DNA of 64,000 nt from Ulvibacter sp. MAR_2010_11. Lineage in GTDB: Bacteria > Bacteroidota > Bacteroidia > Flavobacteriales > Flavobacteriaceae. The notes under the pieces are model-generated. The model worked only from the letters and a program-made list of their open reading frames with translations. It did not search any database and was not told the origin of the DNA. Every line of letters begins with the position of its first letter. The first letter of the stretch is position 1. The stretch is taken from positions 2,413,501 to 2,477,500 of the forward strand of contig NZ_PHTY01000001.1 of NCBI RefSeq assembly GCF_002813135.1. Reading direction: 5' to 3'. Positions 1 through 64,000 of the stretch are shown here, piece by piece. The translations under genes were made by a program, and so were the position numbers.

Positions 1-1
1 A

Positions 2-508
2 TTTCAATACGATGTCCTGGTCATGGATTACCGAACCTACGGAAAAAGTAGCGGCGCCTTATCGGAAAAGGCATTTTTTAAAGACGCTCAATTATTTTAT
101 GATCATTTACTGAAAAGCTATGGGGAACATGAAATTATTGTGTACGGAAGATCCTTGGGAACCAGTATGGCAGCGTATGTGGCTTCTCAAAACAATCCGA
201 AGCAGCTGCTTTTGGAAACGCCTTTTTACAGTATGGAAGATGTGGCGAAAAGCCGATTTCCATTCCTACCCGTTAAATTATTGTTACGCTATAAATTTCC
301 AACCTATCGGTTTATCAAAGATGTAACATGTCCCATAGTGATTTTCCATGGAACCGAAGATAACACTGTGCCCTATGCGTCTGCCAAAAAATTGGTGGTA
401 CTTATTCCGCCTAAAAGGGTAAGTTTTATTACAATTACGGGGGGGAACCACAACGATCTTATTAATTTTAATGCCTATACAACAGAAATTGAAACTATTT
501 TACAATAA
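2..508 (+). CDS. Alpha/beta hydrolase family protein, 5' end missing
   Basis: The reading frame is open back to base 2 with no stop, so the gene starts before the window; the ATG at 23 is internal. The visible 168 residues are the catalytic half of an alpha/beta hydrolase: the strand and loop VMDYRTYGKS, the nucleophile elbow GRSLGTS (GxSxG), an acid in FHGTEDNTVP and a histidine in GGNHNDL. This layout resembles the BEM46/ABHD13-like serine hydrolases, but substrate cannot be read. It ends at a strong hairpin shared with the convergent gene downstream. Family is sure; function is open. Confidence 0.85.
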   Translation, partial: FQYDVLVMDYRTYGKSSGALSEKAFFKDAQLFYDHLLKSYGEHEIIVYGRSLGTSMAAYVASQNNPKQLLLETPFYSMEDVAKSRFPFLPVKLLLRYKFPTYRFIKDVTCPIVIFHGTEDNTVPYASAKKLVVLIPPKRVSFITITGGNHNDLINFNAYTTEIETILQ

Positions 509-534
509 AAAACCCCCAGTTAACTGAGGGTTTT
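507..534. terminator. Bidirectional intrinsic terminator
   Basis: AAAACCCCC, then the palindromic AGTTAACT, then GAGGGTTTT form a stem of about 12 bp with one mismatch, with A and T tracts on the two sides. It lies between two convergent genes and can serve both. Confidence 0.8.
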
Positions 535-554
535 CCTTTAATATCTTTAATGAA

Positions 555-1028
555 TTAGTTGTCTTTCTGCAACTTCGCCATTCCTTTAGGACGGTGTTCC
601 AATCGTTGTCTATTGGCTTCCATCTCTTTTAATTGAGCCTCTTTTATAGCGGCTAACGCTGCTTTTTCTCTTTCAGCTTTTTCTTTTTCTGCTTTAATGG
701 AAGCTTCAAGCTCTAATTTTTTCTTTCTGGCAATTTCTTCCTGCATCGCTTTATTGTTAGCGTCTTCCGAAACATCGTCTACAACAACCTGCTTATCATC
801 TACTTTTCTTGTAACGACATTTGTGTTTTGATCTTCTTTTTCATTTCCTTCAACCACAACAACTCCTACCTCGGTATCTGTTTCCTTAATTACTTTGGTC
901 TGAACGGTGGTGTCTTTAGTCACCACTTTTTTAATGGTCGTCTTCTGGTCTACATCTTTATTTTCTTGCGCCGATATTGAATTTATACCTAAAAAAAGCG
1001 CAGCACATACTATTGCTATTAATTTCAT
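555..1028 (-). CDS. Secreted, highly charged coiled-coil protein of unknown function
   Basis: 157 residues. Residues 1-21 form a signal peptide (MKLIAIVCAALFLGINSISA, cut before Q). The mature part is rich in Val/Thr/Lys/Glu/Asp, with repeated KVV/VVV-type stretches at about 30-75, followed by a Lys/Glu/Ala-rich region (about 95-150) that should form one long alpha-helix or coiled coil. No catalytic motif is visible. It is a single gene, ended by the hairpin at 507-534 and divergent from ychF. I do not recognise the family; a periplasmic structural role is only a guess. Confidence 0.7.
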   Translation of the reverse strand: MKLIAIVCAALFLGINSISAQENKDVDQKTTIKKVVTKDTTVQTKVIKETDTEVGVVVVEGNEKEDQNTNVVTRKVDDKQVVVDDVSEDANNKAMQEEIARKKKLELEASIKAEKEKAEREKAALAAIKEAQLKEMEANRQRLEHRPKGMAKLQKDN

Positions 1029-1169
1029 CTTAATTATTGTTTATTGGTTATTACAATGTAAACTTAAACCATAAGTTGTTAAAAGAGTATTAAACCTGTC
1101 TAAAATGTTTCCTATATTTTTTCTGAAAATGATGTGCTTCAAAAGCAGTTATTTATTGCTATGAAGATG

Positions 1170-1178
1170 TATATTTGC
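1170..1178 (+). promoter_or_regulatory. Bacteroidota-type -7 element of ychF
   Basis: TATATTTGC matches the TAnnTTTG -7 consensus of Bacteroidota, about 55 bases before the ychF start. I see no good TTG at the usual 17-23 base spacing, so the -33 half is weak. Confidence 0.5.
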
Positions 1179-1233
1179 AACTTCAAAAATTGAAGCATTT
1201 ATTGCTTCTGAAGGATTTCAAAAATTACCGAAT

Positions 1234-2328
1234 ATGAAAGCAGGAATCGTAGGATTGCCAAACGTAGGAAAGTCAACACTTTTTAATTGCTTATCGAATG
1301 CAAAGGCGCAAAGCGCCAACTTTCCTTTTTGTACCATCGAACCCAACATTGGTGTGGTTAATGTTCCCGATAGCAGGTTGGTGAAGTTGGAAGAATTGGT
1401 AAAGCCAGAACGTGTATTGCCTGCCACAGTTGAAATAGTTGATATTGCAGGATTGGTGAAGGGAGCCAGCAAAGGTGAAGGATTGGGAAATCAATTTCTT
1501 GGGAATATTCGCGAAACCGATGCTATTTTACATGTGCTACGTTGTTTCGACAACGACAATATTGTACATGTAGACGGAAGTGTAAATCCTGTACGAGATA
1601 AGGAAACCATTGATATAGAACTGCAATTGAAGGATCTGGATACTACCGACAAGAAACTAGAGAAGGTAAAACGAGCAGCGAGAACAGGAAATAAAGAGGC
1701 AATAAAAGAGGAGGTAGCCTTGCAAAAAGTAAAACAAGGTCTGGAGGCAGGAATTTCGGTGCGAGCCATTACGCTTACCGAAACAGAGCGCGAGGAATTT
1801 ATTGAACCGATGCAATACATTACAGACAAGCCTGTGATGTATGTGTGCAATGTAGATGAAGAAGCTGCGGCGACCGGAAATGACTATGTCGAGAAAGTAA
1901 AAGCAGCGGTTGCCGGTGAAAATGCCGAAGTGATCGTACTTGCAGTAGGTACCGAAGCCGATATCACCGAATTGGAAACCTTCGAAGAGCGACAAATGTT
2001 TTTGGAAGATCTGGGATTGCAAGAACCGGGATCGGCGAAATTAATTCGGGGAGCGTATAAATTATTAAATCTTCAAACCTATTTTACCGCAGGAGTGAAA
2101 GAAGTGCGTGCCTGGACAATTCCCGTTGGGTCTACTGCACCACAGGCAGCCGGTGTTATTCACACCGACTTCGAAAAAGGATTTATTCGCGCTGAGGTTA
2201 TAAAGTACAGTGACTACGTCAACTACGGCAGTGAGGCCAAAGTAAAAGAGGCAGGTAAGATGGGCGTTGAAGGAAAAGAATACATTGTACAGGATGGTGA
2301 TGTAATGCACTTCCGATTTAATGTATAA
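1234..2328 (+). CDS. ychF: Redox-regulated ATPase YchF (Obg-family translation-associated NTPase)
   Basis: 364 residues, the usual size. It has the P-loop GLPNVGKST near the N-terminus, the switch II region DIAGLVKGAS, a G4 motif of the NxxE kind (CNVDEEA, which favours ATP over GTP in this family) instead of NKxD, a helical insertion in the middle and a C-terminal TGS domain (about 280-364, ending VQDGDVMHFRFNV). YchF binds ribosomes and hydrolyses ATP; it is linked to stress responses. The start is the only sensible ATG, right at the P-loop strand. Single gene with its own promoter. Converges with the PAP2 gene with one base between the stops. Confidence 0.97.
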   Translation: MKAGIVGLPNVGKSTLFNCLSNAKAQSANFPFCTIEPNIGVVNVPDSRLVKLEELVKPERVLPATVEIVDIAGLVKGASKGEGLGNQFLGNIRETDAILHVLRCFDNDNIVHVDGSVNPVRDKETIDIELQLKDLDTTDKKLEKVKRAARTGNKEAIKEEVALQKVKQGLEAGISVRAITLTETEREEFIEPMQYITDKPVMYVCNVDEEAAATGNDYVEKVKAAVAGENAEVIVLAVGTEADITELETFEERQMFLEDLGLQEPGSAKLIRGAYKLLNLQTYFTAGVKEVRAWTIPVGSTAPQAAGVIHTDFEKGFIRAEVIKYSDYVNYGSEAKVKEAGKMGVEGKEYIVQDGDVMHFRFNV

Positions 2329-2329
2329 T

Positions 2330-3151
2330 TTAGAAAGTTAATCGCAGAGCCATTCCTCGATATTCATCACCAGTAAGGCTCATTCCAGTAGTAGGATACA
2401 CCTGAACGTTTTCGTTTTTCTTTTTGTGTAATTCGGGAACCAAAATTCCGGTTGCAGCTCCCAACACATATCCCAAAGTTACATCGGTTAAGAAATGCTG
2501 TCCTGCTTCAATTCGTAAGTATGCAACAGATGCAGGAATGGCGGCAGCTCCTGCCCAAACCCAAAATTTACCCGATGCGTCCGGATTAAAATCACTATAC
2601 ACTTTCGCGGCAAAAAAGGTAGCGGTCGCAGAAGCAGCAACGTGTCCTGCATAAAACGAGCGTTGGCCGTTGTTAGACATCCTTCTTCCCAGTGAAGTAT
2701 CTCCACTGTCATCGTACACATATGGACGTGACCTATCTATTAATCCCGCAGTAAATGTATACATGGTTGCAGTTGTGGCCAGTGTTTCAACATACAAAAG
2801 CAGTACCTGACCCGTATTGTCATTTATTTCATCATCAAATAAAAGAATGAGTGGGGAGGCAAAAGAAAAGGCAAAAGGCATGTCGCTTAATTTACTGGCA
2901 GTTTCAGAATGATTTCCGGCAGCCCAGCGATCAATACTATTGATATCCTCGATATTGAGATTGTTGAACTCTTCCATGGTCATGTCATCCTTATTCTGGA
3001 TGATTAACAGCCCTCCGGCACTTCCAAGAAGTCCGGCACCGGTCCAGATACCGTCTGTTGTCCAATCCCATTCATACGGTGATGAAGCAGATTGAGCGTT
3101 GATCAATGTATACGTAAAAAGTATTGCGAATAGTAGTGTTAGTTTTTTCAT
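2330..3151 (-). CDS. PAP2-family phosphatase, secreted or periplasmic
   Basis: 273 residues with a signal peptide (1-19, ending LINAQ). The three parts of the acid phosphatase/PAP2 active site are present: DRSRPY (motif 1, with RP), SFYAGH (motif 2, catalytic His; the usual PSGH is YAGH here) and RIEAGQHFLTD (motif 3, R-x5-H-x3-D). Hydrophobic helices lie between them. Such enzymes act on lipid or isoprenoid phosphates at the membrane, for instance phosphatidate or undecaprenyl pyrophosphate; which one is not readable. No operon partner. Confidence 0.9.
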   Translation of the reverse strand: MKKLTLLFAILFTYTLINAQSASSPYEWDWTTDGIWTGAGLLGSAGGLLIIQNKDDMTMEEFNNLNIEDINSIDRWAAGNHSETASKLSDMPFAFSFASPLILLFDDEINDNTGQVLLLYVETLATTATMYTFTAGLIDRSRPYVYDDSGDTSLGRRMSNNGQRSFYAGHVAASATATFFAAKVYSDFNPDASGKFWVWAGAAAIPASVAYLRIEAGQHFLTDVTLGYVLGAATGILVPELHKKKNENVQVYPTTGMSLTGDEYRGMALRLTF

Positions 3152-3369
3152 GAATTAAATATAGTTTGCTTCCTCAACCAAAGATTTTCATTTAACAATT
3201 TATTAGATAAACTTTGGGTTAAGTTTTGGAAAGGGGAGTTTTATTTGTTAAAAAAATCTAAGAAAATCTTACTAACAATTGAGGCTTCCCATTTGTTAAT
3301 TACTTTACCGCATTTGGGTTTCAATTTTGTAGGTGAACCCCTATATTTATCGACCATTCACAAGACTTT

Positions 3370-5223
3370 ATGGCAGAAACACAATATACCGAAGAGAACA
3401 TACGCTCGCTGGATTGGAAGGAGCATATTCGTATGCGTCCCGGCATGTACATTGGAAAGCTGGGGGATGGTTCTACACCCGATGACGGCATCTATATTTT
3501 ACTGAAAGAAGTGATCGATAACTGCATCGATGAATTTGTAATGGGGGCCGGAAAAACCATTGAAATTCGAATAAAAGACAAAGAAGTAAAAGTTCGTGAT
3601 TTCGGACGAGGAATTCCGTTGGGAAAAGTAGTCGACGTAGTTTCCAAAATGAATACCGGAGGAAAATACGATTCCAAAGCGTTTAAGAAATCGGTTGGAC
3701 TCAACGGAGTGGGAACAAAGGCAGTTAATGCGTTGTCTGCGTTTTTTCGGGTAGAATCGGTTCGGGACAATCAGTTAAAGTATGCCGAGTTTTCTCAAGG
3801 TGAGCTTACTGAAAATCCCGAAATAGAAGAAACCACCAAACGTAAAGGAACCAAAGTGATTTTTGTTCCGGACGAAACTATTTTTAAGAATTACAAATAC
3901 CGAAGCGAGTACGTTGCAAAAATGCTGAAGAACTATGTGTATCTCAATCCGGGGCTTACCATTGACTTTAACGGCGAAAAATTCTTTTCGGAAAACGGTC
4001 TCAAAGACTTGTTGGAAGACAACATTTCTTCCGAAGATATGCTTTATCCGGTGATTCACCTTCGCGGCGATGACATTGAAATAGCTCTCACACATAGTAA
4101 AACACAGTACAGCGAAGAATACCACAGTTTTGTAAACGGACAAAATACTACACAAGGTGGGACCCATTTGGCGGCTTTTCGGGAAAGTTTGGTAAAAACC
4201 ATTCGCGAATTCTACGGAAAAAACTACGAAGCCAGCGATATCCGTAAATCGGTTGTTTCTGCCATAAGCATTAAAGTAACAGAACCTGTTTTTGAGAGTC
4301 AGACGAAAACAAAACTGGGCTCCACCGATATGGGAGGCGGGTTACCAACTGTACGTACTTTTATCAACGATTTTATAAAAACCCAACTCGATAACTTTCT
4401 ACACAAAAATCCCGATACTGCCGAAAAGATTCAGCGAAAAATAATGCAGGCTGAGCGGGAGCGGAAGGAACTTTCGGGAATTAGAAAATTGGCAAAGGAT
4501 CGTGCCAAAAAGGCCAATCTTCACAATAAAAAGCTTCGGGACTGCCGAGTGCATCTGGGAGACCTTAAAAACGAACGCAATCTGGAATCGACCTTGTTTA
4601 TTACCGAGGGAGATTCGGCGAGTGGAAGTATCACAAAAAGTCGGGATGTGAATACGCAGGCGGTTTTCAGCCTAAAGGGAAAGCCTTTAAACAGCTACGG
4701 ACTCTCAAAAAAGATCGTGTACGAGAACGAGGAATTCAATTTGTTGCAGGCCGCACTCAATATTGAAGAGTCTATGGAGGACCTTCGGTACAACAATATT
4801 GTAATTGCCACCGATGCCGATGTGGATGGAATGCACATAAGGCTGTTGCTTATCACTTTTTTCCTTCAGTTTTTTCCTGAAGTAATTAAAGAAGGGCATT
4901 TGTACATACTGCAAACGCCGTTATTCAGGGTACGCAATAAAAAAGAAACCATTTATTGCTATTCCGAAGAAGAACGTGTAAACGCCATCGAAAAGCTAAA
5001 GCCCAAACCTGAAATCACCCGCTTTAAAGGACTTGGGGAAATCTCTCCGGATGAGTTTGTACATTTTATAGGAGCAGATATCAGGCTGGATCCGGTGATG
5101 CTCGACAAATCTATGAGTATTGAAGAGCTGTTGTCTTTCTATATGGGCAAGAATACTCCGGACCGACAAGAATTTATTATCAATAATTTGAAAGTTGAAC
5201 TTGACAGAGTGGACGTACAATGA
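3370..5223 (+). CDS. parE: DNA topoisomerase IV subunit B (type IIA topoisomerase ATPase subunit)
   Basis: 617 residues. GHKL ATPase motifs: EVIDNCIDE near residue 45, [21 protein letters not shown], and the transducer domain. The TOPRIM domain begins with [11 protein letters not shown] (about residue 410) and has the metal-binding DADVDG motif. Pairs with the next gene as the A2B2 enzyme that unlinks daughter chromosomes. The length and its pairing with the neighbour fit the ParE-type gene of flavobacteria rather than gyrB. It starts at the ATG at 3370, about 20 bases after a TATATTTA sequence; its stop overlaps the parC start by 4 bases (ATGA), so the two are translationally coupled. Confidence 0.95.
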
Positions 5224-7898
5224 GTGAAGAGCTTGACAACAACGAAGAACCAATAAATAAAACTCCCGATTATCTGGGAGAGAACGAAGATACCAGCGGG
5301 GAAACCATCACTAAGGTTACCGGCATGTTTAGGGATTGGTTTCTGGACTATGCCAGTTATGTAATTCTGGAACGTGCGGTGCCGGCCATAGAAGACGGTT
5401 TTAAGCCTGTACAACGCCGAATCATGCACTCCATGAAAGATCTGGACGATGGTCGCTATAACAAGGTGGCGAACATTGTGGGACATACCATGCAGTACCA
5501 TCCGCACGGTGATGCCAGTATCGCAGACGCCATGGTACAAATAGGGCAGAAGGACCTGCTCATCGATACACAAGGGAACTGGGGAAATATATTGACAGGG
5601 GATCGTGCTGCAGCTTCACGATATATTGAAGCGCGTTTGTCTAAGTTTGCGTTGGATGTTGTCTACAATCCTAAAATAACAGGGTGGCAGGCTTCTTACG
5701 ACGGAAGAAAGAAGGAACCTATCAACCTTCCGGTGATGTTCCCATTGTTGTTGGCACAAGGAGCCGAAGGAATTGCAGTGGGGCTTTCCACAAAAATTCT
5801 TCCGCATAACTTTTTGGAACTTATTGATGCTTCTATAAAACACCTTCAAGGAAAACGCTTTACGTTGTTCCCGGATTTCCCAACCGGCGGAATTGTAGAT
5901 ATTGAAAATTACCAGGATGGACTCCGTGGCGGAAAAGTTCGTAGTAGAGCACGTATCAATCAGTTGGACAAAAACACCTTGGTGATTACCGAAATACCCT
6001 TTGGAACCAATACATCTTCATTGATTGACAGCATTTTAAAGGCCAATGATAAAGGAAAAATAAAACTCAAAAAGATAGAAGACAATACCGCTGCTGAGGT
6101 TGAGATACTCATTCATCTTCCGGGCGGAATTTCACCCGATAAGACCATCGATGCCTTGTATGCCTTTACGGCTTGCGAGACTTCAATTTCACCCCTGGGC
6201 TGTGTCATCGAGGACAACAGACCTCTGTTTATTGGAGTTTCTGAAATGTTGCGAAGATCGACGGATCGCACTGTTGAATTGCTGAAAAGTGAGTTGGAAA
6301 TTCAGTTGCACGAACTGGAAGAACAATGGCATTATGCCTCCTTAGAACGAATCTTCATTGAAAATCGCGTCTATCGCGATATTGAAGAAGAGGAAACATG
6401 GGAAGGAGTGATTGCAGCCATCGACAAAGGATTACAACCCCATATCAAACATTTGAAGCGTCCCGTCACCGAAGACGACATTGTTCGACTTACCGAAATC
6501 AGGATTAAACGTATATCAAAATTCGACATAGACAAGGCACAGCAAAAGATTGATTCGCTGGAAGATCAGATTGCACAGGTGAAGCATCACTTGAGCAATT
6601 TAATTGAATATTCTATCGACTATTTTAAACGCTTGAAAAAGGAATACGGGGCAGGCAAGGAACGTAAGAGTGAGATTAGAGTCTTTGACGATATAGAAGC
6701 CACCAAAGTTGTTATTCGAAATACCAAGCTCTATGTAAACAGGGAAGAAGGCTTTGTAGGTACCAGTTTGAAGCGTGATGAATACGTGACAGATTGCAGC
6801 GATATTGATGATATTATTGTCTTTACGGAAGACGGTACCATGATGGTCACCAAGGTAGATGCCAAAACCTTTGTTGGAAAAGGAATATTACACGTTGCGG
6901 TCTTTAAGAAGAAAGACAAGCGTACCATCTACAATATGATCTATAAGGATGGGCTACGCGGTCCTACCTATGTAAAGCGTTTTGCAGTTACTTCCATAAC
7001 CCGCGACAAAGAATACGACCTTACGGCAGGTAATAAAGGTTCTAAGGTGCTTTATTTCACCGATAACCCAAATGGCGAAGCCGAAGTGGTAACAGTGCTA
7101 TTACGGCAGTCCGGAAGCATTAAAAAGCTAAAATTCGATTTAGACTTTGCCGATTTACTAGTAAAAGGACGTGCTTCCAAAGGAAACATAGTAACAAAGC
7201 ATCCCGTAAAACGTATTGAGCTCAAAGAAAAAGGCTTGTCAACGCTAAAACCCCGAAAGATTTGGTTCGATGATACTGTTCAAAGATTGAATGTAGACGA
7301 AAGAGGCGAGTTGTTGGGCGAATTTACCAAGGAAGATCGTTTGCTTATTATCAATCAGAAGGGGATGGTTAAAACCGTAATTCCGGATTTGACACTGCGT
7401 TTTGATGACGACATGATTGTTTTGGAGAAATGGGACCCTAAAAAACCAATTTCGGCGATATACTGGGAAGGCGAAAAGGAATTATTTTATGTGAAACGTT
7501 TTTTAATCGATAATCCCGATAGAGACGAGTCCATTATCACCGAGCATCCTAAGTCGTATTTGGAACGTGTATTTACCGACTACCGACCTGTCACCGAAGT
7601 GGTTTTTGTAAAAGACAGAGGTAAAGACCGAAAAGACAATCTGGAAATCAATTTGGAGGAATTTATTGCGGTAAAAGGAATTACCGCTATGGGGAATCAG
7701 CTTACCAAAGAAAAAGTACTTGAGATAAATCCGTTAGAGTCCTTGCCTTATGAAGCGCCCGAGCCTGTTCCTGCAGAGGAAATAGACGTAGTGGACGAGG
7801 AAGATGTATCGGCCGATGATGCTTCAAACGATAATGATACTACAGGAGATGACCAGGAACCACCAATCGACGAAGAAGGGCAGACGATGTTGTTTTAG
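5220..7898 (+). CDS. parC: DNA topoisomerase IV subunit A (DNA cleavage subunit)
   Basis: 892 residues. The winged-helix domain holds the catalytic tyrosine in [10 protein letters not shown] (about residue 134), preceded by [14 protein letters not shown] coiled-coil tower follows, then a C-terminal beta-propeller-like region in which the blade motifs are weak. The last 50 residues are very acidic (Asp/Glu-rich, ending DEEGQTMLF), an unstructured tail beyond the catalytic core. Overlaps parE by 4 bases. Together they form topoisomerase IV. The acidic tail could modulate DNA wrapping, which is inference. The next gene converges. Confidence 0.95.
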
Positions 7899-7919
7899 GC
7901 TATTGTTAACCCTGAATTA

Positions 7920-8744
7920 CTAATCCTCTTTTTCTTCTTCAATATGAGACACAATCTCACTGGTTGTTTTGCGATACTTCATGTTTAAAAATTCAATAAA
8001 CAATGAGAAAGCGATAGTGAAATAGAGATAGCCCTTTGGAATAACTCCAATTTCATTTCCAAATACTACCAAATGAGAAAGATGTGCGCCTTCAGCAATT
8101 AGCATAAAGCCGATTAAAATTAAGAAAGCCAAGCCCAACAACTGAACAGTTGGGTGTTTTGTTACAAATTTCCCTACCGGATTAGCAAAAATCATCATGA
8201 CCAATACCGAAATTACTACAGCAATGACCATTATGACCAACGCATCGGTTGGATTGTCGCTTATTCCATTGGTCATTCCCACAGCTGTAAGGATTGAATC
8301 GAAGGAGAAAACGATGTTGATAAGACAAATTTGAAGGATTGCTTTGTTTAAAGACGTTGCGCGACTCTTTTTTACTTCCCGCGCGTCATGTCCTTTATCT
8401 TCAACCTTTTCGTGAATTTCACTCGTACTTTTGTACAGTAAAAAGAGTCCTCCCACAAAGAGAATAAGGCCTTGACCGCTAATTCCGGCTTTAATCCACG
8501 ACAAATCAATATGCCAGAAAGGAGCTTCCATGGCAACGAGCCATGAAATACCAAATAGCAATACAATTCGAATAAGCATGGCCAAAAATAATCCGATATT
8601 CGTCGCTTTCTTTTGGAGTTTTTCAGGTAGTTTGCTGGCTGCAAGCGAGATAAATATGATGTTGTCTATCCCTAAGATAATTTCTAAAAAGGTAAGTGTG
8701 AATAGCGCTACCAGTGCATCCGGAGAGGTTAGAATTTCGAACAT
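7920..8744 (-). CDS. TerC-family integral membrane protein
   Basis: 274 residues with about seven membrane segments. The N-terminal LEIILGIDNIIFISLAASKLP carries the conserved acidic residues of TerC proteins within the membrane; a second acidic motif, NIVFSFDSILTAVGM, lies in the middle. TerC relatives (Alx, YkoY, YceF) are linked to manganese export and metal loading of secreted proteins. The start ATG overlaps the stop of the upstream lipoprotein gene by one base (TAATG), so the two are coupled. Substrate here is inferred from the family only. Confidence 0.9.
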   Translation of the reverse strand: MFEILTSPDALVALFTLTFLEIILGIDNIIFISLAASKLPEKLQKKATNIGLFLAMLIRIVLLFGISWLVAMEAPFWHIDLSWIKAGISGQGLILFVGGLFLLYKSTSEIHEKVEDKGHDAREVKKSRATSLNKAILQICLINIVFSFDSILTAVGMTNGISDNPTDALVIMVIAVVISVLVMMIFANPVGKFVTKHPTVQLLGLAFLILIGFMLIAEGAHLSHLVVFGNEIGVIPKGYLYFTIAFSLFIEFLNMKYRKTTSEIVSHIEEEKED

Positions 8745-9115
8745 TAGTCTGTTTTATTAACGGTTCCTTTTTGTTTTTTTGTTTCTCCCACCACGTTGTA
8801 CTCAAAAGTGTAAGTATTCCCCTTAGTGGTAAGAATTTTCATGTGAATAGCCTTTTCTTCAGACAGGTTTCGCGGATTCAATTTTTTTACGATGTACTCG
8901 CAATCGTTTATCCAGCGTATGGAAGAAGTATCGGCCTTGCCTCTAAAATAATCAATTTCAATAGAATCTTTACGTACAAAGGTTGTGGTAAGTAATTCTG
9001 TCCCAACAATTGCTTCAAATTCGAATGTGCCTGTTCTAAAATTATTGCAATTGCGTTCTACCTCATAGCAGCCGGTTACAGTAAAGAAGAGAAAGAAAGC
9101 TAAAACAATTCGCAT
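8744..9115 (-). CDS. Small lipoprotein of unknown function, coupled to TerC
   Basis: 123 residues. Signal peptide with a lipobox-like FFTVTGC, so Cys16 is the probable lipid anchor. The mature part is a beta-rich small domain starting CYEVERNCNNFRTG and including RWINDCEYIVKKLNPR; two further cysteines (in RNC and NDC) could pair. No enzyme motif. The first gene of a two-gene unit with the TerC gene (one-base TAATG overlap). A family name is not known to me; position suggests an envelope role. Confidence 0.75.
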   Translation of the reverse strand: MRIVLAFFLFFTVTGCYEVERNCNNFRTGTFEFEAIVGTELLTTTFVRKDSIEIDYFRGKADTSSIRWINDCEYIVKKLNPRNLSEEKAIHMKILTTKGNTYTFEYNVVGETKKQKGTVNKTD

Positions 9116-9158
9116 GTAGCAGATTTTATGCGAATTTCTGAAAAATTACTGAAAATCT

Positions 9159-9557
9159 TTAGTTTTCATAGGTCTTAAAACTGCCGTCCTTATAAAAAAT
9201 CACTATTCGCTCTATATCTTGCTGATTTTTAGAATTTTCTGAAATTGAACGATTTTCGAGGTTTTTTTTAGCTTCTAAGGAAACCTTATTATTTGGAATA
9301 TTCGGAGTAGGGGCTATTTGCTCTTTCGCGTCGACCGGAAAAGTTCCTTTTCCATTTAACAACCAATACAATTCTACTTCCGGAAACTGTTGTACAACTT
9401 TCATTACAAATTCCAAACTGGGTTTATTTCTACCTGAAAGAAGGTGCGAAATAGTAGAGCGATTAAAGTCGATGGCCTCCGAAAAAGCAGTGGCGGACAA
9501 CCCGTAATAATCGAGTATTTTTTCCAATCTTTTTGCGAAATCCGTACTGTTTACCAT
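9159..9557 (-). CDS. XRE/Cro-type helix-turn-helix regulator
   Basis: 132 residues. An N-terminal HTH_3-type domain (about 5-65), with the recognition region FNRSTISHLLSGRNKPSLEF, is followed by a short linker and a 60-residue tail rich in Asn/Lys/Glu that ends IERIVIFYKDGSFKTYEN. There is no S24 peptidase domain, so it is not a LexA/CI-type self-cleaving repressor. It is divergent from an M14 peptidase, and the region between has four palindromes of the kind GTTTAC-N4-GTAAAC, two on its own side. This fits an autoregulated repressor that also controls the peptidase; that link is inference. Confidence 0.85.
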   Translation of the reverse strand: MVNSTDFAKRLEKILDYYGLSATAFSEAIDFNRSTISHLLSGRNKPSLEFVMKVVQQFPEVELYWLLNGKGTFPVDAKEQIAPTPNIPNNKVSLEAKKNLENRSISENSKNQQDIERIVIFYKDGSFKTYEN

Positions 9558-9564
9558 TGTAACT
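9549..9564. promoter_or_regulatory. Candidate operator O1 at the regulator start codon
   Basis: GTTTAC-CATT-GTAACT, an imperfect copy of the palindrome seen at 9796-9813; it covers the start codon of the HTH gene (bases 9555-9557). Confidence 0.4.
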
Positions 9565-9583
9565 TGCTGTTTGTTCTTCTAAC

Positions 9584-9599
9584 GGTTACAAATGTAAAT
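9584..9599 (-). promoter_or_regulatory. Candidate operator O2 over the regulator promoter
   Basis: On the minus strand this reads ATTTAC-ATTT-GTAACC. It contains TACATTTG (9589-9596), a good -7 element; a minus-strand TTG lies at 9617-9619, 20 bases upstream, giving a complete flavobacterial promoter. Transcription should begin about 25 bases before the HTH start codon. A protein bound here would block it. Confidence 0.55.
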
Positions 9600-9795
9600 T
9601 ATTACCAAAGCATACACAAGTTTAACAGGTTAGGAATATATAAAATATTAAATTATTACTTTATTAAAGTCATGATAATTCATTGAAATAAAGCAAAATA
9701 AGACAACAAAATTAAAAAATTAATTTTTTAATCATTTATTTGTTGTCAAACGTCACATTTCGTTTACAAAAAGCACCAAAATCAATACAATTGCG

Positions 9796-9813
9796 TGTTT
9801 ACATTTGTAAACA
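9796..9813. promoter_or_regulatory. Candidate operator O3, perfect 18-bp palindrome
   Basis: TGTTTAC-ATTT-GTAAACA is a perfect inverted repeat with 7-bp arms and a 4-bp centre. It contains the TTG (9805-9807) that can serve as the -33 element for the peptidase gene. Its centre is 24 bp from that of O4. Confidence 0.6.
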
Positions 9814-9819
9814 CCGCTT

Positions 9820-9837
9820 TGTTTACCTTTGTAAATA
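9820..9837. promoter_or_regulatory. Candidate operator O4 over the peptidase -7 element
   Basis: TGTTTAC-CTTT-GTAAATA, one mismatch from symmetry inside the 6-bp arms. It contains TACCTTTG (9824-9831), a -7 match 16 bases after the TTG in O3. The predicted transcript would have a leader of only about 13 bases before the ATG at 9851. Confidence 0.55.
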
Positions 9838-9850
9838 CACAGTTACAGCT

Positions 9851-11002
9851 ATGGAAATAACCACCTGGTATTCTTCACATTTTGAGCATCAACTTAAGGG
9901 TCGTTATATTACACTCGAACATATTTTTCCACTACTCGAAAAGTATAAAAGTTTATACTCTGTTGAGGTGGTTGGAACTTCCGAAATGGGTCATGATATT
10001 TCAATGCTGAAAGTTGGATCGGGAAATAAAATCGTGTTGGCCTGGTCTCAAATGCACGGAAATGAAGCTACAACCACCAAGGCAATTTTCGATTTTCTGA
10101 AGTTTTTGAGTCAGAAGCAGCATTTTATAACCGAAATAGAGCAATTTTTAGAGACGTTTACAATTTATATACTACCATTGCTCAATCCGGATGGTGCCCA
10201 ACGCTATACGCGTGAGAATGCCAATTCTGTTGATTTAAATAGAGATGCACACAAATTAACCCAACGGGAAAGCAAAATTTTACACGCTGTGTTTAAAAAG
10301 GTTGCTCCTGAATTGTGCTTGAATCTGCACGATCAGAGGACTATTTATGGATTGGATACCGGATTACCGGCTACGATTTCATTTTTGGCACCTGCAGCCG
10401 ATAAAGAACGCCGTATCACACCATCTCGGAAAATAGCGATGGAAGCCATTGTTAGAATGTACCACTCCTTACAACACCACATCCCGGGGCAGGTTGGGAG
10501 GTATGACGATACCTTTAACGTGAATTGTGTGGGGGATACTTTTCAAAAAGCCGGTGTGCCAACCATTCTCTTTGAGGCCGGGCATTATCGAGGAGATTAT
10601 ATGCGTGAAAAATCCAGAGAATTTATCTTTTATGCCTTTTTGGAGTTGTTTGAAATTTTTGACAATAAAAGTGAATCGATAAACTATATGCATTATTTCG
10701 AGATTCCTGAGAACAAGGTAAACTACAAGGATATTATTCTTCGCAACGTACGGTATAACAATAGCGACAGTCCTTCGGCAATAGCAATACAATTTTCTGA
10801 AATTCTCGTTGAAAACACCGTCGAGTTTCAACCGCATATTGACGCGGTAGGCGATTTGGATAATTTTATAGGACATTTCGAAATTGACGGCGAAGGGGCT
10901 TCAGTATTAGTAAATTCTCAAGAAAACGTCTTTGTTGGAGATAAAGTTTTGGATATTGTTAACAAAATGGACGATTCGGTAGTATATTTTCCGAATAAAT
11001 AG
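9851..11002 (+). CDS. M14-family zinc carboxypeptidase-like protein, cytoplasmic
   Basis: 383 residues from the ATG at 9851 (MEITTWYSSHFEHQ). A longer in-frame start at 9740 exists but would run through the operators and promoter, so I reject it. Zinc ligands: HGNE (HxxE) in QMHGNEATTTKA and His in LNLHDQR; the catalytic Glu is probably in ILFEAGHY. The substrate-pocket motif LLNPDGAQRYTREN and LNRDA are typical of M14. No signal peptide, so it should act inside the cell. The C-terminal 90 residues look like a separate beta-rich domain. Divergent from the HTH regulator and probably controlled by it. Confidence 0.85.
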   Translation: MEITTWYSSHFEHQLKGRYITLEHIFPLLEKYKSLYSVEVVGTSEMGHDISMLKVGSGNKIVLAWSQMHGNEATTTKAIFDFLKFLSQKQHFITEIEQFLETFTIYILPLLNPDGAQRYTRENANSVDLNRDAHKLTQRESKILHAVFKKVAPELCLNLHDQRTIYGLDTGLPATISFLAPAADKERRITPSRKIAMEAIVRMYHSLQHHIPGQVGRYDDTFNVNCVGDTFQKAGVPTILFEAGHYRGDYMREKSREFIFYAFLELFEIFDNKSESINYMHYFEIPENKVNYKDIILRNVRYNNSDSPSAIAIQFSEILVENTVEFQPHIDAVGDLDNFIGHFEIDGEGASVLVNSQENVFVGDKVLDIVNKMDDSVVYFPNK

Positions 11003-11024
11003 TTTTTTATTGCTGAAAACGGAT

Positions 11025-11033
11025 TATTTTTGC
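11025..11033 (+). promoter_or_regulatory. -7 element upstream of the Lrp-type gene
   Basis: TATTTTTGC fits TAnnTTTG, 23 bases before the start codon at 11056. No clear -33 TTG at the right distance. Confidence 0.45.
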
Positions 11034-11055
11034 AGGATACAAAATATTCCAATTC

Positions 11056-11541
11056 ATGGCAAAATTTAAACTAGACGATACGGATCATCAGATTCTCGAT
11101 ATGTTAATTGAAAATACAAGAACTCCTTTTACCGATATAGCGAAAAAGCTTGAAATATCGGCAGGGACAGTTCATGTGCGTGTAAAGAAGATGGAGGAGG
11201 CCGGGATTATTACTGGTTCTTCACTAACCCTCGATTATCAAAAATTAGGTTATTCCTTTATAGCCTATGTAGGTATATTTCTGAATAAAACTTCTCAAAC
11301 CCAGTTTGTACTGGAACGAATTAATGAAATTCCTTATGTAACGGTTGCTCACGTCACAACCGGAAAATTTAATATTTTTTGTAAAATTCGTGCCCGTGAT
11401 ACCACTCATGCCAAGGAAATTATCTATCAAATAGACGATATTGAAGGCGTGACCCGTACCGAAACTATGATTTCTTTGGAAGAAAGTATCAACGATAAAA
11501 AACGCTTGATGCATTCGGTTTTTAAAAATATAAAAAAGTAA
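11056..11541 (+). CDS. Lrp/AsnC-family transcriptional regulator
   Basis: 161 residues. N-terminal winged HTH (about 5-60: LDDTDHQILDMLIENTRTPF and ISAGTVHVRVKKMEEAGII), then the RAM/AsnC effector-binding domain (about 70-150, with TTGKFNIFCKIRARD) that binds amino acids and forms octamers. Such proteins sense amino acids and adjust metabolism. Targets cannot be told. It has its own -7 element and a strong terminator behind it, so it is transcribed alone. Confidence 0.93.
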   Translation: MAKFKLDDTDHQILDMLIENTRTPFTDIAKKLEISAGTVHVRVKKMEEAGIITGSSLTLDYQKLGYSFIAYVGIFLNKTSQTQFVLERINEIPYVTVAHVTTGKFNIFCKIRARDTTHAKEIIYQIDDIEGVTRTETMISLEESINDKKRLMHSVFKNIKK

Positions 11542-11551
11542 AATTAGTGAC

Positions 11552-11578
11552 AACCCCTTGAAATTCGAGGGGTTTTTT
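11552..11578 (+). terminator. Intrinsic terminator after the Lrp-type gene
   Basis: AACCCCTTGAAATTCGAGGGGTT makes a stem of about 9 bp (AACCCCT/C with GAGGGGTT), followed by a run of six T. Confidence 0.8.
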
Positions 11579-11598
11579 AATTATAAAAATTTTGTCGC

Positions 11599-12114
11599 AT
11601 GAAAGTTTCAGACCTCTCCCAGACCGAATTCTCTGCTTATTTTGAAAGATACCTGGCTCAGGTAGCCGGTATTGATTTATTAGTAGCACTTGAAACCGGA
11701 CTAGCCAGCATGCAGTCATTTTTTAAAGCAATCCCCGAGGACAAACTCGAATTCCGATATGCTGAGGGCAAGTGGACCCCAAAAGATATTTTATTGCATT
11801 TAATAGATTGTGAACGTGTCTTCTGCTATCGCGCATTGCAATTTGCCAGAGCCGAAAATGTTTCGTTAAGCGGATTTGATGAAAACGAATTTGCCGATAA
11901 TTCAAATGCAAATACCAGGAGCCGTGAAAATTTACTCGACGAATATGCAGCGGTGCGAAAAGCAAGCCTGTTATTATTCAGGAGTTTTAATGATGAGACC
12001 TTGCTACGCACAGGAAAATCAAGTAACAATGTATTATCGGTTAGGGCAGCAGGCTTTATTATTGCCGGTCACGAGAAGCATCATTGTCAAATTATTACAG
12101 AAAGATATTTATAG
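11599..12114 (+). CDS. DinB-fold (DinB_2) putative metal-dependent protein
   Basis: 171 residues, four-helix DinB/YfiT fold. Three metal-binding histidines are plausible: one in ILLHLIDCERV (about residue 60) and two in GHEKHHCQI near the C-terminus. The motif WTPKDILLHLIDCE is typical of the DinB_2 family, which includes thiol transferases (bacillithiol or mycothiol S-transferase-like) as well as proteins without known activity. Substrate unknown. Begins directly after the terminator of the Lrp gene. Confidence 0.85.
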   Translation: MKVSDLSQTEFSAYFERYLAQVAGIDLLVALETGLASMQSFFKAIPEDKLEFRYAEGKWTPKDILLHLIDCERVFCYRALQFARAENVSLSGFDENEFADNSNANTRSRENLLDEYAAVRKASLLLFRSFNDETLLRTGKSSNNVLSVRAAGFIIAGHEKHHCQIITERYL

Positions 12115-12130
12115 AATAATAGCCGACCGA

Positions 12131-12511
12131 TTATTCTTCTTCGCTCCGACTTTTTTTAACCTCTGAATCCTCATCGAGATCCTCGTCCAGGTCGGGTTCC
12201 AGGTCATCGTCGATACCTTCCAGTTCGTCATCGAGTTTCCCTTTTTCGGGAATTTCAACAATAGGCTCGTTGAAATCGGCATCATCATAATCATCTTCAT
12301 CATAATTTGCCATGGTTATCTCTAATCGGGAGCTTACTTTCACCAAATAAATAGCATCTTCGGTGCGAACTTCAACTGCTTCTACTGTTTCATTTTTAGC
12401 ATTTTTAAAAGTAATCACTTGATCATCGTCGTAGCCATCGGGATACTTTTCGACCAATAAGGAAAGTATTTCCGGGGTAAGCTTTCTGTAATCAACAATT
12501 ATTCGTTTCAT
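12131..12511 (-). CDS. Conserved-looking acidic protein of unknown function
   Basis: 126 residues. Residues 1-75 form a small alpha/beta domain (MKRIIVDYRKLTPEILSLLV, DGYDDDQVITFKNAKNE, VEVRTEDAIYLVKVS); residues 80-126 are an Asp/Glu-rich disordered tail that ends in a short basic-acidic stretch (KKSRSEEE). It lies on the same strand as aroB, which starts its run about 80 bases further on, upstream being free. The acidic tail suggests binding to a basic partner or nucleic-acid mimicry, but this is only inference. I do not recognise the family. Confidence 0.7.
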   Translation of the reverse strand: MKRIIVDYRKLTPEILSLLVEKYPDGYDDDQVITFKNAKNETVEAVEVRTEDAIYLVKVSSRLEITMANYDEDDYDDADFNEPIVEIPEKGKLDDELEGIDDDLEPDLDEDLDEDSEVKKSRSEEE

Positions 12512-12590
12512 AAGTTCGGAGGCAATTGATGGTTTGTGGATTTAAAACTACTAAAAAATCGAAGCCAACAAATTTTTTAGCTGTAAATTT

Positions 12591-13661
12591 TTAATAATTT
12601 TTATAAAAATCAAATGCCTTGTAAATTAATCCATTAGGGACTTCACAGTTTATTTTATGAATTCCGATGTCGCTTAGAAGGATAAAATAGACCTTTCCGT
12701 GTGAGTTTTTTTTGTCGAATTTTAGTAAAGTAAGAATCGAATCGATGTCCTTTTCATCAAAAGTTACCTTCGGAAAGTGATGCAGAATCGTTTGTGTGGC
12801 ATCGTTTAGCTTTTGCTTAGGAAAGCCTAACATTTCCGAGGAAATATAGGTCGCCAAAATCAAGCCAATCGCAATGGCTTCTCCGTGTAACAGTGGCTTC
12901 CGATGCGGTAAGTCCATAAAATACGACTCGATGGCATGACCCAATGTATGGCCATAATTAAGTGTTTTTCGAAGCCCTTGTTCATTAGGATCGTTGGTAA
13001 CGACTTGGTTTTTAATTTCAACCGACTCCCAAATAAGGGCGGTCATTCTTTCAAGTTCACTGCTGTCGAAGGTTTTCACCTTTTCCCAATATGCTTCGGA
13101 AGAAATGAGTCCGTGTTTTAACATTTCGGCCAGGCCTGAAGTAATTTCAGTTTCGGGAAGGGTTTGTAGAAAGTGAGTATCGATAAAGACAGCATATGGA
13201 TTTTTAATAACCCCAATCTGATTTTTAAGAGAGCCCAGATCCACTCCGTTTTTCCCACCAACCGAAGCATCGACCATGGCAAGGAGCGAAGTTGGAATGT
13301 TGATAAACTCAATTCCTCTTTTAAAAGTGCATGCCACAAATCCGCCAAGATCGGTGACCACACCACCTCCAAGATTTATGAGTATACTTTTTCTATCAGC
13401 TCCTTTGGTAGACAGTTCATCCCAAAGCTGTGTACAGCTAGCAATATTTTTATAGGCTTCCCCATTCGGAATTTCAAGAATGTCCAATCTTTCATCGGTG
13501 TTCAGATGCTCTAAGAAGTAGGGAAGGCAGTATTTTCGGGTATTTTCATCTGTAAGAATAAAAATACTCGAAGGTTGCAACTCCGTAAGTTGCGTATTTA
13601 AAACTTTCCAAAGTGCATCGTTGCAATATACAGAGCCTCTTTCTTTCTTAATAATTTTCAT
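12591..13661 (-). CDS. aroB: 3-dehydroquinate synthase
   Basis: 356 residues from the ATG at 13661; a longer frame to 13730 would overlap the divergent promoter region and adds residues with no family counterpart. Motifs: GGGVVTDLGGFVA (NAD binding), NIPTSLLAMVDASVGGKNG, EMLKHGLI and NYGHTLGHAIE with the zinc-ligand histidines. Second step of the shikimate pathway, converting DAHP to 3-dehydroquinate in the cytoplasm. Divergent from proline dehydrogenase; no other shikimate gene is near. Confidence 0.96.
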   Translation of the reverse strand: MKIIKKERGSVYCNDALWKVLNTQLTELQPSSIFILTDENTRKYCLPYFLEHLNTDERLDILEIPNGEAYKNIASCTQLWDELSTKGADRKSILINLGGGVVTDLGGFVACTFKRGIEFINIPTSLLAMVDASVGGKNGVDLGSLKNQIGVIKNPYAVFIDTHFLQTLPETEITSGLAEMLKHGLISSEAYWEKVKTFDSSELERMTALIWESVEIKNQVVTNDPNEQGLRKTLNYGHTLGHAIESYFMDLPHRKPLLHGEAIAIGLILATYISSEMLGFPKQKLNDATQTILHHFPKVTFDEKDIDSILTLLKFDKKNSHGKVYFILLSDIGIHKINCEVPNGLIYKAFDFYKNY

Positions 13662-13706
13662 GGGAATGATTAATGATTCATAGTTTAAAGAGATGTCAAA
13701 TCTAAC

Positions 13707-13715
13707 TATATTTGC
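13707..13715 (+). promoter_or_regulatory. -7 element of the proline dehydrogenase gene
   Basis: TATATTTGC, exact TAnnTTTG match, 18 bases before the start codon. No clear -33 TTG. Confidence 0.55.
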
Positions 13716-13733
13716 ATAGACTTTTTTCAATTT

Positions 13734-14906
13734 ATGATATCAAATTCCCTTTTTGACAATACCGAAACAGCTTTTGCGCTAAAAAGTGATTCGGAATTGG
13801 AGCGTGCCTATTTTTTATTCAAAATGATCGCGAATGAACCCCTGGTTCGAATTGGCACAGCAGCAACTAAGTTTGCACTTAACCTCAATCTTCCGGTAGA
13901 AGGACTTATACGTTCAACGGTGTTCGATCACTTTTGCGGGGGAGTGAATGAAAAGGACTGTATGAGTACTGTGGAAAGTCTAATGAGTGCGGGAGTACAT
14001 GCCGTACTCGATTATTCGGTGGAAGGAAAAGAAGAGGAAGTGCAGTTTGATGCTACCATGCAAAAGGTCGTGGAGCTCACACTTTTTGCCGAAAAAAAAT
14101 CGACCATGCCTTTTTCGGTATTTAAACCCACGGGTTTCGGCCGCTTTAAAATTTGGCAGAAAATTACTGAAAAGCAAGCCTTAACTCCTTCCGAAACCGA
14201 AGAGTGGGAGCGGATCGTCGAGCGATACGATACCGTATGTAAAACGGCACACGATTGTACCATTTCCTTGCTTATTGACGGGGAAGAATCGTGGATGCAG
14301 GACGCAGCAGACGATTTGTGTGAAAAAATGATGGAGCAGTACAACAAATCACGCCCCATCGTTTTTAATACCCTGCAATGCTACCGTTGGGACCGATTGG
14401 ATTATCTGAAAGCAGCTCATAAGCGAGCTAAAGCCAAAGGATATAAACTGGGCTTTAAAGTGGTTCGTGGCGCCTATATGGAAATGGAGAACGATAGGGC
14501 AGAAGAGAAGGGATATGATAGTCCTATTTGCGCGAGTAAAAAGGCAACCGATGATAATTTTAACGCGGTAATGGGGTATATTTTAGATAATTTGGAGGAT
14601 ATATCACTGTTTCTTGGAACGCATAACGAATCCAGTAGTTATCTGTGTATGGAGATTATGGAAGCCAAGGAACTTTCAAAAAATGACCCGCGTATATGGT
14701 TTGGGCAACTGTATGGTATGAGTGATCATATTAGTTACAACCTTGCCAAGGCAGGATATAATGTGGCCAAATACATTCCTTTTGGGCCTGTAAAAGACGT
14801 GATGCCTTATTTAATACGTAGGGCCGAAGAAAATACATCGGTGGCGGGGCAGACCAGCCGGGAACTTACTTTGCTAAAAAAGGAGAAGGAGCGGAGGGGG
14901 TTGTAA
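13734..14906 (+). CDS. Proline dehydrogenase (single-function PRODH)
   Basis: 390 residues, FAD-dependent beta/alpha barrel. Recognisable stretches are LLIDGEESWMQDAAD, FKVVRGAYMEMEND, LFLGTHNESS and the C-terminal YLIRRAEENTSVAGQ, which matches the Y-x2-RR-x-EN signature that binds proline's carboxylate. It oxidises proline to pyrroline-5-carboxylate and passes electrons to quinone. The P5C dehydrogenase half is absent, so this is the split form usual in Bacteroidota and eukaryotes, not PutA. Own promoter. Confidence 0.95.
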   Translation: MISNSLFDNTETAFALKSDSELERAYFLFKMIANEPLVRIGTAATKFALNLNLPVEGLIRSTVFDHFCGGVNEKDCMSTVESLMSAGVHAVLDYSVEGKEEEVQFDATMQKVVELTLFAEKKSTMPFSVFKPTGFGRFKIWQKITEKQALTPSETEEWERIVERYDTVCKTAHDCTISLLIDGEESWMQDAADDLCEKMMEQYNKSRPIVFNTLQCYRWDRLDYLKAAHKRAKAKGYKLGFKVVRGAYMEMENDRAEEKGYDSPICASKKATDDNFNAVMGYILDNLEDISLFLGTHNESSSYLCMEIMEAKELSKNDPRIWFGQLYGMSDHISYNLAKAGYNVAKYIPFGPVKDVMPYLIRRAEENTSVAGQTSRELTLLKKEKERRGL

Positions 14907-14922
14907 TTTATATTTTTTTGGC

Positions 14923-16086
14923 CTAGTCGTATTCGTTGATCCCATAGAGCACTTCTTTTAGTTTGCTGCCGTTGATTTCGATGGGTTTATAGGCTGTTTT
15001 AAATTTTTCGACGGCAATAATGATGCTTTCTTTTAATTTTTGATATTCTACCGGTATTTTATCTGAACATCGTTGTTCATTTTCATAGCCGTTTAACATA
15101 ATCCCAAATTTTTCGTAATAGATTTCTCCTTGATTGATAAACGCATTATACCGTGCAATAAATTGTAATAACCTATCAATTGAAAATTCTAAATCAATTA
15201 GCATTGATTTTACATTTCCGGATTTTGAACTGTCATTTTTGATCACCTGCAATTCGTCCAGGTATTTATTTAAGAGCACTCCAATTTCAGCCCAGTCGTC
15301 GGTATTTCTACAAATATCCAATGAATTAGTGTATAGTATGGGCTTGGTATAATCGATAAAAAGCTGCTCCAATTCTTCCCGAATATTATCATTGCTTTTT
15401 TGCAGAAAAATAGTTTCAAAATAAATTATATTTAAATCGTTATGCATTTGCAGCGTAAAGTCAAGAATGCACTCCACATCAGATAAACTCTTCTCAGTTG
15501 AAATTTGCTTATTGTTATTCGTGAAGAGTGAAATAAAAGTATGGATCACAGATGCGTAAATATTTTCTTCTAGTATTGAGGATAAGTCGAAGCCAAAGCT
15601 TTTCTTTTTTTTTGATTTGAATTGATCCATCACATTGGTAAACTCCGGATAAAAGTGTGGGTTGGAAATCTTATTTACATCGTTTATTGTGTTTACTGAA
15701 CTGAAATGATGATCCAATGACAAGGTTTTTTCGTATAGAATCTTGATGATTTCCAGGCCTTTTAAATATCTAATCTTGTTAATCTCCAAAAGTTCATTTT
15801 TGGAAATTCGAATCAGATCATCTTTTAATGAATCCTTTTTAATAAGCAGCTCGACCTGTTGTTTGAGGGATTTATTTTGCTGAAGTTGTGAGTTGATAAT
15901 GCTAATATTTTGGTGGATAATATTCTTGTAATATGTATAGCGAGATTGAATAGTAGTAACCCGAAAAACTAATTCGTTCAGATGCTGTTCTAGGGTTGGA
16001 TTGCTCTTAAGGTCTTTTGATGCACTTGCTGAATTAACGTTGCATAGTAATAGAAGCAAAATTAGAAGTGGGAAGCAACGTGTCAT
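14923..16086 (-). CDS. Secreted helical protein of unknown function
   Basis: 387 residues. Signal peptide at 1-23 (LLILLLLLCNVNSASAS). The rest is almost wholly helical and Ile/Leu/Lys/Asn/Glu-rich, with coiled-coil-like stretches near 30-105 and 205-300; no catalytic motif, three to four scattered cysteines (VECILD, LDICRN, EQRCSD). Codon choice is more AT-rich than in the housekeeping neighbours. It is the last gene of an unusual minus-strand run with an RDD protein and another secreted protein. I do not recognise a family. Confidence 0.65.
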   Translation of the reverse strand: MTRCFPLLILLLLLCNVNSASASKDLKSNPTLEQHLNELVFRVTTIQSRYTYYKNIIHQNISIINSQLQQNKSLKQQVELLIKKDSLKDDLIRISKNELLEINKIRYLKGLEIIKILYEKTLSLDHHFSSVNTINDVNKISNPHFYPEFTNVMDQFKSKKKKSFGFDLSSILEENIYASVIHTFISLFTNNNKQISTEKSLSDVECILDFTLQMHNDLNIIYFETIFLQKSNDNIREELEQLFIDYTKPILYTNSLDICRNTDDWAEIGVLLNKYLDELQVIKNDSSKSGNVKSMLIDLEFSIDRLLQFIARYNAFINQGEIYYEKFGIMLNGYENEQRCSDKIPVEYQKLKESIIIAVEKFKTAYKPIEINGSKLKEVLYGINEYD

Positions 16087-16163
16087 AGCTATTTATTAAA
16101 AGATATTTGAAGGAACATTAACCCATGTAATCTGTTGGATGTTAATAAATATGTAAATCGGAA

Positions 16164-16580
16164 TTAATCCTGTTTTATCACAGTTGTCTTGGCGTAGTGA
16201 TCGTGGATTGTAAAGTCTTTTTTAACGAAAAAAAGAATTAGCGAAATAGGGGCTATTACAATGGAAATTAATTTTAACAGCGATCTTTTGAAGAGTGTAG
16301 ATTTGGTAATTCTTTCACCTGAGATAGCCTTGAGGTCAAGATTTAACAGAATTTTACCAAGTGTTTTTCCATTTAATATGGCGTCAAAAATGATAAAATA
16401 TAGGAAGTAGAAGATTAAAATGGATGAATATCGAATCTTGAAATTTCTTTCAAATACTTCTACTTCCTTTACTTCAAACAAATCAGGCAGTAAAAAATTT
16501 TCAAAAAGGGTACAAATAAAACTCACAATTAGAACATCTATTATAAAAGCTATAATTCGATTTGTTTGAATGGTGCTCAT
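16164..16580 (-). CDS. RDD-family membrane protein
   Basis: 138 residues with three to four hydrophobic helices. The N-terminus (NRIIAFIIDVLIVSFIC) has the Arg and Asp pattern that gives the RDD family its name, and NGKTLGKILLNL matches the family's second conserved block. RDD proteins are small membrane proteins, some reported as Na+/H+ antiporters, most without known role. The gene begins 2 bases after the stop of the upstream secreted protein, so they are probably one transcript. Confidence 0.85.
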   Translation of the reverse strand: MSTIQTNRIIAFIIDVLIVSFICTLFENFLLPDLFEVKEVEVFERNFKIRYSSILIFYFLYFIIFDAILNGKTLGKILLNLDLKAISGERITKSTLFKRSLLKLISIVIAPISLILFFVKKDFTIHDHYAKTTVIKQD

Positions 16581-16582
16581 GA

Positions 16583-17026
16583 CTATCTCGTTTTGGTGAT
16601 TTCATAAGTTAAGTTGGTAATTTCGTTGTCGTTATTCAGATTGTAATAACCCTCTAAAATACGAATTGTAAAATTTCCAACTTGTAGCGAGGAAGAATTT
16701 TTTACATAAACTCTGTTGCTGCTTCTGTTTTCTATTTCGGAACCTCCGGTTACATTTGGGATACAAACACCTTGTACACAACACAAAAGCACTGTTGTTT
16801 CAATTGAAAATATTTCTACATCTATAGTTACTGTAAATTCTCTACAACCCTCCCATGGAAATCCACCGCCTCGGGTATTTCCGTTTGTAATATCTTTAAG
16901 ATCATTTGCATGAATAATGGTATATTCAGAATTTGAACTTACAACCTGTGCACTGGATTGTGCATTTAGTGTAACAAAACTTAATATGAAGCCTATACAC
17001 AATGCTAAGGAAATATAATTTTTCAT
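16583..17026 (-). CDS. Small secreted cysteine-containing protein of unknown function
   Basis: 147 residues. Signal peptide (LCIGFILSFVTLNAQ). The mature domain is beta-rich with cysteines at GCREF and in LLCCVQGVCIPN, suggesting disulphides, and a Gly-rich NTRGGGFPWEG stretch. Coupled to the RDD gene (2-base gap). No match to a family that I know. Upstream lies the long intergenic region described separately. Confidence 0.6.
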   Translation of the reverse strand: MKNYISLALCIGFILSFVTLNAQSSAQVVSSNSEYTIIHANDLKDITNGNTRGGGFPWEGCREFTVTIDVEIFSIETTVLLCCVQGVCIPNVTGGSEIENRSSNRVYVKNSSSLQVGNFTIRILEGYYNLNNDNEITNLTYEITKTR

Positions 17027-17194
17027 AATCTAATTATTTAGATAAAATGCCTACTCGTTCGCTTTTTGGCTTTCGCGGCTTATTTTATGTGCCATTAGCA
17101 GACACATGGTGAAATAAACTCAATGTGTTTTATCTAAAAATTTGTATCTTTAATATGATAAACTTAAAGTTTATTTCGTTTTTCAAGAAACGGT

Positions 17195-17228
17195 GAGAGC
17201 TTCTACCTGGTAGAGGCTTTCTCTTTTT
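17195..17228 (+). terminator. Terminator-like hairpin of a possible small RNA
   Basis: GAGAGCTTCTACC-TGG-TAGAGGCTTTCTC folds into a stem of about 11 bp with a small bulge, followed by TTTTT. No plus-strand gene ends before it, so it may end a short untranslated transcript that starts near 17150, after the hairpins listed for this region. Confidence 0.5.
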
Positions 17229-17242
17229 AAATTAATTTTTCT

Positions 17243-17584
17243 ATGTCACGATTATTGGATTTAGTTTTACCCTTCAAAGGTTTTTATTATTCTCGTAAAA
17301 TGCAAGAAGGTAAAGTCTGGATTCGCGAATTGGATATCGTGTTTCAAGAAATTAAGGGCTGATTGCCAGCTTTTTAAGAAGTAAAAATTGAGAGTTGTAT
17401 AAAGGTTATGGTAGAATACATTTAAAATGAGAAATGGAAAGGTGAGAATAAAGTGTCCTTTGAAATTTCTGAAGCGAAAAGAGAACACCAATTTTTGAAG
17501 TACCATATATGGACAGATAATAAAAATCAACTAAGAGGCTTTTGCTTAATGAACTCCCCAGTTTATATTTACAAAAGCCCTTAG
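17243..17584 (+). pseudogene. Decayed reading frame, no known family
   Basis: From ATG 17243 one frame reads MSRLLDLVLPFKGFYYSRKM and on to a TGA at 17360, then continues in the same frame through stops at 17375 and 17423 into an open 52-codon stretch (containing KVSFEISEAKREHQFLKYHI) that ends at TAG 17582. The composition of both open parts looks protein-like (charged and aromatic residues mixed). The simplest reading is a gene of about 113 codons broken by three in-frame stops; alternatively the first 39 codons are a small gene by themselves. Confidence 0.35.
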
Positions 17585-17825
17585 CTGCTTTGAAAATTAT
17601 TTCTGCATTCAAATTTTCGCCATTTTTAACAGATTAGCAAATCATCTCTCTTGTGATTCTTGAATATGCAGTCGTCATTCTTGAATTACGATGATAGCAT
17701 CACGATTTATTGCACTGATGATCAATACATTATGCTTTTTTTTCTTGAAGTTTATAGAATGAAATGTAAAATCCGGAATCAAACTGTATTTTTTAATAAC
17801 TTTAAGAAAAAGCATTCTGCTTAGT

Positions 17826-19577
17826 ATGAAATCTCTTCGACGGACCATATTAGTGACTTTACTAGTCTTCTTTTCAACAGCCAATGCGCAGGAATTTAGT
17901 ACTGATCATTTACAATTAATGGAAGATGAGGAATTATTGAGTTTGTTTAATGAAGTTGGGCAGGATTCCATAAAGCAGGAAAAAATCGCTCGAGTTTATT
18001 TGAAGAGAGCGCAAAAAGAAAATGACACCATTAAAATGGCCAGGGGCTATGACCGTCTGGCAAGAATTTTTCACCCTGAAAAAAATATTCAATTTGCAGA
18101 TAGTGTAATAGCATTAACAAAGGATATAGATAATATTACCTATCCTGCTTTGGGGTATATGCTAAAAGCTAATCAATACTATATAAATGGAAATGTTGTA
18201 AAATCTACAGAAGAATATTTTATTGCATATGATTTTGCACTAAGAAGAGAAAATATTCAACAACAAGTTATAATTCTTGATATTCTAATTTTTGGGAAAG
18301 GAAATTGGGGCAGTAAAAAGGATGCATTGGTTTTACAAAAAAAACGGCATTCAATGATTAATGATTTAGATTATATAAAAGAAATAGAGAAAGCAACTAG
18401 AACTGGGGCCAAAATAGACATTAAACAGTTGTTAATTAACGATAAAATATCATCTTATGAAAATTTTGTTTTTTGTTACTTAAATTTAAAAAAAGCAGAC
18501 TCAGCATTTATTTACTTGGATAGTGCAATTATTGAGGTGAATAAATATGATTGGATTGGAAAGGATGTGCATAAGAGTTGGCTAGCACAGGCATCTTCAG
18601 AATTAAATTTCCAGAAAGGGGAGTATGAGTTGTCATATGATCAGGCAAATAAATTATTGGATGATAACATGGTGTTTGGAAATAATTCGAGAATGAATTT
18701 ATATTTACTAAAAGGCCTTTCGTTATTGGAGTTAAACAAATATTTGGAGGGAATCACATCTTTAAAAAAAGCAGATTCAATTTATGAAAACTCAAGAATA
18801 GCTTTGAATCCATTCAATAGAATTTTATTTGAAAAATTATTAGAATACTCAAGAAATCAAAAAGATTCAAAGCTAATAAAGCATTATCAAGATAAATTAC
18901 GCCAAGTTGATAGTATTTTTAAAGAGAATTATATATTTTTTGAACCGAATTTTATTAGAAATTTTGAAACTCCAAAGCTGTTAGGAGAAAAAGAAGAATT
19001 GATTTCCAGTCTTGAGTTACAGAATAAAAAGTCGAAAAAACTTACCTGGGTTTTCCTTCTTTTATCGGGAATAAGTTTGGGGGGGCTGTTTTATTATTTT
19101 AAGCGTCAACTCATATTTAAAAGGCGTTTCGAACAAATTATGGCCTCTAAAAGGGACTTTGTGGTAAAGAAAGATGCGCTTGAACAAAGCAGGAAAAATG
19201 AACTTTCTTCTGAATTGATAAAAAACATTTTAAATCAGTTGGATCAATTCGAAGACAGTGCCGGTTTTTTATCCACGGAGATTTCATTAAATGAATTATC
19301 AAAATCTTTTGGCACCAACGCCAGATATCTTTCAAAGATTATTAATTTGGAAAAGGAAAAAAATTTCTCACAGTATATAAATGATTTACGTGTAGAATAT
19401 GCATTTCATAAATTAGAAGAAAATCGATTATTCAGGAAATACACCATTAAAGCTGTGGCTAATGAATGCGGCTTTAACAGGGCCGAATCCTTTTCAAAAG
19501 CATTTTATAAAAAATTTAAAATTTATCCTTCATTTTATCTAAAAACACTGGAAAAAGAAGAAGGCAAAATGAACTAG
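17826..19577 (+). CDS. TPR-containing membrane-anchored AraC-family regulator
   Basis: 583 residues. Signal peptide or first membrane segment at 1-22 (ILVTLLVFFSTANAQ); periplasmic tetratricopeptide-like helices from about 30 to 380; a membrane segment near 400 (LTWVFLLLSGISLGGLFYYF); a linker; and a C-terminal AraC-type HTH (about 480-575, with LSKSFGTNARYLSKIIN and AVANECGFNRAESFSKAFYK). This architecture is common in Bacteroidota and is thought to pass a signal across the membrane to a DNA-binding domain. Ligand and targets unknown. Its TAG stop shares the bases CTAG with the stop of the convergent gene. Confidence 0.9.
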   Translation: MKSLRRTILVTLLVFFSTANAQEFSTDHLQLMEDEELLSLFNEVGQDSIKQEKIARVYLKRAQKENDTIKMARGYDRLARIFHPEKNIQFADSVIALTKDIDNITYPALGYMLKANQYYINGNVVKSTEEYFIAYDFALRRENIQQQVIILDILIFGKGNWGSKKDALVLQKKRHSMINDLDYIKEIEKATRTGAKIDIKQLLINDKISSYENFVFCYLNLKKADSAFIYLDSAIIEVNKYDWIGKDVHKSWLAQASSELNFQKGEYELSYDQANKLLDDNMVFGNNSRMNLYLLKGLSLLELNKYLEGITSLKKADSIYENSRIALNPFNRILFEKLLEYSRNQKDSKLIKHYQDKLRQVDSIFKENYIFFEPNFIRNFETPKLLGEKEELISSLELQNKKSKKLTWVFLLLSGISLGGLFYYFKRQLIFKRRFEQIMASKRDFVVKKDALEQSRKNELSSELIKNILNQLDQFEDSAGFLSTEISLNELSKSFGTNARYLSKIINLEKEKNFSQYINDLRVEYAFHKLEENRLFRKYTIKAVANECGFNRAESFSKAFYKKFKIYPSFYLKTLEKEEGKMN

Positions 19578-19951
19578 CGGGAAAAAATCTCAGTTTTTAG
19601 AATGGTTGCTTTCTTACTGCAGTTTTCTGCCGTTATCTTAAGCTTTTTATCAGATACAGTTCCAACTATAACATACAGCTTACAGGAATCCAATTTTGTA
19701 TTGCTTTCTCCAAAAACCACATCTCCCTTTTTAAGTAGTAGAGAGATTGCAGAGGTGTCTAGATTATGAGTAGCTAGGGTTTGCAGGGTGTTTTCAGAAA
19801 AAAACCGCTTCTTGATTCTAATATCTTTTAAGGTTCTTGCGTCCATACCATAGTCACAGGAGGTTTTTTTTCCACCTAGAAAGAAAAATAATAAGATAAG
19901 TCCAATAGTAAATCCGCCTAAGTAATAGGCAATACGTTGTTTAAGTTTCAT
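19574..19951 (-). CDS. Membrane-anchored small protein, resembles DUF4258 family
   Basis: 125 residues. One N-terminal membrane helix (AYYLGGFTIGLILLFFFLG), then a small soluble domain with TSCDYGMDARTLKDIRIK, LLKKGDVVFGES and KLDSCKLYVI. From memory this pattern is the flavobacterial DUF4258-type protein; I cannot confirm it here. It directly follows alanine dehydrogenase on the same strand (7-base gap) and is probably co-transcribed. Function unknown. Confidence 0.7.
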   Translation of the reverse strand: MKLKQRIAYYLGGFTIGLILLFFFLGGKKTSCDYGMDARTLKDIRIKKRFFSENTLQTLATHNLDTSAISLLLKKGDVVFGESNTKLDSCKLYVIVGTVSDKKLKITAENCSKKATILKTEIFSR

Positions 19952-19958
19952 TCCGATT

Positions 19959-21152
19959 TTAAAAAATTAGCAGGTTGACATCACTATACGACATATCGAA
20001 CCAATCTGCTACAGCCTTGTTGGTTAAAATGCCGCGGTAAAAATACAATCCATTTCTCAAACCATTGTCAAATCGGATTGCATTTTCCAGTCCGCCACAT
20101 TCGGCAATTTCCAATAAATAGGGGGTAAATATATTACTCAATGAAATTGAGGCGGTTTTGGGATAGCGCGCAGGTATATTGGGAACCCCATAATGAATTA
20201 CATTATATTTTGTAAAAGTAGGTTTATCATGGGAAGTCATTTCTGTCGTTTCAAAACATCCTCCCATATCCACACTTACGTCGATGATAACAGCACCCTT
20301 TTTCATATTCTCTACCATTGTTTTGGTAACAATAATTGGAGAGCGATTGTTGCCTCTTACCGCACCAATAGCAACATCACAACGTCGCAAGGCTTTTATT
20401 AAGTTTTTCGGTTGTATTGTTGAAGTATAAAGCGGTCGTCCTACATTACTTTGAAGATTTCGAAGTTTTGTAATAGAACTATCGAATACTTTTACATTTG
20501 CTCCTAAACCCAAAGCCGACCTAACTGCAAATTGTCCTACGGTTCCGGCTCCAATTACCACGACTTCCACAGGGGGAACACCACTAATATTGCCAAACAA
20601 TAAACCGTTGCCTTTCTCGGCATTGACCATCAGTTCTGCAGCAATTAGTACCGATGCTGTTCCTGCTATTTCACTCAACGCTTTTACTGCGGGGTAGCTG
20701 TGATCTTCATCTTTGATGAATTCGAACGCCAATGCTGTAATTTTCTTTTTCCCGAGAGCTTCAAAATAATTTTTCTGTTGGGTTTTTAATTGCAAAGCCG
20801 AAATTAAAACTGTTTTGGGTTTTATAAGCTCTATCTCGGTAGGAGTAGGGGGCTCTACTTTTAGAATAATAGGGCATCCAAATACTTTTTTGGTGTCTTT
20901 TGATATTTGCGCTCCGGCTTCGCTGTATTCATTATCGGTAAAACCGGCTTCATCTCCCGCACCACTCTCAACTAGCACTCTATGGCCGTTGGAGACAATA
21001 GCTCCCACGGCATCAGGCGTAAGGCAGATTCTCTTTTCCTGAAAATAAGTTTCTTTGGGAATCCCTATAAATAATTCACCTTTTTGTCTGGCAATTTCTA
21101 AGGTTTCTTCCTGAGGAAGCAATTGTGCTTTTGTAAAGGGAGACTTGGCCAT
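19959..21152 (-). CDS. ald: Alanine dehydrogenase
   Basis: 397 residues, with both parts of the AlaDH/PNT family. N-terminal: GIPKETYFQEKRICLTPDAV and ILKVEPPT (substrate-binding). C-terminal Rossmann domain: VVVIGAGTVGQFAVRSALGL. It converts alanine to pyruvate and ammonia with NAD+. The sequence is longer and more divergent than the classical enzyme, as is the rule in flavobacteria; related lysine-oxidoreductase or transhydrogenase-alpha functions are less likely. First gene of a pair with the small membrane protein downstream. Confidence 0.88.
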   Translation of the reverse strand: MAKSPFTKAQLLPQEETLEIARQKGELFIGIPKETYFQEKRICLTPDAVGAIVSNGHRVLVESGAGDEAGFTDNEYSEAGAQISKDTKKVFGCPIILKVEPPTPTEIELIKPKTVLISALQLKTQQKNYFEALGKKKITALAFEFIKDEDHSYPAVKALSEIAGTASVLIAAELMVNAEKGNGLLFGNISGVPPVEVVVIGAGTVGQFAVRSALGLGANVKVFDSSITKLRNLQSNVGRPLYTSTIQPKNLIKALRRCDVAIGAVRGNNRSPIIVTKTMVENMKKGAVIIDVSVDMGGCFETTEMTSHDKPTFTKYNVIHYGVPNIPARYPKTASISLSNIFTPYLLEIAECGGLENAIRFDNGLRNGLYFYRGILTNKAVADWFDMSYSDVNLLIF

Positions 21153-21212
21153 GCGAAGATTAGGTTAGTTGTGCCAAGTTACGTATTTATTCTAAATGTT
21201 AAGCAACAGGAT

Positions 21213-21746
21213 TTAGCGAAACAAATCTTTGATTTGCTGCCAGGCAGTTTTCTTTAACATTAGTTCTTCTTCAAATGATTTTAAATCATCTTTTCTTAGA
21301 TTAGAGAATAATTTCGCTCTTACTAAATAGACAGCTGGAACTAAAAACATCATTAAAGGTAAAATGTAGTATAATTCCAATTCGTCTAAATTTCTATTTT
21401 GATTGAAAATACCCCATAATTGAAAACTGTACATGGCAATCGGCACCAATATAATCCAGTGCCACCAGTGTTTACATGTGAAAAACCACAAAAGCAAAAG
21501 GTATAAGGGTACAACCTTGCCCACTATAAACCAAGCATATGCATTGATAGAATAATAGGAAGTTGTTATTGTAAATAGAGGAGTCTCCCAAACTTGAGAA
21601 TCGTTTGGGAGACCTTTATAAGAATAAAACACAAATGGTGCAACAGCAATTAAAAGAACTATTAGACCACCTACAAAAAGGTTTTTACTATCCGTTTTGT
21701 GGCGCTTGTAGTCCTTTTGTGTCGACTTGTTGTGGTGTTTGTCCAT
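21213..21746 (-). CDS. Polytopic membrane protein of unknown function
   Basis: 177 residues. A basic N-terminal tail (MDKHHNKSTQKDYKRHK) is followed by four membrane segments (near 24-45, 70-90, 93-112, 125-145) and a charged C-terminal tail. A Trp/His cluster, CKHWWHWI, sits at the start of the third helix. Its 5' end overlaps the small lipoprotein gene by 59 bases in another frame, so the two are likely expressed from one mRNA. Not recognised. Confidence 0.75.
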   Translation of the reverse strand: MDKHHNKSTQKDYKRHKTDSKNLFVGGLIVLLIAVAPFVFYSYKGLPNDSQVWETPLFTITTSYYSINAYAWFIVGKVVPLYLLLLWFFTCKHWWHWIILVPIAMYSFQLWGIFNQNRNLDELELYYILPLMMFLVPAVYLVRAKLFSNLRKDDLKSFEEELMLKKTAWQQIKDLFR

Positions 21747-21828
21747 CTTCTACGCTTTCCGGAGTACATGAGATAAATAATCCAGCCCCGAAAATTGCAA
21801 CGATTAAAAAGTACTTTGTTAATTTCAT
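21688..21828 (-). CDS. 46-residue lipoprotein nested at the 5' end of the next gene
   Basis: Start at ATG 21828 (MKLTKYFLIVAIFGAGLFIS then Cys): a classical lipoprotein signal with lipobox LFISC. Only about 26 residues remain after the anchor (TPESVEDGQTPQQVD...), so it is a mini-lipoprotein. A longer frame to 21888 is open, but the upstream part is unlike a signal peptide. The last 59 bases overlap the start of the membrane-protein gene in a different frame, suggesting coupled translation. Confidence 0.65.
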   Translation of the reverse strand: MKLTKYFLIVAIFGAGLFISCTPESVEDGQTPQQVDTKGLQAPQNG

Positions 21829-22008
21829 AATATTTGTTTTGTGAGGTTTATCATACAAACCTAGCACGAAAAAAAACAAGTATTTCAACTAAGTTCTCCG
21901 TATCTTTATTAGTTATCTTTTGGACAATAAAATGACACTTAAAAGTACTGCGATTTGGGGCCGAGCAATTAAAAGTTGACTTAGTTTTTTATGAAATTAC
22001 GTTGCAAT

Positions 22009-22422
22009 TTATTTCATTGGCATCATATTTAAAGTTCTGGTTCCGTTTTGGTTTTTTGTTAGTTTTATTGTTGTCTTTTCCCGTGGCAAAAGGGTTTCCA
22101 CAATTTGCGGCCACTCTATAAAATTCCAATGCCCCGAGGAAAAATAATCCTCGATTCCAATATCCAAAGCCTCAGTTTCATTTTGTAATCGATAAAAATC
22201 GAAATGATACAAAACGTCATCTTCAAGTAAGTGTTCATTCACAATCGAAAATGTTGGACTCTGTAATGTTTCTTTTACACCAAGTTTTTTTGCTAATTCT
22301 TTAATTAATGTTGTCTTACCAACACCCATTTCACCATAGAACAGCAAGGTCTTATTCGGAGTATCCGAAAGCACTTTGCCGGCTACTTCCGGTAAATCTT
22401 GAAGTGTATAGGTTAATTGCAT
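22009..22422 (-). CDS. tsaE: tRNA threonylcarbamoyladenosine biosynthesis ATPase TsaE
   Basis: 137 residues from ATG 22422 (MQLTYTLQDLPEVA), the family's usual size; the frame open to 22470 adds an unrelated stretch. Walker A GEMGVGKTTL, then SPTFSIVNEH, YHFDFYRL (Walker B region) and NFIEWP are the TsaE signature. It works with TsaB, TsaC and TsaD to make t6A37 on ANN-decoding tRNAs; none of these partners is in the window. It follows porX on the same strand after about 90 bases. Confidence 0.95.
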   Translation of the reverse strand: MQLTYTLQDLPEVAGKVLSDTPNKTLLFYGEMGVGKTTLIKELAKKLGVKETLQSPTFSIVNEHLLEDDVLYHFDFYRLQNETEALDIGIEDYFSSGHWNFIEWPQIVETLLPREKTTIKLTKNQNGTRTLNMMPMK

Positions 22423-22515
22423 ACTACTTGATTGCGAACAAATATATAATAAATTCCCGATTATTTGCAAAAAATATCGACTATCTGTTGTACTATACGT
22501 ATATTCCTACAAATA

Positions 22516-24066
22516 TTATTTGGGTTCCAAAACTGCGAACGGGATAACCATTTCTTCCAACGACACCCCACCATGCTGATATGTATTTCGGTAATAACTT
22601 ACATAATGGTTGTAATTGTTCGGATACGCAAAGAATAAATCACCCTTTGCAAAAATAAATGAGCTACTCATATTAATTGTAGGGAGATGTATGGTTTTAG
22701 GTGATTTCGCTGCAAGAACATCCTTGTCTTCATAGGTCAGGCTTTTGCCTGTTTTATACCGGAGATTAAGACTTGTGTTTTTATCGCCTATTACCTTTGA
22801 AGGGTTTTTAACATTTATAGTTCCGTGGTCTGTCGTAATTATTAATCGGAAGCCTAATTGAGATGCTTGCTGTATAATCTCCATCAGCGGAGAGTTCTTA
22901 AACCAACTTTGGGTTAAGGATCTATACGACTTATCATTAGACGCAAGCTCTTTTATTACTTCCATCTCAGTTTTAGAATGAGAGAGCATGTCCACGAAAT
23001 TATAAACCACGGCTATCAAATCTTCGTCCTTATGACTTTTAAAGTTCTCCACCAGACGTTTCCCTTGCTTTATGCTCGAAATTTTGTGATAACTCCAATT
23101 TAAATTAAGACCTAAGCGCTTTAATTGTGCTTCCAAAAATTTGTCTTCATATAAATTTTTACCACCATCTTCAGTATCATTTAGCCAATAGTCGGGGTGT
23201 AATTTTTCCATCTCACTAGGCATTAAACCCGAAAAAATCGCATTTCGTGCATATTGGGTCGCAGTGGGAAGGATGCTGTAGAATAATTCTTCACTTGTTT
23301 TTTTGTAAGAATTAGTCAAAAAAGGCTCAAAGGCCTTCCATTGATCGTACCGTAAATTATCAATTACAATAAGTAATGTTCGCTTTTTATCTTTTAACTG
23401 GGGAATTACCTTGTCTCTAAACAAGGTATGCGACATTGTAGGGGCTTCATTTTCATTTTCAAACCAACTCGCATAATTTTTATCTATAAATTTACAAAAC
23501 TGGTTATTGGCTTCGGTTTTCTGAGATTCCAGGATTTCAAACATTCCACTGTCTTCAATGCCTTCTAGTTCCAATTCCCAATAAATTAATTTTTGATATA
23601 ACTCGGCCCAGCCTTCAAAGGTATTTATCATGGACATGTCCATGGCAATTTTTCGAAATTCCTGCTGATAATTGGAGGTAGTCTTTTCTGAAATTAGCCT
23701 GGAGTGATCCAAGTTCTTTTTCAAACTCAATAAAATTTGATGAGGATTTACGGGCTTTATAAGGTAATCGGCTATTTTAGAACCAATTGCTTCCTCCATT
23801 ATATATTCCTCTTCACTTTTCGTGATCATCACCACCGGTAAGGCCGCTTGCTGTTCTTTTATTTCAGCCAAAGTTTCCAAACCTGTGAGTCCGGGCATAT
23901 TTTCATCTAAAAAAACAATATCAAAATTCTGATTTTTTATTTCAACCAACGCCTCGGTACCACTTTGGGCAGTCGTTACCTTATAATTCTTATTCTCAAG
24001 AAACATAATGTGGGGTTTCAACAAATCAATTTCATCATCTACCCATAGTACTTTAATATCGCTCAT
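22516..24066 (-). CDS. porX: PorX, response regulator with PglZ domain (type IX secretion control)
   Basis: 516 residues. REC domain 1-120: VDDEID, phosphoacceptor Asp in FLDENMPG, and the conserved K in MITKSEEEY. A helical linker follows, then a PglZ/alkaline-phosphatase-like domain (about 215-516) with LIVIDNLRYDQW, PTATQYARNAIFSG (Thr at the nucleophile position) and ITTDHGTINVKNP (zinc ligands). PorX with histidine kinase PorY regulates T9SS genes and, in structural work, its PglZ domain is a zinc phosphodiesterase. No porY here. Presence of PorX means this organism very probably has a T9SS. Confidence 0.95.
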   Translation of the reverse strand: MSDIKVLWVDDEIDLLKPHIMFLENKNYKVTTAQSGTEALVEIKNQNFDIVFLDENMPGLTGLETLAEIKEQQAALPVVMITKSEEEYIMEEAIGSKIADYLIKPVNPHQILLSLKKNLDHSRLISEKTTSNYQQEFRKIAMDMSMINTFEGWAELYQKLIYWELELEGIEDSGMFEILESQKTEANNQFCKFIDKNYASWFENENEAPTMSHTLFRDKVIPQLKDKKRTLLIVIDNLRYDQWKAFEPFLTNSYKKTSEELFYSILPTATQYARNAIFSGLMPSEMEKLHPDYWLNDTEDGGKNLYEDKFLEAQLKRLGLNLNWSYHKISSIKQGKRLVENFKSHKDEDLIAVVYNFVDMLSHSKTEMEVIKELASNDKSYRSLTQSWFKNSPLMEIIQQASQLGFRLIITTDHGTINVKNPSKVIGDKNTSLNLRYKTGKSLTYEDKDVLAAKSPKTIHLPTINMSSSFIFAKGDLFFAYPNNYNHYVSYYRNTYQHGGVSLEEMVIPFAVLEPK

Positions 24067-24184
24067 ATATGTATATTTGTTTATTGTTGTTTATACGAAA
24101 AGTGTTTATTTTTCGATATAACCTCAAAATTAATTCCGAAGTGCCTCTTAAAAATCTGTAACACTATTAATTAAAAGTTAAAGT

Positions 24185-25414
24185 TTGAATTCCAAAAACA
24201 AACTCAAGATTATAAACGACCCCATCTATGGTTTTATTACCATACCCAATCCGTTGTTATTTCGCCTGATTGAACATCCGTATTTTCAACGATTACGCAG
24301 AATTTCACAAATGGGAATGTCTTATTTGGTCTATCCCGGCGCTCATCATACTCGATTTCATCATGCCTTAGGCGCTATGTTCCTAATGCAAAGAGCGGTT
24401 CAAGTACTTCGTTTAAAGGGGGTTGTGATTTCTGATGCAGAGGAGGAAGCCTTGTGCATTGCTATTCTATTGCATGATATTGGTCATGGTCCTTTCTCTC
24501 ATGCCATGGAGCACAGCATAGTTGAAAAGGTAAGTCATGAGCATATTTCCCTCCTTTTTATGGAAGAATTAAATCGTGAATTTAACAACAGATTAACGTT
24601 GGCCATCACCCTTTTTAAAGATGAATACCCCAGAAAATTCTTTCACCAACTTATTTCAGGTCAATTAGATATGGATAGATTGGATTATTTGCGTAGAGAT
24701 AGTTTCTACACCGGAGTACAAGAAGGGACCGTAAATTCACAACGTCTCATCACGATGCTCAATGTGCATAACGATACATTGGTTGTTGAGGAAAAAGGCA
24801 TATACTCGGTCGAAAAGTTTATAATTGCCCGCCGATTTATGTACTGGCAGGTCTATTTACATAAAACAGGAATCGTTGCCGAGCAACTTTTAATGAACCT
24901 TTTAAAAAGAGCAAAGGAACTCACTCAAAGTGGCCAAACTTTACCGGCAAGTAAAGCGCTTTCTTTTTTTTTAAATAACTCTATAGACAAAGGAAATTTT
25001 GAAAAGGAAACTTTGATGGTCTTTTCACAATTAGACGACTACGATATTGTTTCGGCTATGAAGTCCTGGTCCGAATTGGATGATTTTGTGCTTAGCAATC
25101 TCTCAGAAATGTTGTTAAACAGAAATTTACTGAAAATTAAAATGAAGGAGGAACCATTTTCTAAAGATCAGATTGCGGAAAGACGCGAATCGTTTCGCGA
25201 AAAATATCAACTTACTGTAGAGGAGGCTAACTACTTTGTTTTTGATGGTAAAATTGAAAATTTAGCGTACCGGATGGATAAAGACGCAATTTACCTACTT
25301 AAGAAAAATGGAAAATTAGTTGATGTAGCCTCGGCCAGTGACCAATTAAACTTAAAAGCTCTCTCCAAAACTGTGGTGAAATATTATCTGTGTTACCCCA
25401 AGCCAAATTACTAA
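24185..25414 (+). CDS. HD-domain phosphohydrolase (YdhJ/SAMHD1-like family)
   Basis: 409 residues. HD motif LLHDIGHGPFSHAMEH (about residue 98) and an earlier His in HTRFHHALG complete the metal site; INDPIYGFI at the N-terminus is a hallmark of this HD family, whose studied members include dNTP triphosphohydrolases. The start must be the TTG at 24185, because a TAA lies two codons upstream in frame and the first ATG would remove the conserved IYGFI block. Divergent from porX. Substrate not proven. Confidence 0.9.
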   Translation: MNSKNKLKIINDPIYGFITIPNPLLFRLIEHPYFQRLRRISQMGMSYLVYPGAHHTRFHHALGAMFLMQRAVQVLRLKGVVISDAEEEALCIAILLHDIGHGPFSHAMEHSIVEKVSHEHISLLFMEELNREFNNRLTLAITLFKDEYPRKFFHQLISGQLDMDRLDYLRRDSFYTGVQEGTVNSQRLITMLNVHNDTLVVEEKGIYSVEKFIIARRFMYWQVYLHKTGIVAEQLLMNLLKRAKELTQSGQTLPASKALSFFLNNSIDKGNFEKETLMVFSQLDDYDIVSAMKSWSELDDFVLSNLSEMLLNRNLLKIKMKEEPFSKDQIAERRESFREKYQLTVEEANYFVFDGKIENLAYRMDKDAIYLLKKNGKLVDVASASDQLNLKALSKTVVKYYLCYPKPNY

Positions 25415-25426
25415 GCCTTTTTTTTC

Positions 25427-25435
25427 TATTTTTGC
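25427..25435 (+). promoter_or_regulatory. -7 element upstream of the lipid A operon
   Basis: TATTTTTGC fits TAnnTTTG, about 100 bases before lpxD and just after the HD gene. It is the best candidate for the promoter of lpxD and the genes behind it. Confidence 0.4.
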
Positions 25436-25533
25436 ATGAATGTAAACGAAACACGAAACGCATTACGCCTTTGTAATTTTAGATGCACAAACTGAACTCG
25501 ATTGCATTTTGTAAAAGTAATAACTCTTTTTGA

Positions 25534-26559
25534 ATGAAGTTTACAGCGACCCAGATAGCAGGAATCTTACAAGGTGAAGTTGAAGGAAATGGAGATGTTG
25601 AAGTATCGAAACTTGCAAAAATTGAAGAAGGTATAGAAGGTAGTCTTACTTTTTTAGCCAACCCTAAATACACACACTATATCTATTCTACTCAAGCGTC
25701 AATTACTATAGTCGATAAGGATTTTGTTGTTGAAAGTGCTATTGCTACTACATTAATTCGCGTAGAGAATGCCTACAAAGCATTTTCTCAACTCCTTGAA
25801 TACTACAATCAGGTGAAAATGAACAAAACAGGTATCGAACAGCCGGTATTTGTTTCAGAAACTGCTTCGTATGGTGAAGGAATTTATATAGGTGCTTTTG
25901 CCTATATAGGTGAGAATGTGAAAATTGGCAATAATGTGAAAATTTATCCCAATTCCTATATAGGTGATAATGTAGTTTTAGGTGATAATGTTGTTGTTTT
26001 TGCCGGCGCAAAAATTTATTCTGAAAGCAGTATAGGGAACAATTGTGTTATCCACAGCGGAGTAATTCTAGGCGCAGACGGTTTTGGTTTTACACCCAAT
26101 GAAAAAGGGGAATACACAAAAGTACCACAGACCGGCAACGTTATCTTAGAAGATAATGTAGATATTGGTGCAGGAACAACTATAGACCGCGCTACATTAG
26201 GTTCTACAATTATTCGAAAAGGCGTAAAGCTGGATAATCAAATTCAGATTGCACATAATGTAGAAATTGGCGAAAACACTGTAATTGCAGCCCAGACAGG
26301 AATTGCCGGTTCTACAAAAATTGGTAAAAACTGCATGATAGGCGGTCAGGTTGGAATAGTTGGTCACATTACGATTGGTGACAATGTTCGAATTCAAGCG
26401 CAAAGCGGAATTGGAAGGAATGTAAAAGATAACGAAACATTACAGGGTTCGCCTGCCCTAAATTACGGTGATTACAACAAAAGCTACGTTCACTTTAAAA
26501 ATCTTCCCAAAATAATAGAGCGGATTAATTCTTTTGAAAAAAATAAAAACAATGACTAA
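25534..26559 (+). CDS. lpxD: UDP-3-O-acylglucosamine N-acyltransferase
   Basis: 341 residues. N-terminal uridine-binding domain (1-100, [30 protein letters not shown]), then a left-handed beta-helix of hexapeptide repeats (about 110-320). The catalytic His lies in [12 protein letters not shown], and GADGFGF is the family's characteristic loop. Third step of lipid A synthesis, adding the second acyl chain to UDP-GlcN. First gene of lpxD-lpxC/fabZ-lpxA; overlaps or abuts the next gene. A second, more divergent lpxD lies at 30175. Confidence 0.95.
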
Positions 26560-27958
26560 TTGTATGGTAAAACAACGCACCATTGAAAAAGAAGTGTCTC
26601 TTACCGGTGTTGGATTGCATACGGGAAAAGAGGTGACCATTACGTTTAAACCCGCTCCCGTAAATTACGGCTATGCCTTTGTACGTATTGATCTAGAAGG
26701 CAATCCGGTGATTGAAGCCGACGCCAATTATGTGGTAAACACCCAACGCGGGACCAATCTAGAGAAGCTGGGAGTTAAAATTCAAACTTCAGAACATGTT
26801 CTGGCCGCTTTGGTAGGCATGGAAGTGGATAATTGCATGATGGAACTAAATGCTTCAGAGCCACCTATAATGGATGGTTCTTCCAAGTTTTTTGTGAAAG
26901 CCATACAAAAAGCCGGCATTGTGGAGCAAGATGCAGCTCGTGAAGAATATATTGTAAAGGAAGTTATTTCATATCTCGATGAAGAATCGGGGAGTGAGAT
27001 TACTGTCATCCCTTCAGATGAATATCAAATTACTACCATGGTCGATTTTGGAACCAAAGTTCTGGGAACCCAAAATGCGTCGTTAAAGCATCTTTCCGAA
27101 TTTAAAGACGAAATTGCCGATGCGCGGACCTTTAGTTTTTTGCATGAAATTGAAATGTTGCTGGAACACGGACTTATAAAAGGTGGCGATCTTAACAATG
27201 CAATTGTGTATGTCGACAAAGAATTGTCTCCAAAAACAATGGAAAAGCTTCGGGAGGCCTTCGGAAAGGATAAGATATCAGTGAAACCAAACGGAATCCT
27301 CGACAACCTTACACTGCATTACCCCAACGAAGCCGCAAGACACAAACTGCTGGATGTAGTAGGGGACTTGGCTCTAATTGGAACCCGAATCCGCGGAAAA
27401 GTTATCGCCAACAAACCCGGGCATTATGTGAACACACAATTTGCTAAGAAACTTTCGAAATTAATAAAAATTGAAAGTCGGAACAAAATTCCTCATTACG
27501 ATGTCTCCTTACCACCCGTAAAAGATGTCATTCAAATTATGGAGATGCTGCCACACAGACCTCCATTTTTACTGGTAGATAAAATATTGGAATTGTCCGA
27601 TTCTCACGTTGTGGGACTGAAAAATGTCACCATGAACGAGCCTTTTTTTGTTGGACATTTTCCGGGGGCACCGGTAATGCCGGGAGTACTTATCGTGGAA
27701 GCAATGGCACAAACAGGTGGAATATTGGCGCTAAGTACCGTTCCCGATCCCGAGAATTACCTCACCTTCTTTATGAAGATTAATAATGTGAAGTTTAAAC
27801 AACAAGTAAATCCGGGAGATACTCTGGTATTTGTATTAGAATTAATCACTCCAATACGCCGTGGAATTGTGCATATGCAAGGAAACGCTTATGCAAACAA
27901 TAAACTTGTAACAGAGGCCGAATTGATGGCGCAAATTGTAAAAACCAAAAACGTATAA
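26552..27958 (+). CDS. lpxC/fabZ: Bifunctional UDP-3-O-acyl-GlcNAc deacetylase / 3-hydroxyacyl-ACP dehydratase
   Basis: Residues 1-310 are Lpx[10 protein letters not shown] (zinc His) and [15 protein letters not shown] (zinc His and Asp). Residues 325-468 are Fab[15 protein letters not shown] and [14 protein letters not shown] with catalytic His, then Glu in VEAMAQTGG. The fusion is the normal form in Bacteroidota; it joins the committed step of lipid A synthesis to fatty-acid elongation, which compete for 3-hydroxyacyl-ACP. Starts are possible at 26534, 26552 and 26564; I prefer 26552 or 26564, since the first reads deep into lpxD. Overlap with lpxD suggests coupling. Confidence 0.94.
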
Positions 27959-28015
27959 TTGAGTTGCTTAAAAAAGAGTGAACTCACTTTGAAAGTATAA
28001 TAAGATCTCAAGCAA

Positions 28016-28801
28016 ATGAATCAACCCTTAGCATACGTCCACCCGGGCGCGAAAATTGCAAAAAATGTAGTGATAGAGCCATTCACAACCATTCACAATA
28101 ATGTTATTATTGGAGAAGGTACCTGGATCGGCTCCAACGTGACCATTATGGAAGGTGCCCGTATTGGGAAAAACTGTAATATATTTCCTGGAGCTGTTAT
28201 ATCGGCAATTCCACAGGATTTAAAATTTCAGGATGAAGAAACCACTGCCGAAATTGGCGATAATACAACCATCCGTGAGTATGTTACCGTAAATAGGGGT
28301 ACAGTAGATCGCGGAAAAACCGTAATTGGGAAAAATTGCCTTATAATGGCCTACTGTCATATTGCACACGATTGTTTTGTAGGTGATAATTGTATTTTTT
28401 CTAACAATAGCACCTTGGCAGGACACATTACGGTTGGTGATTATGTTATTCTGGCCGGGATGACAGCAGTTCATCAATTTTGTATGATAGGAAACCACGC
28501 CTTTGTAACCGGAGGTTCTTTGGTGCGGAAAGATGTTCCACCTTATGTAAAAGCGGCGAGAGAGCCTTTATCGTATGTGGGAATTAATTCTATTGGCTTA
28601 CGCCGAAGAGGTTTCAGTCCCGAAAAAATTAGAGAGATTCAGAATATTTTCAGAATACTCTATCAGAAAAATTACAACAATACCCAAGCGGCCGAAATCA
28701 TTGAAGCCGAAATGGAGGCAACTCCCGAACGCGATGAGATTCTTCAGTTTATAAAAAATTCGAAGCGAGGTATAATGAAAGGTTATTTCAGTTCAAACTA
28801 A
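28016..28801 (+). CDS. lpxA: Acyl-ACP--UDP-N-acetylglucosamine O-acyltransferase
   Basis: 261 residues, hexapeptide beta-helix for the first 190 residues (AYVHPGAKIAKNVVIEPF, repeated [IV]Gxxxx units) and a helical C-terminal part. Catalytic His in CHIAHDCFVG; GGSLVRKDVPPYVK is the typical LpxA segment. It catalyses the first step of lipid A synthesis. Third gene of the lipid A operon, 57 bases after the lpxC/fabZ stop and 22 bases before efp. Confidence 0.96.
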   Translation: MNQPLAYVHPGAKIAKNVVIEPFTTIHNNVIIGEGTWIGSNVTIMEGARIGKNCNIFPGAVISAIPQDLKFQDEETTAEIGDNTTIREYVTVNRGTVDRGKTVIGKNCLIMAYCHIAHDCFVGDNCIFSNNSTLAGHITVGDYVILAGMTAVHQFCMIGNHAFVTGGSLVRKDVPPYVKAAREPLSYVGINSIGLRRRGFSPEKIREIQNIFRILYQKNYNNTQAAEIIEAEMEATPERDEILQFIKNSKRGIMKGYFSSN

Positions 28802-28823
28802 AACAAATTCAGCATAAAAAATT

Positions 28824-29390
28824 ATGGCAACAAGCTCAGATATTAGAAAAGGATTGTGCATTAAATACAATAATGATATTTATAAAATAATTGAATTTCT
28901 ACATGTAAAACCAGGAAAAGGACCGGCCTTTGTAAGAACAAAATTGAAAAGTGTGACAAACGGGAAGGTGATAGACAATACCTTTTCGGCCGGACATAAA
29001 ATTGACGATGTTCGCGTGGAAACACACAAGTTTCAGTATTTGTACAATGAAGGAGAAATGTACCATTTTATGAACACCGAAGACTATTCTCAGATTCGGT
29101 TGCTCAAAGAGGCGCTGGATGTCCCCGAATTGATGAAGGAAGGTGAAATTGTAACCGTAATTATTAATACCGAAGACAACGCTCCGCTTTCGGTCGAAAT
29201 GCCGGCTCATGTAATTCTGGAAGTGGTTTCAACCGAACCCGGTGTAAAGGGAAATACGGCTACCAATGCCACCAAACCTGCAAAAGTAGAAACAGGCGCG
29301 GAGGTGAATGTTCCGCTTTTTATCAACGAAGGGGATAAAATTAGAATCGATACCGAAAAAGGACAGTATCAGGAGCGAATAAAAGATTAA
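28824..29390 (+). CDS. efp: Translation elongation factor P
   Basis: 188 residues, three beta-barrel domains. Domain I begins MATSSDIRKGLCIKYNNDIY and includes HVKPGKGPAFVRTKLK, where the Lys in PGKGPA is the residue at the tip that is modified in many bacteria. The C-terminus GDKIRIDTEKGQYQERI is the EF-P signature. It relieves ribosome stalling at polyproline. Placed in the lipid A operon by close spacing on both sides (22 and 10 bases). Confidence 0.97.
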   Translation: MATSSDIRKGLCIKYNNDIYKIIEFLHVKPGKGPAFVRTKLKSVTNGKVIDNTFSAGHKIDDVRVETHKFQYLYNEGEMYHFMNTEDYSQIRLLKEALDVPELMKEGEIVTVIINTEDNAPLSVEMPAHVILEVVSTEPGVKGNTATNATKPAKVETGAEVNVPLFINEGDKIRIDTEKGQYQERIKD

Positions 29391-29400
29391 GGTTTATTCG

Positions 29401-30165
29401 ATGAAAAAAAGCATTGAAGAAATTGTTAAAACCGAAGCCGAGTACTGGAACGAAAACAAGCTGGACCGACGGAAGATTAAAAAATTAAGAAGGCATGCTT
29501 TCTATTATTCCTACAAACGGGAAGCGAAAATTATTAACAACATTGTTGCAACCTTTGAGGGAAAAGAATTGTTGGAAATTGGTTCACACTCATGGATGAG
29601 TTGGATTAAAAACAAAACTACTCCCAAGAAGATTACCTGTATTAATATTTCGGAGGTGGAATTGCAAAAAGGGGCTATAAACTCAAAATCGGTCCCCTTC
29701 GAAATCGATTTCCACTTGATGGATGCGAACAATCTTACGTTTCCCGACGCTTCATTCGACATAGTGTACGGCGGTGCTATATTGCACCATTTGGATATTG
29801 AAAAGTCTGTTAATCATATTCATAGGGTGTTAAAACCTGATGGATATATTCTATTTACGGAGCCTTTAAATATCAACCCTCTCTACAAAATCTACCGAAA
29901 ATTTAATCCGAAGGAGCGCACCCCGGATGAACATGCATTGGTTTCAAAAGATTTTAAGCTCATCAGGGATAAATTTACATTCGACCACTATTTCTTCGAT
30001 TTTTTTAGTGTTATCTTTGGCTTTATCGCCTTAAAAATTTACGGAGATAAAAACTATAATAACTGGATTAATAAATTTGGTTATAATTTGGATGTGTTTT
30101 TTTCCAAGATACCATTCTTGCATTTTTTGTTTGCCAGAGTGATTATATATGGAAAAAAAAAGTAG
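29401..30165 (+). CDS. SAM-dependent class I methyltransferase
   Basis: 254 residues. The Rossmann methyltransferase core runs from about 50 to 165: motif I LLEIGSHSWMSW (GxG region poorly kept), motif II acidic residue near NISEVELQ, FPDASFDIVYGGAILHHL (motif IV/V) and VLKPDGYILFTEPL. The C-terminal 80 residues are hydrophobic in part (FFSVIFGFIALKI), hinting at membrane contact. Closest type is Methyltransf_11, acting on small molecules or lipids. It sits between efp and lpxD2 in one closely spaced run, so a lipid or glycan substrate is plausible but unproven. Confidence 0.85.
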   Translation: MKKSIEEIVKTEAEYWNENKLDRRKIKKLRRHAFYYSYKREAKIINNIVATFEGKELLEIGSHSWMSWIKNKTTPKKITCINISEVELQKGAINSKSVPFEIDFHLMDANNLTFPDASFDIVYGGAILHHLDIEKSVNHIHRVLKPDGYILFTEPLNINPLYKIYRKFNPKERTPDEHALVSKDFKLIRDKFTFDHYFFDFFSVIFGFIALKIYGDKNYNNWINKFGYNLDVFFSKIPFLHFLFARVIIYGKKK

Positions 30166-30174
30166 CTTTATAAC

Positions 30175-31113
30175 ATGAAATTTCCGAAACCACAAACACT
30201 GGAGGGTATTGCATCTATCATACATAGTGACTATGTAGGAGCTGCCGATTTTCCTGTTTTAGGCATGAACGAAATACATGTTGTGCAACCGGGAGATATC
30301 GTTTTTGTAGATCACCCCAAGTACTATGATAAAGCCTTGCAATCTATGGCGACGGTTGTTTTAATCGACAAGAAAGTAGATTGCCCTCGGGGAAAAGCAC
30401 TTTTAGTTTCCGACGACCCATTTAGAGACTTTAATAAGTTAACACGTCATTTTAGACCTTTTCAACCTGCCTTTGCTATTATTTCAGAATCTGCAGTTAT
30501 AGGAGAAAATACCATTATCCAACCCAATGCTTTTATTGGCAATAATGTGAGAATAGGATCTAATTGTGTGATTCATTCCAATGTTTGTGTGTACGATAAT
30601 ACTATTATTGGAAACAATGTAACAATACACGCCGGAACCGTTTTAGGGGCCGATGCCTTTTATTATAAAAACCGCCCCGACAAATTCGATAAGTTATTGA
30701 GTGCCGGAAATGTTGTTATTTTCGACAACGTAGATATTGGCGCGCTTTGCACTATCGACAAAGGCGTTACGGCTTCTACCATTATTGGTGAGGGCACTAA
30801 ATTAGACAATCAAGTACATGTAGGCCATGATACCGTGATTGGTAGTCGCTGTTTAATTGCCTCTCAGGTAGGGATTGCCGGATGTGTGCTAATTGAAGAC
30901 TTTGTCACTATTTGGGGGCAAGTTGGAATTACCAGCGGAATTACCATTGGTGAAAAGGCCATCATTTCGGCACAAAGCGGCGTGAGTAAATCGTTACCGG
31001 GGCATAAATCGTATTTTGGCACACCCGCAGATGAATTCAGAAAGAAATACAAAGAACTGGCTTCCATACGCCTGATTCCCGATATAATAGATAAATTGGA
31101 TAAAATACAATGA
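30175..31113 (+). CDS. Second LpxD-like hexapeptide acyltransferase
   Basis: 312 residues. Same plan as LpxD: N-terminal uridine-binding-like domain (HVVQPGDIVFVDHPKYYDKA) and a beta-helix with VTIHAGTVLGADAFYY (LpxD has GADGFGF) and LDNQVHVGHDTVIG, in which the catalytic His is kept. It is clearly divergent from the lpxD at 25534. It could add an alternative acyl chain or act on another UDP-sugar. Follows the methyltransferase by 9 bases and overlaps the next gene by 4 (ATGA). Confidence 0.85.
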   Translation: MKFPKPQTLEGIASIIHSDYVGAADFPVLGMNEIHVVQPGDIVFVDHPKYYDKALQSMATVVLIDKKVDCPRGKALLVSDDPFRDFNKLTRHFRPFQPAFAIISESAVIGENTIIQPNAFIGNNVRIGSNCVIHSNVCVYDNTIIGNNVTIHAGTVLGADAFYYKNRPDKFDKLLSAGNVVIFDNVDIGALCTIDKGVTASTIIGEGTKLDNQVHVGHDTVIGSRCLIASQVGIAGCVLIEDFVTIWGQVGITSGITIGEKAIISAQSGVSKSLPGHKSYFGTPADEFRKKYKELASIRLIPDIIDKLDKIQ

Positions 31114-31523
31114 GCAAAAACGCAAAGGAGACGGTACGCAATTTCTACCGTTCCGATATATTGAAAGATGCTTCTGTTCTTCAACAATACATACACCCCG
31201 AATTGGTGTTAATTTGGAACAGTAAGGACGGCCTTACCATCATGAATTTCGATGATATAGTTAGTTTTTTTGCTGAAATAAGACGCACTTACCACGATCT
31301 TCGAATTGAAGTGAGTCACTTGCTCGCAGACGATAACCACGTTACCATTCGCTATAAATATTATGTTCGTACCATCGAAAATCCCGATGAAGAAATGGGA
31401 ATTGCCCATTTTATTGCTATTTGGGAGGTAAAAGATGATAAAATGTACCGAGGATATCAGGTAAGTCAGCCGGTTACCGACAAAGACGACACCGCCGAAT
31501 CGTATCACAGGGTTAAAGTATAA
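31110..31523 (+). CDS. NTF2/SnoaL-fold small protein
   Basis: 137 residues, cone-shaped alpha+beta fold of the SnoaL-like/NTF2 superfamily: helical start (ETVRNFYRSDILKDASVLQQ), YIHPELVLIWNSKDG, FFAEIRRTYHDLRIEVSH and a beta-sheet with HFIAIWEVKDDKMYRGYQ. Family members are isomerases, hydrolases or ligand binders; none of the catalytic patterns can be assigned. It overlaps lpxD2 by 4 bases, so it is likely its partner in function or at least expression. Confidence 0.8.
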   Translation: MSKNAKETVRNFYRSDILKDASVLQQYIHPELVLIWNSKDGLTIMNFDDIVSFFAEIRRTYHDLRIEVSHLLADDNHVTIRYKYYVRTIENPDEEMGIAHFIAIWEVKDDKMYRGYQVSQPVTDKDDTAESYHRVKV

Positions 31524-31551
31524 ATTCCTTTAGAAACTTCTTCAAAAGAGG

Positions 31552-31560
31552 TATATTTGC
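31552..31560 (+). promoter_or_regulatory. -7 element of sucD
   Basis: TATATTTGC, exact TAnnTTTG match, about 70 bases before the sucD start, leaving a 60-base leader. Confidence 0.5.
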
Positions 31561-31628
31561 CACCGTTCCTGAAAACTAATCGATTTCAGGAAAATCATAT
31601 TATTTAAATACAAATTCAATAAGAAAAC

Positions 31629-32501
31629 ATGAGTGTTTTAGTTAATAAGGATTCAAAAATAATTGTACAAGGATTTACAGGTAGTGAAGGAACTTTTCAC
31701 GCCGAACAAATGATTGAGTACGGGACTAATGTGGTTGGTGGAGTTACTCCGGGTAAAGGCGGACAAACCCACCTGGACAGGCCTGTTTTTAATACAGTAG
31801 AAGAGGCGGTTGCTAAAACAGGTGCCAATACATCAATAATCTTTGTCCCGCCTGCATTTGCTGCCGATGCCATTATGGAAGCTGCCAATGCCGGAATTAA
31901 AGTAATTATAACCATTACAGAAGGAATCCCTGTTGCCGATATGATTAAAGCATCAGATTATCTAAAAGATAAAGATTGCAGATTAATTGGTCCTAACTGC
32001 CCGGGTGTGATTACTCCCGGAGAAGCTAAGGTGGGTATTATGCCCGGATTTGTGTTTAAAAAAGGACGTATTGGGATTGTTTCCAAATCGGGGACGCTTA
32101 CCTATGAGGCTGCAGATCAGGTAGTAAAACAAGGATTGGGAATTACAACAGCTATTGGTATTGGGGGTGATCCTATTATTGGAACTACCACCAAAGAGGC
32201 CGTAGAATTGTTGATAAACGACGAAGAAACTGAGGCAGTAGTGATGATTGGTGAAATTGGCGGCCAACTGGAAGCCGATGCCGCTTACTGGTACAAGAAC
32301 AGCGGAAGCAAGAAGCCAATTGTTGGTTTTATTGCAGGTGAAACTGCTCCGGCCGGTCGTACTATGGGCCACGCAGGTGCTATTGTTGGTGGAAGTGACG
32401 ATACGGCGCAAGCCAAGAAGAAAATTATGAGAGAATGCGGAATTCACGTGGTGGAATCTCCTGCTGAAATAGGAAAAAAAGTAGCCGAGGTTTTGGGCTA
32501 A
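31629..32501 (+). CDS. sucD: Succinate--CoA ligase (ADP-forming) subunit alpha
   Basis: 290 residues. N-terminal CoA-binding Rossmann domain ([19 protein letters not shown]), [12 protein letters not shown], and the phosphohistidine in [13 protein letters not shown] (about residue 247). TCA-cycle enzyme interconverting succinyl-CoA and succinate with ATP formation. The beta subunit gene sucC is not adjacent, which is common in Bacteroidota. Own promoter and strong terminator: single transcript. Confidence 0.97.
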
Positions 32502-32523
32502 CTAAAAATAAAGGAAATACAAG

Positions 32524-32556
32524 AAGCCTCCCGGCGAAGTTGGGAGGCTTTTTTTA
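32524..32556 (+). terminator. Intrinsic terminator after sucD
   Basis: AAGCCTCCC-GGCGAAGTT-GGGAGGCTT, a perfect 9-bp stem, followed by TTTTTTT. Confidence 0.9.
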
Positions 32557-32578
32557 TGGCAAAGCCGAAGTGATTTCC

Positions 32579-32586
32579 TATATTTG
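32579..32586 (+). promoter_or_regulatory. -7 element of fabG
   Basis: TATATTTG, exact TAnnTTTG match, 28 bases before the fabG start codon and just after the sucD terminator. Confidence 0.5.
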
Positions 32587-32613
32587 AACGTATTCAAAAA
32601 TTGAACTGTAAGC

Positions 32614-33360
32614 ATGAAATTATTAGAAGGAAAAACAGCAATTATTACCGGTGGTAGTCGTGGTATTGGAAAAGGAATTGTAGAGGTTTTTGCAAAGCAT
32701 GGTGCCAACGTCGCATTTACCTATAGTTCTTCATCTGAAGCCGCCAATGCTTTGGCGGAAGATGTTTCAAAAGAAGGAGTGAAGGCAAAAGCCTATCAAA
32801 GTGACGCTGCCAACTATGAACAATCACAAGATCTGGCTGCCAAAGTGCTGGAAGACTTTGGGAGTATCGACATTTTGGTAAATAATGCCGGAATTACAAA
32901 GGATAACCTTTTAATGCGTATTTCGGAAGAGGATTTCGACAAAGTAATTGAAGTCAATCTTAAATCGGTGTTTAACATGACCAAGGCAGTGCAACGTGCC
33001 ATGTTAAAGCAACGCAAAGGATCTATCATCAATATGAGTTCGGTAGTGGGTGTAAAAGGAAATGCCGGACAAACCAACTATGCTGCTTCAAAGGCAGGAA
33101 TTCTCGGTTTTACAAAGTCGGTTGCTTTAGAGCTGGGTTCCCGCGATATTCGTTGTAATGCTATAGCGCCCGGATTTATAGAAACTGAAATGACCGGCAA
33201 ACTCGATGCTGCCACGGTACAATCATGGAGAGATGCCATTCCGTTGAAACGAGGAGGATCTCCCGAAGATATTGCTAACGCATGCGTCTTTTTGGCAAGT
33301 GACCTTTCTGCTTATATCACAGGTCAAACCTTAAACGTAGACGGAGGTATGCTAACTTAA
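32614..33360 (+). CDS. fabG: 3-oxoacyl-[acyl-carrier-protein] reductase
   Basis: 248 residues, classical short-chain dehydrogenase: GGSRGIGKGI (NADPH-binding), NNAGIT, catalytic Ser in INMSSVVG, YAASKAGILGF (Tyr and Lys), and PGFIETEMT. The C-terminal VFLASDLSAYITGQTLNVDG is typical of FabG. It reduces 3-oxoacyl-ACP in fatty-acid elongation. Its own promoter; the VWA gene follows after 78 bases. Confidence 0.95.
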   Translation: MKLLEGKTAIITGGSRGIGKGIVEVFAKHGANVAFTYSSSSEAANALAEDVSKEGVKAKAYQSDAANYEQSQDLAAKVLEDFGSIDILVNNAGITKDNLLMRISEEDFDKVIEVNLKSVFNMTKAVQRAMLKQRKGSIINMSSVVGVKGNAGQTNYAASKAGILGFTKSVALELGSRDIRCNAIAPGFIETEMTGKLDAATVQSWRDAIPLKRGGSPEDIANACVFLASDLSAYITGQTLNVDGGMLT

Positions 33361-33438
33361 TTTGCGACTACGGATTTTTGATATACGGTTCTTACAATTT
33401 TTTCCGTTTATCACATCAAACCTTTCGTCAATTCCCTT

Positions 33439-35472
33439 ATGACTGCAGAAACCATTCTTTACATAGTTATTGCTGCTGTGATTTCACTCGCTTTGGCGTT
33501 GTTTATGTATGGTTACAAAACCAAATACAGTACATCCCTTCGCTGGCTTTTTGGTGCGCTTCGGTTTATTACTTTGTTTTCAATTTTATTGTTGCTAATT
33601 AATCCGAAGTTTAAAAGCGAAACCTATACCATCGATAAACCGAAACTACCGGTATTGTTGGATAATTCAGCATCTATCAATGAATTGCAACAGGATGGCA
33701 ATGTTTCAGAATTCCTTCAGCAACTCAAGGATAATGAAGCATTAAACGATAAATTTGAATTGTCCTTTTTTAGCTTCGGAAATGATTTTAATGAAACCGA
33801 TTCGCTGTCTTTTTCAGAAAGGAATACAAATATTTCGAGAGCACTTTCAGCAACAAATCAGTTGTTTAAAAACGAAATTGCTCCCACTATCCTAATAACC
33901 GATGGGAATCAGACCCTTGGAAATGACTATGAGTTTACCACTGCTACTTATAAAAATGCTGTTTATCCGGTCATTTTAGGTGATTCAACCAGGCACACCG
34001 ATCTAAAAATAGAACAGCTGAATACGAATCGCTATGCTTTTTTAAAGAATCAGTTTCCGGTGGAAGTGATCTTAGTGTACAACGGTACCGGTTCGGTTAC
34101 TTCGCAATTTGTGGTTTCAAAGGGAAACGCCAATGTGTATAGCCGGGATGTTACCTTTTCGGATACCGATAACACAAAAACACTTTCTTTTTCGCTTCCG
34201 GCATCCAGTGTGGGGCTTCAAAAATACACTGCACAATTGATTCCGCTTCAGGATGAAAAAAACAAGGTAAATAATCTTAAACAGTTTGCGGTTGAGGTTA
34301 TCGATCAGGCCACCAATGTTTTAATTGTAAGCAGGATTGCCCATCCGGACCTTGGTGCCTTGCGCAAAGCTATCACCACGAATGAACAGCGCACTGTTAC
34401 GTTTAGCAAGCCAAACGAGGCGACTTCAAAACTGAATGACTTTCAGTTAATATTGTTGTACCAGCCCGACCGTAGCTTTGCTTCGGTGTTTCAAGAGTTA
34501 GAGAAATTAAAGAAGAATACGTTTGTAATAACCGGGCTGCAAACCGATTGGAATTTTCTGAATTCAGTTCAAACAAATTACAACAAAGACGTAATCAATC
34601 AATCTGAAGACGTTTCCGGAAATCTAAATCCGAATTACGGCACCTTTGCCATTGAAGACATTGGTTTTAATTCGTTCAGACCTTTGAAAACACTCTTTGG
34701 AGCTTTGGAAATTACAGTGCCTCACGAGACTATTTTAGAACAAAATATAAACGGTATTTCAAGTGAAAGTGCCATGTTGGCGACCATGGAGGTGAATGGA
34801 AAACGCGATGCCATCTGGGATGCTGAAGGTTTGTGGAAATGGAGAGCCGAATCGTATTTGGAACAAAATAACTTTCAGGAGTTCGACGACTTTGTTGGGA
34901 AGCTGATACAGTATGTAGCTTCTAATACGAGAAGAAGCAGACTGGAAGTTGCGAGTGAAACATTTTATTACAACAACAATGCTATTAAAATTTCGGCGCA
35001 GTATTTCGATCAGAATTTTGTGTTCGACTCCAGAGCTTCCCTCACTATTGCCATTGTGAATACTGAAACTGATGCCCAAACTGTGTTTCCTATGTTATTA
35101 AAGAATAACTTTTATGAGGTGGACTTAAACAGTTTACCGGCAGGGGAATACAATTATACGGTTTCGGTGCAGGACGAAGCTGTGGCGCGAAGCGGAAGCT
35201 TTTCTATTCTCGATTTTAACGTAGAACAACAATTCCTGAATGCCGATGTAACGAAGCTACGGAGAGTGGCGACTAATACTAACGGAAAGGCATTCTTTAC
35301 CACTGAAACCTCGAATTTAATTACGCAGCTGTTGGAAGACGACAGATTTCAGCAAATTCAGAAAAGCGAACAAAAAGTAGTACCTTTGATCGATTGGAAA
35401 TACCTACTGGCACTAATCGTACTTGTCTTGACTGCCGAGTGGTTTATTAGAAAATACAACGGACTCATTTAA
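33439..35472 (+). CDS. Membrane-anchored VWA-domain protein
   Basis: 677 residues. Two N-terminal membrane helices (about 5-25 and 36-55), then a von Willebrand A domain with the MIDAS motif LLDNSASI (DxSxS) and TILITDGNQTLGN, a long beta-rich region, and a last membrane helix before the C-terminus (YLLALIVLVLTAEWFI). This is the layout of BatA/BatD-like or glutamine-amidotransferase-like membrane proteins in Bacteroidota, which present a VWA domain on the outer side of the inner membrane. Function unknown. The prohibitin-like gene follows after 20 bases, so they are probably one operon. Confidence 0.8.
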   Translation: MTAETILYIVIAAVISLALALFMYGYKTKYSTSLRWLFGALRFITLFSILLLLINPKFKSETYTIDKPKLPVLLDNSASINELQQDGNVSEFLQQLKDNEALNDKFELSFFSFGNDFNETDSLSFSERNTNISRALSATNQLFKNEIAPTILITDGNQTLGNDYEFTTATYKNAVYPVILGDSTRHTDLKIEQLNTNRYAFLKNQFPVEVILVYNGTGSVTSQFVVSKGNANVYSRDVTFSDTDNTKTLSFSLPASSVGLQKYTAQLIPLQDEKNKVNNLKQFAVEVIDQATNVLIVSRIAHPDLGALRKAITTNEQRTVTFSKPNEATSKLNDFQLILLYQPDRSFASVFQELEKLKKNTFVITGLQTDWNFLNSVQTNYNKDVINQSEDVSGNLNPNYGTFAIEDIGFNSFRPLKTLFGALEITVPHETILEQNINGISSESAMLATMEVNGKRDAIWDAEGLWKWRAESYLEQNNFQEFDDFVGKLIQYVASNTRRSRLEVASETFYYNNNAIKISAQYFDQNFVFDSRASLTIAIVNTETDAQTVFPMLLKNNFYEVDLNSLPAGEYNYTVSVQDEAVARSGSFSILDFNVEQQFLNADVTKLRRVATNTNGKAFFTTETSNLITQLLEDDRFQQIQKSEQKVVPLIDWKYLLALIVLVLTAEWFIRKYNGLI

Positions 35473-35492
35473 CTTCAAATACATATAATCTC

Positions 35493-36308
35493 ATGGAAAA
35501 ATTACCTAAAATCGGGATACCCGTAATTATTATACTTATTATCCTCATCATTTTGATAGCCAAATCGGCTGTCACCATTGGCTCCGGTGAAGCCGGCGTG
35601 CTCTATAGAACATTCGATGATGGTGTTGTGATCGATGAACCGCCATTAGGTGAAGGATTTCATATTGTAGCGCCCTGGAACAAGGTGATTGTCTATGAAG
35701 TGAGACAGCAGGAATTATTTGAAAAATTGAAAGTGCTTTCATCCAATGGTTTGGAAATACAGATTGATGCTTCTGCATGGTTTTTGCCAATTTATAACGA
35801 ACTAGGAAAGTTGCACCAAAATTTGGGAGAAGGTTACTTACAACGGGTAATTCAACCGGCTATTCGCAGTGCGGCGAGAAGTGTAGTAGGACGTTATACT
35901 CCGGAACAGCTGTACAGCAGTAAGCGAGATGTGATTCAGGAAGAAATTTTTGAAGAAACCAAAAAAATTCTTGATAATCAGCATGTATTACTCAAGGAAA
36001 TCCTTGTACGCGACGTTACATTACCAACTACGATAAAGGATGCAATTGAGCGTAAGTTAAAGCAAGAACAGGAATCTTTGGAATATGAATTCAGACTGGT
36101 AACAGCCGCAAAGGAAGCCGAAAAAGTAATCATTGAAGCTCAGGGAAAAGCAGACGCTAATCGAATTTTGAGTGCTTCATTAACCGATAAGATACTTCAG
36201 GACAAAGGAATTGAAGCAACACTGGAATTGGCAAAATCCCCCAATACTAAAGTGGTGGTTGTAGGATCGAGCAAAGACGGTTTACCCTTGATATTAGGGA
36301 ATAATTAA
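35493..36308 (+). CDS. Prohibitin/SPFH-family membrane protein
   Basis: 271 residues. One N-terminal membrane helix (IGIPVIIILIILIILIAKSA), then the SPFH/Band 7 domain (AGVLYRTFDDGVVIDEPPLG, EGFHIVAPWNKVIVYEVRQQ), and a C-terminal coiled coil rich in Glu/Ala/Lys (KEAEKVIIEAQGKADANR). These proteins assemble into large membrane rings or cages that organise proteases or lipid microdomains. It follows the VWA gene and ends at a strong terminator. Confidence 0.92.
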   Translation: MEKLPKIGIPVIIILIILIILIAKSAVTIGSGEAGVLYRTFDDGVVIDEPPLGEGFHIVAPWNKVIVYEVRQQELFEKLKVLSSNGLEIQIDASAWFLPIYNELGKLHQNLGEGYLQRVIQPAIRSAARSVVGRYTPEQLYSSKRDVIQEEIFEETKKILDNQHVLLKEILVRDVTLPTTIKDAIERKLKQEQESLEYEFRLVTAAKEAEKVIIEAQGKADANRILSASLTDKILQDKGIEATLELAKSPNTKVVVVGSSKDGLPLILGNN

Positions 36309-36330
36309 TTAAAAGATTCAGATAATTTAG

Positions 36331-36360
36331 AACCGCTTCAGAAATGAAGCGGTTTTTTTA
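36331..36360. terminator. Bidirectional terminator
   Basis: AACCGCTTCA-GAAA-TGAAGCGGTT, a perfect 10-bp stem with a tetraloop, then TTTTTT. It reaches into the 3' end of the convergent symporter gene (stop at 36358). Confidence 0.9.
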
Positions 36361-38109
36361 TTTTCTTTTCCAGAATTTGAATATAAAAAATGCAGAAATT
36401 ACTGCAATTCCAATCAATACGACTGCGCCAAGAGTATTTCCGTAAATAATATAGCCGGTTGCAAACAACGATGAATATACGAATACAATTCCTAAAAGCA
36501 TGGATGCCAAATCGATGGTAAAGACATCGTGTGTTTTTTTGAGTTCAATATTGTTTTCTGAAGCGATTTTCTTAAAAGGTTTCCAGCCATTTCCATAGGG
36601 CGTCACAGCGTTATAAAAGCTTGAGAGGGTAGAGGTATCGGTTGGACGAGTTAGTAAGGTCACACCAATCCAGCAAATTGTGGTGATAGCAACTCCATAG
36701 ATTAATTTTTCATAATCTTCCAGTCCAAAATCTGTAAATTCAAAAAACAACGCCATTACAAAAGACACAATCATTCCTGTAATTTCACTATACGCATTCA
36801 CACGCCACCAAAACCAGCGCAGTATAAAAATGAGTCCCGTTCCCGCGCCAATCTGTAGCAGAATCGCAAATGTACTTAAAGCACTGCTAAGTGCCAGAGC
36901 TAGTAAGGCCGCAAAAACCATTAGTATAACGGTAGAAAATCTACCAACCGCGACCAATTCTTTTTCGGAAGCTTCCGGTTTTACAAAGCGTTTGTAGAAG
37001 TCGAGGGAGATATACGACGATCCCCAGTTAAGATGTGTAGAAATGGTACTCATAAAGGCAGCTATAAGCGAGGCTACGACCAAACCTAATAATCCCGCCG
37101 GAAGATTGGTTAGCATGGCAGAATACCCTAAATCGTGCCCTAAAACGGCATTTGGGAACTCATTCCCAATATCGGCAAGCTGGGGATACAAAACCAGCGA
37201 AGCCAAAGCGATAATAATCCAAGGCCAGGGACGTAATGCATAATGTGCAACGTTAAAAAGCAGTGTAGCACCTATCGCATTTTTTTCATCTTTGGCTGAA
37301 AGCATTCGTTGTGCGATATAGCCGCCGCCACCGGGTTCGGCTCCCGGATACCAAACACTCCACCATTGAACGGCAATAGGTATAATTAATAATACCAACA
37401 ACGATTTCGAATCGTTAAAATCCGGTAGAAAATTGAGCTTGTCTGAAACATTTTCATGTGCCAGTAAATTTTGTAATCCCCCAATTTCGGGCATGTTCAC
37501 AATGTAATATGCGGCCCAAACCGATCCTACCATTGCTACTATAAATTGTAGGAAGTCGGTAAAAATTACACCTCGTAATCCTCCAATTGAGCTATAAATA
37601 ACCGTAACAATAGAAGCATACAATACACATTCCCACGGAGCGAGCCCAAACATGATTCCTCCTATTTTAATAGCGGCCAAACAGACCGAGGCCATAATCA
37701 TTACGTTGAAAAAAACGCCCAGGTAAATGGCTCTAAAACCTCTAAGAAAGGCAGCCTCTTTACCACTATATCTCAGTTCATAAAATTGTAGGTCGGTTAG
37801 CACCTTTGAACGTCGCCATAATTTAGCATACACAAAAACAGTGAGCATGCCTGTAATCAAGAAAGTCCACCAAACCCAGTTCCCGGAAACCCCATGCTGA
37901 CGCACAATATCGGTCACAAGATTAGGAGTGTCTGCTGAAAAAGTGGTAGCAACCATCGAAATTCCCAATAACCACCAGGGCATATTTCTACCGGAAAGGA
38001 AAAATTCTTGTGTGTCCTTACCGGAGCGCTTGGCGACAATAATTCCTATAATGAGAAAAACGGCAAAAAAGGCAAGGATTAAAACCCAGTCGAGCGTGGC
38101 TAATTTCAT
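36358..38109 (-). CDS. Sodium:solute symporter (SSS family)
   Basis: 583 residues with about 13-14 membrane helices. Early signature: KRSGKDTQEFFLSGRNMPWW and GISMVATTFSADTPN (Na+ site region), then LPAGLLGLVVASLIAAFMST, matching the SSS consensus. The ligand may be a sugar, amino acid or organic acid; the sequence does not decide. It is the third gene of a minus-strand run with an HhH membrane protein and an OmpA-like protein (one-base gap to the HhH gene), although these partners do not explain a transport role. Confidence 0.9.
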   Translation of the reverse strand: MKLATLDWVLILAFFAVFLIIGIIVAKRSGKDTQEFFLSGRNMPWWLLGISMVATTFSADTPNLVTDIVRQHGVSGNWVWWTFLITGMLTVFVYAKLWRRSKVLTDLQFYELRYSGKEAAFLRGFRAIYLGVFFNVMIMASVCLAAIKIGGIMFGLAPWECVLYASIVTVIYSSIGGLRGVIFTDFLQFIVAMVGSVWAAYYIVNMPEIGGLQNLLAHENVSDKLNFLPDFNDSKSLLVLLIIPIAVQWWSVWYPGAEPGGGGYIAQRMLSAKDEKNAIGATLLFNVAHYALRPWPWIIIALASLVLYPQLADIGNEFPNAVLGHDLGYSAMLTNLPAGLLGLVVASLIAAFMSTISTHLNWGSSYISLDFYKRFVKPEASEKELVAVGRFSTVILMVFAALLALALSSALSTFAILLQIGAGTGLIFILRWFWWRVNAYSEITGMIVSFVMALFFEFTDFGLEDYEKLIYGVAITTICWIGVTLLTRPTDTSTLSSFYNAVTPYGNGWKPFKKIASENNIELKKTHDVFTIDLASMLLGIVFVYSSLFATGYIIYGNTLGAVVLIGIAVISAFFIFKFWKRK

Positions 38110-38110
38110 A

Positions 38111-38692
38111 TTAGTAGACTTTTAGAGATTTGGCTTGCCCCACCCAGTTATCACGTTCTATTCGTCCCGGGAAAAAATCGATAAGTTCGGTAATGGTTCT
38201 AATGTCTTCATCTTCTAAGCGACTAATTTGCTCGTAGGTGTAAATACCAATTTCATTTAATTTTTGTTCGATATAGGGTCCAATTCCATTGATTTGGGTA
38301 AGATCCTGTCGGTCTTCAACAGTTGCATAGCCAAAGTTATCGAAATTTAATTCGGGAGTAGATTTTGTGTAGGTTACATAACTGGTTCTGGCCTTTTCCA
38401 CTATTTTTTCAGGAGCAGGCTCAGGAGCAGGAGGTGTTATTTGCTCCCGATTTTCCTTCATAACCTCTATAATTTTTGGTCTGATTTCAGTAAAAATTGT
38501 GTCGATATCATGAATGCTTTTAGGAGTTTTCAAGACGTTGACCTCTTGCTTTAACCTTTCGATTACGCCTCTGTATTTAGATTTATGTAGCCACCATGAT
38601 GAAAAATAGCCAATTAAAAATGTGCTGAACATGAGTATTAGGATGCCTGCATATTCGGGCAATTGGTCTATAAATGCATTGAAATCAATCAT
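38111..38692 (-). CDS. Membrane protein with a C-terminal helix-hairpin-helix domain
   Basis: 193 residues. One membrane helix near residues 14-33 (YAGILILMFSTFLIGYFSSW), a charged coiled linker (40-100), a Pro/Glu-rich hinge (TPPAPEPAPEK) and a C-terminal helix-hairpin-helix domain (about 125-190) with LTQINGIGPYIEQKLNEIGI and YTYEQISRLEDEDI. The same HhH type occurs attached to ribosomal L21/NuoE-like proteins and may bind nucleic acid or protein. Its start overlaps the OmpA-like stop by 4 bases. Confidence 0.8.
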   Translation of the reverse strand: MIDFNAFIDQLPEYAGILILMFSTFLIGYFSSWWLHKSKYRGVIERLKQEVNVLKTPKSIHDIDTIFTEIRPKIIEVMKENREQITPPAPEPAPEKIVEKARTSYVTYTKSTPELNFDNFGYATVEDRQDLTQINGIGPYIEQKLNEIGIYTYEQISRLEDEDIRTITELIDFFPGRIERDNWVGQAKSLKVY

Positions 38693-39693
38693 AGGTTCAT
38701 ATAAAATTTTACTTCCACTCTACGGTTGGCATTTCGACCACTCTCAGTATGGTTGGAATCTATAGGTTCAGCCTCCCCTCTGGAGGTGGCTTTTATTTTG
38801 GCGCTGTCAATTTTTCCTTTATTTATGAGATACCATCTTACTTGTCTGGCGAATTGAAGCCCCATGATAAAATTGTCGTTTGCATTTCCAACATTATCGG
38901 TATGGCCAATAACTTCGACATTAATATCCGGATTTTCTTCAACAATCTGCACTACTTCGGCCAAGAGTGTTTTCAAATTTTCGTTTACCATAATTCCCGT
39001 AGTCGAAAAATTTGGGTACACTATGGTAGATTCTGGAATTTTATTCTTCAAAGTTGAAATTCGCTTAGTATCTATTGGCTTAAAGGAGAATGTAAAACTG
39101 TTTGAAAAGGTATTATTTGTAGTGAAATCTATTTCCTTAATAAAGGGTCTTACCACAATTTTATCACTCGAAATGCCCATGTTTACAAGAATCTCTTTTA
39201 TTTTCATACCTCTTTGAATTCCTAAATTGGGAGATGTAATATTTTCATCTGCGCTGTAAAGAGAAGCAATGTGAATTTCTCTGTCCGGATGTTCCAACAT
39301 ATAGGTGTTCAACTTGTATTTGAAATCTACAGAGCTTTTAGGAATGACAATTTCCGGGCTATTCTTGGTGATAATAATTCCTTCCTTGTATAAAAAAATA
39401 ATATCTCCGTCATTGGTTATCGCCTTTAAACCAGGAGCGACAGCAGAAATTTCCTTTATATTTTCCTGTGTTACAAACAAAGAATCCTCGATCGAAATAA
39501 TTGGGATAATGGAATCTCCCAAAGCATCTCCATTTATTTCTTCATTATCCTGGAGCTCATTATCGAGAAGATCCCGGGTATTTTCGGAATCTATTTTTGC
39601 GGTGTCATTGTTAGGTTTCAGCCAAGAATATAACCACAATCCAAAAAAGGACCATACTAAAAAGACTGCAAGGGCAATAAAAAATCTTTTCAT
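38689..39693 (-). CDS. Inner-membrane-anchored OmpA-domain protein
   Basis: 334 residues. The N-terminus is an uncleaved membrane helix (FFIALAVFLVWSFFGLWLYSW) with no lipobox, followed by an acidic linker, a BON/OmpA-like first repeat (about 130-205) and a C-terminal OmpA peptidoglycan-binding domain (about 225-330: VEVIGHTDNVGNANDN, LQFARQVRWYLINKG, ATSRGEAEPI, GRNANRRVEV). It should hold peptidoglycan from the inner membrane, like MotB. First gene of the run with the HhH protein (4-base overlap). Confidence 0.85.
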   Translation of the reverse strand: MKRFFIALAVFLVWSFFGLWLYSWLKPNNDTAKIDSENTRDLLDNELQDNEEINGDALGDSIIPIISIEDSLFVTQENIKEISAVAPGLKAITNDGDIIFLYKEGIIITKNSPEIVIPKSSVDFKYKLNTYMLEHPDREIHIASLYSADENITSPNLGIQRGMKIKEILVNMGISSDKIVVRPFIKEIDFTTNNTFSNSFTFSFKPIDTKRISTLKNKIPESTIVYPNFSTTGIMVNENLKTLLAEVVQIVEENPDINVEVIGHTDNVGNANDNFIMGLQFARQVRWYLINKGKIDSAKIKATSRGEAEPIDSNHTESGRNANRRVEVKFYMNL

Positions 39694-39898
39694 TTTGCGG
39701 TAAAAGCTTGTTTTATAAAGGTATGAGGTTTAAAATGGGACCCCTAACAAATCTATAAAAATTATTGGCCTTTTACTTACAATATCTTACATCTTTTCCA
39801 CATAATTTTGTGCATAAATTATTATACATTGAAGTTGCTTCAAATAATGAGCCCACCCTATTTTTTTCTATCTTTAAAAAGTAAATATCAATTTAATC

Positions 39899-40987
39899 AT
39901 GGCGAGAAGGAAAAAACGTAAATCATGGCTGCCACAGAACAAGCCAAAGACCATAAAGAACTTGTCGCCGGGGACGGTTGCATATACAGGGAAAAAAGAA
40001 GCTACAGTCACTGAACTTGAAATTATTGACTATTCCAAGGAAGAATTCCATAAAATAGAAACTAATAATGTTGAGGATGGTTTTAAGTTTAAAGGATCGG
40101 GGCACATTACCTGGATTAATGTTAATGGTTTAAACAACGTTGGTGAAATTATTAAATTAGGTAATCATTTTGAGCTTCATCCTCTAATTCAGGAAGACAT
40201 TGTAAGTACCTATCAACGCCCTAAAATTGATGAGTACAATGAATATCTCTTTATTGTATTTAAAATGCTTCGCTATGGAGAAAATGGTGAATTTATTAAC
40301 GAGCATGTAAGCTTGGTACTCGGGAAGGATTATGTGCTCACTTTTCAAGAAGCGGACGGGGATGTATTTAATGAAATTAGAGAACGAATAGAACTTCCTG
40401 CCGGTAGAATACGCAATTTTGGACCGGACTATCTAATGTTTGCTATACTAGATGCTGTGGTAGATAATTACTTCAGTGTCCTCGAATTTTTGAGCGTAAA
40501 AATTGAAGAATTGGAAGATCAGCTATTCGAAGCAAGGGTTGAAAATGATATCACGCAGGATATTCAGGATCTCAAAAAAGAAATTCTGAGGATTCGAAGA
40601 GCTATTATACCACTTAGGGAGGTCATTAACAGGTTAGAGAAAATAGAGAGTCCTTTGATTGAAGAACGAACCCAAACCTATATTCGGGATTTATACGACC
40701 ATATTATTCAGGTTAGTGAAAGTGTTGATCTTTACAGGGAGATGATTTGGGGCCTTATGGATATGTATATGACTACCATTAGTAATAAAATGAATGAAGT
40801 GATGAAAGTACTTACCATTATGGCTTCCATCTTTATTCCTTTAACATTTATGGCGGGTATTTACGGAATGAATTTCGAACACATGCCCGAACTTCATTTT
40901 AGATACGGATATTATTATTTATGGGGAGCTATGATCCTTGTGTTTATAGGCATGCTCTACTATTTTAAACGTAAAAAATGGTTATAA
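39899..40987 (+). CDS. corA: Magnesium/cobalt transporter CorA
   Basis: 362 residues. A long cytoplasmic alpha/beta and coiled-coil domain (1-295; EDIVSTYQRPKIDEYNEYLF) precedes two C-terminal membrane helices (about 300-322 and 335-355) with the defining IYGMNFEHMPE (GMN filter motif). It forms a pentameric Mg2+ channel. The N-terminus is unusually basic (MARRKKRKSWLPQNK). A TATCTTTA sequence about 25 bases upstream is a weak -7 match. Single gene with strong terminator. Confidence 0.96.
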   Translation: MARRKKRKSWLPQNKPKTIKNLSPGTVAYTGKKEATVTELEIIDYSKEEFHKIETNNVEDGFKFKGSGHITWINVNGLNNVGEIIKLGNHFELHPLIQEDIVSTYQRPKIDEYNEYLFIVFKMLRYGENGEFINEHVSLVLGKDYVLTFQEADGDVFNEIRERIELPAGRIRNFGPDYLMFAILDAVVDNYFSVLEFLSVKIEELEDQLFEARVENDITQDIQDLKKEILRIRRAIIPLREVINRLEKIESPLIEERTQTYIRDLYDHIIQVSESVDLYREMIWGLMDMYMTTISNKMNEVMKVLTIMASIFIPLTFMAGIYGMNFEHMPELHFRYGYYYLWGAMILVFIGMLYYFKRKKWL

Positions 40988-40990
40988 TGA

Positions 40991-41024
40991 AAAAGGTTTC
41001 AGAAATTCTGAAACCTTTTTTTTA
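40991..41024. terminator. Bidirectional terminator between corA and the next gene
   Basis: AAAAGGTTTCAG-AAATT-CTGAAACCTTTT, a 12-bp stem with T8 on the plus side; convergent genes on both sides. Confidence 0.9.
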
Positions 41025-41038
41025 TATAAAATAATTGC

Positions 41039-41470
41039 CTATCGCAGCCATCCCTTTTGGGAAGCTCCCTTGCTGTAATAATACAAAAAAATAGCGACAG
41101 TTATTACCAGTAGTGGCATTATAACCGCTTCATTGCCATAAACCACCATAGAGTCTGTCGCAAATAACCAATAACCCATTTGGATAAGTATGGCAATTAA
41201 AGAGACAAAAAATAAGGGAACAGCCAATTTTTTACGGAGTAATAGTAATAAACAGCCTAATAGTCCCGCAAAGACGGCGATAGCAAAAACAATGGAGTGC
41301 CACATGGGAAGCCCGCTCATTAATGCTATTTGCTCTTCAGTCATTGCTTCCATCATCTCGTCTTTTAAGAGCGTAGTACTCAAATATTGAAAGACGCCCC
41401 TAATGTTCCAAATAAGAGCAATTACGGCTATAATCCAATAGGCGACATTGGGTTTGTTTGTTGTTGTCAT
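41039..41470 (-). CDS. Four-helix membrane protein of unknown function
   Basis: 143 residues from ATG 41470 (MTTTNKPNVAYWIIAVIALI). Four hydrophobic segments (about 9-30, 58-80, 84-104, 112-132) with a short polar insert LKDEMMEAMTEEQIALMSG between the first two. No motif that I recognise. Not linked to neighbours by an operon. Frame extends to 41497, but the extra nine residues are not signal-like. Confidence 0.7.
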   Translation of the reverse strand: MTTTNKPNVAYWIIAVIALIWNIRGVFQYLSTTLLKDEMMEAMTEEQIALMSGLPMWHSIVFAIAVFAGLLGCLLLLLRKKLAVPLFFVSLIAILIQMGYWLFATDSMVVYGNEAVIMPLLVITVAIFLYYYSKGASQKGWLR

Positions 41471-41544
41471 AGTGATTGGTTTAAGGTTGTACTTCATAAA
41501 TGTACATATTTTTATTTTATCTTTAGAAATCTAAACACCAAGAG

Positions 41545-42228
41545 ATGTCTGTTGTAATCCCAAAATCTGTCTTTACTTTTCTGAATAATCTAAAAGAGAA
41601 TAACCATCGCGACTGGATGACCGAACACAAAAAAGAGTACTTGGCAGGGGAAAAAGTCTTAAAACAGTTTTATGCCGAAGTGGAAGATGGGCTCAATAAA
41701 ACCGATAAAATAGCCAAGGTGAAAATATTTCGTATCAACCGCGATATACGTTTTAGTAACGATAAAACACCGTATAACGTACACCGAAGCGCGAGCTTTA
41801 GCAGAGCAGGTGAGGACCGTCGGGGTGGGTATTATTTACGACTCGAACCCGGAGCGTCTGCGATGGCTGGCGGCTTCTGGGATCCTAATCCGGCCGATTT
41901 ACTGCGCATTCGAAAGGAATTTGAAATGGATGCTTCCGAAATTCGTAAAATTTTGCAACAAAAAGATTTTAAAAAGGCTTTTGACGGATTTATTGAAGAA
42001 TATGCGGTGAAAACAGCACCAAAAGGCTTCAGTAAAGAAGATTTAAATATTGACCTTATCCGACTGAAAAGTTACTTCGTTGTACATAAATTCACCGATG
42101 CCGAAGTGTTTTCAGAAGATTTCAAAGATAATTTATTGCATCACTATCAATTACTGCGTCCGTATTTCAATTATATGAGCGATGTGTTAACCACAGATAT
42201 GAACGGTGTTTCCTTATTAAAAAACTAA
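41545..42228 (+). CDS. DUF2461-family protein
   Basis: 227 residues. Conserved blocks of this family are visible: FLNNLKENNHRDWMTEHKKEY at the start (I quote the pattern, WxxxxKxxY), KVKIFRINRDIRFSNDKTPY and GGYYLRLEPGASAMAGGFW. It is cytoplasmic; the biochemical role is not established. A TATCTTTA sequence about 25 bases upstream could be its -7 element. Confidence 0.9.
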   Translation: MSVVIPKSVFTFLNNLKENNHRDWMTEHKKEYLAGEKVLKQFYAEVEDGLNKTDKIAKVKIFRINRDIRFSNDKTPYNVHRSASFSRAGEDRRGGYYLRLEPGASAMAGGFWDPNPADLLRIRKEFEMDASEIRKILQQKDFKKAFDGFIEEYAVKTAPKGFSKEDLNIDLIRLKSYFVVHKFTDAEVFSEDFKDNLLHHYQLLRPYFNYMSDVLTTDMNGVSLLKN

Positions 42229-42255
42229 ATTTGAATTGTACACTCAGAAAATATT

Positions 42256-42364
42256 TTATAAGTCATTTCACTTATAATCGACAATTATAAGCTTTTTTAC
42301 TTATAATTTGGTTTTATAAGCATTTTCGCTTATAATTGTACTGTATAAGCTTTGTTACTTATTA
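42256..42364. repeat. Four inverted repeats at exact 29-bp period (operator array)
   Basis: Four copies of TTATAAG-N8-CTTATAA at 42256-42277, 42285-42306, 42314-42335 and 42343-42364. Starts are exactly 29 bases apart; copies 1-3 are perfect in both arms, copy 4 is GTATAAG-N8-CTTATTA. The 7-base spacers differ. The last copy ends one base before the start codon of the SatD-like gene (42366). Such regular, close placement suggests cooperative binding of a dimeric protein, perhaps the HTH protein encoded next to it. Confidence 0.85.
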
Positions 42365-42365
42365 T

Positions 42366-43037
42366 ATGAAAACAAAAAATATTGCGGTTTTAAGTTGTGA
42401 CATTGTAAGTTCTACACAATACACTCCTAAAGTATTCAAAGATTTACTCGAGGTGATAAAGGAGGAATTTGCAATAATTTCCGGGATGTATCCTACCCAA
42501 AAGGTGCTATTTGCAATGTCTCGCGGAGATAGCTTTCAGGGAATAGTGGAAGATTCTGCGTCTGCACTAAAAATTGCATTGCACTTAAAAGCGGGTATTA
42601 TGAAGTTTGGCAGTGAAACTGTCCAATCAAAGGCAGTAACCAACGCCGATGTTAGAATTTCTATCGGGATAGGTACGGCAGACTACAACGAAAACTCAAT
42701 TGCAGAAAGCAATGGAGAGGCATTTCACTTTTCGGGAAGGACCTTAGACAAAATGAAAGGGGAGAGCACTAAGCTGACACTTACCACATCCCGAAAAGAG
42801 GTGAATGAAGAATTTAAAGTGAGTTTTAAATTTTTAGATTCTGTTACCGATCGTTGGTCTATTTCTTCGGCTGAAGTTGTGTATTATCTATTGAAAGGAT
42901 ATACCGAGCAACAAATCGCAGACCGACTGGATAGAAGTCAGGCGGCAATCAACCTTCGAAAAAAAGCAGCCGGTTGGGAGGAAATTCAATTGTTATTAAA
43001 CCGCTATGAACAAGTAGCAAAAATGTATTTTGTATGA
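42366..43037 (+). CDS. SatD-like protein: cyclase-like domain plus helix-turn-helix
   Basis: 223 residues from ATG 42366; the frame open to 42336 runs inside repeat copy 4 and is rejected. Residues 1-155 have the layout of a class III nucleotide cyclase: VLSCDIVSST (first metal Asp), MSRGDSFQG (second Asp), RISIGIGTADYN and GEAFHFSGRTLDKM, where the usual Asn of the N-x3-R pair is His and the Arg is kept. The C-terminal 60 residues are an HTH (YTEQQIADRLDRSQAAINLR). I assign it to the SatD family from memory. It could be a sensor-regulator that binds the repeats before it. Overlaps the next gene by 4 bases. Confidence 0.75.
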   Translation: MKTKNIAVLSCDIVSSTQYTPKVFKDLLEVIKEEFAIISGMYPTQKVLFAMSRGDSFQGIVEDSASALKIALHLKAGIMKFGSETVQSKAVTNADVRISIGIGTADYNENSIAESNGEAFHFSGRTLDKMKGESTKLTLTTSRKEVNEEFKVSFKFLDSVTDRWSISSAEVVYYLLKGYTEQQIADRLDRSQAAINLRKKAAGWEEIQLLLNRYEQVAKMYFV

Positions 43038-43765
43038 AATATGAATTAGTTTTAGCCTTGCAATTGATTTTGGCGCATGTTGTTACCGACTTCCTGTTGC
43101 AGTCTGAAAAGTTAATCGAGCAAAAACGCACCAAAAAAGCGCGAGCACCATTTTTATACTTTCATGCGGCCCTGGCAGGGTTACTAACCTACCTAATTGT
43201 GCAAGATTGGAGTATGTGGCTGATTCCTGTAATTATTAGTGTTACACATTTTTTTATAGACCTATGGAAGTTGCATAAGAACGGCAATACCTTAAAATAT
43301 TTCCTTTTAGATCAATTGTTCCATATACTGGTGCTATTGGGTGTCTGGTTATATCTTACCGATAATTTTGATGCGGTGATTCCTTTTATAACAGATTTAC
43401 TAAGCTCAAAAGCGGCATTGGTGATAGGAATAGGGTATCTGGTAGTTATTTTTCCCGTTGGCTTTATCATTGGTCTGGCAACTCAGCGCTGGCAAGATGA
43501 AATTGCACAGGAAGACGAACTCACCAGTTTAAAAAAAGCAGGCCGTTATATTGGAATTTTCGAACGAATTTTGGTGCTTACCTTGATTCTCACCAATAAT
43601 TTTTCGGCAATAGGCTTTTTAATAGCCGCCAAATCTATTTTACGTTTTAGTGATAAAGGCAAAAGCGGCGGTAGAAAACAGACCGAATACGTGCTTATTG
43701 GAACGCTTATGAGTTTTGCGCTCACCATAATTATTGGGTTCTTAATGCGCGTACTCGTATTCTAA
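43034..43765 (+). CDS. DUF3307-family polytopic membrane protein
   Basis: 243 residues with about six membrane helices. It has the conserved polar motifs of DUF3307: HVVTDFLLQSEKLIEQK, THFFIDLWKLHK and LLDQLFHILVLLG. His and Asp residues at helix ends resemble those of membrane metal-dependent hydrolases, though no activity is known. Its ATG overlaps the SatD-like stop (ATGA), so the two proteins are made together; the pair looks like a regulator and its membrane effector. Its 3' end overlaps the convergent gene by 24 bases. Confidence 0.88.
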   Translation: MKYELVLALQLILAHVVTDFLLQSEKLIEQKRTKKARAPFLYFHAALAGLLTYLIVQDWSMWLIPVIISVTHFFIDLWKLHKNGNTLKYFLLDQLFHILVLLGVWLYLTDNFDAVIPFITDLLSSKAALVIGIGYLVVIFPVGFIIGLATQRWQDEIAQEDELTSLKKAGRYIGIFERILVLTLILTNNFSAIGFLIAAKSILRFSDKGKSGGRKQTEYVLIGTLMSFALTIIIGFLMRVLVF

Positions 43766-44149
43766 CAACTGAATATTATTCTTAAGACGCTCCTTTACAA
43801 TATTCATCATCCGCTTGTTTAAAGCAGAAGAATTTTCAATGTACAGTTCGTATTCTTCCAGAGTGAACTGCCCAATAATGATGCCTTTCAGCGAATTACG
43901 AAATTTCATATCCTTGTGAATGGCATTCTCAATATAATCCAGCCGTTTTTCAATGGTGAGATCATAGAAAACGTTTTTGTGTTTTCGAGCATAATTAATA
44001 AATACCGCCACCAATAAGTCGTTCTGTAATTTGGTAACGGGGCGTAATGTTTTATTCTGAAAGGCCTCTTCCGAAGACATTGTGGTGGTTACTACTGCAG
44101 AAGTGATTCGGGGGCGTAAACTCAAAAGCGTGGCATCGCGTGCGTCCAT
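43742..44149 (-). CDS. Small helical cytoplasmic protein of unknown function
   Basis: 135 residues, mostly helical. Recognisable stretches: MDARDATLLSLRPRITSAVV, LQNDLLVAVFINYARKHK, RLDYIENAIHKDMKFRN and LKGIIIGQFTLEEYELYIEN. No signal peptide, no membrane helix, no catalytic pattern. The last 24 bases overlap the 3' end of the convergent DUF3307 gene. Family not recognised. Confidence 0.75.
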   Translation of the reverse strand: MDARDATLLSLRPRITSAVVTTTMSSEEAFQNKTLRPVTKLQNDLLVAVFINYARKHKNVFYDLTIEKRLDYIENAIHKDMKFRNSLKGIIIGQFTLEEYELYIENSSALNKRMMNIVKERLKNNIQLLEYEYAH

Positions 44150-44303
44150 GATATTTGGTTTTTATTAAAAGTAGAGAATGTTTTGTAGCTTTTTTCCGAA
44201 AAACGCCTGAGTTATAAACGAGGTTGTTAACAATATTCAAGTTAAAGTAGTCTTAATCAACTCACTATTTTACAGTGTTTTGCCTAATTTTAAAATAAAA
44301 ATT

Positions 44304-45662
44304 ATGGCTTCAGTCACTAGTATAAATCCGTATTCAGGAAAAAAAATAAAATCCTATACCACACATACGCAAAAAGAAATATCTCAGATTTTAAACAAAG
44401 CCGATGCCGAATTTTTAAGTTGGAAAAGTGTTTCTTTTACTGAAAAAGCAGCTTTGATGAAGGCTGCGGCTTCCGAATTGAAAAAAAATAAAAAACAGTA
44501 TGCGACAGTAATTACAGCGGAAATGGGTAAACCCATTACTCAAGCTATCGCCGAGGTTGAAAAATGTGCCTGGGTTTGTGAGTACTATGCGAAAAATGCA
44601 AGGAAGCAGATAGCCGATGAAGTTGTTGCAACAGATGCTACCAAAAGTTATGTGCGATACGAACCTATGGGTGTTATTTTCGCTGTCATGCCGTGGAATT
44701 ATCCTTTCTGGCAGGTATTTCGTTTTGCAGCACCTGCATTGATGGCCGGTAACGTGGGGGTTTTAAAACATGCCTCCAACGTATTTGGCAGTGCGTTAAA
44801 TATTGAAAAGGTTTTTATCCGTGCGGGTTTTCCGAAGCATTGTTTTACCACACTCTTGGTGGAAAGCAAAGCCGTTGAAAAAATTATCGAAAACCCTATT
44901 GTAAAAGCCGTAACCCTTACCGGAAGTGGACCGGCTGGTTCGGCAGTGGCTGCTACCGCCGGGAAAAGCATCAAAAAAACAGTGTTGGAGCTGGGAGGGA
45001 GTAACGCCTTGATTGTACTGAGGGATTGCGATATGGAAGCGACTTTGGAGATTTGTGTTCAGGCGCGCTTTCAGAATACGGGGCAAAGCTGTATTGCCGG
45101 AAAACGCTTGTTGATAGATGAGAAGATTGCCGATACATTTGTTAAAAAATTGACAGCCAAGGTTCGCGAATTAAAAAGTGGCGATCCTATGAAAAAGGCC
45201 ACCTATGTTGGGACACTTGCCAGAGAAGATCTGGCCAAAGATTTGGAAAAGCAGGTTAAAAGTTCCCTATCGGCGGGTGCGAAACTGGAAACAGGAGGGA
45301 AGCGACAGGGAGCATATTTTGAGCCTACGATACTTTCCAATGTAACGACAAAAATGTCAGTTTTTAATGAAGAGACCTTCGGTCCCGCACTGTCAGTAAC
45401 TACCTTTAAAACAATAGATGAGGCTATTGCACTTTCTAACGCTTCCAGGTTTGGTTTGGGCGTCTCCATTTTCACTAAAGATGTAAAAAATGCAGAACGT
45501 ATGGTACACATGTTTGACGAAGGAGCTGTATTTATAAATTCTCTGGTAAAGAGCGACCCTAGACTCCCTTTTGGCGGAATTAAAGCAAGTGGTTATGGTC
45601 GAGAGCTCAGTGAGCACGGGATACGGGAATTTATGAATAGGAAAACTGTTTACATACAATAA
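44304..45662 (+). CDS. NAD(P)-dependent aldehyde dehydrogenase, succinate-semialdehyde type
   Basis: 452 residues from ATG 44304 (MASVTSINPYSGKKIKSYTT). Motifs: VMPWNYPFWQVFRFAAPALM (cofactor site), VLELGGSNALIVL (catalytic Glu), FQNTGQSCIAGKR (catalytic Cys) and ETFGPALSV. Length and the NPATG-like start match the GabD/Sad class (succinate semialdehyde dehydrogenase), though other aldehydes are possible. No GABA transaminase is near. A TTG at 44280 is open in frame but unlikely. Ends at a bidirectional terminator. Confidence 0.9.
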   Translation: MASVTSINPYSGKKIKSYTTHTQKEISQILNKADAEFLSWKSVSFTEKAALMKAAASELKKNKKQYATVITAEMGKPITQAIAEVEKCAWVCEYYAKNARKQIADEVVATDATKSYVRYEPMGVIFAVMPWNYPFWQVFRFAAPALMAGNVGVLKHASNVFGSALNIEKVFIRAGFPKHCFTTLLVESKAVEKIIENPIVKAVTLTGSGPAGSAVAATAGKSIKKTVLELGGSNALIVLRDCDMEATLEICVQARFQNTGQSCIAGKRLLIDEKIADTFVKKLTAKVRELKSGDPMKKATYVGTLAREDLAKDLEKQVKSSLSAGAKLETGGKRQGAYFEPTILSNVTTKMSVFNEETFGPALSVTTFKTIDEAIALSNASRFGLGVSIFTKDVKNAERMVHMFDEGAVFINSLVKSDPRLPFGGIKASGYGRELSEHGIREFMNRKTVYIQ

Positions 45663-45690
45663 AAAAAGCCCCGACATAGCGAGGCTTTTT
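45661..45690. terminator. Bidirectional terminator
   Basis: AAAAAAGCC-CCG-ACATAG-CGA-GGCTTTTT: stem of about 9-10 bp with one mismatch, flanked by A and T tracts, between convergent genes. Confidence 0.8.
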
Positions 45691-45704
45691 AAACGAAGTT
45701 GGAA

Positions 45705-48700
45705 TTATTCCTTTTTCAAAAATTCTTCTTTGGACTTGATCTCAGGTTTGGAAATTTCATTTTTTTCCAGAAAGCTCATAAACTTTTTTCCTTCCTTGTC
45801 CATAATTGTTTGATAACGTTTTTTTGCAGTTTCAAACTCATCTGAAATCAATTCGAAATTCTGCTTAAACGCTCCCGAAACCCTGTCATAGCTTGTCGCC
45901 ACGTTGCTGTACAATTCTCCCATTCTTTCACGTAATTCCGGCTCTGCCGAAGCAACGTAATTATCTCCTGTGGTAATTACCAAATCCCTCCGAAGCGCTT
46001 CCAAAGCATCCACCAACTTTTGGGCATCCTTTTTCCCTTTCGGATTATTTGCAATTACTTCCTGTGCTTTTTTCTGCGTTTCAGTAATTTCATGTACCAT
46101 ATACGCCAAATCTTCAGTCATTGTATACAAGCTTTTTGTCAAAGCCTCTTGTTCTTTTCTTTCAGCTAATGTTCCCAGAGAATTTTCATCATAGGCCAAT
46201 TCAATAGTATGTTCATAGGTATCTTTTCCTTTTGTCAACACAATCTTATAGTTGCCTGCGGGTACTCGCGGCGCTGTAAAACCGCCAAATGAAAGTGTTT
46301 TTGCTTCCGCCATTTTAGGAGGAAGCGTATTGAAATTCCAGGTAACTACGTTTATACCTTTCGATTTTCCCGGTGCTAGAGAAACTATTTTATTTCCTTG
46401 CATATCCTGCACTTCCATATCCATTTTTCCAAATGTATGTCGCTTCTTGAGGTAATAAATAATTCTTGCAGAATTGTTTTTATTAGCTCCCACGAACTGT
46501 GTTTCTGCTCCAAAACCTCCCGAAAATCCGCTGTCTTCTATCATTGTAAAGGGCTTTGATGAAAAGAAGTGTAAGTCTTCCGATAATACCTTCGCATTTA
46601 ATTCTCGTAACGGACTTATATCATCAATAATAATAACTCCGCGACCATGGGTTCCCATCACCAAATCGTTCGTTTTTTTGTGTAATTCAATAAAATGCAC
46701 CGCAACAGGAGGCATGTTATTGGTAAAATGCGACCAGTTTTTTCCGCCGTCTATACTTACATAAAGGCCTAATTCGGTTCCCAGGAACAATAAATCCTCA
46801 TTTACATAGTCTTCCTGAATATTGCGTACAAATGCATTCTCCTGAATATCACTCGAAATAATCGACTTCCAGGTTTTTCCGAAATCGGTAGTTTTTAATC
46901 CATACGGTTTCATATCACCACTCGCATGTCCGTCAAATACTGCATAAGCAATTCCTTTGCCATGCACGCTGGCTTCAATATGATAGACCCATGTGTTGGC
47001 CGGAATCCCTACTAAATTTGGAGTTACATTGGTCCAATTTTTTCCGCCATCCATAGTTACTTGTACATTTCCGTCATCGGTACCTACCCAAATTATATTC
47101 TGATCCAAAGGGGATTCGGCAATGGTAAAAATAGTTGTGTGATTTTCGGCACCGCTGTTGTCTACTGAAAGTCCGCCGGAGCTTGACTGGTCTTGCTTTT
47201 TAGGATCATTAGTAGTTAAATCGGGAGAGATTATGGTCCAGGTGTCACCCATGTCATCTGACTTATGTACAAACTGACTTCCCATATAAAATCGGTCCGG
47301 TACATGAGCGCTAATTGCCATAGGCGCATTCCAGTTAAAACGCAGTTTCTTGTCGCCCATTTTAGGTAAGGGCTGAATGGTTTTTGTTCGGTTTTTATCT
47401 ACATCGTAACGCCAAACATTTGCTGCACCCTGCATTTCGGAATAGATAATATTTTTTGTGGGATGTTTTAGTACTCTAAATCCGTCGCCATATCCAATAC
47501 TGTACCAGTCACGGGCATTTACTCCGCCGGGGGATGTTGACGGCCCATACCATGAACCGTTGTCTTGTAAGCCTCCGTACACATTATAAGGTTCTGCATC
47601 ATCTACACTAATATGATAGAATTGTGATAGGGGAAGATTTTCAGCAATTTCGAAGGTAGAACCTCCGTCCCAGGAACGATAGACCCCGCCGTCGGTTCCA
47701 CTGTAAATAATATCACTATTATTAATTGCAAAAGCGATATCATGAATATCACTATGCATATTCCCCAGATCTTTGAAGGTTTTGCCACCGTCACGACTAA
47801 TAGAACCGGTTAAACCACCTTTTACTACTATGTCAGGGTTTTTGGGGTCAATTGTAATTCGCGAGAAGTAAAATGGGCGAACTGTGAGTCCGAAATCATT
47901 ATTTAAGTGCTCCCAGCTTTGCCCGGCGTTTGTCGATTTCCACAACCCGTTCTTTTTGGGATCGTTAGTTTCCAATACCGAATAGAGGATCGAACTGTCG
48001 CTTGGAGCAACTGCTACTGCAATTCGGCCTAATTTTCCTGTAGGAAAGCCGTTGTGTATTTTGTTCCAGGATTTACCACCATCGATCGATTTATACAAGG
48101 CACTATTCTCACCACCCGAATTAAAACTCCATGCAGAACGTCTAAATTGCCACATGGACGCATAAAGTATGTTCGAATTTTTGGGATCCATGATTACATC
48201 GGCAGCCCCGGTAGTAGCATCAACATATAATATTTTGCTCCAGGTTTTTCCGCCATCGGTAGTTTTATATACGCCGCGGTCACTACTATCGCTCCATAAG
48301 GCTCCTAAAACACCTACAATCACCTCATCAGTATTATTAGGATTAATCGCTATGGAAGCAATACGTTCACTTTTTTCAAACCCGGGAATTTCCTTCCAGT
48401 TTTTACCTCCATCGGTAGATTTATACAATCCATCTCCTATGGAAACCGAATTTCTTGTCCATGTCTCACCTGTACCTACCCAAATAACCTCATCGGGTTT
48501 TTTGGGATCCAATGCAACAACACCAATGGATTGTACATGGTCATCAAAAATTGGAACAAACGTAGCTCCTCCGTCATTCGATTTCCAAACACCACCTCCG
48601 GCGGATCCTGCAAATAAGACACGAGCATTAGTTGGATGAAGTTCCATGTCGTTTATACGTCCGCTCATAAGCGCCGGACCAATATGTCTGGCATTCATGT

Positions 48701-48797
48701 CTCCAAAGAGCTCCTTTCCTTTTAGCGCTTCGTCCTGTGCATTTACAACAAAGGGGAATGTGGCAATCGCTAGAAAAGCTATCAATATATTTTTCAT
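45705..48797 (-). CDS. Secreted Asp-box/sortilin-like beta-propeller protein
   Basis: 1030 residues from ATG 48797; signal peptide ends FPFVVNAQ. Residues 25-700 carry at least eight copies of the BNR/Asp-box motif (S-x-D-G-G-x-x-W), for example SNDGGATF, STDGGKNW, TTDGGKTW, SIDGGKSW, TMDGGKNW, making a double beta-propeller of the VPS10/sortilin or xyloglucanase kind. Residues 790-880 form a beta-sandwich, and 890-1030 a helical region. Often named glycosyl hydrolase, but no catalytic pair can be seen; periplasmic protein or glycan binding is equally possible. No T9SS C-terminal domain. Confidence 0.85.
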   Translation of the reverse strand: MKNILIAFLAIATFPFVVNAQDEALKGKELFGDMNARHIGPALMSGRINDMELHPTNARVLFAGSAGGGVWKSNDGGATFVPIFDDHVQSIGVVALDPKKPDEVIWVGTGETWTRNSVSIGDGLYKSTDGGKNWKEIPGFEKSERIASIAINPNNTDEVIVGVLGALWSDSSDRGVYKTTDGGKTWSKILYVDATTGAADVIMDPKNSNILYASMWQFRRSAWSFNSGGENSALYKSIDGGKSWNKIHNGFPTGKLGRIAVAVAPSDSSILYSVLETNDPKKNGLWKSTNAGQSWEHLNNDFGLTVRPFYFSRITIDPKNPDIVVKGGLTGSISRDGGKTFKDLGNMHSDIHDIAFAINNSDIIYSGTDGGVYRSWDGGSTFEIAENLPLSQFYHISVDDAEPYNVYGGLQDNGSWYGPSTSPGGVNARDWYSIGYGDGFRVLKHPTKNIIYSEMQGAANVWRYDVDKNRTKTIQPLPKMGDKKLRFNWNAPMAISAHVPDRFYMGSQFVHKSDDMGDTWTIISPDLTTNDPKKQDQSSSGGLSVDNSGAENHTTIFTIAESPLDQNIIWVGTDDGNVQVTMDGGKNWTNVTPNLVGIPANTWVYHIEASVHGKGIAYAVFDGHASGDMKPYGLKTTDFGKTWKSIISSDIQENAFVRNIQEDYVNEDLLFLGTELGLYVSIDGGKNWSHFTNNMPPVAVHFIELHKKTNDLVMGTHGRGVIIIDDISPLRELNAKVLSEDLHFFSSKPFTMIEDSGFSGGFGAETQFVGANKNNSARIIYYLKKRHTFGKMDMEVQDMQGNKIVSLAPGKSKGINVVTWNFNTLPPKMAEAKTLSFGGFTAPRVPAGNYKIVLTKGKDTYEHTIELAYDENSLGTLAERKEQEALTKSLYTMTEDLAYMVHEITETQKKAQEVIANNPKGKKDAQKLVDALEALRRDLVITTGDNYVASAEPELRERMGELYSNVATSYDRVSGAFKQNFELISDEFETAKKRYQTIMDKEGKKFMSFLEKNEISKPEIKSKEEFLKKE

Positions 48798-48863
48798 GTT
48801 TTTTGGTTTATGGTTAAAAAAAATCCCCATTTAAAAAAGGGGATTTTGAAGTGTAATGTGGGT

Positions 48864-49619
48864 TTAGTTTTTTTCGGGATATGCAAACATCGACTTGTCT
48901 ACCTCCTCGTTCAATTTAATATCGGTGATTGTAATAAGCTGTCCACCCGGCTGATCTTTAATTCCCTGATTCATAGAAAACGGGAAATACAAACCGCCTA
49001 CCTCCTGATAGTCACTGAATTTAATCTGAATTGTCATTCCTTTCCCTTGACCTGATGTCAATTCCTGCTCCATAACGATTGGCACATAATTATCCGCATC
49101 AAAATAGTAGTAACTAACATCATCAATTTGTTGGCCATCTATCATGATGGGCTCTTTCACCAATTTAATTTTGAAGGTATTGGTTCCTTCTACAGTTTCA
49201 TTTCCAATTAATTCGACTTTATAGCCTTTCTTTTTGTAATCGATAAACGGATCCGGAAAGTCGTTGATATCATTCTTAAAATTTGCAGTTGCTTCGGCAT
49301 CACTCTTCTCGGCGGCCATGGTCATTTGATTGGTACCCCAAAGTGTTTCACCGTCGTAAACTTCCTGATAAAAAGTTTGCCCTTGCACATCTGCTTTTGT
49401 AAGTCGAAGTCCGGATGTGGTTTGAACCATTTCAATAGGTAAAATCATACCTCCAAAATCTACTTTTCCGGTAAACTTTGCAGAGGTTATATTTCTTAGA
49501 TTGTCTTCTCCTCCAATATTTTCAAGATAGTTAACAACTATTTCATCTGCAGTTTGTGCAGATACCGGAGTTATAGCAATTAATAAAAGTGCAATAAATA
49601 CTATTTGTAAAGTCTTCAT
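48864..49619 (-). CDS. LolA-like outer-membrane-lipoprotein-sorting domain protein
   Basis: 251 residues with signal peptide (LLLIAITPVSAQ). The mature part is a half-barrel beta domain: NLRNITSAKFTGKVDFGG, LPIEMVQTTSGLRL, TFKIKLVKEPIMIDG and SYYYFDADNYVPIVMEQEL, the pattern of LolA/LolB-fold proteins with a hydrophobic cavity. It is not the standard LolA (which lacks the long IELVKEP insert), so carrying lipids or lipoproteins is inferred from fold only. Follows the Asp-box gene's upstream region on the same strand. Confidence 0.75.
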   Translation of the reverse strand: MKTLQIVFIALLLIAITPVSAQTADEIVVNYLENIGGEDNLRNITSAKFTGKVDFGGMILPIEMVQTTSGLRLTKADVQGQTFYQEVYDGETLWGTNQMTMAAEKSDAEATANFKNDINDFPDPFIDYKKKGYKVELIGNETVEGTNTFKIKLVKEPIMIDGQQIDDVSYYYFDADNYVPIVMEQELTSGQGKGMTIQIKFSDYQEVGGLYFPFSMNQGIKDQPGGQLITITDIKLNEEVDKSMFAYPEKN

Positions 49620-49735
49620 GTTGATGTATTAAGGTTTCTGTAAATGTAAGTCACTTCAATTATATTTCTGTTACAACTTTGCAGCATTTTTTTTTGCTGA
49701 AATGAGCTTTAAGACAGTTGCAGTTTCGAAATGAC

Positions 49736-51016
49736 CTAAGATAAATTTTCTGTAAGATTCTTTGATTTAAAATCGTTTCCTGTTGGAAGCTCGAATATTT
49801 CTAAACCGAAGTAGGGGATGGCAGCCAAAAGATGATCGAAAATATCGGCTTGGATGTGTTCGTAATTCTCCCAGGTCTTATCGTAACTATAGCAGAATAT
49901 TTCGACAGGAATCCCTTTATCGGTAGGCGCTAAGTGACGCACCATTAAGAACATATCTTTATTAATTGCCGGGTTTTCATGTAAAAAAGCATCTGCATAC
50001 TTTCGGAATACTCCGAGATTGGTTTGGTTTCTTCCGTTTACCAATAAGCTTTTATCTGCCTCTGTATTATTATTGTATTTGGTAACCTCTCTTTCCCGAT
50101 GTTCGATATAAGGTTTTATAAGCTGAATTTTTTTCATTTCCTCAATCGCTTCAGGAGATAGAAATTTAATGGAGCTTTGTTTTATAAAAATTGCTCGTTT
50201 AATTCTTCGGCCTTTCGATTCCTGCATTCCCCGCCAGTTCTGAAAGGAATCGGCAATTAAACTATATGTAGGGATAGTGGTGTAGGTATTGTCGAAGTTT
50301 TGTACTCTTACTGTCGCTAGATTTATTTCGGTCACATATCCATCTGCGCCAAATTTACTGAAGGTGATCCAATCTCCAATTCGTACAATATCGTTTACAG
50401 ACACCTGAATACTAGCCACAAAGCCCAGAATAGTGTCTTTAAAGATGAGCAGCAATACCGCCGAAGCAGCTCCCAAGGTAGTTAAACTGGCCACTGAATA
50501 GCCTGTAAGTTGATTTATAATAAGGAAAAGACACAGTCCCCACACAAATATCATAAGTATCTGAATGTAACTGTCTAAAGGTTTATCCTTAAATCGTTCC
50601 TTGCCTTTTAGATAATTACGGGAGGTACGCAATATACTTCGCAATACGAGCGAGCACAATATAATGAGGTAGATATTCAATGCCATGAGCATGAACTCAC
50701 TCAACCAAGGATATTCAGCAAATAGGGTTGGGGTTAATAGCCATACGATGGACAAAGGAACAAAGTGCGCTACATAGCGGGGGAAATTACTTAGAACGAG
50801 GAAATCATCAAACTTTGTAACAGTTTTTACGCTAAACGCCTTAAAGGTCTGAACAATAATTTTACGGGCAATAATATCCAAAAGCGTTACTACGATTGCT
50901 ACAATTATCACATTTAGAAACGTGCCCAGCGCAATCGCAAAACCGGTATTCATGCCATTGTCGATAAATAATTCCTGCAGCCAGCAACTATAATATTTAA
51001 TTATTTCGTTATCCAT
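49736..51016 (-). CDS. MscS-type mechanosensitive channel (YbdG-like)
   Basis: 426 residues. Five membrane helices in the first 200 residues, then the pore and upper beta domain: LTTLGAASAVLLLIFKDTIL, VNDIVRIGDWITFSKFGADG and FDNTYTTIPTYSLIADSFQN. A long C-terminal domain follows (about 275-415). The size and the insert after the pore fit the YbdG/mini-conductance class involved in mild osmotic downshock. Its start overlaps the stop of the DUF3817 gene by one base. Confidence 0.9.
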   Translation of the reverse strand: MDNEIIKYYSCWLQELFIDNGMNTGFAIALGTFLNVIIVAIVVTLLDIIARKIIVQTFKAFSVKTVTKFDDFLVLSNFPRYVAHFVPLSIVWLLTPTLFAEYPWLSEFMLMALNIYLIILCSLVLRSILRTSRNYLKGKERFKDKPLDSYIQILMIFVWGLCLFLIINQLTGYSVASLTTLGAASAVLLLIFKDTILGFVASIQVSVNDIVRIGDWITFSKFGADGYVTEINLATVRVQNFDNTYTTIPTYSLIADSFQNWRGMQESKGRRIKRAIFIKQSSIKFLSPEAIEEMKKIQLIKPYIEHREREVTKYNNNTEADKSLLVNGRNQTNLGVFRKYADAFLHENPAINKDMFLMVRHLAPTDKGIPVEIFCYSYDKTWENYEHIQADIFDHLLAAIPYFGLEIFELPTGNDFKSKNLTENLS

Positions 51017-51345
51017 TATAAATATTTACGTTCTGCATAAAACGGGCCAAATGGAACAATGGAACAAAGCATTACAATAAATAATGTTTGCAATGACCAT
51101 TTTAATTTTTCATACATGAAATAAGCCCCCAAGAGATACGCCAAAAACAAAATACCATGTGCCATGCCCACAATTTTCACCATTTGAGGCATGTCCCATA
51201 TATATTTTAAGGGCATTGCAATGCCTAACAATACAAGAAAGGAGATTGCTTCCAAAGTGCTTATAACTTTAAAGATTTTAATCGATTTATCCACGGGACT
51301 AAAAGTTTGGTGCAAAGATACGATTCGCCATGTTGATGCATTCAT
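51016..51345 (-). CDS. DUF3817-family small membrane protein
   Basis: 109 residues with three membrane helices: VISTLEAISFLVLLGIAMPL, MVKIVGMAHGILFLAYLLGA and a C-terminal LFIVMLCSIVPFGPFYAER. The conserved E in LEAISF, H in GMAHG and the PFGPF motif identify DUF3817. Function unknown. A downstream start is possible because the first 20 residues are not conserved-looking. One-base TAATG overlap couples it to the MscS gene. Confidence 0.85.
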   Translation of the reverse strand: MNASTWRIVSLHQTFSPVDKSIKIFKVISTLEAISFLVLLGIAMPLKYIWDMPQMVKIVGMAHGILFLAYLLGAYFMYEKLKWSLQTLFIVMLCSIVPFGPFYAERKYL

Positions 51346-51370
51346 TTTAAGAATAATTTAATGAAAGAAA

Positions 51371-51988
51371 TTAATCTTCGCAAGGCAGAGGAATGTTTAA
51401 GGTGGTGTAACTGCGGTTTCGTTGAAAATTGAAATGCCACCATTCGGTTCTTACAGTGTTAAAGCCATATTTTCTCATACCTTCTATTAGCAATCGGCGG
51501 TTTGCCAAAATTTTATTTGAGAAATTATAGTTATCTATATGAGCAGCCGGACCAAAAAAGTCGTAATCGCTTCCCATTTCTACATAACATCCTTCTAAGG
51601 TTTCTAATGTAATATCGACCGCGGCACCTTTATTATGTATTGAGCCACTTCCATAGGGATTTGCAACATAAGTAGGGCGTGGCACCTTACTCCACATCTT
51701 CTTTTGCACATCAAGTGGGCGATAGCAATCGTATATTTTTATTTTATAACCTTTTTCACAAAAAAATTGATTGGCCTGAAGCAGGGCTTGGGCAACTTCG
51801 GGGCGCAATAAGCATTTGGCACAGTTGTATAAGGTTTCCCCTATAAAATTGTCCGGCGTCGCATATCGTATTTCATAATTAAATTCGGTAGATAAGTCGG
51901 AAAGGAATACAAGTTCATTTTGGTTTAAACCCTTTTGAGCAGTGCCAATAAATGGTATTAGGATAAAAATTAAACTGAATTTTTGCAT
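51371..51988 (-). CDS. D-alanyl-D-alanine dipeptidase (VanX-like, M15D), secreted
   Basis: 205 residues with an N-terminal signal peptide (FSLIFILIPFIGTAQ). Zinc site: SIHNKGAAVDITLE (SxHxxGxAxD) and TEWWHFNF (catalytic Glu and third ligand His); YDCYRPLDVQKKMW includes the Arg that stabilises the transition state. It hydrolyses D-Ala-D-Ala. Without vanH/vanA neighbours it is most likely for peptidoglycan recycling or D-amino-acid use, not vancomycin resistance. Confidence 0.9.
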   Translation of the reverse strand: MQKFSLIFILIPFIGTAQKGLNQNELVFLSDLSTEFNYEIRYATPDNFIGETLYNCAKCLLRPEVAQALLQANQFFCEKGYKIKIYDCYRPLDVQKKMWSKVPRPTYVANPYGSGSIHNKGAAVDITLETLEGCYVEMGSDYDFFGPAAHIDNYNFSNKILANRRLLIEGMRKYGFNTVRTEWWHFNFQRNRSYTTLNIPLPCED

Positions 51989-52054
51989 TCCGGAGTTTTA
52001 CTGTGTCAACGATAGATTCGTTTTTATAGTTCCAAGATACTCAAATTAAAGCAT

Positions 52055-52085
52055 AAAAAAAGCGGCTTGTAGGGAAGCCGCTTTT
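52055..52085. terminator. Terminator of the OmpA lipoprotein gene
   Basis: AAAAAGCGGCTT-GTAGG-GAAGCCGCTTTT, an 11-bp stem with A/T flanks. On the minus strand it follows the stop at 52109 and ends in a T run. Confidence 0.85.
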
Positions 52086-52108
52086 CACATAGTTGTTTAC
52101 TTTCTTTG

Positions 52109-52951
52109 TTAATTGGCAGAAAGCAGCGCCAAAAACTTATCTAAGTTAGGTAATATAACAATTCGGGTTCTTCGGTTAGAAGCACGTCCTTCTTTTGTTT
52201 CGTTTTCGGTTAAAGGATGGTAACTACTTCTACCGGCAGCAATTAATTTGTCGGGAGCAACACCATACTTATCTTGTAAAGTTCTAATAACAGCTGTAGA
52301 GCGTTCTACACTAAGTTCCCAGTTGTCTTTAATATAAGCACCAGCTTTTACAGTTTGTGCATCTGTATGACCTTCAACCATTACTTCTAATGCAGGCTCA
52401 CTGTTAATAACATTGGCTAATCTTTCCAATAAATTATTAGCATCCGGATTTACACGGTAACTTCCCGATTTAAATAATAATTTGTCTGAAATAGTAATCA
52501 TTACCACAGTTTCATCGATATCGATGGTAATATCGTCTTCTTCGCCTTCAGCGATTAAACTGCTGTCCAAATTCTTTTTCAAATTGTACGATATAATCAA
52601 ATTCATAGAATCCTTGAGCGTTTCAGCCTTGGCCAAGTCGTTTTGATCCACGTTGGCTAAAGCGGCTTTCATTTTCGCTTTATCGTCATTGGAGATTACA
52701 ACATTTTCAAATTGTTGAAGTCTGCTGTTATTCGAATCTGTTAGCGTTTGAATTTTTGCATTGTAACTTGCAACTCGTTCTTCAATTTTGGCGTATTTAG
52801 CTTCAATTTCTTCTTTTTCAAGTTGTGTCTTAGCCAGTGTTGACCGAGTATCGTTGTACTGGTCTTCCAATTCTACATACTTTTTTTTAGAAACGCAGGA
52901 TGTGAATAAAAATGCTCCGGAGAGTAGGGATAGTGCAATTAGTTTTTTCAT
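52109..52951 (-). CDS. OmpA-family outer-membrane lipoprotein (Pal-like)
   Basis: 280 residues. Lipoprotein signal peptide with lipobox AFLFTSC (Cys19). Residues 25-110 form a coiled coil (TQLEKEEIEAKYAKIEERV), followed by the OmpA peptidoglycan-binding domain (about 165-275: VEGHTDAQTVKAG, LSVERSTAVIRTLQD, AAGRSSYHPL and GRASNRRTRIVI). It links outer membrane and peptidoglycan. A TATATTTGG -7 element lies 29 bases before the start codon. Single gene. Confidence 0.93.
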   Translation of the reverse strand: MKKLIALSLLSGAFLFTSCVSKKKYVELEDQYNDTRSTLAKTQLEKEEIEAKYAKIEERVASYNAKIQTLTDSNNSRLQQFENVVISNDDKAKMKAALANVDQNDLAKAETLKDSMNLIISYNLKKNLDSSLIAEGEEDDITIDIDETVVMITISDKLLFKSGSYRVNPDANNLLERLANVINSEPALEVMVEGHTDAQTVKAGAYIKDNWELSVERSTAVIRTLQDKYGVAPDKLIAAGRSSYHPLTENETKEGRASNRRTRIVILPNLDKFLALLSAN

Positions 52952-52979
52952 TTTACTAAGTTTTAAGGTTTATCTGTGC

Positions 52980-52988
52980 CAAATATAA
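52980..52988 (-). promoter_or_regulatory. -7 element of the OmpA lipoprotein gene
   Basis: On the minus strand TATATTTG, exact TAnnTTTG match, about 29 bases before the ATG at 52951. The nearest TTG (53002-53004) is about 14 bases upstream, somewhat short. Confidence 0.45.
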
Positions 52989-53123
52989 CTTCGGCCCTCA
53001 CCAAAAAATTAGTTAACGATTGCTATTGTTTTGTTAAATAAAACCGACATAGGTCTTATTGTGTTAAATGTATCTGAAATTGCTACTTTTTATACAGAAG
53101 TTTAAACTTTTAATGAGTTCAAA

Positions 53124-54011
53124 TTACTCTTTTTCCGAAACAATCTGTAAGGAGTTTTTGCCAAAATCCAAGGTTCGAATAGGGAACGGGATATTGATAT
53201 TTTCTTTGTTGAAGCTCTTCTTAATTAATTTAATGGCTTTGTGAGTAGCAGCCAATTTATGTTTGGGCTGAGTGCTTTCAATCCAAAATCGAGTTATAAA
53301 GTTGATAGAGCTATCTCCAAACCCGGTGAAGAAAAACTCAACTTCTTCTTTGTCTTTTTGCTCAAAATTTTCTGAAATAACACCGACAACCAAATCTTCT
53401 ACCTGCTGCAAATTACTTTCATAACCAACACCACAGCTTACACTAATTCTGGAACGCTGACTCCATGAGTAATTGGTAAACACATTTTCAACAAATTTTG
53501 AATTTGGGATAATAACGAATTCATTATCGGTTTGTCGCATAACGATATTTCGCAATGATATTTCAGTTATATAACCTTGTTTACCTTCAGTTTCAATAAA
53601 ATCACCAATGCGTACGTTTGGTTGAAAGGAAAGTACCACACCCGAAACAGTATTGCCTAAGGTTCCTTGCAGTGCAAGCCCGATTGCAAGCCCCATTACA
53701 CCTGCTCCCGCAAGAATTGAGGTAAGCGCCTTGTCCAGTTCCATCACTCCCAGGGCTATAAAAAATCCAACGAGCAGGGTGATACCGAATAATATCTTGC
53801 CCATCATTTCCCGGACCGATTGTTGTCGTACTTTTTTTAAGAGAAATTTTTTGGTGAATTTGGAAGTTAATTTTGCAATAAACCAAAAAGCAATCATTAT
53901 CACGATCGCCAATGCAAAATTGGGCAGTTTTAAAATGATCGCATCAAACCACCCGTCCAACTTGTCCCATAAATTCGAGACTGCTTCGTCTATCGAAAAA
54001 TTTTCTTTCAT
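53124..54011 (-). CDS. Small MscS-type mechanosensitive channel
   Basis: 295 residues from ATG 54011 (MKENFSIDEAV); the frame to 54023 adds only MYFC. Three membrane helices (about 30-50, 75-95, 100-120), with the pore helix GLAIGLALQGTLGNTVSGVV (Gly/Ala-rich TM3, as in E. coli MscS), beta domain VRIGDFIETEGKQGYITEI and ITDNEFVIIPNS-like stretch. It releases solutes on osmotic downshock. Second MscS homologue in the window, of the short E. coli MscS kind. Confidence 0.93.
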   Translation of the reverse strand: MKENFSIDEAVSNLWDKLDGWFDAIILKLPNFALAIVIMIAFWFIAKLTSKFTKKFLLKKVRQQSVREMMGKILFGITLLVGFFIALGVMELDKALTSILAGAGVMGLAIGLALQGTLGNTVSGVVLSFQPNVRIGDFIETEGKQGYITEISLRNIVMRQTDNEFVIIPNSKFVENVFTNYSWSQRSRISVSCGVGYESNLQQVEDLVVGVISENFEQKDKEEVEFFFTGFGDSSINFITRFWIESTQPKHKLAATHKAIKLIKKSFNKENINIPFPIRTLDFGKNSLQIVSEKE

Positions 54012-54085
54012 ACAAAAATACAATTAGGACAGCTGTCCTGTTTTACGTCACTTATAAAGTTAGACAATTTATAAATGCCTGAATC

Positions 54086-54952
54086 TTATCCCAAAAACTT
54101 TTTCAGGATATGACTTTTAGATTCTTGTCGTAATCTTCTAATAGCTTTTTCGCGTATTTGTCGAACACGCTCTCTGCTTAAATCGAAAGTATCACCAATT
54201 TCCTGAAGGGTCATTGGAGGTTGACCGCTTAATCCGAAGTTTAAACGCACAACATCTCCTTCGCGAGGAGATAAGGTGTTAAGCGCTCTATCAATCTCAA
54301 TTTTAAGCGATTCATGCATCAAGTCGTTATCCGGGTTCGGACTCTTAGATGAACTTAATACATCGTATAAGTTGTTATCATTTTCACCTTCCTGAAATGG
54401 GGCGTCCATGGACAAACTTCTGTTTGCATTTTTCAGCGACTGTTTTACACTGCTCACTGTCATGTCCAATTCCTGAGCTATTTCGGCTGCAGAAGGGAGA
54501 CGTTCGTGCACCTGTTCCAAATGAACAGAAGCTTTTCTTATTTTGTTGATATCTCCAATTTTATTTAGAGGAAGACGCACCACACGTGATTGTTCGGCAA
54601 TTGCTTGTAAGATCGACTGGCGAATCCACCAAACCGCATAGGAGATAAATTTAAAACCTCTAGTCTCATCAAATCTTTTGGCAGCTTTTACCAAGCCAAC
54701 ATTACCTTCGTTAATTAAATCGGGAAGACTGAGCCCTTGATTTTGATATTGTTTAGCCACCGATATTACGAATCGAAGATTAGATCGGGTTAGTTTGTCT
54801 AATGCCCTCTGATCTCCTTCTCGTATACGTTGTGCCAACTCAACTTCTTCTTCGGCGGTTATCATATCGATTCTACTTACATCTTGCAAATAGGTGTTTA
54901 AAGATTTCGTTTCTCGGTTGGTAACCTGCTTCGTAATTTTGAGTTGTCTCAT
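54086..54952 (-). CDS. rpoD: Primary RNA polymerase sigma factor (Bacteroidota RpoD/SigA)
   Basis: 288 residues, short because region 1.1 and the non-conserved insert are absent, the normal state in Bacteroidota. Regions: 1.2 ([20 protein letters not shown]), 2 ([35 protein letters not shown]), 3 ([18 protein letters not shown]) and 4 with the -33 HTH ([19 protein letters not shown]). This is the factor that should read the TAnnTTTG elements seen in this window. Single gene; no rpsU or dnaG partner. Confidence 0.96.
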
Positions 54953-55084
54953 ATGTTTTTATCTGTTTTAGAATGTGTAACAGGGCATAATATCATTTAA
55001 GATTGACAATTCCTAATTCTTAACAGTATTTGTTAAAGTTTATTCTGAAAAAGACCTTTTCCTTACCTTAAATCAAAAATTATC

Positions 55085-55288
55085 ATGACTCTATATCGCC
55101 AGATACTACTTCTTTCTCTCTTTTGTTTTGTGTTCGAAGCTTCAGCTCAAATTCCTAAAGAGGTGCCTCATCCTGACAACAATTCGCCTATAGACCTTAG
55201 CAATCCTGCCGATATCATTATTTATATTGTACTTCCCCTTATATTTGTGGCGCTGTATTTTATAGGTAGAAAATACCGAAAGAAATAA
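55085..55288 (+). CDS. Small secreted or membrane protein, 67 residues
   Basis: Signal peptide 1-21 (LLLSLFCFVFEASAQ), a short Pro/Asp/Asn-rich linker (IPKEVPHPDNNSPIDLSNPA), and a C-terminal membrane helix (IIIYIVLPLIFVALYFIG) with a basic end RKYRKK. So the linker faces the periplasm and the C-terminus the cytoplasm. Role unknown. The next gene, also secreted, follows after 72 bases on the same strand. Confidence 0.7.
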   Translation: MTLYRQILLLSLFCFVFEASAQIPKEVPHPDNNSPIDLSNPADIIIYIVLPLIFVALYFIGRKYRKK

Positions 55289-55360
55289 AAGGAGTTTGTG
55301 TGAACAGTGTATGAGGTTTGGTGCAATTGTTGCTATGTAAAGATTTAAAACTTTGAAAAA

Positions 55361-56005
55361 ATGAAAATTTTGTTGTTGCTTGTAATGCTGTGTTTCACAA
55401 ACATGGCTTTGTTTGCTCAATTTGAAAACTCCACCGAAGGAGTGCGATTTGATGCTACCGAAACAAATTTGGAAAATCCTACAGGTCTTGAGCTTCCCGC
55501 TATTAAAAAACCCAGTCTCAGCAACCCCAATACCAATAGTCCCAATTCCGATTTAGGAGACGACAAGAAGGAACCCTTAGATATTACTAAAGGCGATGGG
55601 TTGTTGGATTACAATTCGGGAAAGGCGCCAAAGTATTTTACGCAAGATAAAGCCCTGAGTGAAATTGAAGGAGGGGATCAGTATTTAGGCGATTTTAAAA
55701 CTACGTCGGGGTTTGTGAGTGTTCAGTATCGAGATCATGAATATGTAGATGGAGATGTGATACGCGTATTTGTCAACGATGATGTGGTACAATCGAGTAT
55801 ATATTTAAACGGAGTATTTCAGGGTTTTAAACTCTCTTTGGTGAGCGGATTCAATAAAATAGACTTCCAGGCACTAAATCAGGGGTCATCCGGACCCAAT
55901 ACAGCCGAACTTCATGTGTATGACGATACGGGAAAATTGGTGTCAGCCTATAAATGGAATTTACTTACAGGGGATAAGGCCACAGTGATAGTGGTAAAAG
56001 AATAG
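55361..56005 (+). CDS. Secreted protein of unknown function
   Basis: 214 residues. Signal peptide (LLLLVMLCFTNMALFAQ), a low-complexity region rich in Asn/Pro/Ser/Asp (about 30-75, SNPNTNSPNSDLGDD), and a C-terminal beta-sandwich-like domain (about 110-214) with VNDDVVQSSIYLNGVFQGF and NTAELHVYDDTGKLVSAYKW. The second domain resembles an extracellular binding module, but no family can be named. Possibly co-transcribed with the 67-residue gene before it. Confidence 0.7.
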   Translation: MKILLLLVMLCFTNMALFAQFENSTEGVRFDATETNLENPTGLELPAIKKPSLSNPNTNSPNSDLGDDKKEPLDITKGDGLLDYNSGKAPKYFTQDKALSEIEGGDQYLGDFKTTSGFVSVQYRDHEYVDGDVIRVFVNDDVVQSSIYLNGVFQGFKLSLVSGFNKIDFQALNQGSSGPNTAELHVYDDTGKLVSAYKWNLLTGDKATVIVVKE

Positions 56006-56048
56006 CCAGCTGCAAATTGAAAGTAGATATATTCTAAAATTCTAACAA

Positions 56049-56660
56049 TTAATCTTCCTTTCGGAGCGCTTCCAACAATGCCTCATAGTCTTCAATTTCG
56101 GTATACAACTTCCCGGACAAACTAATTACAGGATTGCGTACCGAGTCTAATGGAGTTCTAGTATTGGCCAGGGCCATGGCAATTTGACTCTTTATCTCGG
56201 GTTTTTCTGAAAGGATATGCGAATTGAATATATACTTGCTTTCTGAAAGGCTGCTCATAATTGTATCACAGGTAGTACACGCTTCGGTAAGATAGATAGT
56301 TATCTGTTTCTTAGGCTTTATTTTTACCGGTTCGGCCGGCTTGCGAAGGGATCGGCGAGAAAGACTATCATTTAACTGAAGGTCATACGTATAAACTGCA
56401 CGCTTGCCTCTCTCAACAATAAGGGTGCTGATAAGTACTTTTGAAGCACTTGGTACGTAAAACCATCTCGGCGTTCCTGCACGTTGTTTAAAACCCGTTC
56501 CTGAAACGGTTAATAGGATATCGTAATCGGTTTCCGACTCATTCACTGCATACAACGCCAGTCGATTGGGAATTTCTTCATCTACAATTTTCACAGGGGT
56601 TTCTTGTGCATATGTCTGACCAACAACAACTAGCAAGAGAAAAATAATTTTTTGAATCAT
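56049..56660 (-). CDS. Secreted glutaredoxin-like protein with CTTC motif
   Basis: 203 residues from ATG 56660 (MIQKIIFLLLVVVGQTYAQ, signal peptide). The longer frame to 56759 overlaps the rRNA/tRNA pseudouridine synthase gene and is rejected. Residues 25-110 form a beta-domain (LYAVNESETDYDILLTVSG). Residues 120-200 look like a thioredoxin/glutaredoxin fold: ITIYLTEACTTCDTIMSSL (CxxC after the first strand), a proline in RNPVISLSGKLY at the cis-Pro position, and YEALLEALR as last helix. A periplasmic thiol-redox role is likely by inference. Confidence 0.7.
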   Translation of the reverse strand: MIQKIIFLLLVVVGQTYAQETPVKIVDEEIPNRLALYAVNESETDYDILLTVSGTGFKQRAGTPRWFYVPSASKVLISTLIVERGKRAVYTYDLQLNDSLSRRSLRKPAEPVKIKPKKQITIYLTEACTTCDTIMSSLSESKYIFNSHILSEKPEIKSQIAMALANTRTPLDSVRNPVISLSGKLYTEIEDYEALLEALRKED

Positions 56661-56745
56661 AACAGGGGATTTATAGGGGCTCAATATATGAATTAATACT
56701 TTTAATAGAAATGTAATTGCCTTCCTGCAAGAAAATAATACGGTT

Positions 56746-57330
56746 TCATACACTTTCAAATTCAGAGAGAGGTAGTATATCTCCAGCTTTCATGTCATTC
56801 AATTCTATGGTGCCAATTCGCATTCTAACAAGTCGAAGTGTAGGATACCCAACAGCTGCCGTCATTTTTCGTATTTGCCTGAATTTGCCTTCGGTGATGC
56901 AAATTGAAATCCAGCAGGTAGGACCATGTCTTTCGTCGCGAAGTTTTTTACTTCTTTCCGGAAAATCGGGAGCGTCAATTTGAGAAACATTACATGGTTT
57001 TGTGATATATTTTTTTCCGCTGAAACCAATTTCTACGCCGGTTTCCAATTTTGAAATTGCTTCAGAAGTAATTATACCGTCCAGTTGCGCGAAATATTCC
57101 TTTTCAACCCCACTTCGGTTTATGGTATCACTTAATTTACCATCTGTAGTAAGCAATAACAGCCCTTCGCTTTTTTCATCTAAACGACCAACCGACATGA
57201 TGCCTTCCGGAAAATTGTACAATTCTGAGAGTAATTTCTTTTTATAGGGCTTTACATCGTTGGTGACAAACTGACTCAAATATCCGAAGGGTTTGTGCAT
57301 TTTAAAATGTTTGTGTACCTGCTGTTCCAT
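56746..57330 (-). CDS. Pseudouridine synthase, RsuA/RluE type
   Basis: 194 residues, no S4 domain. FNKPFG-like start (KMHKPFGYLSQF), catalytic Asp in SVGRLDEKSEGLLLLT, KEYFAQLDG, and the C-terminal TEGKFRQIRKMTAAVGYPTL with LVRMRIG. The absence of S4 and the small size fit RluE (23S rRNA U2457 in E. coli). Single gene. The product modifies rRNA; the exact position is not certain. Confidence 0.92.
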   Translation of the reverse strand: MEQQVHKHFKMHKPFGYLSQFVTNDVKPYKKKLLSELYNFPEGIMSVGRLDEKSEGLLLLTTDGKLSDTINRSGVEKEYFAQLDGIITSEAISKLETGVEIGFSGKKYITKPCNVSQIDAPDFPERSKKLRDERHGPTCWISICITEGKFRQIRKMTAAVGYPTLRLVRMRIGTIELNDMKAGDILPLSEFESV

Positions 57331-57411
57331 AGAATTTGAAGCAATTAGAGAGGCTTCAGCAAAAATAAGGCTTTAAATAGGGAAGAAGTAGTTACACCGT
57401 GCAATAAACTA

Positions 57412-57419
57412 TATCTTTG
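57412..57419 (+). promoter_or_regulatory. -7 element of the DUF1456 gene
   Basis: TATCTTTG, exact TAnnTTTG match, 32 bases before the start codon at 57451. Confidence 0.5.
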
Positions 57420-57450
57420 TCCTTTCTTACAATAATTTTACGCCAAAAAT

Positions 57451-57702
57451 ATGGGTTTATCAAACAATGATATAATGAAGAAATTACGTGTAGCTCATAA
57501 GTTACGCGATGAAGATATCGTAAAAATATGCAGTTTGGTAGATTTTGCAGTTTCCAAAAGTGAGTTGGGAGCAATTTTCAGAAACCCGAATCATCCTAAA
57601 TACATGGAGTGCGGCGATCAGTTTTTGAGAAATTTCTTAAACGGATTGGTGATTCATCTACGAGGGCCGATGCCTCCGAAAAAAGAAGAATCCAAAAAGT
57701 AG
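57451..57702 (+). CDS. DUF1456 (YehS-type) protein, single-repeat form
   Basis: 83 residues: MGLSNNDIMKKLRVAHKLRD, DEDIVKICSLVDFAVSKSEL, NHPKYMECGDQFLRNFLNGL, ending in a basic tail. E. coli YehS and most relatives have two tandem copies of this unit in about 155 residues; only one is present here, so it may act as a dimer. Function of the family is unknown. Own -7 element and a very strong terminator shared with the small genes on the other strand. Confidence 0.85.
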   Translation: MGLSNNDIMKKLRVAHKLRDEDIVKICSLVDFAVSKSELGAIFRNPNHPKYMECGDQFLRNFLNGLVIHLRGPMPPKKEESKK

Positions 57703-57717
57703 TTTGCTTTAGATAAA

Positions 57718-57756
57718 AAAAAGCCGAAATTAAGTAGTTACCTAATTTCGGCTTTT
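57718..57756. terminator. Very strong bidirectional terminator
   Basis: AAAAGCCGAAATTA-A-GTAGTTAC-C-TAATTTCGGCTTTT: about 14 bp of perfect stem plus an inner GTA/TAC stem, with A and T runs on both sides. It serves the DUF1456 gene and, on the minus strand, the small-gene cluster whose last stop is at 57773. Confidence 0.92.
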
Positions 57757-57772
57757 TCGATTAATTCTATTC

Positions 57773-57910
57773 TTATAAAACGTCATACTTAATTCGAATT
57801 GGCATGGCGTCTTCGTGCATATTATGGACATTCGTGGTAAAGTGTAGCACCTTGCTTCTTTTATCCAACGCCATCTTCCGTATTTTTTGAATATTTCGTA
57901 ACGTTTTCAT
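57773..57910 (-). CDS. 45-residue basic protein, last of the small-gene cluster
   Basis: Minus-strand frame starting MKTLRNIQKIRKMALDKRSK and ending PIRIKYDVL. Its start context ACAACCATGA is the same as that of the 28-residue gene before it, and the spacing to that gene (38 bases) repeats the spacing between the two 28-residue genes. The MKTL start resembles their MRTL. Basic N-terminal half, no membrane segment. It ends 16 bases before the strong terminator, as expected for the last gene of a transcript. No family known. Confidence 0.5.
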   Translation of the reverse strand: MKTLRNIQKIRKMALDKRSKVLHFTTNVHNMHEDAMPIRIKYDVL

Positions 57911-57948
57911 GGTTGTATAGATTTTGGGATTGTAAATTCGGTTGCAGA

Positions 57949-58035
57949 TTATCTGTAACGTCTTTTATTGTTCCAGGTATAGGCTTTTGAAGCACTAACT
58001 CTTTCGGTAATTTGATTGCTGTCTAAGGTTCTCAT
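57949..58035 (-). CDS. 28-residue protein, paralogue B of a tandem pair
   Basis: Reads MRTLDSNQITERVSASKAYT followed by WNNKRRYR. It matches the protein of the next gene upstream (58074-58160) at 19 of 28 positions without gaps, with mostly mild changes elsewhere (Asn/Asp, Met/Val, Phe/Tyr, Ser/Asn). Six of the identical residues use different codons (Leu4, Thr10, Ser16, Ala18, Asn22, Arg26), a sign that the protein, not only the DNA, has been conserved. Net charge strongly positive at the C-terminus (KRRYR). Confidence 0.6.
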   Translation of the reverse strand: MRTLDSNQITERVSASKAYTWNNKRRYR

Positions 58036-58073
58036 GGTTGTAATTGTTTTTTGGTTAAAATTTGTTTTAATAA

Positions 58074-58160
58074 TTATCTAAATCTTCTTTTTGTATTCCA
58101 AACGTTAGCTTTAGAAGTATTCATTCTTGCTGTAATTTGATTGCTGTTCAAGGTTCTCAT
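58074..58160 (-). CDS. 28-residue protein, paralogue A of a tandem pair
   Basis: Reads MRTLNSNQITARMNTSKANV followed by WNTKRRFR. First of three small minus-strand genes with equal 38-base gaps (58036-58073 and 57911-57948). The conserved core of the pair is MRTL-x-SNQIT-x-R, then SKA, W and KRR-x-R. No signal peptide or membrane helix; short, basic and with a single Trp. The upstream 195 bases to the VGIGTT gene terminator hold no clear TAnnTTTG element, so the promoter is not placed. Not a known family to me. Confidence 0.6.
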   Translation of the reverse strand: MRTLNSNQITARMNTSKANVWNTKRRFR

Positions 58161-58302
58161 TATTTCTAGTTTTTTGTGGTTTATATCTTATAGACGAGGA
58201 AAAGAGAAATCTGTTACAGTACTATGCATAACAAAGTAGTATTTTAACACATTTTTAACCTATTGAGGTATTTTTATTGCTGATTTACAGATTGTAATCA
58301 AC

Positions 58303-58331
58303 TAAAAACGGCTCCTAAATTAGGAACCGTT
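58303..58331 (-). terminator. Terminator of the VGIGTT gene run
   Basis: On the minus strand AACGG-T-TCCTAATTTAGGA-G-CCGTT, a stem of about 10 bp with one mismatch, followed by TTTTT; 25 bases after the stop at 58356. Confidence 0.8.
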
Positions 58332-58355
58332 GGCTTCTCATTATATATGTAATCT

Positions 58356-59012
58356 TTAGAATCCTGTGGGTAGGGGAGCTGTACCCGTGGCGACATCGCC
58401 CATATCAACTGAAACTGAGTTAATAGATTTTGTGATAAATCCTTTTCGGTAAATAATTAGATTCAGAAATAAGTCTATTGGTGTATCTATAAAGTAACCC
58501 GAAGATCTTGTTCTAAATTTGCCATTGTTTATAAATCCTCTAATAAACCATGTTCCAGTGCCCGGATTTACGTAGGCATAAATTTGATAGCCTTCTATAT
58601 TGTCTGTATCCACCGAACTTCTTGTCATAATATCGGTATCGCCACTAACGGGCTCCAGAAAATAGTATCCCTGTACCGAGACAATGTAATCATCGGCAGG
58701 AATTTTTGTATTGTAATCCCGCAATCCATTAGTAGATGTATTTCTGAATATAAATTGGGCATAATTTATAGGTCCATATTTACTCTGTGAAATATCATAG
58801 CGCAAAATTTCGTTGCCTGTTGATTTAATCAGCAATTTCGAATCTCTAATTTGAGTATAATCTCCGGGGTTTTCGAGAAACAAAGAGTTGTCAATTTTTA
58901 CATCACCAACAACATCCAGTGTTGTTGCTGGGTTAGTTGTATTGATACCGACCTGACCCCAAGCCGATACAGCACATAGCGCGTGCGTTACTAAAAGTAG
59001 TTTTAGTTTCAT
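58356..59012 (-). CDS. Secreted VGIGTT-type surface protein 3
   Basis: 218 residues. Signal peptide (LLLVTHALCAVSAWGQ), then the signature QVGINTTNPATTLDVVGDVK, seen at the start of head-fibre or adhesin-like surface proteins in flavobacteria, where it resembles the trimeric beta-strand modules of phage tail fibres. The rest is beta-rich (FIFRNTSTNGLRDYN, VSVQGYYFLEP, GTWFIRGFINNGK). Third of three paralogues in a row, 29 bases behind the second. Probably exported and possibly trimeric; the role is unknown. Confidence 0.75.
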   Translation of the reverse strand: MKLKLLLVTHALCAVSAWGQVGINTTNPATTLDVVGDVKIDNSLFLENPGDYTQIRDSKLLIKSTGNEILRYDISQSKYGPINYAQFIFRNTSTNGLRDYNTKIPADDYIVSVQGYYFLEPVSGDTDIMTRSSVDTDNIEGYQIYAYVNPGTGTWFIRGFINNGKFRTRSSGYFIDTPIDLFLNLIIYRKGFITKSINSVSVDMGDVATGTAPLPTGF

Positions 59013-59041
59013 AATTTTATTCTTATGTATATGTTCTTCTA

Positions 59042-59668
59042 TTAATATAAATCGGGGACTGAAGATGCGATACCTGTATTAGAACCGCCAAGATTGGTGT
59101 TTATGCTAGGCATATTCCTAAAATAGGATTTATTGTAAACTATTAAGGTAACGTAGTACTCTAAAGAATCTCCGGCATCCAAATCCAGATCTCTGTTTTG
59201 AATTTCCAAATGCCAGGTACCACTACTCGCAAAGGTTCGTACTACAAACGTTCCAATAGATTTATTACCTGAAACGGTTGTTTTTTTTACAGCATCACCT
59301 GTCTGTCTGAAATTCGCAACACCTACTACATATTTATTCGAGTCGTATTGCAGGTTCACATCGCTTAAATTATCAAGATGAATATTTGTAAAATGATAAT
59401 CGACCACATTAACGGGGGCTACATTTAATTGGTCTACATCCAGCACCGTAATTTCACCTACCGGATTGGAAGATGTATTTCGGGTGAGTAATTTAAAGCC
59501 TTCTTCAGCTCCTGAAACGGTTCCTAAGGATCCCGTTTTAAAGGAGTCTTGCACCAACACGTCACCAACAACTTGTAGGTCGGCCGTGGGTGTTGTTGTT
59601 CCTATACCTACCTGAGCTGTAATCAAGTTGATAGAAAGCACAAAAATTAGTAAGGGGAATTTTTTCAT
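59042..59668 (-). CDS. Secreted VGIGTT-type surface protein 2
   Basis: 208 residues from ATG 59668 (MKKFPLLIFVLSINLITAQ, signal peptide). Mature protein starts VGIGTTTPTADLQVVGDVLV. Beta-rich domain with VVDYHFTNIHLDNLSDVN, SGTWHLEIQNRDLDLDAGDS and EYYVTLIVYNKSYFRNMPSI. The frame open to 59719 reads into the upstream paralogue and is not used. The SGTWH/FIRGF-type block is shared with the two neighbours, showing common origin. Confidence 0.75.
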   Translation of the reverse strand: MKKFPLLIFVLSINLITAQVGIGTTTPTADLQVVGDVLVQDSFKTGSLGTVSGAEEGFKLLTRNTSSNPVGEITVLDVDQLNVAPVNVVDYHFTNIHLDNLSDVNLQYDSNKYVVGVANFRQTGDAVKKTTVSGNKSIGTFVVRTFASSGTWHLEIQNRDLDLDAGDSLEYYVTLIVYNKSYFRNMPSINTNLGGSNTGIASSVPDLY

Positions 59669-59678
59669 AATTGTAGGT

Positions 59679-60311
59679 TTAATCAATAATGGGGGTTGAG
59701 GCACTCCCGGTACTTGCATTGAGCATCGGAATATTTAAAGTGCCGAGTTGTTTCGATAAATCTTTCGAAAATATTAAGGTTGTAATTGTCCAAGTACCAA
59801 TTTCAGCGGTATTTCTGTTGGCTGCCATCGGAAAATCGGCGATGATATGCCATGTTCCTCCACTTATAAAAGTAGCCGTATACGGCAGACTTGCATTTTC
59901 ATCGGCGTTGGCAGAGTTACTTAATACAAGCTCAGTATCGTAAGATGCCGAAATTGTTATTAATACAAATTCTGAAGAATCCACCTGAGTATCAAAATCT
60001 AGTACCCAGTCTAAATTCGGATTTGTAATTGTATATTCTTGAATGTATCCCAATGCAGCTCCGGTAGGATTACTAACATCAATGGATTTTAAAGATTGGT
60101 CAGAATCCTGAACCATGAATGTAGATATATCTGTATCGCTAAGTGGATTTAGTTTGGAAATGTTTAAATCTCCGGAAATTTGCATGTCTCCTGCAACCTC
60201 TAAAGTTTTTCTTGCATTGGTAGTGCCAATACCAACTTGAGCAAATAGACTACAGTTGGTAGCTAAGATACACGCAAAAAGCAAAATGCTTTGTAGACAG
60301 TAGGTTTTCAT
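59679..60311 (-). CDS. Secreted VGIGTT-type surface protein 1
   Basis: 210 residues from ATG 60311 (MKTYCLQSILLFACILATNC..., signal peptide to LFAQ). Then VGIGTTNARKTLEVAGDMQI, a short linker with LNPLSDTDISTFMVQD, and a beta-domain with FVLITISASYDTELVLSNSA, GGTWHIIADFPM and IGTWTITTLIFSKDLSKQLG. First gene of the three; the second starts 10 bases after its stop. A TATCTTTG element lies 21 bases before its ATG. No lipobox and no T9SS tail visible. Confidence 0.75.
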   Translation of the reverse strand: MKTYCLQSILLFACILATNCSLFAQVGIGTTNARKTLEVAGDMQISGDLNISKLNPLSDTDISTFMVQDSDQSLKSIDVSNPTGAALGYIQEYTITNPNLDWVLDFDTQVDSSEFVLITISASYDTELVLSNSANADENASLPYTATFISGGTWHIIADFPMAANRNTAEIGTWTITTLIFSKDLSKQLGTLNIPMLNASTGSASTPIID

Positions 60312-60331
60312 AATCACTAAATTTGGGACTA

Positions 60332-60339
60332 CAAAGATA
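60332..60339 (-). promoter_or_regulatory. -7 element of the VGIGTT gene run
   Basis: On the minus strand TATCTTTG, exact TAnnTTTG match, 21 bases before the ATG at 60311. Confidence 0.5.
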
Positions 60340-60633
60340 GGGCGCAAATACGTAAGTAGTTGTTAAAGAATATTTTACAATGCGTTGTATAACGAGTAAT
60401 TATTGCATTTCATCGAAAAGATTGAAAAATGCTCTGAAAAATGTAGGAATTAAAACCTTTCAAGTAGGAAAATAAGTGATGCTAAAATTTGAATTCTGAT
60501 ATGATTTTAGCGCAAAATAGTAGAAGAATAATTAATAATTTTTAACATAATTAAACATCAAAATGGAACGATTAAAATAAGAATACAATAATCATTATTT
60601 AAAACGAAAAACAAGAATCTTGTACCTAATTAA
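60340..60633. other. Intergenic, AT-rich, no gene seen
   Basis: About 290 bases between two minus-strand units. Runs of A and T (for example TTATTTAAAACG), no convincing hairpin, start codon with coding frame or repeat. Confidence 0.6.
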
Positions 60634-61932
60634 TTAATTTGCCTGCATCGTTTTTGCAACCGCCTGCACTTCGTCGAGTACCCGAAGCAGATTTCCACTC
60701 CAAAGCATTGCTATTTGATCTTCGGTATAACCACGGCGCACTAATTCTAACGTGACATTAAAAGTTTCGGAAGCATCACTCCAGCCTTCAATACCACCTC
60801 CACCATCAAAATCACTGCTAATGCCAACATGCTCAATGCCTATCTTTTCAACTAAATAATCGATATGATCTACAAAATCGGAAACATTCACAGCAGGAGG
60901 GAGGTCGGTTCTGTTTTTCAACTTTGCATCTCTAACTTTAGACATTTTTATAAAATTATTAAAATAGGCGTCTTTTTCTTCACTGGAAAGGGTTCCCATT
61001 TCTTCCCATTCTCTCCAGGTCACTCCCATAGAATCCATTACCTGCTTTCCAATCTCTGTTTCGTATTTAGAGCGAGCCTCATCTTTTTCGGTATTCAGAT
61101 AGGTTTTAAAAGCTACCGTTTGAACTACACCACCGTTCTTCTTTAACCATTGTAACTGCTCATCGTCCAGATTTCGACTGTGATTGCACAAGGCACGTGC
61201 CGAGGAATGTGAAGCGATAATTGGAGCCTTTGTGAGTGCTATCATTTGCTTAATAGCTTCTTTGGAAGGATGTGATATATCTATCATCATCCCAACCCGA
61301 TTCATTTCGACAATCACTTGCTTGCCCAAATCGCTTAACCCATTATGTAACCAAATATTGTCTGCTTCACCAGTATTGCTATCGCTCAACTGACTATGAC
61401 CATTGTGTGCCAGCGACATATATCTCGCACCCATATCGTAAAATTTCTGCACATTGCTAATGTCGTTTCCAATAGGATAGCCGTTTTCAATTCCTATCAT
61501 TGCAATTTTTTTTCCGGACGCATTAATACGCCGAACATCTTCTGAAGTTGTTGCCAATTCAATTTCCTGAGGTGCAATTTCTTCAACAAGTTTGTGAATA
61601 GCCTCAAATTTTGAAATAGCATTTGAGTAAGCATGTGCGAAACCGCTTTCAGTCAAAGAATCCTGTCCGGTATAAACAATAAACCAAGCGACATCGAGAC
61701 CGCCTGCCTTCATTTTTGGAAGATTTACCTGCGAATCCAGATCTTGGGTGTAATTAATTGAATCTGTAAAATTGGCAACGTTGATATCGCAGTGCGTATC
61801 CAGTGTGATAACACGTTCGTGAATGTCTTTAGCTTTGGCGATAAGTTGTTCTTCGGTTAGTTCTTTTTTAGGGCTTTCGCAGGATGAGATTATAGTTGTA
61901 AGTAATAACAAGATACAGGCGATTTTTTTCAT
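60634..61932 (-). CDS. Membrane dipeptidase (M19), lipoprotein
   Basis: 432 residues from ATG 61932 (MKKIACILLLLTTIISSCES); lipobox TIISSC, so anchored in a membrane, probably facing the periplasm or outside. Metal site: LDTHCDIN (HxD), SLAHNG, ASHSSARALCNHSRN (second His set) and the conserved GISSDFDGGGG near the C-terminus. Renal-dipeptidase family; cleaves dipeptides, including D-amino-acid ones. Single gene. Length is typical. Confidence 0.93.
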   Translation of the reverse strand: MKKIACILLLLTTIISSCESPKKELTEEQLIAKAKDIHERVITLDTHCDINVANFTDSINYTQDLDSQVNLPKMKAGGLDVAWFIVYTGQDSLTESGFAHAYSNAISKFEAIHKLVEEIAPQEIELATTSEDVRRINASGKKIAMIGIENGYPIGNDISNVQKFYDMGARYMSLAHNGHSQLSDSNTGEADNIWLHNGLSDLGKQVIVEMNRVGMMIDISHPSKEAIKQMIALTKAPIIASHSSARALCNHSRNLDDEQLQWLKKNGGVVQTVAFKTYLNTEKDEARSKYETEIGKQVMDSMGVTWREWEEMGTLSSEEKDAYFNNFIKMSKVRDAKLKNRTDLPPAVNVSDFVDHIDYLVEKIGIEHVGISSDFDGGGGIEGWSDASETFNVTLELVRRGYTEDQIAMLWSGNLLRVLDEVQAVAKTMQAN

Positions 61933-62023
61933 AATTGGATAGGTTGGTAGTGTACTCAAAGATAGCAAATAAAAGATATTCCTAATTAGCTATTCTTTAA
62001 CGATAATGAATAAATATAACTAC

Positions 62024-62032
62024 TATATTTGC
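62024..62032 (+). promoter_or_regulatory. -7 element of the VTT-domain gene
   Basis: TATATTTGC, exact TAnnTTTG match, about 65 bases before the start codon at 62098. Confidence 0.5.
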
Positions 62033-62097
62033 ACCTTTCCTAATGAAGAACATACGATTACAAGAAATATTACGTTAGTAGCATACCCCGAAGTATT

Positions 62098-62712
62098 ATG
62101 AGCACAGTGCCAAAATCAAAAAAAAGCAACCTTAAACGAATCCACAAGTATTACAGCTTGACCGGATTCTATTCGTTTGTAGGATTGAGTCTCAAAAGAG
62201 CGTTACCACCAATTATCGGTTTTGTTGTTCTTGTTTTATTTCTGAATGAATTTGTTATTGACTTCAGTGCTTTTTTTACTGAAGTGACAAACACCTATGC
62301 ACCGGTTGGTATTTTAACCGTTTTCTTTGCTTCCGAATCGTTACTCGGACTTATTCCACCTGAAATCTTTATCGCGTGGGCCGATAAAACGGCTTCCCCA
62401 TTAGTATATTTAAGTTTACTAGCCATATTATCGTATATGGGAGGGATTGTTTCTTATTTTATAGGAAAGTTAATACTTCGCATACCTTCGGTTTACAACT
62501 ATGTAGAAGTTAAGATGGAAAAACATCTTCGAAATGTTCGTAAATGGGGCGGGTTTTTAATTATAGTAGGTGCCTTACTTCCTATACCATTTTCTATGAC
62601 CAGCATGATGGCAGGTACTATAAATTACAGTTTTAGAAATTATCTATTGTTTGGCTCACTGCGCTTTGTACGTTTCTACCTCTTTGCAATTGCTATTTTT
62701 AACCTGGTGTAA
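62098..62712 (+). CDS. VTT (SNARE-associated/YqaA-type) membrane protein
   Basis: 204 residues. A basic N-terminus (SKKSNLKRIHKYY) is followed by four to five membrane helices. The VTT-domain signature shows in FFASESLLGLIPPEIFIAWA, GGIVSYFIGKLIL and GGFLIIVGALLPIPFSMTSMMAG (the G-x-LP-x-P part). VTT/DedA relatives include lipid flippases and scramblases, for example for undecaprenyl phosphate; this branch is YqaA-like. Converges with exbD. Confidence 0.88.
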   Translation: MSTVPKSKKSNLKRIHKYYSLTGFYSFVGLSLKRALPPIIGFVVLVLFLNEFVIDFSAFFTEVTNTYAPVGILTVFFASESLLGLIPPEIFIAWADKTASPLVYLSLLAILSYMGGIVSYFIGKLILRIPSVYNYVEVKMEKHLRNVRKWGGFLIIVGALLPIPFSMTSMMAGTINYSFRNYLLFGSLRFVRFYLFAIAIFNLV

Positions 62713-62713
62713 T

Positions 62714-63274
62714 TCAATATCGTATTGAGGCTTCCGAAATGTGAAATGGATATGCCTTACGGGCTTGTTCCAATTCCTGTTGAGAAAGTAAATCCATCTC
62801 TTTTTTAAATTCCTTTTTCGCATATACTTCCCGTAACTCAAAATACGCTGCAGTAAGTTCATCCTGTACTTGAATAAAATAAGTATATGGCGTATCTCTG
62901 TGTGTTGTAAGTGAAATAGCCGCTTTTCTCGGATTATCAGATGAAATTGCCAGTTGTTTCCCAAAACAGTGCGTACAACTTGCATCGCCGTTGTTATCGA
63001 CAAAATCTTTTACTAGCATGCGTAATTGAGTAAGTTCTGTTAGCTCGTTGTTTATCAACAATTCACCTTCCGGATTGATTGTAATTCGAAACACATTACG
63101 CTCGTTAAAAGTATCTTCACACACTTCTCCGGGAGAACATGGAGGCGGAAGGCTTCGGGCAATTCCTTTGTCATTTGGAATAGTAGTGGTAACCAGGAAA
63201 AAAATTAGTAATAAAAAGGCAATATCTGCCATACTACCTGCATTTACTTCGGGAGATTTCATAAGGTGTCTCAT
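62714..63274 (-). CDS. exbD: ExbD/TolR-family biopolymer transport protein
   Basis: 186 residues. One N-terminal membrane helix with the conserved Asp (AGSMADIAFLLLIFFLVTTT), then a periplasmic domain of about 150 residues, longer than the usual 110-120. It holds two pairs of cysteines, CSPGEVC and CTHC, and a helical tail (YFELREVYAKKEFKKEMDLL). ExbD uses the proton gradient with ExbB to energise TonB. No exbB or tonB is adjacent on the visible side; the upstream side is open for 219 bases to a divergent gene, so exbB must be elsewhere. Confidence 0.88.
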   Translation of the reverse strand: MRHLMKSPEVNAGSMADIAFLLLIFFLVTTTIPNDKGIARSLPPPCSPGEVCEDTFNERNVFRITINPEGELLINNELTELTQLRMLVKDFVDNNGDASCTHCFGKQLAISSDNPRKAAISLTTHRDTPYTYFIQVQDELTAAYFELREVYAKKEFKKEMDLLSQQELEQARKAYPFHISEASIRY

Positions 63275-63493
63275 AGTTACGAACTTTAAGTGTTAGTAAT
63301 ATGTAATTCAAAAAAGATGCCAGAGCAAATTATTCGGCCAATTTGTTCCGTACCACTCTCAAAAACAACTCAATATGTAAAGCCCGATAAACCTTTCCCG
63401 CTAATATGGATCATTCTCAAAAGCTTCAGTCTTAATATTATATAACTTATTGTACATTTAAACTTCAGGGGTACATTTCAAAAACTTATTGCC

Positions 63494-64000
63494 ATGAATA
63501 AATGCTACACTTCTTCCATAAAATCCATTAGAAATGCTTTTCTATTAGGCTTTTTAGTATGCTCAGCGACAGCTTTTTCTCAGACTACAAATTTCAACAC
63601 TTTAAACGAAATGCACAATGAAGTTCCCGACGACCCTTACATTGAAGTAAATAAAGCAGCAATGGAACGTAGTCCTTCCTATGAAGCGGCCGGACCTAAT
63701 TATTTTACAAAGCAGGTGAATGTCGATTCTAATGGAAACAATATAGTTGGTGATGCGGGCAATGAGCCTTCCATTGCCGTGGATCCTACAAACCCTGATA
63801 GAATGGTAATTGGTTGGCGTCAGTTTGATGATGTTTCGAGTAACTTCAGACAGGCAGGAAACGCCTATTCTTTAAATGGGGGCTATAATTGGGTGAACCC
63901 CGATGTGCTAACCCCGGGAAATTTCCGGTCGGATCCTGTTTTAGATTTCGATTCTGAAGGTAATTTATACTACAACAGCCTTACCACGGGTTTTGTATGT
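63494..64000 (+). CDS. Secreted repeat protein, 3' end missing (possible BNR/sialidase-like)
   Basis: 169 codons are visible and the frame is still open at the window end. Start at ATG 63494 with a signal peptide (NAFLLGFLVCSATAFSQ). The mature part has EPSIAVDPTNPDRMVIGWRQ and YSLNGGYNWVNPDVLTPGNF followed by DPVLDFDSEGNLYYN: the S-x-N-G-G-x-x-W Asp-box and the blade pattern of exo-sialidase-like beta-propellers. Such proteins in this group often end in a T9SS sorting domain, which would lie outside the window. Confidence 0.75.
   Translation, partial: MNKCYTSSIKSIRNAFLLGFLVCSATAFSQTTNFNTLNEMHNEVPDDPYIEVNKAAMERSPSYEAAGPNYFTKQVNVDSNGNNIVGDAGNEPSIAVDPTNPDRMVIGWRQFDDVSSNFRQAGNAYSLNGGYNWVNPDVLTPGNFRSDPVLDFDSEGNLYYNSLTTGFVC

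Follow-up and report, generated by a model that had tools for sequence, protein, structure and literature searches.

The window, a 64,000-nucleotide stretch of the Ulvibacter sp. MAR_2010_11 genome, carries on its minus strand an array of three micro-protein genes (Table 1). Comparison of sequences establishes that the genes are coding, that their families extend across Flavobacteriaceae, that the array promoter is conserved, and that its 22-bp operator is shared with a PadR/PspC operon. We read the array as the output of an envelope-stress response in which PadR/PspC and an ECF-type sigma factor would direct the production of cationic micro-proteins in quantity, an interpretation that we hold at about even strength, because the operator stands in the promoter of the PadR operon and a membrane-stress role has been proposed for HAAS-PadR/PspC systems.

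Table 1. Features of the micro-protein array and its promoter, with positions in the window.
Feature	Position	Strand	Description or basis
Micro-protein gene 1	58074..58160	-	28 aa, net charge +7; 28 codons + stop
Micro-protein gene 2, paralogue of gene 1	57949..58035	-	28 aa, net charge +5; 28 codons + stop
Micro-protein gene 3, MKTLRNIQK family	57773..57910	-	45 aa, net charge +6
Array-ending hairpin, opposite the convergent DUF1456 gene	~57719-57757	.	19-bp stem, T/A-runs at both ends
Terminator-like hairpin between array promoter and upstream gene	58307..58331	-	terminator scan
Two GTTAAA copies, 11 bases apart	58243..58259	-	array comparison
22-bp operator CTACTTTGTTATGCATAGTACT	58218..58239	-	predicted; related site in PadR operon promoter
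TGTAAC, ECF-type -35 element	58213..58218	-	array comparison; also before ECF sigma gene of this genome
CGTCTA, ECF-type -10 element	58191..58196	-	16 bases past TGTAAC

The three genes and the selection on them

The initial annotation, made from the letters of the window alone, had described two minus-strand frames of exactly 28 codons plus a stop, followed by a third frame, and all three are present among the open reading frames of the window. Its further details agree with ours: the first two proteins align without gaps and are identical at 19 of 28 residues, six of the identical residues (positions 4, 10, 16, 18, 22, and 26) use different codons, both intergenic gaps measure 38 bases, and the starts of genes 2 and 3 have the context ACAACCATGA in common. 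The strong bidirectional end that it had placed after the cluster corresponds to the array-ending hairpin, which is absent from the terminator-scan output for the window, probably because the T-run sits inside the stem. The array space is flanked by the end of the DUF1456 gene at 57702 and by the upstream gene at 58356–59012. We note that three adjoining minus-strand genes (58356–60347; 218–225 residues) have a common N-terminal QVGI-TT-P stretch and no Pfam match.

Selection on protein, which had been proposed from the codon differences between genes 1 and 2, is borne out by substitution patterns and by frame-preserving change in relatives. Genes 1 and 2 differ at 22 of 84 bases, with a dS of 1.34 and a dN of 0.20 (Nei–Gojobori), and a pN/pS as low as the observed one arose in 23 of 2000 trials when the 22 differences were re-drawn neutrally. 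A dN/dS comparison of homologues, suggested earlier as a check, likewise indicates purifying selection. The pN/pS of gene 3 is 0.34 against L004 (same genus) and 0.31 against L012 (another genus), neutral re-draws being as low in 0 of 500 cases for each, and the pooled value for 28-codon frames is 0.50 over 5357 non-independent pairs, 98.6% of which fall below 1. In 141 distinct 28-codon frames, M1, R2, T3, N7, W21, N22, R25, and R26 are invariant while their codons vary; the set was chosen for an MR start and W..[KR]R[RK], which partly builds in R2, W21, and R25 and leaves T3, N7, and N22 free. Together with the homologues, the selection tests rule out chance frames, and by this sequence evidence the two 28-codon genes and the 45-codon gene are confirmed to behave as genuine coding genes. 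Their products, of about 3.4–5.4 kDa, have net charges of +5 to +7.

Micro-protein families and array layout

A homologue search outside the window matched the gene 1 protein, at E 0.01 or better, in 120 of the 397 Flavobacteriaceae genomes sampled, with that of the window among them, and in 80 of 237 genera; the matches are mostly frames of 28–29 residues, often in tandem. Another type, of 36–38 residues (the 37-residue type, ..TPTESRR..FS.F..SKRV.W...RNY), is found in 59/397 genomes and 39/237 genera, a count that takes in the genome of the window, represented there by a truncated relic only. This relic of 28 codons lies outside the window near position 2512950 of the genome (L240:1501–1587), and its stop falls at the place of the conserved Trp of the 37-residue family. 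The 28- and 37-residue types occur together in only 4 of 175 genomes, the relic included, against about 18 expected if they were independent, and lineage accounts for at least part of this rarity.

Three further types have 37–43 residues with GFGW and often DR.YD, 43–45 residues with an end that often reads WKGTKRYAH, and 43–45 residues with MKTLRNIQK, the last being the type to which gene 3 of the window belongs. The usual order is the GFGW type, then the 28- or 37-residue copies, then the 44/45-residue type, with a few exceptions. An array walk, whose loose rules admit some chance frames, overlooked gene 3 of the window and found no frame at 15 of 192 sites, some of which are secreted-protein genes, cut-off contigs, or chance sites such as Neobacillus L141. 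Comparison of profiles gave E 2.2e-4 (probability 45%) for the 28- against the 37-residue type, E 2.9e-5 (74%) for the 28- against the 44-residue type, and E 6.2e-5 (65%) for the 44- against the 45-residue type. These links, weak but consistent, suggest that the types form an undescribed superfamily in Flavobacteriaceae. The initial annotation had taken the three genes for one family of basic micro-proteins made from a single small transcript. All three products are basic and genes 1 and 2 are paralogous, whereas gene 3 represents a separate, weakly related family; the single transcript is consistent with the comparative data.

A tail of the form K-x3-W-x3-[RK]-x-[YFH] is present in 140/171 of the 28-residue and 124/144 of the 37-residue sequences, classes defined in part by these very Trp and Arg residues. 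A freer test comes from the GFGW class, in which W-x3-[KR]-x-aromatic occurs in 14 of 22 members against a shuffle mean of 0.8. At L206, four tandem members of 22–24 residues, three of them identical, keep little beyond an SKRVxWxxxRNY tail. Copy number varies within the genus: the other two sampled genomes, G302 and G101, have one 28-residue and one 45-residue gene each, so the second 28-residue copy of the window (gene 2) may be a later acquisition. At L012, L015, L018, L023, and L024, the tandem 28-residue copies of each genome encode the same protein, pointing to either recent duplication or gene conversion.

The earlier statement that no described family has this core agrees with our searches. 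The micro-proteins have no match in Pfam; the best NCBIfam hit has E 0.091 and 12.7 bits against a cut-off of 100, and the best PHROGs hit is weak at E 0.028. No PDB chain matched the 28-, 37-, and 44-residue types at E 10, and literature searches on the family or its promoter returned nothing relevant. A mobile or phage origin was rejected, as viral contigs do not contain the promoter pattern, the 28-residue type is unmatched in plasmids and phages, and the 37-residue type is unmatched in plasmids. Nor did the 40 most frequent neighbour clusters include a common partner gene adjoining the arrays; frequent neighbours are ExbD-like, DUF1456, pseudouridine synthase, and helicase-like genes (the ExbD and helicase labels given by eye), and these seem to track lineage.

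The array promoter and its relation to the PadR operon

The array promoter runs from the GTTAA direct repeats through the 22-bp operator to TGTAAC-N16-CGTCTA. It lies a little beyond the positions covered by the initial annotation, which did not mention it. Upstream of the first gene, AGTACTGTAAC is present in 28 of the 30 arrays that came from the protein search alone (L001 and L002 counted as one array; the exceptions are L016 and L028), and a GTCT box stands 16 bases past GTAAC in 28 of the 29 rows that bear the motif, L008 reading CTTCT there. Later site searches fixed AGTACTGTAAC and GTCT, by which the conservation of those letters is built in, and the unbiased figure is that of the protein search. 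Across the 397 genomes, the motif occurs in 141 of 175 with a micro-protein match, its exact form being absent from the other 34, against 21 of 222 without such a match (Fisher 2e-50, genomes not independent); the control for the fixed-pattern search had matches in about 13 genomes. The genome of the window contains the array motif once, even when three mismatches are allowed in the 26-base core pattern. A class-wide sample yielded the loose promoter pattern in 12 of 395 genomes, five of them Flavobacteriaceae, and none of the other seven (of 381 outside the family) has AGTACTGTAACA-N15-CGTCT. The promoter-bearing stretches for which names were listed (80 of 117) are nearly all from Flavobacteriaceae, and their genera include Winogradskyella, Maribacter, Aequorivita, Algibacter, and Eudoraea, which are mainly marine. 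At L062, L093, and L144 the array promoter precedes a protein of 151–188 residues with acidic repeats and a start resembling a signal peptide (in two tandem copies at L062), and at L090 and L123 it precedes a conserved 71-residue frame, the L090 copy of which has no family match.

Between TGTAAC and CGTCTA the spacer is kept in length and not in sequence, like that of a sigma-factor promoter. The pair resembles the −35/−10 pairs of ECF sigma factors, and the promoter looks like one of the ECF-sigma type, with a similar site before an ECF gene of this genome. Unlike an ECF-sigma regulon as such, the array adds the operator and the 11-base repeats upstream. TGTAAC-N16/17-CGTCT has nine sites in this genome against one in the control; the stricter YGWAAY-N16-CGTCTAT, with 4 sites against 3, is hardly above the control and was dropped as a marker. 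One of the nine sites lies 37 bases before the ECF sigma gene, and the site at −37 is found at five of the six ECF-gene loci listed (of 9), namely in all four genus genomes and one other, whereas the sixth, L245, has a start-shifted site. This ECF gene, with a similar site ahead of its own start, is one candidate for the sigma factor. An ECF gene beside the array was considered as a further indication and set aside, since the nine such array loci are roughly what chance gives (a rough estimate), and SigP was rejected because the motif suggested for it in the available text of PMC4800418 is unlike the array promoter. Two of the TGTAAC-N16-CGTCT sites stand 158 bases apart (L224/L225, 2005748–2005932 of this genome) before a gene for a carboxypeptidase-regulatory-like protein of at least 457 residues, labelled by eye and probably located in the outer membrane.

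GTTAA-N6-GTTAA, with 22 sites in this genome against 33 in the control, failed as a genome-wide marker, and the repeat alone therefore carries little meaning. The 22 sites include three promoters picked after the fact: those of a protease of HtrA type (Trypsin and PDZ domains), of a 111-residue secreted-looking protein, and of the PadR operon. This last operon encodes DUF4870, PadR, PspC with LiaI-LiaF-TM and Toastrack, and DUF2807, with a sub-threshold HAAS match in the PspC protein, and is a phage-shock-type membrane-stress module. The distance from the repeat to a GAAAT/GTAAC-like element is 3 bases at the HtrA-type gene, 14 at both the 111-residue gene and the PadR operon, and 25 at the array, differing in steps of 11, or about one helical turn. 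All three promoters can still be recognised in G101, where the distance at the PadR operon is 13 instead of 14 (hand count).

The array's operator recurs, in reversed orientation, in the PadR operon promoter. An operator matrix trained on 76 array sites, all from other genera, gives this place 23.8 bits both in this genome and in the congener G101, whereas the next independent sites reach 8.6 and 9.2 bits in the two genomes and 300 column-shuffled matrices at most 5.6 and 5.5 bits. The sequence scanned amounted to about 176 kb in this genome, counting overlaps, and to 350 kb in G101, with the PadR stretches selected for the GTTAA repeat or by position. The promoters of the HtrA-type and secreted-protein genes are without the operator (8.3 and −19.6 bits), and that of the PadR operon is without CGTCT. 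The loci collected (E 1e-8) contain no PadR operon of another genus, and the shared operator that would mark the array as a member of a PadR/PspC regulon is present in two genomes of one genus. At L044, L143, and L182 (two identical here), the array is followed by a 113-residue secreted-looking protein, distantly like the 111-residue protein with the GTTAA promoter (E 1e-5, 23% identity across 87 residues).

For HAAS-PadR, in neighbourhoods free of pspA and together with PspC and Toastrack, a role as a membrane-stress signalling dyad has been proposed (PMC11237479), and the available text of that paper does not mention micro-protein arrays as targets. Unlike such systems, the array itself encodes no HAAS, PadR, PspC, or Toastrack domain. 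Literature searches found no description of targets of the PadR/PspC membrane-stress module in these bacteria.

Possible roles of the micro-proteins

In the scheme that we infer, the array would be a stand-alone operon of translated micro-proteins and an output of the flavobacterial envelope-stress response. An ECF-type sigma factor would read TGTAAC-N16-CGTCTA, the PadR-type regulator encoded in the DUF4870-PadR-PspC operon would gate the array at the adjacent operator, and a regulator on the GTTAA repeats would probably assist. Under stress, the tandem genes would yield much small, soluble, strongly cationic protein, the several similar genes per array serving dosage, and the conserved K-x3-W-x3-R-x-aromatic tail of the 28- and 37-residue types would bind a negatively charged partner, for which the inner membrane or the stress-signalling complex is the most likely place and RNA or ribosomes rank second. 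The regulatory half of this scheme is better supported than the biochemical half, which is inference.

AlphaFold gives modest models, with a long helix (residues 4–34, mean pLDDT 72.7) in the 45-residue protein and a C-terminal helix (residues 25–35, mean pLDDT 67.0) in a 37-residue protein. An amphipathic helix on the membrane surface was considered for the tail and rejected, since the helices of four tail peptides are no more amphipathic than shuffles. A soluble, anionic target is accordingly likelier than insertion into the membrane surface, and we favour a partner that would be soluble and negatively charged.

The same tails, hydrophilic, weakly amphipathic, and rich in Lys/Arg and Trp/Tyr, might instead bind rRNA or mRNA; the proteins could, for instance, serve as a ribosome factor in times of stress, with the PadR/ECF promoter doing no more than timing their production. 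RNA or ribosome binding, which the initial annotation had raised as a possibility, seems to us unlikely. The high positive charge and the conserved Trp and Arg favour it, and bTHX and SRA, which are small basic ribosome-associated proteins, resemble the array products in size and charge; the array proteins differ in having no sequence match in NCBIfam, PHROGs, or PDB, in their tandem arrangement, and in having a conserved promoter of their own. Against RNA or ribosome binding stands the PDB result given above, in a comparison that includes no test of binding, and an envelope-stress role is better founded because the operator ties the array to the PadR-PspC operon. That same operator, common to the array and the padR operon, would fit micro-proteins that tune their own circuit by binding to PadR, to an anti-sigma factor, or to the HAAS/Toastrack part of PspC. 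Regulators are known among small basic proteins, which lends this feedback a general precedent, but multiple copies and families per array suggest bulk use, and we regard it as improbable.

Two other readings appear far less likely still. It would be surprising if the transcript worked mainly as RNA (a leader, attenuator, or small RNA) with incidental frames: it is short and ends in a strong hairpin, but selection acts at the level of codons, the fold z-score is only −1.96 with the end hairpin included, Rfam has no match at the gathering score (best E 0.11 in a relaxed search), and the window ORFs include no gene in the same direction between the array and the hairpin. A structured RNA was rejected on the Rfam and fold results. 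Secreted antimicrobial or signalling peptides would likewise be small and cationic, yet inspection by eye revealed no obvious signal peptide or double-glycine leader, and a similar look through the 40 commonest neighbour clusters, which are partly annotated by profiles, turned up no recognisable transporter or immunity gene; we think this very improbable.

PspA and LiaH are the effectors of phage-shock-type responses elsewhere. Returning to the envelope-stress reading, we suggest, tentatively and as a possibility that we doubt more than we believe, that the arrays of Flavobacteriaceae may act as effectors in a PadR/PspC phage-shock response, where they would stand in for PspA/LiaH, and that the 28- and 37-residue families may be alternative solutions seldom used in one genome. 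In sum, a widespread gene set, nameless in the family libraries searched, stands under a very strongly conserved promoter and is linked to a membrane-stress module, with the 22-bp operator as a direct experimental handle, and an apparently empty gap of 650 bases can harbour a conserved operon.
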